Shown here: in pieces, positions 1-20,964 of the stretch
Position numbering within the stretch: the stretch's first letter is position 1
Layout: every line of letters starts with the position of its first letter
Virus record (IMG/VR): IMGVR_UViG_3300017764_004284
Coordinates: 1 to 20,964 of that record
Length of the DNA: 20,964 nt
Origin: a virus
Strand: one strand, 5' to 3'
Position numbers and translations under genes: made by a program
The notes under the pieces: model-generated
Told to the model about the DNA's origin: nothing
Seen by the model: only the letters and a program-made list of their open reading frames with translations
Databases searched by the model: none

Positions 1-250
1 AATCACCACCATCAAGTATTACTTGACCATCTGCTTGTAATGTCAAGTAATCACTACTAGAAGATGAAACGATTCGTTCTTTATAGATTCCTGGGCCTAC
101 TACTATTGTTTGGTATCCAGAGCCTCCTGTTTCTGCAGCTGCTACTGCAGCCATTATTGTTTTAAATGGGGATGTAGATGTTCCTGGGTTGGTATCATTT
201 CCACCAATACTATCTACATAATAATTACCTGAGTATTTCCAATTTGCCAT
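1..250 (-). CDS. Beta-helix (pectin-lyase-like) tail fibre/tailspike protein, N-terminal part; runs off the window
   Basis: I translated this partial frame by hand from the ATG at 250-248; it stays open for 83 residues to the window edge. It begins MANWKYSGNYYVDSIGGNDT and continues with a NPGTSTSPFKTI segment, a VVGPGIYKERI strand and VILDGGD. The pattern 'YVD..GGND.NPGT...PFKTI..A', then 'GPGIYKE' and 'DGG', is the usual opening of DUF1565/pectin-lyase-fold right-handed beta-helices. Phages use these as tailspikes or fibre tips that bind or cut surface polysaccharide. The catalytic part, if any, is outside the window. The ATG lies two bases after the stop of the upstream gene, so the two are probably cotranslated. 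Its place at the end of a run of adhesion-type genes supports a host-contact role. Fold is fairly sure; enzymatic activity is unknown. Confidence 0.7.
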   Translation of the reverse strand, partial: MANWKYSGNYYVDSIGGNDTNPGTSTSPFKTIMAAVAAAETGGSGYQTIVVGPGIYKERIVSSSSSDYLTLQADGQVILDGGD

Positions 251-252
251 GA

Positions 253-543
253 TTATTTACTTTGTATTTCAAATGTTTCTAATACAGTTTGCCTAACATA
301 TGAGTTGTCAGTATACCCATATTCAGATTTACGTATATAATTATAATCGTCATATTCTGTTTCAATCCATATTTGTGTTTTTATTCTTGGTATGTTAGGA
401 TTAGACCCAGATAAAAATGTTTGGGTTGGTGTATTTGCTTCTACAACTTCACCCATAAATTTATAAGATCCCGTATCGGGTTGATTAAAAAATGTAAGTC
501 CTGTATTATAAGTTGATCCGTTAGGTAATGTATATATTGCCAT
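253..543 (-). CDS. Small virion-type protein of the tail-fibre module, function unknown
   Basis: This is a 96-residue protein with no family I can name. It starts MAIYTLPNGSTYNTG and contains FLSGSNPNIPRIKTQIWIET followed by a Tyr/Asp-rich stretch (EYDDYNYIRKSEYGYTDNSY). It is rich in Thr, Ser, Asn and Tyr, has no signal peptide or membrane segment, and looks like a small beta-structured virion component. The 'SGS'/'TGS' tripeptides are shared with its neighbours. It has its own upstream copy of the late-promoter-like AT motif, separated from the ATG by only a few bases. The next gene starts two bases after its stop. A fibre, fibre adaptor or fibre-tip role is inferred from position only. Confidence 0.7.
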   Translation of the reverse strand: MAIYTLPNGSTYNTGLTFFNQPDTGSYKFMGEVVEANTPTQTFLSGSNPNIPRIKTQIWIETEYDDYNYIRKSEYGYTDNSYVRQTVLETFEIQSK

Positions 544-548
544 AATTC

Positions 549-562
549 TTTATTATAAATAT
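549..562 (-). promoter_or_regulatory. Late-promoter-like AT motif upstream of the 543 gene
   Basis: The minus strand reads ATATTTATAATAAA, ending five bases before the ATG at 543. It starts within the stop codon of the upstream gene. The same 14 bases occur upstream of the genes starting at 3704 and 17593, and close variants occur before three others. The inner TATAATAA resembles the T4 late-promoter box TATAAATA. No ribosome-binding site lies between the motif and the ATG. Confidence 0.5.
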
Positions 563-870
563 TAACTTTGTATTATTTGTGTTACTAAACTTGCGCTATA
601 TGTTAGTGTATATAATTTATTAACCCCATCTGATCCCGTTACGGATATTGATAAAGGATTTCCATCTTCAAATGATCCAGAATAAATTATATTTGTTATT
701 TGTTGAGTTTCATTAAAGCTTTGTGTTATTTGTGTTATATTGCTTCCGCTATAAACTATACTTGCTGTGGTGAATGTAGATACTAATGACCCTAATATAT
801 TAAGAGACCCAGAAATAGTAGAGTCTCCTTCTGAGTTAAATCCATTTTTTATTGTAAATTTATTTCCCAT
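562..870 (-). CDS. Small repeat-containing tail-fibre module protein, function unknown
   Basis: This 102-residue protein opens with FTIKNGFNSEGDSTISGSL, like the 'trunk' segments of phage fibres. The rest is built of short beta-type repeats. IVYSGSNITQITQS (residues 38-51) closely matches the C-terminal LTYSASLVTQIIQS (89-102), with IIYSGSFEDGNPLSISV between them. The pattern 'Y-S-x-S-x-x-T-Q-I' loosely resembles YD/RHS-type strand repeats. The GSLNILGSL segment also resembles GSLDVIGPV in the large collagen-like fibre protein at 1567-3306, so the two may share a structural unit. There is no signal peptide or membrane segment. The ATG follows the stop of the LamG-like gene by one base (TAATATG), so translation is probably coupled. 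A virion-surface role is inferred. Confidence 0.68.
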   Translation of the reverse strand: MGNKFTIKNGFNSEGDSTISGSLNILGSLVSTFTTASIVYSGSNITQITQSFNETQQITNIIYSGSFEDGNPLSISVTGSDGVNKLYTLTYSASLVTQIIQS

Positions 871-871
871 A

Positions 872-1567
872 TTATAAACTAAATTTTGTTTTTAAAGCAT
901 TATAGTTTTTATCAACTTCATTGAGAGAAAGTTCTCTATTATATATTAAACAATTTGAAATATATCCTTTCATAGAATAGTTAGAAATAGGATTACTTGA
1001 ACCTCCTAACCAATGCATATTATTATCAAAAGAAATATTTGAATCTTCTATAGAAGTTGGGGATAAAATATTATTTACATAAGCTGATCCTGTTCCTGTT
1101 GTGTTATTGTAAGTAAAAACAGCATTGTTCCACTCATCAAAAGAAGAAGTAGAATTTACTAATGTAATACCATCAGGGGTAGCAAAATCAACTGTTATAG
1201 GTCTATTAGGGAGAGTATTATGTACCAATAACCTATTATCTCCACCAAATAAATTTCCTATTAAAGTACTATAAAGAGAAGACCCTACATCTCCTGACCC
1301 TATTATTCTAAACCATATAGAAATAGTAAAATCTTCTATATTTTCTAAGGGTGGTACTTCAATTAAAGCATTAGCACTCCCATCAAATTCAAAAGCACCT
1401 TTAGATATATTTGAATAATCAACCCCACTATATAAAGATCCAGATCTTGAATTATCTACTAAATCATAAACCATATTAGATCCAGCAGTATAGCATTCAC
1501 TATTTGAAGGATCATAATATGATACTAATCCATTACTTACAATACGAGGTCCATATTTTAAACTCAT
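872..1567 (-). CDS. LamG/concanavalin A-like carbohydrate-binding tail protein
   Basis: This is a 231-residue protein with a single LamG-like (concanavalin A jelly-roll) domain. Diagnostic strands are GLVSYYDPSNSECY near the start, then AFEFDGSANALIEVPPL, FTISIWFRIIGSGD, a DEWNNAVFTYNNTTGTGSAY strand and a C-terminal GYISNCLIYNRELSLNEVDK. Such 'LVxYYDP...W.h..hTYnn..g..YvNG...IyNR.Ls..E' proteins are common phage and bacterial surface lectin-like modules that bind glycans. I place the start at the ATG at 1567-1565 (MSLKYGPRIVSNG). It overlaps the upstream gene's TAA as TAATG, and the family homology begins there. An ATG at 1600 would add 11 Asn/Lys-rich residues lying inside the upstream gene. 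The role is probably receptor binding at the fibre or capsid surface. Confidence 0.8.
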   Translation of the reverse strand: MSLKYGPRIVSNGLVSYYDPSNSECYTAGSNMVYDLVDNSRSGSLYSGVDYSNISKGAFEFDGSANALIEVPPLENIEDFTISIWFRIIGSGDVGSSLYSTLIGNLFGGDNRLLVHNTLPNRPITVDFATPDGITLVNSTSSFDEWNNAVFTYNNTTGTGSAYVNNILSPTSIEDSNISFDNNMHWLGGSSNPISNYSMKGYISNCLIYNRELSLNEVDKNYNALKTKFSL

Positions 1568-3306
1568 TATATACTTCTTATTATTGTTTTTATTGTCCAA
1601 CCAGGAGTAGTAACACTACCTGTTAAAGCAAAATTAGATCCTATTACTTCAACTGAAAAATCTAAAGCTGAAGTTGATCCAAAATCTGTTGTGGTTGTTT
1701 CTGTAAAATTAGCTTGGGAACCAGACCAAAGAGACATTATTTGTCCTGCTCTTGCATTAGATCCAGAACGAGCTATATATTCAAAAAATGCACCATCATA
1801 TGATGATGTTGGTAATTCATATACTATAAAAGAACCAACAGAAGAAACTATATTTTTAGTTGTTGTATTTAATGATGGAGCAACAAAATTTCCTTGTAAA
1901 ATTCTATTATCTGAGAATATTTCAAAAATAGGTAAACCTGATATATCATTCACATTAAAAAGGCTTCCGGATAAAGTATCAGTTACAGAAAATAAATCAC
2001 CTGATGTCCCTTTAGATTCAATAATAGTTGGATTATTAATATTAGTATTAAGAATTTTAAGGCTACCTGTTAAATTTAAAATTGCTGTTGGGTTTCCTGT
2101 GCCACTACTAAAGGGTTGTAATGTCATTGAGGGAGTTGATTTATTACCAACTTGAAATGATATACCATGTCCTATAGATGCAGCTATAAGTTGTAAATTA
2201 CCAGCATCGTATCCCCATCTTACTACAGCTCCAAATGGGTCTGAGGGGCTTCCCATATATAACCCACTTGGGCTAGAATCAGGGGATAAAGTAGCAAAAT
2301 ATCCAGCTCCATTACCTTCAAATAATGCTGCTGTATCGATAGCTAAATTTCCTGTGTATCCACTACTTCCATTTTTAATATATAATTTTGGTGTATTTAC
2401 CCCATTTAATGTTGTTGGGGCAGTATCAGATCCTATAAACAAATCTCCTGCGTTAGTTAGAACAGTTGGAGTAGAGTCAGGGTTTGCTGAGTCTTCTATT
2501 CTTATAGCATCTCCTGTTCCTGTCTGGGTGATTCTTAATAATTCAGAGGTTGTTGAGTTTGAAATTATAGCTTTACTGCTACTAATTAAAATAGTATCAT
2601 TTATGTTATCTGCCCCTAAACCTAAAGTATATCCTTCATCTGCTCTTATTTTAACATTTCTTAAACCCCCCTTTATATTTGCATTACCGTCTTCAATAAT
2701 CTTAAATAAACCATTTATATCATCCGCACCTAACCATAAAGTTTGACCTATACCTGCTTTTAAACGTAAATCAGACTCTTTACTAAATATGTTAGCTACA
2801 CCACTTCCAGTAAATAATATTTCCCCATAAGTGTTAGTTGTTTCAAGAATTAAATTAGTTCCTCCATCATGAGCTAATTTAACAGGACCAATTACATCTA
2901 AACTACCAGTAATTATAGCACTTCCAGTATATGGGAAGGGATCAAATGTTTCAGTATTTAAAGCATAAGAAGCAGTACCAGCAAATTGGCTAGTTAAAGA
3001 TCCTGTATAAGAATTAAAAGAAGAAGTTGTAACAAATGAACCTGTATCAGCTATAGGTCCAGGAGGGCCTTGAGAACCTGATGGACCTTGAGGTCCAATA
3101 AGGCCTTGAGAACCTGAGGGACCTTGAGAACCTGATGGGCCTTGTAATCCTTTAGCTCCTTGAGGTCCTGTAGCAACTTCAACAATTTCAGTATTTGGTT
3201 GGGATATAGTAACATCATTATGATTAGATGTTTTTACCTCAATCCTATTTTCTGTAACTGTAGGGGTTACTTGAACATTTTTACTTGAAATGTTTACTTT
3301 ACTCAT
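1567..3306 (-). CDS. Collagen-like tail fibre protein
   Basis: This 579-residue fibre has an N-terminal beta segment (about residues 1-45, with NVQVTPTVTENRIEV). A collagen-like stretch of 13 uninterrupted Gly-X-Y triplets follows (residues 47-85, mostly GPQ, GPS and GSQ). A shaft rich in 'TGS', 'GNL' and 'LxIxxxG' motifs follows (GSLDVIG, NIKGGLRNVKIRADEGYTLG). The Gly-X-Y run should trimerise as a collagen triple helix, a common phage-fibre stalk. The C-terminal part (about 400-579, including GAFFEYIARSGSNARAGQIM) resembles the terminal domain of many marine and freshwater phage fibre proteins. I see no intramolecular chaperone motif. The start overlaps the upstream stop as ATGA, and its own TAA overlaps the next start as TAATG, so three genes are tightly coupled. 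Fibre role is likely; receptor unknown. Confidence 0.85.
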   Translation of the reverse strand: MSKVNISSKNVQVTPTVTENRIEVKTSNHNDVTISQPNTEIVEVATGPQGAKGLQGPSGSQGPSGSQGLIGPQGPSGSQGPPGPIADTGSFVTTSSFNSYTGSLTSQFAGTASYALNTETFDPFPYTGSAIITGSLDVIGPVKLAHDGGTNLILETTNTYGEILFTGSGVANIFSKESDLRLKAGIGQTLWLGADDINGLFKIIEDGNANIKGGLRNVKIRADEGYTLGLGADNINDTILISSSKAIISNSTTSELLRITQTGTGDAIRIEDSANPDSTPTVLTNAGDLFIGSDTAPTTLNGVNTPKLYIKNGSSGYTGNLAIDTAALFEGNGAGYFATLSPDSSPSGLYMGSPSDPFGAVVRWGYDAGNLQLIAASIGHGISFQVGNKSTPSMTLQPFSSGTGNPTAILNLTGSLKILNTNINNPTIIESKGTSGDLFSVTDTLSGSLFNVNDISGLPIFEIFSDNRILQGNFVAPSLNTTTKNIVSSVGSFIVYELPTSSYDGAFFEYIARSGSNARAGQIMSLWSGSQANFTETTTTDFGSTSALDFSVEVIGSNFALTGSVTTPGWTIKTIIRSI

Positions 3307-3704
3307 ATGCGAGTTACTTCTTTACTTAATTTTATATTTCCTTCTAATAGTCTTATAGTAAAAGGACATTCATTACTCCCTGAATAAAGTTCAAGATCAT
3401 ATTTAGCTTCATCAAAAGTTAATAAAGAACTAGTACAAGAAGCAATATATATTCCTATTGAACCTGAAGTAGGGGAAGTTGATCCATTTGATCCACTAAA
3501 ATTTAATCCTGTACCATCAGGATTAAGAGATGAAGATAAAGTTAAATAAAGTTCTCCACTATCTTGAACATATGTAGATCTAATTTGTAGTCTACCTGAA
3601 TAATGAGTTAAATCAATTGGGGTATTATTTGAATCTTTATATTGGATTTCAAAATTCGTAGTAGCACCTTGTTCTATTACAAAAGAGTATCTTCCTGCAG
3701 CCAT
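3303..3704 (-). CDS. Small beta-structured virion protein (baseplate/fibre-associated type)
   Basis: This 133-residue protein starts MAAGRYSFVIEQGATTNFEI and continues with YKDSNNTPIDLTHYSGRLQI. The 'hxIeQGaTfxhxlxYKDsxGxPiDLTGYsarmqIR' pattern is a recurrent N-terminal beta domain in phage baseplate-upper or fibre-associated proteins of T4-like environmental phages. It is BppU-N-like in appearance, though that family link is not proven. The C-terminal half (IGIYIASCTSSLLTF, KYDLELYSGS, IRLLEGNIKLSKEVTRI) completes the same sandwich. There is no signal peptide or membrane segment. It starts the adhesion module and has the AT promoter-like motif upstream. Its TGA overlaps the ATG of the collagen-like fibre gene, which suggests the two are made in fixed ratio and interact. 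Confidence 0.72.
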   Translation of the reverse strand: MAAGRYSFVIEQGATTNFEIQYKDSNNTPIDLTHYSGRLQIRSTYVQDSGELYLTLSSSLNPDGTGLNFSGSNGSTSPTSGSIGIYIASCTSSLLTFDEAKYDLELYSGSNECPFTIRLLEGNIKLSKEVTRI

Positions 3705-3709
3705 TATTT

Positions 3710-3723
3710 TTTATTATAAATAT
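3710..3723 (-). promoter_or_regulatory. Late-promoter-like AT motif upstream of the adhesion module
   Basis: The minus strand reads ATATTTATAATAAA, identical over 14 bases to the motifs at 549-562 and 17601-17614. It ends five bases before the ATG at 3704. It lies in the short gap after the PhoH-like gene and could drive the fibre-module genes at 3704 to 872. It is a candidate only; no transcription start can be seen from sequence. Confidence 0.52.
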
Positions 3724-3741
3724 AAAAAAATATTAGGAAAC

Positions 3742-4404
3742 TTACATTCCACTTAACATTTCAAAAACTTCATCAATTGCTGGGTGTCTATGGTTATCTA
3801 GTAAAATTCTTTTATAAACATAGTTTGAATCTACAATTTTTGCCATATCATGGATTGCTGAGTAGTTTTTATCTTTTAAATCTATTTGTTGGTTATCACC
3901 ACAAAATATCATGGTTGATCCTTTACCTAATCTACCTAATGCCATTCCTAATTGAGATCGAGTAAGATTTTGAAATTCATCTACTATAACTACAGAATTT
4001 TCAAAAGTTCTACCTCTAAAATGAGCTAAAGAAACTAATTCAATAGATTCTTCATTTTCCATTTTCTCTAAAATTTGGGGTTTATTATATACTTTTCTCA
4101 TATTAGAACGAATAGGTACTAACCATGGTTCCATTTTTTCTTTTTCTGATCCAGGTAAAAAACCATTATCTTCTGTTGAAACTGTAGGGCGTGTTATTAT
4201 GATTTTGTTTATCATTCTTTTAAAAAACATATCAAGAGCAACTTGACACGCTAATAAAGTTTTACCACTACCTGCTTTACCTACTATAAAATTATAGGGA
4301 TGATGAAACATTGCTTGTTTAGCTGCTTTTTGTTCTTCAGAAAGTGTTATTGAAAATTTAACAGGACCTTTTGGTGGATTTTTTTCAGTATTTAATTTAG
4401 CCAT
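3742..4404 (-). CDS. phoH: PhoH-like P-loop ATPase
   Basis: This is a 220-residue PhoH-family ATPase. It has a Walker A motif GKAGSGKT (residues 42-49), a Walker B segment VVIVDEFQN (138-146), the family signature TRPTVSTEDNGFLPGSEKEK (71-90), and the CGDNQQIDL sensor region. The fold is related to superfamily-1 helicase cores. Cellular PhoH proteins are phosphate-starvation-induced ATPases linked to RNA metabolism. Phage copies are widespread and often used as marker genes, but their role is unsettled. The protein has only the core domain, without the N-terminal PIN or KH domains of longer relatives, which is usual for phage versions. It sits between the capsid-gene terminator (4431-4456) and the tail-fibre module, so it probably has its own promoter. 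TATAATATG directly precedes its start region. Confidence 0.93.
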   Translation of the reverse strand: MAKLNTEKNPPKGPVKFSITLSEEQKAAKQAMFHHPYNFIVGKAGSGKTLLACQVALDMFFKRMINKIIITRPTVSTEDNGFLPGSEKEKMEPWLVPIRSNMRKVYNKPQILEKMENEESIELVSLAHFRGRTFENSVVIVDEFQNLTRSQLGMALGRLGKGSTMIFCGDNQQIDLKDKNYSAIHDMAKIVDSNYVYKRILLDNHRHPAIDEVFEMLSGM

Positions 4405-4430
4405 ATTATAACATTTGATTATACATATAC

Positions 4431-4456
4431 AAAAAAAGCCTGGCTTTCGCCAGGCT
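4431..4456 (-). terminator. Intrinsic terminator after the major capsid gene
   Basis: On the minus strand an 8-bp perfect stem AGCCTGGC/GCCAGGCT is closed by a GAAA tetraloop (4448-4445) and followed by seven T residues (4437-4431). It starts 25 bases after the TAA of the capsid gene and stands out as GC-rich in an AT-rich gap. The plus strand has no T-run after the stem, so the terminator acts on the minus strand only. It separates the head-gene transcript from phoH and the fibre module. Confidence 0.9.
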
Positions 4457-4481
4457 CATTTAATCTTTATGATTTATTCTC

Positions 4482-6149
4482 TTATAGAGATGCTAAACCA
4501 CTTACAAAGATACGTCCGAAGAATTCTGGTCGAATCATCTTCTTAGCATAACGAGTCAAGAGACCTTTACGTGGTGTAAATGTATCTGGATCGTACACTA
4601 GTGGAGTCATAATTAATGGAACGTATGGGGCAAATACTGCTCCTGTTTCCAAGAATTGTGAACCTCTATATCCCATCAAAATTACATTTTCAGTCATGTA
4701 TGGGTTCTTATAAACCGTGTAACGGTTATTCAAGTTACCTGATTTTTGGATACCAAATGCATAAGACGATTTTGAAGTATCACCATCAGATGTTGAAGCA
4801 AATCCTGGGATTGATTCAAGAATTGTAGCAACTGAAGGAGAACATACTAACCAGTTAGCACCACCTCTAAGAGTCTTTTGGTGAATCTTGTTAGATACTT
4901 TCTGCATTTTAGTTCCAAGAGTTTGGAACCATTGTCCTTGTGTATTAAAGAATCCAAGATCTACATCCCAAGCTGTTTTATCAGAATTAAGACCTCTGTT
5001 ACTTACTGCACTCCAGTACTCATCAGCAGCTGATGCATCAGCAATCAACATATCTAGATTTTCCAAGTCAATTTCTAATGAAATATACTCACTCATGATT
5101 GAAGTTAATTCCGCTTCAGCATCTAAAGATTGGTAAGCGTTCAAATCTTGAGCAAATTCTGGTGTCCATTGTGCTTTCAACTTACGTGTTTTAGCAACAA
5201 TAGCTTCAGATTTCATTTTGATATCAATTTGAGGGATTGCAATATCCGTAGCACTTTGAGCATTAGGGAAACCAGCTCCACTAGCATCTTCAAAATCACC
5301 TCTATTGTTATCAGTTGGTTGCATGTTATACAATACTAAATGGTTAGTACCATCTGTTGGAATATCAGCAGTAGCTACTGAACCTGTAAAGATGAAGAAA
5401 ATATTAGTTCCATCAAATTCAGTGTATTGTGGTAATAGTTTAGCAGCTGTTCCAGCAGTCATAGCTGATCCAGAAGCAAGAGCAAATGCTCTAACACCTT
5501 TTTCATCAGGACGTGCTAATGAAGCAACAGGGATAGATACAGCTGTAAATTCTCCCGCAGCAACTGAAGCTGAAAGTTCAGAATCATAATCTAATGATTG
5601 CCATGAAGCGGTTGATACTGTACCTACAGCTACTGATGAAGTTTGGTTGATTGAATAACCAAATCTACCAGCACCATAAAGACCACCATTAGGGTCTGAA
5701 CCAGCACCTGGGTCTGTATCACCATACATTGAAGCAGGTGAAGTATAAGCATCTCCAGCTGGTCCAAAGTCTAGTTGTTTGTTTTGTCCGTATTGGAAGT
5801 CAAGGAAAAATACAAGACCTGAAGGTAGGTTCATTGGTTGAACAGACATGAATTCTTTAGTAGATAAAGAACCAAATACTTTTCTTACCAATGGAAGCGC
5901 TACACCAGCCCAAGTTTCACCTTGTCCAGATGTAAAACCAGAACCACCAATTTGTGTATTGGAAGCTTCAGTTACAAGTTGTTTAGCTTGATTTTCGAGG
6001 ATCATTGCCATATTGTTTTTATCAACCTCGTTTCCAAGGCCTTCTAACAATCCGGTTTTACCCCATTTTGATGCCATCTTAGCAGCATCACTCTGCAAGT
6101 TTTTATAACTATTTGCAGAGTTTTCGAGTAGTGAATTAATTGTTGACAT
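4482..6149 (-). CDS. 23: Major capsid protein (T4 gp23-like)
   Basis: This is a 555-residue HK97-fold major capsid protein of the T4 gp23 type (T4: 521). Conserved landmarks are KWGKTGLLEGLGN, ILENQAKQLVTEASN, VFGSLSTKEFMSVQPMNLPS, KARTRKLKAQW-like KTRKLKAQWTPEFAQDLNAY, DAEAELTSIMSEYISLEIDL and NWLVCSPSVATILESIPGF. By alignment with T4 gp23, whose propeptide is cut in FLTE/AEIGG, the matching LVTE/ASNTQIGG predicts cleavage after Glu61, giving a mature protein of about 494 residues. A Ser/Ala/Thr-rich stretch (about 150-260) is the likely surface insertion. Upstream lies the scaffold gene; no Shine-Dalgarno is present, only an A-rich leader. It looks more G+C-rich and C-ending in codon use than its neighbours, as expected for the most highly expressed gene. 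A terminator follows. Confidence 0.96.
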   Translation of the reverse strand: MSTINSLLENSANSYKNLQSDAAKMASKWGKTGLLEGLGNEVDKNNMAMILENQAKQLVTEASNTQIGGSGFTSGQGETWAGVALPLVRKVFGSLSTKEFMSVQPMNLPSGLVFFLDFQYGQNKQLDFGPAGDAYTSPASMYGDTDPGAGSDPNGGLYGAGRFGYSINQTSSVAVGTVSTASWQSLDYDSELSASVAAGEFTAVSIPVASLARPDEKGVRAFALASGSAMTAGTAAKLLPQYTEFDGTNIFFIFTGSVATADIPTDGTNHLVLYNMQPTDNNRGDFEDASGAGFPNAQSATDIAIPQIDIKMKSEAIVAKTRKLKAQWTPEFAQDLNAYQSLDAEAELTSIMSEYISLEIDLENLDMLIADASAADEYWSAVSNRGLNSDKTAWDVDLGFFNTQGQWFQTLGTKMQKVSNKIHQKTLRGGANWLVCSPSVATILESIPGFASTSDGDTSKSSYAFGIQKSGNLNNRYTVYKNPYMTENVILMGYRGSQFLETGAVFAPYVPLIMTPLVYDPDTFTPRKGLLTRYAKKMIRPEFFGRIFVSGLASL

Positions 6150-6178
6150 TTGTTTTTTAGTTTTTGTCGTTTTTAAAT

Positions 6179-7390
6179 TTATTTAATAATACCTGCCAAT
6201 TTTTGCATTCTAGCGAATACTTCGTTAGATTCAACAATTGGTTTTTTAGTTTTTGGTATTGTAGTCGTTTTTGAAGCTCTACCTAAGTTTTCTTTAATAG
6301 TATTCTTTTTAACTTTTAAACCTTCGCTTAAAGTTTCGTATACTAACTTAGCTTCCTTAGCTGTGTTTGCTTTATCAAACGATTCTAATACTTTTACTTT
6401 TTGACTTTCATTCAAGTTTTTAGACCTGAAGATTTTGTTTGTGTAAAGAAGTTTTGCATTTAATAAATTAGTTGCATTAGTTTCTTTAACAGCTTCGTTT
6501 AATTGAAGATCTTTTTCTTGAAGTTTATTTTCTAAAGATTCGATTTTAAGTTTAGCTTCTTTAAGCTTTTTCTTATAATCTTCAACCCCTTCTTCTTCAG
6601 CAGTGTCTTTTTTATCACCACGTTTAGAAGCAGGAACATCACCTTTTTTTCCACCGTATTTTTTCTTTTCAGAAAGTTCTTCGGCTTTAACTTCTTCTTC
6701 AATTTCTCTTAACAATTCAGCTAAATCAACTTCTTCTTCATCCATTTCAACAGACATTTCATCAGACATCCCTACTTCTTCATCTTCTTCTTCACCTTCA
6801 ACATCTCCACCTTCTAGTTCGCCAGAAGCGACCATATCAGCGATTACGTCTTCGATCATTTTCTTAAGATCTTCATCAGTCATGTCTTCAAGATCAAGTG
6901 GTTCACCTTCTTCTTCTTTAGATTCTGAGTCGTCGTCTTTTTCATCGTCGTCTTTTTCATCATCTTCAGCTTCATTAAGTGCTTCTTCAACTTTTTCTTC
7001 TTTGTCTTCTTTTTCTAATTCAGCTAATAGTTCTTCTAATTCTAATTCGTCTAAATCATCACCTTCAGGTATGTTTCCTTTTAAAGAATCAAATCCTTGA
7101 TCATCTGATGTTGCAGTCATTGGTTCAAATCCTGCTTCATCAACTGTAGTGTCATCTTCTTCATACATTCCTTCTTCCATTTTTTTATCAGTGTCGTCTT
7201 CTTCGTATTTCATTTCTTCCATACTTTTAGAATCTTCTTCATCAATTTCTTGGATTTTTGCAGAAAGCATTTCTTTTAAACGAGGTGTAATAGTTTCTTC
7301 TAAAGCTGCTTTAGCGTTTGCTATTGCCATTTCTTTAATGGATTTAGCATCTGCGATTGCTTCTTTAAGCAATTCTCTGTTTGTTGCCAT
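6179..7390 (-). CDS. 22: Prohead core scaffold protein (T4 gp22-like)
   Basis: This 403-residue assembly scaffold sits, as in T4, between the prohead protease and capsid genes. An Ala/Lys helical N-terminus (about 1-50: ELLKEAIADAKSIKEMAIAN) leads into a very acidic centre (about 50-235, long Glu/Asp runs). A Lys-rich linker, a coiled coil (about 275-310, KKLKEAKLKIESLENKLQEK) and a conserved C-terminal domain follow (LLNAKLLYTNKIFRSKNLNE, VKVLESFDKANTAKEAKLVY, RMQKLAGI at the end). The C-terminal domain is what I recognise as gp22-type; the acidic core varies between phages. Scaffold is expected to be degraded by the gp21-like protease inside the prohead. It is longer than T4 gp22 (269), mostly because of the acidic insert. 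The leader at 7391-7518 holds three inverted repeats; AGGAAAA just before the ATG may be a weak ribosome-binding site. Confidence 0.87.
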   Translation of the reverse strand: MATNRELLKEAIADAKSIKEMAIANAKAALEETITPRLKEMLSAKIQEIDEEDSKSMEEMKYEEDDTDKKMEEGMYEEDDTTVDEAGFEPMTATSDDQGFDSLKGNIPEGDDLDELELEELLAELEKEDKEEKVEEALNEAEDDEKDDDEKDDDSESKEEEGEPLDLEDMTDEDLKKMIEDVIADMVASGELEGGDVEGEEEDEEVGMSDEMSVEMDEEEVDLAELLREIEEEVKAEELSEKKKYGGKKGDVPASKRGDKKDTAEEEGVEDYKKKLKEAKLKIESLENKLQEKDLQLNEAVKETNATNLLNAKLLYTNKIFRSKNLNESQKVKVLESFDKANTAKEAKLVYETLSEGLKVKKNTIKENLGRASKTTTIPKTKKPIVESNEVFARMQKLAGIIK

Positions 7391-7420
7391 TTTTCCTAAA
7401 TTTTATTTTGTTGGGAAAGT

Positions 7421-7439
7421 ACGTTTATTTAAAAAACGT
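7421..7439. repeat. Inverted repeat ACGTTT/AAACGT in the scaffold leader
   Basis: ACGTTT (7421-7426) pairs with AAACGT (7434-7439) around an AT-only 7-base loop. It lies about 30-50 bases upstream of the scaffold ATG. On the minus strand the interior reads TTTTTTAAATAAACG, which also resembles the TTAAATAAA in the capsid-gene leader. It could be a promoter-region palindrome or a weak mRNA hairpin; no protein partner can be assigned. Confidence 0.4.
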
Positions 7440-7458
7440 AATAGAATAATTAAATATA

Positions 7459-7480
7459 ATGCTGCATAAATGGGCAGCAT
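7459..7480. repeat. Hairpin-forming inverted repeat between protease and scaffold genes (first)
   Basis: ATGCTGC (7459-7465) and GCAGCAT (7474-7480) form a perfect 7-bp stem with an 8-base loop. No T-run follows on the minus strand, so it is not a typical intrinsic terminator. It could be an RNA processing or stability structure that sets different levels of protease and scaffold from a common transcript. Confidence 0.55.
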
Positions 7481-7483
7481 ATT

Positions 7484-7501
7484 CTCATATACATATATGA
7501 G
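7484..7501. repeat. Hairpin-forming inverted repeat between protease and scaffold genes (second)
   Basis: CTCATAT (7484-7490) pairs with ATATGAG (7495-7501) around the loop ACAT. It lies 17 bases after the protease stop codon and only three bases from the neighbouring hairpin at 7459-7480, so the two would stack in the minus-strand RNA. No T-run follows. Confidence 0.55.
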
Positions 7502-7518
7502 GATTCTTCAAAGTCGCA

Positions 7519-8151
7519 CTATAGTACAGGACAAGTACCTTTAGCGCAAAGTATTTCAGTAATTATTGAATTTGTACGAGCATATTTATTTAAATATGTT
7601 GTTCTTGATTCATTAAGAGTATTATTTTTCATCCATGAATCAGGATTAGAAGGATTAGAGACTAAATCCCAAGTAAGCAATTCAAAGTCATCTTGTACTT
7701 CCATTACTTCACCCATTTGTTTTAATGAACCCATTCCACGAGAAGAAATACCAATAATTAAACCATTTTTAACTAATGCTCCTGCTATACGACCTGACTC
7801 AGTTCCAAGTGGGCCTTCATCGCAAAATATTTCTACTTTACCTATTATTTCATCTCCATCCCATCTTAATTCTCTAATAGCATGTGAGGCATTTTTTAGG
7901 TTTATTACTTGTGAATCGGGGTGGTCTAATTCACCACAAATTTCTGTTGATTTTTGGTCTATTTTTTTTTGGAAGTTTTCTAGTTCACGTTCCCATAACT
8001 CTTTTTTATAATATCTACCATTACCGTTTTTAACTTCAACTGTAGCTAAAACACCTTCAACAAAAATGTTTCCACCTCTGTTTAATCCTTCTACAAGTCG
8101 AACAGGACTTGATTTAAATTGTCTAGTTTCTATTAAGAGTTGTTTATTCAT
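7519..8151 (-). CDS. 21: Prohead protease (T4 gp21-like)
   Basis: This 210-residue serine protease of the herpesvirus-assemblin/T4 gp21 class (T4: 212) digests scaffold and trims capsid proteins in the prohead. Landmarks are GNIFVEGVLATVEVKNGNGR, the catalytic-histidine block CGELDHPDSQVINLKNASH, the catalytic-serine block GLIIGISSRGMGS, and DDFELLTWDLVSNPSNPDSW. These match the His and Ser parts of the family's catalytic centre. The short C-terminal tail (ILCAKGTCPVL) is not part of the core and contains two Cys. The ATG lies one base after the upstream stop (TAAGATG). AGAGGAAG, encoded by the end of the upstream gene, offers one of the few plausible Shine-Dalgarno sequences in the window. 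Its order before scaffold and capsid is as in T4. Confidence 0.93.
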   Translation of the reverse strand: MNKQLLIETRQFKSSPVRLVEGLNRGGNIFVEGVLATVEVKNGNGRYYKKELWERELENFQKKIDQKSTEICGELDHPDSQVINLKNASHAIRELRWDGDEIIGKVEIFCDEGPLGTESGRIAGALVKNGLIIGISSRGMGSLKQMGEVMEVQDDFELLTWDLVSNPSNPDSWMKNNTLNESRTTYLNKYARTNSIITEILCAKGTCPVL

Positions 8152-8152
8152 C

Positions 8153-9967
8153 TTATCTTCCTCTTTTTATGTCACTTAACCACTCCCAATCAGGTTCTAC
8201 ATCATCTTCATCTGGTTCAGTAGTGTCTTTGGATTTTTCTTCAAGGTTAGAAAATTGAAGTTTATCTATTGATGATAAAGTATCAAGCATATCTTGTGCA
8301 TTATTTTTAGCTTCTGGGTCTTTAAGGGTTTGAGAGATAGAATCTTCATCTAGGTTGGCTTCTTCAAGTGGTTCATCTTCGTCAATTACTTCTTTTTTAG
8401 GGATAGATTTAATTTTCTTAGCTTCTTTAGCAAGTGCTTTTTCAATTTTAGCTTTAGCTCTTTCTAAAATTTTAACATCTTTTTTAAGTGCTTTAACTTT
8501 TTTACCATCTGTTAAAGCTTTTAAATCTTCATCTTCATCAAGTCTTTTAAGTCGTGAACATTTTTTCTCAATTAGCTCTTCAATTTTTTTAAGTTTAGAT
8601 TCAAATACTTCATATTCAGCTAACTTATTAATTTCAGCTAATTCTTTATTAATATTTTCTTTAATTATTTTTTTAAGTTTAGATTCAGTTAAATTATCAG
8701 ATTTATATGGAGGTAAATCAATCATCACACCATCATCAACTACTTTTAATGAGTATCCTTCAGGAAAAGATACTATATGGTAAGGTCTCATTTGTCCCTT
8801 AACTGGTAGTTCTGAGATTTTATCAATTGCAAATTTCTTGATTAATGCTCTAACTGCTGGCCAATCTTTTTCTGTAAAATTGTCTTGAATTTTTTGGAGA
8901 GTAGCCTTAGTAATATTTTGAGCTCTTGTAGATCTACCTCTTGTTACTCCTTTTAAAGCTACATACATTAAATCTGATATAGCAAGAATTACTTCTTCAC
9001 CTTTAGAAAATACTTTAATATGTGGTATCTGTACTGATTCATCGTAAGTAGGTGCATTAGGGCCAGGATCACTTAAGTTAAGTTTACTAATAATTGAATC
9101 AGGTAAAAGATAATTTGTAGGTATTTTTCGTCTACCACCACCACCACTTACTGGGTTGATGTTGATCATTTCTTTTAGTTCTTCATTAATTATGGAACGA
9201 ACTATTTCACGAAGTTTACTTTCTTCATCTAATTCTAACCTACCACCTCTAAGAGTATCTTCTTCATTTTCTTCTCTTTCTTTTTCTTGTCTAAATTCTT
9301 CGTCTTCTTCAGGAGTTGTAGGACGAGCTTGACCAGTGTATGGAATAGGTATTTTTTTCTCTTCATTTAAATTACCATATCCAGAAGACTTGTATTTACC
9401 TTTAGGTTCTTTTGGCTCACCTAAACCAGGTGCATCCATTGTATATCCTAAATCTTTTACACCAAACTGACCTTTTTCATTGTAATATATAGGATTTTTT
9501 TCAAGGTTTTTAATTACAATAGCTTTTAATTGTTCCATTGTTTTATTTTCATTTTTAGGATCTTTCATTTCAGTATAGTATCCTTTCATAATCTGATCAA
9601 AAATTAAATTATCTGGATTTTTCTTATCTTCATAATCAAAATTCTTTTCAGCATCTTCTTCTACTTGTTTTGAAGGTTTTTTAAGTTCAGCTTTTTCATC
9701 TTTTTCTTTTTTAGCTTCAGCTAAAAAGTTTTCAAAAGCTATCTCATATGATTCCTTTTTAGAAGATTTAAGTTGGTTAATAGGTTCTAAACCTACAACA
9801 TTTTCATTAATAAGATTTTTAGTTTTAAGTACATTTGCTACTTCTGTATATGTAGCAGAGTTACGAATTAAACCTGGGAATTGTTGTTTGGCTTCTTTAA
9901 TAAAGATGTCTCTATGGCCTTTGCCTTCTTTAATTAACAAATACTGGTCTTGTAATGTTTTTTTCAT
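8153..9967 (-). CDS. Large Lys/Glu-rich head-module protein, function unknown
   Basis: This 604-residue protein matches no family I can name. A helical N-terminus (QDQYLLIKEGKGHRDIFIKE) is followed by LMAY-free, charged linkers and a compact segment (about 118-185: QIMKGYYTEMKDPKNENKTM, KGQFGVKDLGYTMDAPGLG). A folded middle region follows (about 280-420: VQIPHIKVFSKGEEVILAIS, ALIKKFAIDKISELPVKGQM). The last third is Lys/Glu-rich coiled coil and acidic tail. Two copies of one helix occur: ESKLREIVRSIINEELKEM (249-267) and ESKLKKIIKENINKELAEI (428-446). It sits between portal-linked genes and the protease, where T4 has the small core genes 67 and 68, so a prohead-core or internal head protein is a fair inference. 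Its many I/L-x-E sites would suit gp21-type cleavage. Start is the only good ATG; no Shine-Dalgarno. Confidence 0.8.
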   Translation of the reverse strand: MKKTLQDQYLLIKEGKGHRDIFIKEAKQQFPGLIRNSATYTEVANVLKTKNLINENVVGLEPINQLKSSKKESYEIAFENFLAEAKKEKDEKAELKKPSKQVEEDAEKNFDYEDKKNPDNLIFDQIMKGYYTEMKDPKNENKTMEQLKAIVIKNLEKNPIYYNEKGQFGVKDLGYTMDAPGLGEPKEPKGKYKSSGYGNLNEEKKIPIPYTGQARPTTPEEDEEFRQEKEREENEEDTLRGGRLELDEESKLREIVRSIINEELKEMININPVSGGGGRRKIPTNYLLPDSIISKLNLSDPGPNAPTYDESVQIPHIKVFSKGEEVILAISDLMYVALKGVTRGRSTRAQNITKATLQKIQDNFTEKDWPAVRALIKKFAIDKISELPVKGQMRPYHIVSFPEGYSLKVVDDGVMIDLPPYKSDNLTESKLKKIIKENINKELAEINKLAEYEVFESKLKKIEELIEKKCSRLKRLDEDEDLKALTDGKKVKALKKDVKILERAKAKIEKALAKEAKKIKSIPKKEVIDEDEPLEEANLDEDSISQTLKDPEAKNNAQDMLDTLSSIDKLQFSNLEEKSKDTTEPDEDDVEPDWEWLSDIKRGR

Positions 9968-9969
9968 GT

Positions 9970-10401
9970 TTAATTTTCTATTAATAGTTCTTTTATCTCT
10001 TTTAGATAACTTAATACAACTTCTATAGGTTCAGTTATATCATATGAACCTACATCAGCACTATATTGTTCAATTGTATTATTTTTAGCATTAGAAATTA
10101 ATGGAGATATTTCATTCATTAATTTTTCAATTTCATTTAATGATTCTAAACGACGTTTTTGAAAGTCGTTCATTTCCCATAATTTTTTCTTATCATAAGA
10201 TTTAGGTTTAATGTTAGGAACATTTTTAAATCCTAATTTATAATAATAAATATTTTTAGCTCCTTTAGCATTTTTATTTTTGTTAAAAACAGTTGGGGTA
10301 GCATAATTAGCTCCTTCACCTGGGGTAAAAGAAGCACCACCTTGGTTAGTGGCGGACATTTCTTTTAGTTTTTTTCTTACTATTTCTTTAATTCTATCCA
10401 T
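9970..10401 (-). CDS. Small head-module protein with N-terminal 'IKEIVRKKLKEM' helix, function unknown
   Basis: This 143-residue protein starts MDRIKEIVRKKLKEM, a charged helix of the same type as in the 604- and 209-residue proteins of this window. A Gly/Ala/Thr segment follows (GGASFTPGEGANYATPTVF), then Lys-rich GAKNIYYYKLGFKNVP and a helical C-terminus (about 88-143). It has no signal or membrane segment. The 'SFTPGEGxxYATP' phrase recurs in structural-module proteins of T4-like environmental phages as I recall them, but I cannot assign a name. The start overlaps the end of the upstream gene by eight bases, and its stop is two bases before the next ATG. Prohead core or head completion is inferred from position. 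Confidence 0.75.
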   Translation of the reverse strand: MDRIKEIVRKKLKEMSATNQGGASFTPGEGANYATPTVFNKNKNAKGAKNIYYYKLGFKNVPNIKPKSYDKKKLWEMNDFQKRRLESLNEIEKLMNEISPLISNAKNNTIEQYSADVGSYDITEPIEVVLSYLKEIKELLIEN

Positions 10402-11248
10402 TAGCAGTTTCTAATTCATTTACTAAATCACAATATTGAAGTAAATCAATTAAGTCATTATCTTTAAGTTTATAATTTTTAGATGGAACTTTAATTAAAG
10501 AAATAATTTCATTAATTTTTATTTTAGTAACTTCGTTTTTAGTGTTTTTATTTATTTTTTTTAATTCTCCTTTAACTTCATTAATTTTATCTATATAAAA
10601 TTCTTTTAAACGTGGAGCATTATCAATAGAATTAACATATTCTTTAAGAACTAATTTTTGTTTAGTTGCTAAGTTACCATACTTTTCATTAAATTTTTCC
10701 ATTAATATCTTATATGTTAATAACTTAATATCTTTATCTGATTTATTAATTTCTTCCATTACTTCATCTCTAACTTTGCTTTTTTTAATTTTAGCAATAG
10801 TTAAATGTTCTAAAATAGTAACTTTATTCTGGATTAATTGGTCAGGGTTAGGGTTATTAGTATGGGAAAGTTCAGTTAAAGTATAAAAAGCAGCGTATGG
10901 TTTATAATTAGGTAATCTATGATTAAAAAATTGTACTAAATTATAATGTTTTTTTATTTCATTTATAAGATTATATTTTTGTCTTTTAAGAGCACTTTTA
11001 TTTAAAGTTTTAAAAGATTCAAGTAAAGTTGATATAACAATAGAAGCTTTTGTCTCTGTTAAAGATGTTTTTTTTAATAAAGATTCATATAGTTTATATT
11101 CTCTTCCTAATTCTGATTTTACAAAATATTTTTGTAAAAGTTCTTTAGCTGGGGAATTTTTACTTTCTAATGTGTCTGTAGTAATTTGACGTACTAGAAG
11201 TTCAAAAAGAATACCAGTGTTTTTATACTTTGAATGTTTAATATGCAT
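10394..11248 (-). CDS. Helical protein between portal and prohead genes, function unknown
   Basis: This 284-residue, almost wholly helical, Lys-rich protein starts MHIKHSKYKNTGILFELLVR and continues with SPAKELLQKYFVKSELGREY. The 'KYKNTGILFELLVRQIT' opening looks conserved in T4-like environmental phages, always near the portal gene as I recall it, but no biochemical role is known to me. The central part (about 95-200) is a helical bundle; the C-terminus (LKDNDLIDLLQYCDLVNEL) is acidic. No enzymatic motif is visible. It starts a transcription unit: the AT motif at 11262-11276 lies upstream, and AAAGGATG gives a weak ribosome-binding site. Candidates are a portal-associated assembly factor or internal head protein. 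Confidence 0.78.
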   Translation of the reverse strand: MHIKHSKYKNTGILFELLVRQITTDTLESKNSPAKELLQKYFVKSELGREYKLYESLLKKTSLTETKASIVISTLLESFKTLNKSALKRQKYNLINEIKKHYNLVQFFNHRLPNYKPYAAFYTLTELSHTNNPNPDQLIQNKVTILEHLTIAKIKKSKVRDEVMEEINKSDKDIKLLTYKILMEKFNEKYGNLATKQKLVLKEYVNSIDNAPRLKEFYIDKINEVKGELKKINKNTKNEVTKIKINEIISLIKVPSKNYKLKDNDLIDLLQYCDLVNELETANG

Positions 11249-11261
11249 CCTTTAATATTTG

Positions 11262-11276
11262 TTTATTTATAAATAT
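11262..11276 (-). promoter_or_regulatory. Late-promoter-like AT motif after the portal gene
   Basis: The minus strand reads ATATTTATAAATAAA. It contains a perfect TATAAATA, the T4 late-promoter box, and its inner 12 bases form the palindrome TATTTATAAATA. It lies between the portal stop (11288) and the ATG at 11248, about 13 bases from the start. It is the best match to the T4 box in the window, together with 16155-16169. Confidence 0.55.
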
Positions 11277-11287
11277 ATAAAAATTTA

Positions 11288-13195
11288 TTATTCTTTGATT
11301 TGATTTTCATCTAATAATGAATTTCCTTTAATTTCTTTTTCAAATATAATCTGCTTTTTTTGATTTTTTATATCATTAAACATTTTAATATTTTTATTTC
11401 GTTTATTTTTAGTTTCTAATGCTAAAGGAGAACCACCTTTATAATTGGGTTTTATTGAATCAGATTCATCATTATCTTTTTTCATTCCGATTGCTCCTAT
11501 TCTATCTTTACCAAAAGCATTATCTTGAGTATTTCTATTAGATGATTTTTCTTTTGGTCTACCTAAGGATTCTTTATCTTCATCATATCCTTCAGGTACT
11601 TCTCCATTTTCATATCTATTTCTACCATATAATGAAGCTAAATCATGTGGTGTACCATATGATTTACCAGTTTCAAGTGGATCGTTACCTTCATTTTCAA
11701 TTTGTGCTAATCTAAATTTACGTTTAGCATCTTGAACATTCAAAGAACGATATTCTTCATAATCATCTTCACTTAAATGGAATATATGTTCATAAATAAA
11801 ATCAGTAGGCATTAATTTATTTTCAATAATAGTATTAGCTAAATCAACTTTATCCCTCATTAAAGCTACTCTTTCTTGATCATATATCACAGAAGGATTA
11901 GTTAATGAAAGTTCAAAGTTTACTAATGAGTCATCTTTATATCCTTGTGAATATAAATGAACTAAAGCTATTTTGGTTAATTCAGATATAATAATCCTTT
12001 GTATTCTTTCTATTGTACGAGCAAATCTAATATCTTCAGCTGCGAGTGTAGCTTTACCAGTTAAGTCTTTTTCATAACCCATAAATGCTTTAGGTACTTT
12101 AAGTGCTGCAAATAGTTTATCTCTTAAATATTCTACATCTTGAATTCCATCATATTGTAAACCACCTAAGTTATCTATTTTAGTTGCTTGATCATTACCT
12201 CTTACAGGAATATAAAAATCTTCTAGTAAGTTTTGCATATTATATTTTAAATTGTAATCTCCTGTTTGTTGATCAATATATGGAGTACGTTTCATTTTTG
12301 ATATTGTTTTCTGCATGAAATTTTCTACTTCAGCAGGTGCAATATTACCAACATTTATATAAAATATACGTTTTTCAGGAGCACGAACAATTCTATGAAT
12401 TAACATAGCATCTTCCATCATTGTATATTGTTTAAATAATTTACGTCCTGGTTCTAAATATGATCTACCATAAGGTAAATAGTTAGTATCTGAAAGTAAT
12501 CTAAAATGTGCCATTTCATAGTTATCAAAATAAATAGCTTTATCATTTGGACTATCTGGGGTAAGATTAGGTACAGTATATTGTCCTGAGGCTGCATTGT
12601 AGATACCATCAGGGTCAAATCTAAATCTTACATCTGCGGGTCTTTCTTTATCAAATCCATCTTGTCTTTCTATATGGAAAGCATTGTATGGTATAATATT
12701 ATATACTCCAAATTTTTCTGAGATTTCTAATTTTAAAAAGAAGTCCCCATATTTACACATATTTCTAATCCAGGGCCAAAGATTAAATTCTATATTTAAA
12801 ACATCATAAAATAAATTATATAATATTTTCTGCACATCTTCATCTGAAGATTTAATTTGGAGTACTTCACCCATGTCATTTTTTAATGTACATTCATCAG
12901 ATATAATATCTAAAGCAGAAGCTATAATAGCATCTGTATCCATAGCATCATATTCAGAATATAATTGTGGTCGTAACATTTGATAATTAAAGCTACTTTG
13001 ATAACCATAGACTGAAGTGTTTGTATTAGTCCAAATTCTATTAAATCTATCTACTACAGAATTTGTTTCATACTCTCCTGAAGCTTGAACTTTATTTATA
13101 TCAATAACTTTAAGTTGGTCACCTCCATCATTTCTAATTATTACATCAGTTGAGAATAATCTTTTTAATCTTCCAAATAATCCAGTATCTGCCAT
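11288..13195 (-). CDS. 20: Portal vertex protein (T4 gp20-like)
   Basis: This 635-residue portal protein forms the dodecameric ring at one capsid vertex through which DNA enters and leaves and on which the prohead starts. It is clearly gp20-like: AMLIHRIVRAPEKRIFYINV, MQKTISKMKRTPYID, LEDFYIPVRG, LGGLQYDGIQDVEYLRDKLF, ALKVPKAFMGYE and ATLAAEDIRFARTIERIQR all fall in the stem/wing core. The C-terminal tail (about 520-635) is an added Asn/Lys/Asp-rich segment, making the protein longer than T4 gp20 (524). I place the start at the ATG 13195-13193 (MADTGLFGRLKRLF). An upstream ATG at 13222 adds nine Lys/Ile residues and would overlap the terminase end. Upstream of the chosen start is an A-run but no Shine-Dalgarno. 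Confidence 0.95.
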   Translation of the reverse strand: MADTGLFGRLKRLFSTDVIIRNDGGDQLKVIDINKVQASGEYETNSVVDRFNRIWTNTNTSVYGYQSSFNYQMLRPQLYSEYDAMDTDAIIASALDIISDECTLKNDMGEVLQIKSSDEDVQKILYNLFYDVLNIEFNLWPWIRNMCKYGDFFLKLEISEKFGVYNIIPYNAFHIERQDGFDKERPADVRFRFDPDGIYNAASGQYTVPNLTPDSPNDKAIYFDNYEMAHFRLLSDTNYLPYGRSYLEPGRKLFKQYTMMEDAMLIHRIVRAPEKRIFYINVGNIAPAEVENFMQKTISKMKRTPYIDQQTGDYNLKYNMQNLLEDFYIPVRGNDQATKIDNLGGLQYDGIQDVEYLRDKLFAALKVPKAFMGYEKDLTGKATLAAEDIRFARTIERIQRIIISELTKIALVHLYSQGYKDDSLVNFELSLTNPSVIYDQERVALMRDKVDLANTIIENKLMPTDFIYEHIFHLSEDDYEEYRSLNVQDAKRKFRLAQIENEGNDPLETGKSYGTPHDLASLYGRNRYENGEVPEGYDEDKESLGRPKEKSSNRNTQDNAFGKDRIGAIGMKKDNDESDSIKPNYKGGSPLALETKNKRNKNIKMFNDIKNQKKQIIFEKEIKGNSLLDENQIKE

Positions 13196-13209
13196 TTTTT
13201 TTTTGTTTT

Positions 13210-14793
13210 TTATAATAACCAAGAAATATCTTCTTGGCCGTTTGAATAAGGGTTATCTATTTTATAAGGATTTTTAAAAGCTCCATTAGTTGAATAACCA
13301 CCTGAGTAAGTAGTGGTATTATTACTAACATTATTAAGCATACTTTTAGTCATATCCCTTCCTTGTTGTCTTAGTTTAAATGCTGTTTCTCTTAAATAAC
13401 AACCTATAGAAAAAGATAAAACTAAATCATCATTATATCCAGTTTGAGCTTCAGCTCTACCATTTCTCCATATAAATACTTTCATTTCCTCTAATAATCG
13501 CACAGATCGAAATATAACTCCTTTATCTCGTACAGCTTCTTGAAATTTACCAATAGCTATAGGTCTAGTATTTGAAGCCATTGTAAATCCAGGAGTCATT
13601 TTACTATAATCCATATAGGGGTCAAAATAATTATCTACAGACATGCTATTGCCTTTAGGTGAATGATATAAATTCTGATAACCTCTATCAAGAATAGTTT
13701 GAATAGTTGACCATCCTATACTTGAGTTTTCTGGGGCGAGTAAAGCATTATTATATTCTGTTGCTATGCCAACTAATAAATTACCAAAATCTTTTGTACC
13801 CATTTGTCCTTTATATTCAGCAACTTGAGTAAATGACTCAACATCAAATACATGAAATGCTGAGTAGTCTTTTCCATCACCACGAGCAACATCAGCTACA
13901 ACTAGATAATCTCTTGAATAGTCTGCAGGTTCCCATATCCATAAGTTTTTATCTAATCCACGTTTTTCTAATGGTTCTTTAATATAATCTTTTTCATAAT
14001 AATCTAAATTCTCAGCATAAAAAACTGTATCACCAGAAGTAGAAAAATCACAATCACATTCTTGTGCTGCCATTCTTATTCCTAAATCTGCATCTTGTTG
14101 GTCTCTCCATGATTGGTCTCGTTCAGGGTGTACTTCCCAAGGTAATCTAATAGGTAAAAAACTATTATCACCTAATTCAGCTGCAACCCATGTTTTATGA
14201 AACCAGTTTCCTGTACCATAGGGTGTTGATAATGCTATACAACCACCACCTGTTGCTAATGTTTGTTGAGCTGAGGCCCATATCTCGCCTATATTATTAA
14301 TAAAAGCAGCTTCATCAATTATTAATAAAGAAACAGCTTCTGATCTACCTGCATCTGAACTTGCTGAAGTAGCTTTTATTTGGGATCCATTTCTTAATCG
14401 GAGAGTTAATTTATTATCTTCAGAGGGTTTTTGTTTTTCTTTAAGCCAAGAAGGTAAACTATCATACATAAATTTTACCTTAGTAACCATATTTTTAGCT
14501 GTTTCTTGTTTTGTTGCTATACAGAGTATATTTTTATCTTGATGAAATAACATCATCCATAAAGAATAACCCGCAGATAAAGTAGATATACCTAACTGTC
14601 TAGATTTTAAAACAATTGAATATGGATTTTCTTGGAATAAAGTTAATACTTTATCTTGAAAAGGATATAAATTAAATTGGATTCGACCTCGTTTAGGATG
14701 TTGTATATAACAATACTTACGCATAAAGTATGCTGGTGATGCAGCGCATTTAACGTATTCTTCTCTAATTTTTCTTTTAAGGTCTTGGCTCAT
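13210..14793 (-). CDS. terL: Large terminase subunit (T4 gp17-like packaging ATPase/nuclease)
   Basis: This 527-residue packaging motor protein cuts concatemeric DNA and pumps it through the portal. The N-terminal ATPase has a Walker A-type SRQLGIST (about residues 64-71), Walker B SLLIIDEAAF (about 155-164) and the coupling segment IALSTPYGTGNWFHK. The C-terminal RNase H-like nuclease has YLVVADVARGDGKDYSAF with its first acidic residue near 301, then a conserved Asp near the end (GYNDDLVLS). I place the start at 14793 (MSQDLKRKIREEY), overlapping the upstream stop as ATGA. A further upstream ATG at 14853 would add 20 residues inside the preceding gene. Its length is shorter than T4 gp17 (610). 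No small terminase is recognisable in the window. Portal follows directly, without the sheath and tube genes found here in T4. Confidence 0.95.
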   Translation of the reverse strand: MSQDLKRKIREEYVKCAASPAYFMRKYCYIQHPKRGRIQFNLYPFQDKVLTLFQENPYSIVLKSRQLGISTLSAGYSLWMMLFHQDKNILCIATKQETAKNMVTKVKFMYDSLPSWLKEKQKPSEDNKLTLRLRNGSQIKATSASSDAGRSEAVSLLIIDEAAFINNIGEIWASAQQTLATGGGCIALSTPYGTGNWFHKTWVAAELGDNSFLPIRLPWEVHPERDQSWRDQQDADLGIRMAAQECDCDFSTSGDTVFYAENLDYYEKDYIKEPLEKRGLDKNLWIWEPADYSRDYLVVADVARGDGKDYSAFHVFDVESFTQVAEYKGQMGTKDFGNLLVGIATEYNNALLAPENSSIGWSTIQTILDRGYQNLYHSPKGNSMSVDNYFDPYMDYSKMTPGFTMASNTRPIAIGKFQEAVRDKGVIFRSVRLLEEMKVFIWRNGRAEAQTGYNDDLVLSFSIGCYLRETAFKLRQQGRDMTKSMLNNVSNNTTTYSGGYSTNGAFKNPYKIDNPYSNGQEDISWLL

Positions 14794-15218
14794 TTTAATA
14801 CTATTAAAGTAATTAAAGAAGTTAGGGTAGCCAAGAATCCTGCACTTAACCACTTAAAACCTTTTTTAAATCTATTATTTGATTTTTGAAGTTTATTTAC
14901 ATCATCTTTTAAACCTAAAATAATTTCAGATTGTTGTTGATCTATTTTAATATAGTTTTGAATTTGAACAATATAATTAGCATCCTTCTTGATAAAATCT
15001 TGAATAATGCTATCTTGCCTAAAAATTTTTTGATCTAAACTATATACCAACTCATGAGTTTTTTTAAGTTCAGCTATAGCTGAATCTCCTCTAATTAGGT
15101 CAATTGCTATCATTTGAGCAATTTTATAATCAAAACAAACTTTATTGGTATCTTTCTGTGAAAAACTTATCGAGCTGAGTAGGAGTATAGGAAGTAATGT
15201 CTTTAATTTTTTTAGCAT
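14790..15218 (-). CDS. Exported coiled-coil membrane protein; possible second member of a spanin-like pair
   Basis: This 142-residue protein has an N-terminal signal-type segment (MLKKLKTLLPILLLSSISFS, with likely cleavage before Gln21). A periplasmic-looking region follows with CFDYKIAQMIAIDL, then a long coiled coil (about 50-118, heptad-like KTHELVYSLDQKIFRQDSI). A C-terminal membrane helix ends the protein (about 122-141, FKWLSAGFLATLTSLITLIV). The 'KVCFDYxxAxxIAxDLxxGD' phrase is familiar in flavobacterial phage proteins, but their function is unproven. Its first 77 bases overlap the end of the preceding gene in another frame, as in Rz/Rz1-type pairs. Against a classical outer-membrane spanin, there is no lipobox and there is a C-terminal membrane segment. 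An inner-membrane lysis or fusion accessory is the best guess. Confidence 0.75.
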   Translation of the reverse strand: MLKKLKTLLPILLLSSISFSQKDTNKVCFDYKIAQMIAIDLIRGDSAIAELKKTHELVYSLDQKIFRQDSIIQDFIKKDANYIVQIQNYIKIDQQQSEIILGLKDDVNKLQKSNNRFKKGFKWLSAGFLATLTSLITLIVLK

Positions 15219-15498
15219 AATATTTTCTTACTTTTATTATTTCTTTGTTTGTGCTGTCAATTTCTTTATTTAAAATGTTAATTTCAAGCTGTTGAGTAAA
15301 TATAGATCTATCTAATTCAAATTGCTCATCTTCTAACTTTATTATGACATTCTTTAAACTATCTATTTTTTGCTCTTGTTTAATATAATCACCTACTTGT
15401 GTAGGTGATATTTCAATAAATATAAAATATAATAAAAATGTAAGGGGAACTACACTAATTAATACATGCCATAACTTTAATTTAATTTCCCTATTCAT
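15142..15498 (-). CDS. Type II membrane coiled-coil protein; possible i-spanin-like lysis protein
   Basis: This 118-residue protein has one N-terminal membrane helix (about 10-29, WHVLISVVPLTFLLYFIFIE). A long coiled coil follows (about 38-95, KQEQKIDSLKNVIIKLEDEQ), then a short tail ending YTPTQLDKFFTERYQ. This N-in, periplasmic coiled-coil layout is that of Rz/i-spanin proteins, which span the periplasm at lysis. The C-terminal 'PTQLDxFFtxRY' tail may contact a partner. Its last 77 bases encode the start of the next exported protein in another frame. No holin or endolysin was found nearby, so the lysis role rests on topology and overlap alone. The start has no Shine-Dalgarno. Confidence 0.73.
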   Translation of the reverse strand: MNREIKLKLWHVLISVVPLTFLLYFIFIEISPTQVGDYIKQEQKIDSLKNVIIKLEDEQFELDRSIFTQQLEINILNKEIDSTNKEIIKVRKYYAKKIKDITSYTPTQLDKFFTERYQ

Positions 15499-15510
15499 AA
15501 GAAAAACTTT

Positions 15511-16140
15511 TTATAGTTGTTTTTCTAACTCTTTTTTTCTTTTAGTTAAATCTTTGAGTTGATTTTTTAAATTTTCTTTTTCTTCTCCTTCAGCTTTTGA
15601 GTAGCTTTTAAGTAAACTCTTCATATCTGTTTCAACTTTAACCATTTCATCTTTTAAATCAGATAAACTATCTCCACTAGAATCAGAAGCTGTTGGTTTT
15701 TCTATTTTTGGTTCAGAAGCTGTTGGTTTTTCTTGAGTAATTTTAGGTTCAGATGTTTTTACTTTCTTTACTCTTTGTTTTCTAGATTTTTCTAAATAAG
15801 GAGTAAAATCTATTAATTCTTCTCCTGTTTTAGTCTCAAATCTTTCATCTTCTGGGCGGGCTAAAAATTTACGGATCTCAGCGTTATTAAAAGTAGCAGT
15901 ATCAACTCCTAAATCTTTACTAACTTGTCCTGTGTCTACTGCTCCTTCATCATCTAATTTTGTTAAAAGAAGATTTAAAGCTTTACTTTTTGATACTTCT
16001 TTTTCTTTAAAATCATCTAAAGTTTTCTTAAATCCTGTTGGGTCTGTAACATTATATATAGGAATTTCATTTAATAATTTTTCTTCTAAAGTATTAGAAA
16101 TTTCTTCACGTATAATTTCAAGTAAACGAGTTTTTTTCAT
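15511..16140 (-). CDS. Lys/Glu-rich protein with N-terminal 'EIIREEI' helix, function unknown
   Basis: This 209-residue protein starts MKKTRLLEIIREEISNTLEE, the same amphipathic helix type found in head-module proteins of this window. A small folded part follows (about 20-115: NVTDPTGFKKTLDDFKEKEV, DTGQVSKDLGVDTATFNNAE). A Pro/Thr/Ser/Glu-rich linker with two copies of a 10-residue unit (EKPTASEPKI, EKPTASDSSG) comes next. A C-terminal coiled coil ends the protein (about 160-209, LKDEMVKVETDMKSLLKSYS). At DNA level the linker is a 30-base-period repeat (15683-15733). It lies after the P-loop kinase gene and before the spanin-like pair, with the AT motif upstream. The shared helix suggests it joins the prohead core, but this is inference. 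Confidence 0.72.
   Translation of the reverse strand: MKKTRLLEIIREEISNTLEEKLLNEIPIYNVTDPTGFKKTLDDFKEKEVSKSKALNLLLTKLDDEGAVDTGQVSKDLGVDTATFNNAEIRKFLARPEDERFETKTGEELIDFTPYLEKSRKQRVKKVKTSEPKITQEKPTASEPKIEKPTASDSSGDSLSDLKDEMVKVETDMKSLLKSYSKAEGEEKENLKNQLKDLTKRKKELEKQL
15683..15733 (-). repeat. Short in-gene tandem repeat (30-base period)
   Basis: A 21-base unit (plus strand TCAGAAGCTGTTGGTTTTTC plus T) occurs at 15683-15703 and 15713-15733. It encodes the repeated KPTAS/EPKI linker of the 209-residue protein. It looks like a recent local duplication in a flexible linker. Confidence 0.8.
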
Positions 16141-16154
16141 TTTGTATATTTTTA

Positions 16155-16169
16155 TTTATTTATAAATAT
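16155..16169 (-). promoter_or_regulatory. Late-promoter-like AT motif upstream of the 209-residue gene
   Basis: The minus strand reads ATATTTATAAATAAA, the same 15 bases as at 11262-11276, including a perfect TATAAATA. It overlaps the stop codon of the upstream kinase gene and lies about 14 bases from the ATG at 16140. It could start the transcript for the spanin-like pair, terminase and portal. Confidence 0.55.
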
Positions 16170-16699
16170 GAAGGAAATATTGCTAGTTTAACTCTTTCTA
16201 TTCTCTCTTCTATTGATCCTGATATGAGAGTTAAATTTTTAATACGATACCCATATTTATTTAAAAAATGTTGTATAGTATTATCTATATTTTTTCTAAA
16301 CTCAGCATTTGTTTCTCTAACACCATTATCTTCAATTTCAACGCCTTCAGGACTAACATAGAATATATAATCGTATTCATGTATTAAACATGCGGCTAAA
16401 CCTTCAAACTTATCTTTATCTAAATAATTTATAGATTCAGAACATTGTGCAAATGACATAACATCAATAATAGTTCTATCTGTTATTATGTTTTCTTGCA
16501 TTAATTCACTAGCACGTTCAGCTAAAAATACAGATTGACCTTTGACTGTTGAATCAGTATTTAATGGTATTCCCATTTCCATCAAATATTTTGAACGTTC
16601 TGTTCTAAAATTATAATCTTTAAATTCAGGTAACTCTTTTAACGCATTAACTAATGTTGTTTTACCTACACTCATTGTACCACAAAAACCTATTTTCAT
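16160..16699 (-). CDS. NadR/AAA_28-like P-loop kinase or nucleotide-binding protein
   Basis: This 179-residue P-loop protein starts MKIGFCGTMSVGKTTLVNAL with the Walker A motif at residues 7-15. It continues with TERSKYLMEMGIPLNTD, IITDRTIIDVMSFAQCSE and DYIFYVSPEGVEIEDNGVRE, and ends in a C-terminal helix. 'hTDRThlDxhxY/F' and 'YIFYxxPExxxxxDGxR' are features of the AAA_28 family, which includes the ribosylnicotinamide kinase part of NadR and deoxynucleoside-kinase-like proteins. It may phosphorylate a nucleoside or nicotinamide riboside in phage nucleotide or NAD metabolism. The substrate cannot be read from the sequence, and there is no NadR adenylyltransferase domain. It starts five bases after the upstream gene's stop, without a Shine-Dalgarno. 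Confidence 0.85.
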   Translation of the reverse strand: MKIGFCGTMSVGKTTLVNALKELPEFKDYNFRTERSKYLMEMGIPLNTDSTVKGQSVFLAERASELMQENIITDRTIIDVMSFAQCSESINYLDKDKFEGLAACLIHEYDYIFYVSPEGVEIEDNGVRETNAEFRKNIDNTIQHFLNKYGYRIKNLTLISGSIEERIERVKLAIFPSYL

Positions 16700-16704
16700 A
16701 AAAA

Positions 16705-17130
16705 TTATTTTTTACCGTAATTAAAATCTCCTGTTTTAAGTCGTTGTAATATATTAAATTGTCTATCAGTTGCCAAACTATTTTGTCTTTTAACAGAATT
16801 TATTATTCCTTGAAGGTATTCTCTTTGAGAATAAGAATAACGATTCATGTCTAACAATTGTTGATAATATTTAATATTTTTTATTTCATGTTTTCTATCT
16901 GGGAGTTCTGTTAGGAAGGAAAGAAATTCATTTATGATTTGTTTATGTCTAGGGGAAGTGTTGGTTGTTTTTTTTATGATTTCATAAAGGTTTTCTTCTG
17001 TTTCATTTAAAACATTAAGAGAATCTATAACATCTTCAGCCTCATCAGATTCTCCTTCTTTACCATAATCAGATAAATCATTTAAATATAAAGTAGTTAA
17101 TTCGTTTAAATTATTTTTTGAAAGCTTCAT
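16705..17130 (-). CDS. Small helical protein, function unknown
   Basis: This 141-residue, mostly helical protein has an acidic N-terminal half (YGKEGESDEAEDVIDSLNVL). Its basic C-terminal half ends LATDRQFNILQRLKTGDF. The 'LTxRQxxhLxRhK.GDF' ending resembles a short motif seen at the ends of several phage accessory proteins, but I cannot tie it to a function. There are no Cys clusters, no catalytic motif and no membrane segment. It overlaps the DUF6884-like gene by 20 bases and is followed after five bases by the P-loop kinase, so the three form one tight unit. It could be a partner of either neighbour. Confidence 0.68.
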   Translation of the reverse strand: MKLSKNNLNELTTLYLNDLSDYGKEGESDEAEDVIDSLNVLNETEENLYEIIKKTTNTSPRHKQIINEFLSFLTELPDRKHEIKNIKYYQQLLDMNRYSYSQREYLQGIINSVKRQNSLATDRQFNILQRLKTGDFNYGKK

Positions 17131-17593
17131 ATATATATTTTTTTATTTCTGTAAAAATTTCTTGTAATTTATTTAATTGTTTATTTAACCATTGTAATCT
17201 TTCACCAAACCTTTTTCCTACCATTGGAACTTCTATATTTTGTTGTGGGATATAATTTAGTAAAGGTTTAATATATTCATTACCTGCCAAAAATATAAAT
17301 TTATCTTCCTCAAAATTTAAACCTTTTTGTTTCATTTCTTTATAAGTTTCTTCTCCCCATTTATCTTTTTCTTCTTTTTTAAAATCTTTTAAAGTTAAAT
17401 CATAAGGTTTTAATATTTTATTTAACGGAACTAAATGGTATTTAGCAGATAAAATATACATTTTATCAGGTTTAAGACTTTTACCATATTCTAATGTTTT
17501 TTGAAACATTGGGGAAGCAGAGTAAAGTTCTTGAGCTGGGGCAGGGTATGGGGTTTTAGATTTAGTGCAACTTAATAATACTATATTAGCCAT
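17111..17593 (-). CDS. DUF6884-like protein
   Basis: This 160-residue protein starts MANIVLLSCTKSKTPYPAPA, followed by ELYSASPMFQKTLEYGKSL, MYILSAKYHLVPLNKILKPY and FIFLAGNEYIKPLL. The Cys-Thr-Lys-Ser-Lys opening, the 'APAxELYxxSPhFxKxLxYA' helix and the 'hYILSAKYxLhPLxxxhxPYDxTL' strand are the marks of the DUF6884 family. Related domains are found in phage and bacterial proteins, sometimes beside 7-deazaguanine base-modification enzymes, but no reaction is established that I know of. No queuosine- or archaeosine-type gene is visible in this window. It has the exact 14-base promoter-like motif upstream and starts the three-gene unit. It could be a nucleotide- or base-binding enzyme; function is open. 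Confidence 0.78.
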   Translation of the reverse strand: MANIVLLSCTKSKTPYPAPAQELYSASPMFQKTLEYGKSLKPDKMYILSAKYHLVPLNKILKPYDLTLKDFKKEEKDKWGEETYKEMKQKGLNFEEDKFIFLAGNEYIKPLLNYIPQQNIEVPMVGKRFGERLQWLNKQLNKLQEIFTEIKKYIYEAFKK

Positions 17594-17600
17594 TTAGGTT

Positions 17601-17614
17601 TTTATTATAAATAT
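17601..17614 (-). promoter_or_regulatory. Late-promoter-like AT motif upstream of the DUF6884-like gene
   Basis: The minus strand reads ATATTTATAATAAA, identical to the motifs at 549-562 and 3710-3723. It starts inside the upstream gene's stop and ends seven bases before the ATG at 17593. Both here and at 549 the longer string TAATATTTATAATAAA is present. Confidence 0.52.
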
Positions 17615-18675
17615 TAATAAGTTTTTATTTTTTCAATATAATTATGTTTTAAAAGAATATTCATATGAATTCTAAAACAATTCATAAATATTTGTGAATA
17701 GTGGGGATATTGATTTATTATTGTAGGTAAAAATGTTTCAAATTTAACCTCATGATTTTTAGTATAAAAAATATGTATATGTTTTTTTATATTTTTATAT
17801 AAAAGTTTAGTAGCTCCTTTACTATTATGTTGTCTTAAAAAATAAAAATAATTATAAAGATATATTAAATAAGGTTTAGATGATTCAAATTCCATATTAG
17901 TTAAAATTTCTTTAGCTATTTGAATAGTAGAATAATCAGTATTATTTATCATATTAATTATATTTTCAAAAATATCCTCATCTATTGTTAATTCTTTATT
18001 TATATCTTTATCTATTTGATTATCAAATATTAAATTAATATTATAAGTTTTTATTTTTTTAAATAAATTTATAAAAAAATCTACATTTTTAATTGCTTTA
18101 GATTTTCCCCAATCGTCATTTACTAAATAATGATTTACTAAAGGATAATTATCTATTATAGAAAAATTAGAATCTATAGAAATTAACTCATCTTTTGTAG
18201 TTGGAGAAATAAAAACATAAGATGCAGCTTCTATTGTTTTATGGTTAAATAACCAATAATCATCATCTTTTGGAATATACCTTTTAAAAGTTGGATTTTG
18301 ATAAAAGATATCAATTGGTATTTTATACCAAAGATTTGGAGAATGTAAATAAGATTCTGAGATGAAATTATGGTTAATAATAAAACTATCTAATTCTGAG
18401 ATTTTTCTGGTTAGTTTTATATTTAGATTATTTTCTTCTATATAATTTTTTAATTTAAAAGAAGCGTATTCTGATAAAGGGGTTAAATAAATGTTTTTGT
18501 TAGGTTCAAGTTTATTATTTTTATTAGCTTCATATAGTTCTTTATATTCATCTATTATTTCTTGTGTTATATACCCAAATATATTTTTACTTGTAGTAAA
18601 AAATGTTTTGTGACCTTTACTAGGATCTTTATATTTAATAGGTCTTTGATGGTAATGTAATACTACTCCTAACAT
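17614..18675 (-). CDS. Unknown third gene of the metallopeptidase-VWA/MoxR cluster
   Basis: This 353-residue protein matches no family I recognise. It starts MLGVVLHYHQRPIKYKDPSK and is rich in Ile, Asn, Lys, Tyr and Phe, partly because this is among the most AT-rich stretches of the window. Visible parts are EASYVFISPTTKDELISIDS near the middle, an Asp/Lys-rich NLIFDNQIDKDINKELTIDE segment, and an aromatic helical C-terminal half (KPYLIYLYNYFYFLRQHN, HYSQIFMNCFRIHMNILL). It has no P-loop, HExxH or membrane segment. It starts four bases after the MoxR-like ATPase gene stops, so it is almost certainly cotranscribed with it. This makes it a candidate substrate, adaptor or regulator of the AAA+/VWA pair; that is inference from context only. 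Confidence 0.75.
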   Translation of the reverse strand: MLGVVLHYHQRPIKYKDPSKGHKTFFTTSKNIFGYITQEIIDEYKELYEANKNNKLEPNKNIYLTPLSEYASFKLKNYIEENNLNIKLTRKISELDSFIINHNFISESYLHSPNLWYKIPIDIFYQNPTFKRYIPKDDDYWLFNHKTIEAASYVFISPTTKDELISIDSNFSIIDNYPLVNHYLVNDDWGKSKAIKNVDFFINLFKKIKTYNINLIFDNQIDKDINKELTIDEDIFENIINMINNTDYSTIQIAKEILTNMEFESSKPYLIYLYNYFYFLRQHNSKGATKLLYKNIKKHIHIFYTKNHEVKFETFLPTIINQYPHYSQIFMNCFRIHMNILLKHNYIEKIKTY

Positions 18676-18679
18676 AATT

Positions 18680-19864
18680 TTATTTGCTTAAAAATTTAAT
18701 TAATACTTTATCTAACATTAATAACTTAAATGATGATGGGTTCCCACTATAAATTGATTTTATTATGTTGTATTTTAAATCCATAGTAAATAATTCTTCA
18801 TTTATTAAAAATGATAAACGATTTATAAAAGATTTTTCAATTTTATTATTTTTACTATAATATAAACTATAATTAATAAGTCTAGTTGAAATAATTGAAG
18901 CTAAATCTGCTCTATAATTTTTATCTTTACCCATTACTCCTTTTAAAGTATTTAAAATATATTCTTCATTTTCATGAGTTAATATATCTTTAGGTGAAAT
19001 AATTTTATCTAATTTATTATTAATAAACATTGTAAATAATGTTGTAAATTCAGAACCTACAGATCCTTCTCCTATTAATTGTATTAAATATAAATTATCT
19101 TGAAATGAAGGAATTGATGAAATTGAATTAAAAAATGTTGTTATGCTTCGTGAATTAGTTTTAGTTGAAATTAATTCAGGATGTTTTAAAAGAAAATTAA
19201 TACATCTATTATCAATATGATTATTTTCTGCCCAAGTACTCCAACAATTTATATCAAATTTTAAATTAATTGATATAAATCGAGTTTTTTGTGCATTATC
19301 TATACTATTAACTAAATACTCACCATTATCTGGGTTGGATGTAAGAATTATATGCCAATCTTTGGGTAATGACCAGCTTATATATTGTTGTCGATCGATT
19401 AACTCCATAATAGCTTGAATAAATCTTACATCTGCTCTATTCCAATCATCTAATAATAATATTCCTCCATTATCCTTTCCACTTATCCATTCAGGAGGAC
19501 AATAACTCATTCTATTTTTTCCTGTAAATTTATATCCTTGTTTAGTATATTCGGTAACAGCATGTTCATCAATCCATATACAATCATTATTAGTTAAACA
19601 TACTTCAAATTGTCTAATAGGAAATCCAACTAAATCTCCTAATTCTTCAATTTGAGCTAAATTTAATTTAATAAAATTTAAATCTAATTCTTTAGCTAAT
19701 TGTACAATAGTGGATGTTTTACCAATTCCAGAATCACCTATTAATTCAACAGATACATTTGGTTTATTATTTTGTTGTAAATAACGGTTATTAGAAATAA
19801 TATGTTTTAGAAAATCTTTTGTTTCTTTAATATTTAAAGAAACCTGAGAGGTTTGTTGTGACAT
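18680..19864 (-). CDS. MoxR-like AAA+ ATPase
   Basis: This 394-residue AAA+ ATPase of the MoxR type has Walker A GDSGIGKT (43-50) and Walker B GILLLDD (134-140) followed by WNRAD. It has sensor 1 TSNPDN (175-180), the KTRF basic element (193-196), and a helical lid domain to the C-terminus. The 'LLLDDhNRAdxxhxxAhxELhdxxxY' helix after Walker B is the MoxR/dynein-clade insert. MoxR ATPases form hexameric chaperones that remodel partners and are nearly always paired with VWA-domain proteins. Here the VWA gene lies immediately upstream, 41 bases away, which supports a functional pair. Family assignment is strong; target is unknown. An AT-rich motif at 19879-19893 lies upstream. Confidence 0.88.
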   Translation of the reverse strand: MSQQTSQVSLNIKETKDFLKHIISNNRYLQQNNKPNVSVELIGDSGIGKTSTIVQLAKELDLNFIKLNLAQIEELGDLVGFPIRQFEVCLTNNDCIWIDEHAVTEYTKQGYKFTGKNRMSYCPPEWISGKDNGGILLLDDWNRADVRFIQAIMELIDRQQYISWSLPKDWHIILTSNPDNGEYLVNSIDNAQKTRFISINLKFDINCWSTWAENNHIDNRCINFLLKHPELISTKTNSRSITTFFNSISSIPSFQDNLYLIQLIGEGSVGSEFTTLFTMFINNKLDKIISPKDILTHENEEYILNTLKGVMGKDKNYRADLASIISTRLINYSLYYSKNNKIEKSFINRLSFLINEELFTMDLKYNIIKSIYSGNPSSFKLLMLDKVLIKFLSK

Positions 19865-19878
19865 AACTTTTATTTTTT

Positions 19879-19893
19879 AATATATATAAATAT
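19879..19893 (-). promoter_or_regulatory. Divergent copy of the AT promoter-like motif upstream of the MoxR-like gene
   Basis: The minus strand reads ATATTTATATATATT. It shares ATATTTATA with the other five copies, then diverges. It lies in the 41-base gap between the VWA stop and the ATPase ATG, about 14 bases from the start. It is the weakest of the six copies. Confidence 0.35.
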
Positions 19894-19905
19894 ACAAAAA
19901 ATACT

Positions 19906-20964
19906 TTAAGAAGCCAAATTCATTTTAATTGTAGGCCCCCAACCATCTTGTTTAATTTTCTCAATAGATGCTCCTTTAGGACTTAAAACCATTAATGTGG
20001 GTTTAAATGTTTTTATAGTATTATTTCCTATATACCCATCAGTTAATATAATTAAATTAGTATATTGTTTATTTTTATTAAAATGTTCTATAAATATGTT
20101 CATATCTGTTCCACCTCTACCTTGAACAAATTCAGGTATTTTACCATGATATGTATAAACATTATGGATATTAGCATCACCTTCAGCTATAGTGATATTA
20201 ACTCCTGATTTATGCATATGATAAATTTCATTAAAAAATCTTGCTAAATCATGTTTATTAACTGATCCTGAAGTATCTACTCCAACTAAGATGCATTGTT
20301 TGGGTTTGACTTTTAATGAAGGATTTCCTGTAAATCTCTTATTGGGTTTTCTCCGAGTTTTTTTAGTTTGGATTTGGGAACCTCTACTAAAAAATTTTCT
20401 AAAATATAATTTCCAATCATATGATGGAGGTTTAACTATAAATAAAGTATCAATATGATCTTTTAATTCAGATGGAATAAAAGATTGATTATTCTTATTA
20501 GAATCAACTATGTTTTTAATTTGATGATTAATTTGAGATTTAACAAGCTTTTTATTAGCTTCAGATAATTTTTCAAACTCTTTCCATGTTATATGAAAAC
20601 AATCTTTTTCCATTAAATTATTTAAAGTTTGGCATAAATTTTGTTTATAAGCTTGTTGTAATAACTTATAATATTTTTTAGTACCTGCTTTTAAAGGTAA
20701 ATTTAATTTAGGAAAAGTAGATGGTAATAAAATATCATTAGTAGGATAATAATGAGGATCAATATATTGATTTATTTCAATATCAGCAGCTATATTATAA
20801 AGTTTATGATTAGAAAAATTATTTCTATCTAATAAATGATTAAAAACTATATGAAGTAATTCATGTTTAATTAAACCTATTTTTTTATTATCATTATCTA
20901 AAGATTCCCAAAAATTAGGATTAACTATTAATTGATAATTAATATTAAATATATTAACACCTGC
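19906..20964 (-). CDS. Zinc metallopeptidase-VWA fusion protein (DUF2201-like), 5' end outside the window
   Basis: I read this frame by hand past the first visible Met at 20613. It stays open for 117 further codons to the window edge, so the true start lies beyond 20964. The N-terminal part has KHELLHIVFNHLLDRNNFSN, with HExxH at 20865-20851, followed by NIAADIEINQYIDP, the expected third-ligand region. This is the putative metallopeptidase domain of the DUF2201 family. The C-terminal part is VWA-like, with a MIDAS-type CILVGVDTSGSVNK (Asp codon at 20277-20275), EFVQGRGGTDMN and LIILTDGYI. Such proteins pair with MoxR ATPases, as here with the gene at 19864-18680. Catalysis is expected but unproven; the substrate is unknown. 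At least 352 residues are present. Confidence 0.86.
   Translation of the reverse strand, partial: AGVNIFNINYQLIVNPNFWESLDNDNKKIGLIKHELLHIVFNHLLDRNNFSNHKLYNIAADIEINQYIDPHYYPTNDILLPSTFPKLNLPLKAGTKKYYKLLQQAYKQNLCQTLNNLMEKDCFHITWKEFEKLSEANKKLVKSQINHQIKNIVDSNKNNQSFIPSELKDHIDTLFIVKPPSYDWKLYFRKFFSRGSQIQTKKTRRKPNKRFTGNPSLKVKPKQCILVGVDTSGSVNKHDLARFFNEIYHMHKSGVNITIAEGDANIHNVYTYHGKIPEFVQGRGGTDMNIFIEHFNKNKQYTNLIILTDGYIGNNTIKTFKPTLMVLSPKGASIEKIKQDGWGPTIKMNLAS

Follow-up and report, generated by a model that had tools for sequence, protein, structure and literature searches.

AAA+ ATPases of the MoxR type coupled to VWA-domain partners have already been described in viruses and in cells. Group 2.2 jumbo phages carry a MoxR and metallopeptidase-vWA pair, described in 2021, for which a role in virion assembly was proposed (PMC7824862). 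The locus analysed here resembles it in that, within a phage genome, an AAA+ ATPase gene is adjacent to the gene of a VWA protein whose N-terminal domain is a metallopeptidase, and differs in having a third component, which does not appear in the passage of PMC7824862 on the pair. In the N4-like phages, gp24 and gp25 are core genes (PMC4193335). There (Schitoviridae example L146) the ATPase and metallopeptidase-VWA genes are also close together and belong to the same PHROGs families as ours (phrog_1297 and phrog_1314), but no third protein is recognisable, and the genes that we describe are accessory rather than core. The proteins p618 and p892 of ATV are likewise a viral MoxR ATPase and VWA partner, and p618 belongs to the virion and is linked to tail development (PMC4124505). 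According to PMC7824862, however, the ATV pair is devoid of a peptidase domain, which our VWA protein has.

Among cellular systems, the bacterial three-part VWA-MoxR systems are regarded as conflict systems (PMC7159879). The VWA-MoxR-VMAP ternary systems are comparable to our locus by their gene plan, a three-gene core of an ATPase, a VWA protein and a more variable third protein; ours, in contrast, is phage-borne, has its VWA domain fused to an N-terminal peptidase and lacks the C-terminal effector that defines those systems. In NorQ/NorD, the MoxR-type hexamer takes a finger of its VWA partner into the pore, and ATP hydrolysis drives that partner (PMC9976466, PMC13036017). The likely mechanics, an AAA+ ring driving a VWA partner, may be common to these and other cellular MoxR-VWA remodellers and to our locus, although the partner domains of NorQ/NorD are different and metal insertion is unsupported here. 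For tailed phages, no tested function of MoxR-VWA pairs was found in the literature searched, and assembly was the proposed role. The phage pair of MoxR and metallopeptidase-VWA proteins was, then, already known; what is new is an obligate, fast-evolving third protein and the accessory nature of the resulting three-gene cassette (the trio).

Genomic context and probable host

The stretch of DNA analysed (the window) is a virus record of 20,964 bases whose minus strand carries a T4-like gene set, including the terminase, portal, prohead protease (read by eye), major capsid protein and PhoH. From the upstream end of the window, the trio is followed by genes for a DUF6884 protein, a 141-residue protein and a NadR-like kinase (Table 1). 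The earlier note, made from the letters alone, had described the three genes in this region, separated by gaps of 41 and four bases and with HExxH and MIDAS motifs in the first product. All of this was confirmed, and the three genes are on the minus strand. Among cultured phages, Flavobacterium phage immuto has the nearest terminase (57% identity), so the host is probably a flavobacterium or a relative. Immuto was not among the matches listed when the ATPase was used as query against cultured phages.

Table 1. Features of the trio and its DUF6884 neighbour, in window coordinates
Feature	Position	Strand	Evidence or remark
DUF6884 (YaaA-like) protein	17111..17593	-	Usual neighbour of the trio in the window's clade; also occurs without it
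Third protein, 353 aa	17614..18675	-	Starts four bases past the ATPase gene; seen only beside the pair
Third protein, residues 230-345, predicted helical C-terminal domain	17641..17988	-	AF2 model
Third protein, residues 61-131, predicted alpha/beta segment with BRCT-like element order	18283..18495	-	AF2 model
MoxR-like AAA+ ATPase, 394 aa	18680..19864	-	Pfam, PHROGs (phrog_1297)
Walker B, ILLLDDWNRAD	about 19430-19462	-	Asp replaces the catalytic Glu
Walker A, GDSGIGKTS	19712-19738	-	In 98/104 trio homologues
AT-rich gap of 41 bases between VWA and ATPase genes	19865..19905	-	
Metallopeptidase-VWA protein (DUF2201_N + DUF2201), 352 aa, 5' end open	19906..20964	-	Pfam
LTDG, VWA MIDAS-type motif	20035-20046	-	
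GGTD, VWA MIDAS-type motif	20104-20115	-	
DTSGS, MIDAS motif of the VWA domain	20263..20277	-	DTSxS in 87/88 distinct homologues
HELLH, putative zinc-peptidase motif	20851..20865	-	In 87/88 distinct VWA homologues

The metallopeptidase-VWA protein and its ATPase

Comparison of its start with relatives indicated that the end of the window removes ca. 40 N-terminal residues of the VWA protein. Both of its Pfam domains scored above their cut-offs (DUF2201_N, 43.3 bits against 23.2; DUF2201, 41.7 against 26.4). HELLH and DTSxS cannot be chance occurrences, since each is kept in all but one of the 88 distinct homologues, a conservation that bears out the earlier reading of the protein, and the conserved HExxH makes proteolytic cleavage likely, though not certain. 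By Pfam and by comparison with relatives there is no C-terminal effector domain, the VWA domain being the end of the protein. It belongs to phrog_1314, the PHROG name of which, "HNH endonuclease," is unsupported for this protein, with no HNH domain detected by Pfam.

The second protein exceeded the Pfam cut-offs of AAA (24.8 bits against 21.2) and AAA_5 (22.4 against 22). The AAA_3 model, which often serves to recognise MoxR proteins, scored 20.7 bits, less than its cut-off of 27. The Walker B motif has Asp-Asp instead of the usual Asp-Glu in 103 of 104 trio homologues; Asp-Glu is the form in all five comparison proteins with a recognisable motif, and Asp-Asp looks like a mark of the trio ATPase subfamily. 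As to the former assignment to the MoxR type, the AAA+ fold, Walker A and the VWA neighbour stand in its favour; "MoxR-like" is nevertheless a safer label than "MoxR," because of the Asp-Asp Walker B and the AAA_3 score.

The third protein

No match to the third protein was found in Pfam, PHROGs or PADLOC, nor among the sequences of solved structures. Cultured phages contained no relative by tblastn, and no cultured trio phage was found; a search of bacterial genomes with one short pattern also gave no relative. An AlphaFold2 model built from 67 sequences was confident (mean pLDDT, 88.4) and predicts alpha/beta structure in the front part and helices in the back part. A motif of the C-terminal domain recurs in a small gene located between the VWA and ATPase genes in another clade. 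At E <0.001, fold searches of BFVD retrieved four viral proteins, none with an assigned function; their sources are a tailed phage that is uncultured, the crAss-like phage ctYsL76 and Podoviridae ctz6O13. Nothing significant was retrieved from the PDB.

The order of elements within residues 61-131 is BRCT-like, which led to a candidate identity that remains suggestive only. Against Pfam, the best full-length BRCT match reached 15.4 bits, below the cut-off of 21.3, and in a per-domain scan unrelated families scored as high, making the match a weak one. Profile-profile comparison with ten ligase BRCT domains and shuffled controls (hhalign) gave alignments in register, with P of 0.094 (0.005 in a small subclade) and probabilities of 0.6-7%. 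A fold search with the front domain alone ranked a BRCT pair first among PDB entries (E, 0.45).

Linkage of the three genes in different arrangements

Environmental viral contigs were searched with the third protein, the ATPase and the third proteins of other clades, leaving 124 distinct loci once duplicates were removed. The trio was complete in 89 of the 89 distinct loci with room to show all three genes, in a sample that is not random and is related by descent, the loci having been recruited through the trio genes themselves. In each of the 35 incomplete loci, the contig or stored piece ends <200 bases from the trio. The third protein, predicted earlier to belong with the MoxR/VWA pair, was never found without it in environmental viral loci that were long enough, and each of the 11 long trio-positive records has a single copy of each gene.

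The gene order is VWA-ATPase-third in the clade of the window, third-VWA-ATPase in a second clade and ATPase-third-VWA in a third, while a fourth has an extra gene between VWA and ATPase (VWA-extra gene-ATPase-third). Since linkage is kept in four arrangements, it is not merely inherited order, and linkage that survives reshuffling is good evidence for a joint function. The trio lies near the terminase and portal in the window's clade and elsewhere in the genome in the others; with the change in location and gene order, the former description of the locus as a head-gene block did not hold.

The pair, in contrast, does occur with no recognisable third protein: a profile of the third protein gave nothing significant (E >0.4) in six cultured or long phage loci with the pair, or in two records with MoxR-DUF2201 pairs that are labelled as phage but whose DNA looks bacterial. 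Moorella phage MTATph1 has a protein of 353 residues behind its pair, with no detectable kinship to the third protein.

Close relatives without the trio

Relatives lacking the trio were recruited by a terminase search. The closest (locus L202, in the 156-kb record G001) is 94.9% identical to the window in TerL, 94.3% in the prohead protease, 91.4% in PhoH, 89.3% in the portal and 81.2% in the major capsid protein, and profile searches showed that all three trio genes are absent from the entire G001 record. The place of the trio is still visible in such loci, because the FAD-oxidoreductase gene that precedes VWA in one trio-positive locus (L004) stays close to the NadR-like kinase gene, ≤ca. 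2.4 kb away in every one of the 20 trio-less loci that are long enough to show it. The trio is an accessory cassette, either wholly present or wholly absent.

Gene content was compared with the same record, a single near-complete trio-less genome, so that a fast-evolving tail or fibre client could escape. Out of 209 proteins of the trio-positive record G008, 56 match in all five other trio-positive records, and 52 of these also match G001; only the trio and the DUF6884 protein do not. Since DUF6884 occurs without the trio and the trio without DUF6884, the trio is the unit. Two other candidates were discarded: a 1089-residue protein, considered as a client co-varying with the trio, proved to have a G001 homologue by iterative profile, and a 93-residue ORF that appeared specific to the trio has a similar ORF, with another start codon, in L202 and was gone in a later comparison.

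Evolutionary rates and expression

The ATPase is the most conserved of the genes compared and the third protein the least, with median identities to the window of 80% for the ATPase, 70% for the portal, 67% for the terminase, 61% for the VWA protein and 33% for the third protein. Median dN/dS was 0.38 for the third protein, 0.19 for the VWA protein, 0.12 for the ATPase and 0.11 for the terminase (76 non-independent pairs). Pairwise distances were correlated at 0.75-0.85 within the trio and at 0.43-0.64 between trio and TerL, so the three genes are co-inherited more tightly with each other than with the backbone. A constant motor with a fast-changing third part is the pattern that a target selector would be expected to show. 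The fast evolution of the third protein may also reflect relaxed constraint instead of an arms race, since its median dN/dS is <1.

The octamer TATAAATA, that of T4 late promoters, preceded the VWA gene by ≤150 bases in 20 of 83 cases and the ATPase gene in 14 of 93, where random windows gave ca. 2.5; it never preceded the third gene. In L004, VWA has a terminator-like hairpin ahead of it. This suggests a transcription unit that begins at VWA and is perhaps late, although the sequences are related and AT-rich. In one clade, the trio is near late sigma-factor-like and baseplate-like genes (read by eye). The octamer enrichment, which in relatives falls within the VWA-ATPase gap and upstream of VWA, is weak evidence.

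Putative function

Known MoxR-VWA pairs suggest, by analogy, that the AAA+ ATPase would assemble into a ring, that the VWA domain would attach the metallopeptidase-VWA protein to it, and that movement powered by ATP would either remodel a bound protein or deliver it to the putative zinc-peptidase site. We infer that the third protein would join them in a physical complex as the adaptor that selects the target, its alpha/beta front part contacting the target or a tag while the helical back part would attach to the pair. The target would most likely be a host-cell factor, for takeover or counter-defence, since close relatives without the trio encode the same conserved virion proteins. A machine directed at the host, for remodelling or proteolysis, with its target chosen by the third protein, is the reading that we tentatively prefer. 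A more explicit version appears somewhat unlikely: an adaptor-directed, ATP-driven phage metalloprotease with a nearly invariant ATPase, a well-conserved peptidase part and a third protein that diverges fast as it tracks changing targets in the host or its defences. None of the defence or counter-defence models, those of PADLOC included, gave a convincing match to the trio.

The second reading is a chaperone and peptidase for virion assembly, acting in morphogenesis to reshape or trim a structural protein. This was proposed for the jumbo-phage pair in PMC7824862 and for ATV p618/p892 (data reviewed in PMC4124505), and would fit the short distance from terminase and portal in the clade of the window, the late-type neighbours in another clade and the late-type octamers upstream of VWA and the ATPase. 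Help in virion assembly had also been suggested in the earlier note. However, the trio's place in the genome varies, conserved structural genes show no co-variation with it, and a role in conserved virion assembly is argued against by the existence of a phage without it that has near-identical terminase, portal and prohead protease; we consider assembly unlikely.

Doubtful to a greater degree is remodelling without proteolysis, the HExxH fold being structural or regulatory and the trio inserting a cofactor into an enzyme of phage or host, or activating it, in the manner of NorQ/NorD with nitric oxide reductase. MoxR-VWA pairs of known function are mostly remodellers (PMC9976466, PMC13036017), and an FAD oxidoreductase adjoins the insertion site. 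The latter, however, stays where the trio is absent, and HELLH is almost invariant among the homologues. Finally, a counter-defence or superinfection system acting against other phages or bacterial defence, with the logic of the VWA-MoxR-third-protein conflict systems, is improbable: the all-or-none presence and variable third component do resemble the ternary systems of PMC7159879, and the adjacent gene, for DUF6884, has a match to a candidate-defence model of PADLOC, but the trio has no sequence match to those systems, its VWA protein ends without an effector, and DUF6884 is not obligatory. We thus place a host-cell target first, ahead of virion assembly, non-proteolytic activation and counter-defence or superinfection, in that order, although the readings overlap.

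The cassette is carried by some T4-like phages, probably of flavobacteria. As an all-or-none cassette that near-identical phages lack, it opens the assembly proposal to testing and directs attention to the host cell instead. Should the third protein indeed be the target selector, its variation in the environment would map what these phages must disarm or reshape.

The protein encoded at 19906-20964 of the window is a metallopeptidase-VWA by Pfam, contrary to the name "HNH endonuclease" given in PHROGs to its family (phrog_1314), a label also found on some phage records. The trio that it forms with the MoxR-like ATPase and the third protein is often, but not obligatorily, adjoined by a DUF6884 gene, whose product in the window matched a candidate-defence model in PADLOC (E value of 3.7e-48). 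In three environmental viral loci, representing two trio arrangements, the trio was adjoined by a protein that appeared nucleotidyltransferase-like and had no Pfam match. The small gene of L126 has similar ones in L159, L161, L171, and L173-L176; the third protein has a likeness to it in its C-terminal, helical part.

Genes adjoining or interrupting the trio
Feature	Locus	Coordinates	Remark
Nucleotidyltransferase-like protein	L191	4381-5094	judged by eye
Nucleotidyltransferase-like protein	L198	9237-9908	judged by eye
Nucleotidyltransferase-like protein	L142	10223-10945	judged by eye
~121-residue gene between VWA and ATPase	L126	5418-5783	third-VWA-ATPase clade
DUF6884 (YaaA-like) protein	window	17111-17593	PADLOC match PDC-M57A

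Between L032 and L045, the synonymous distance was 0.06-0.11 in the trio versus 0.61 in the terminase, suggesting that the three genes are exchanged together, as one unit, by recombination.
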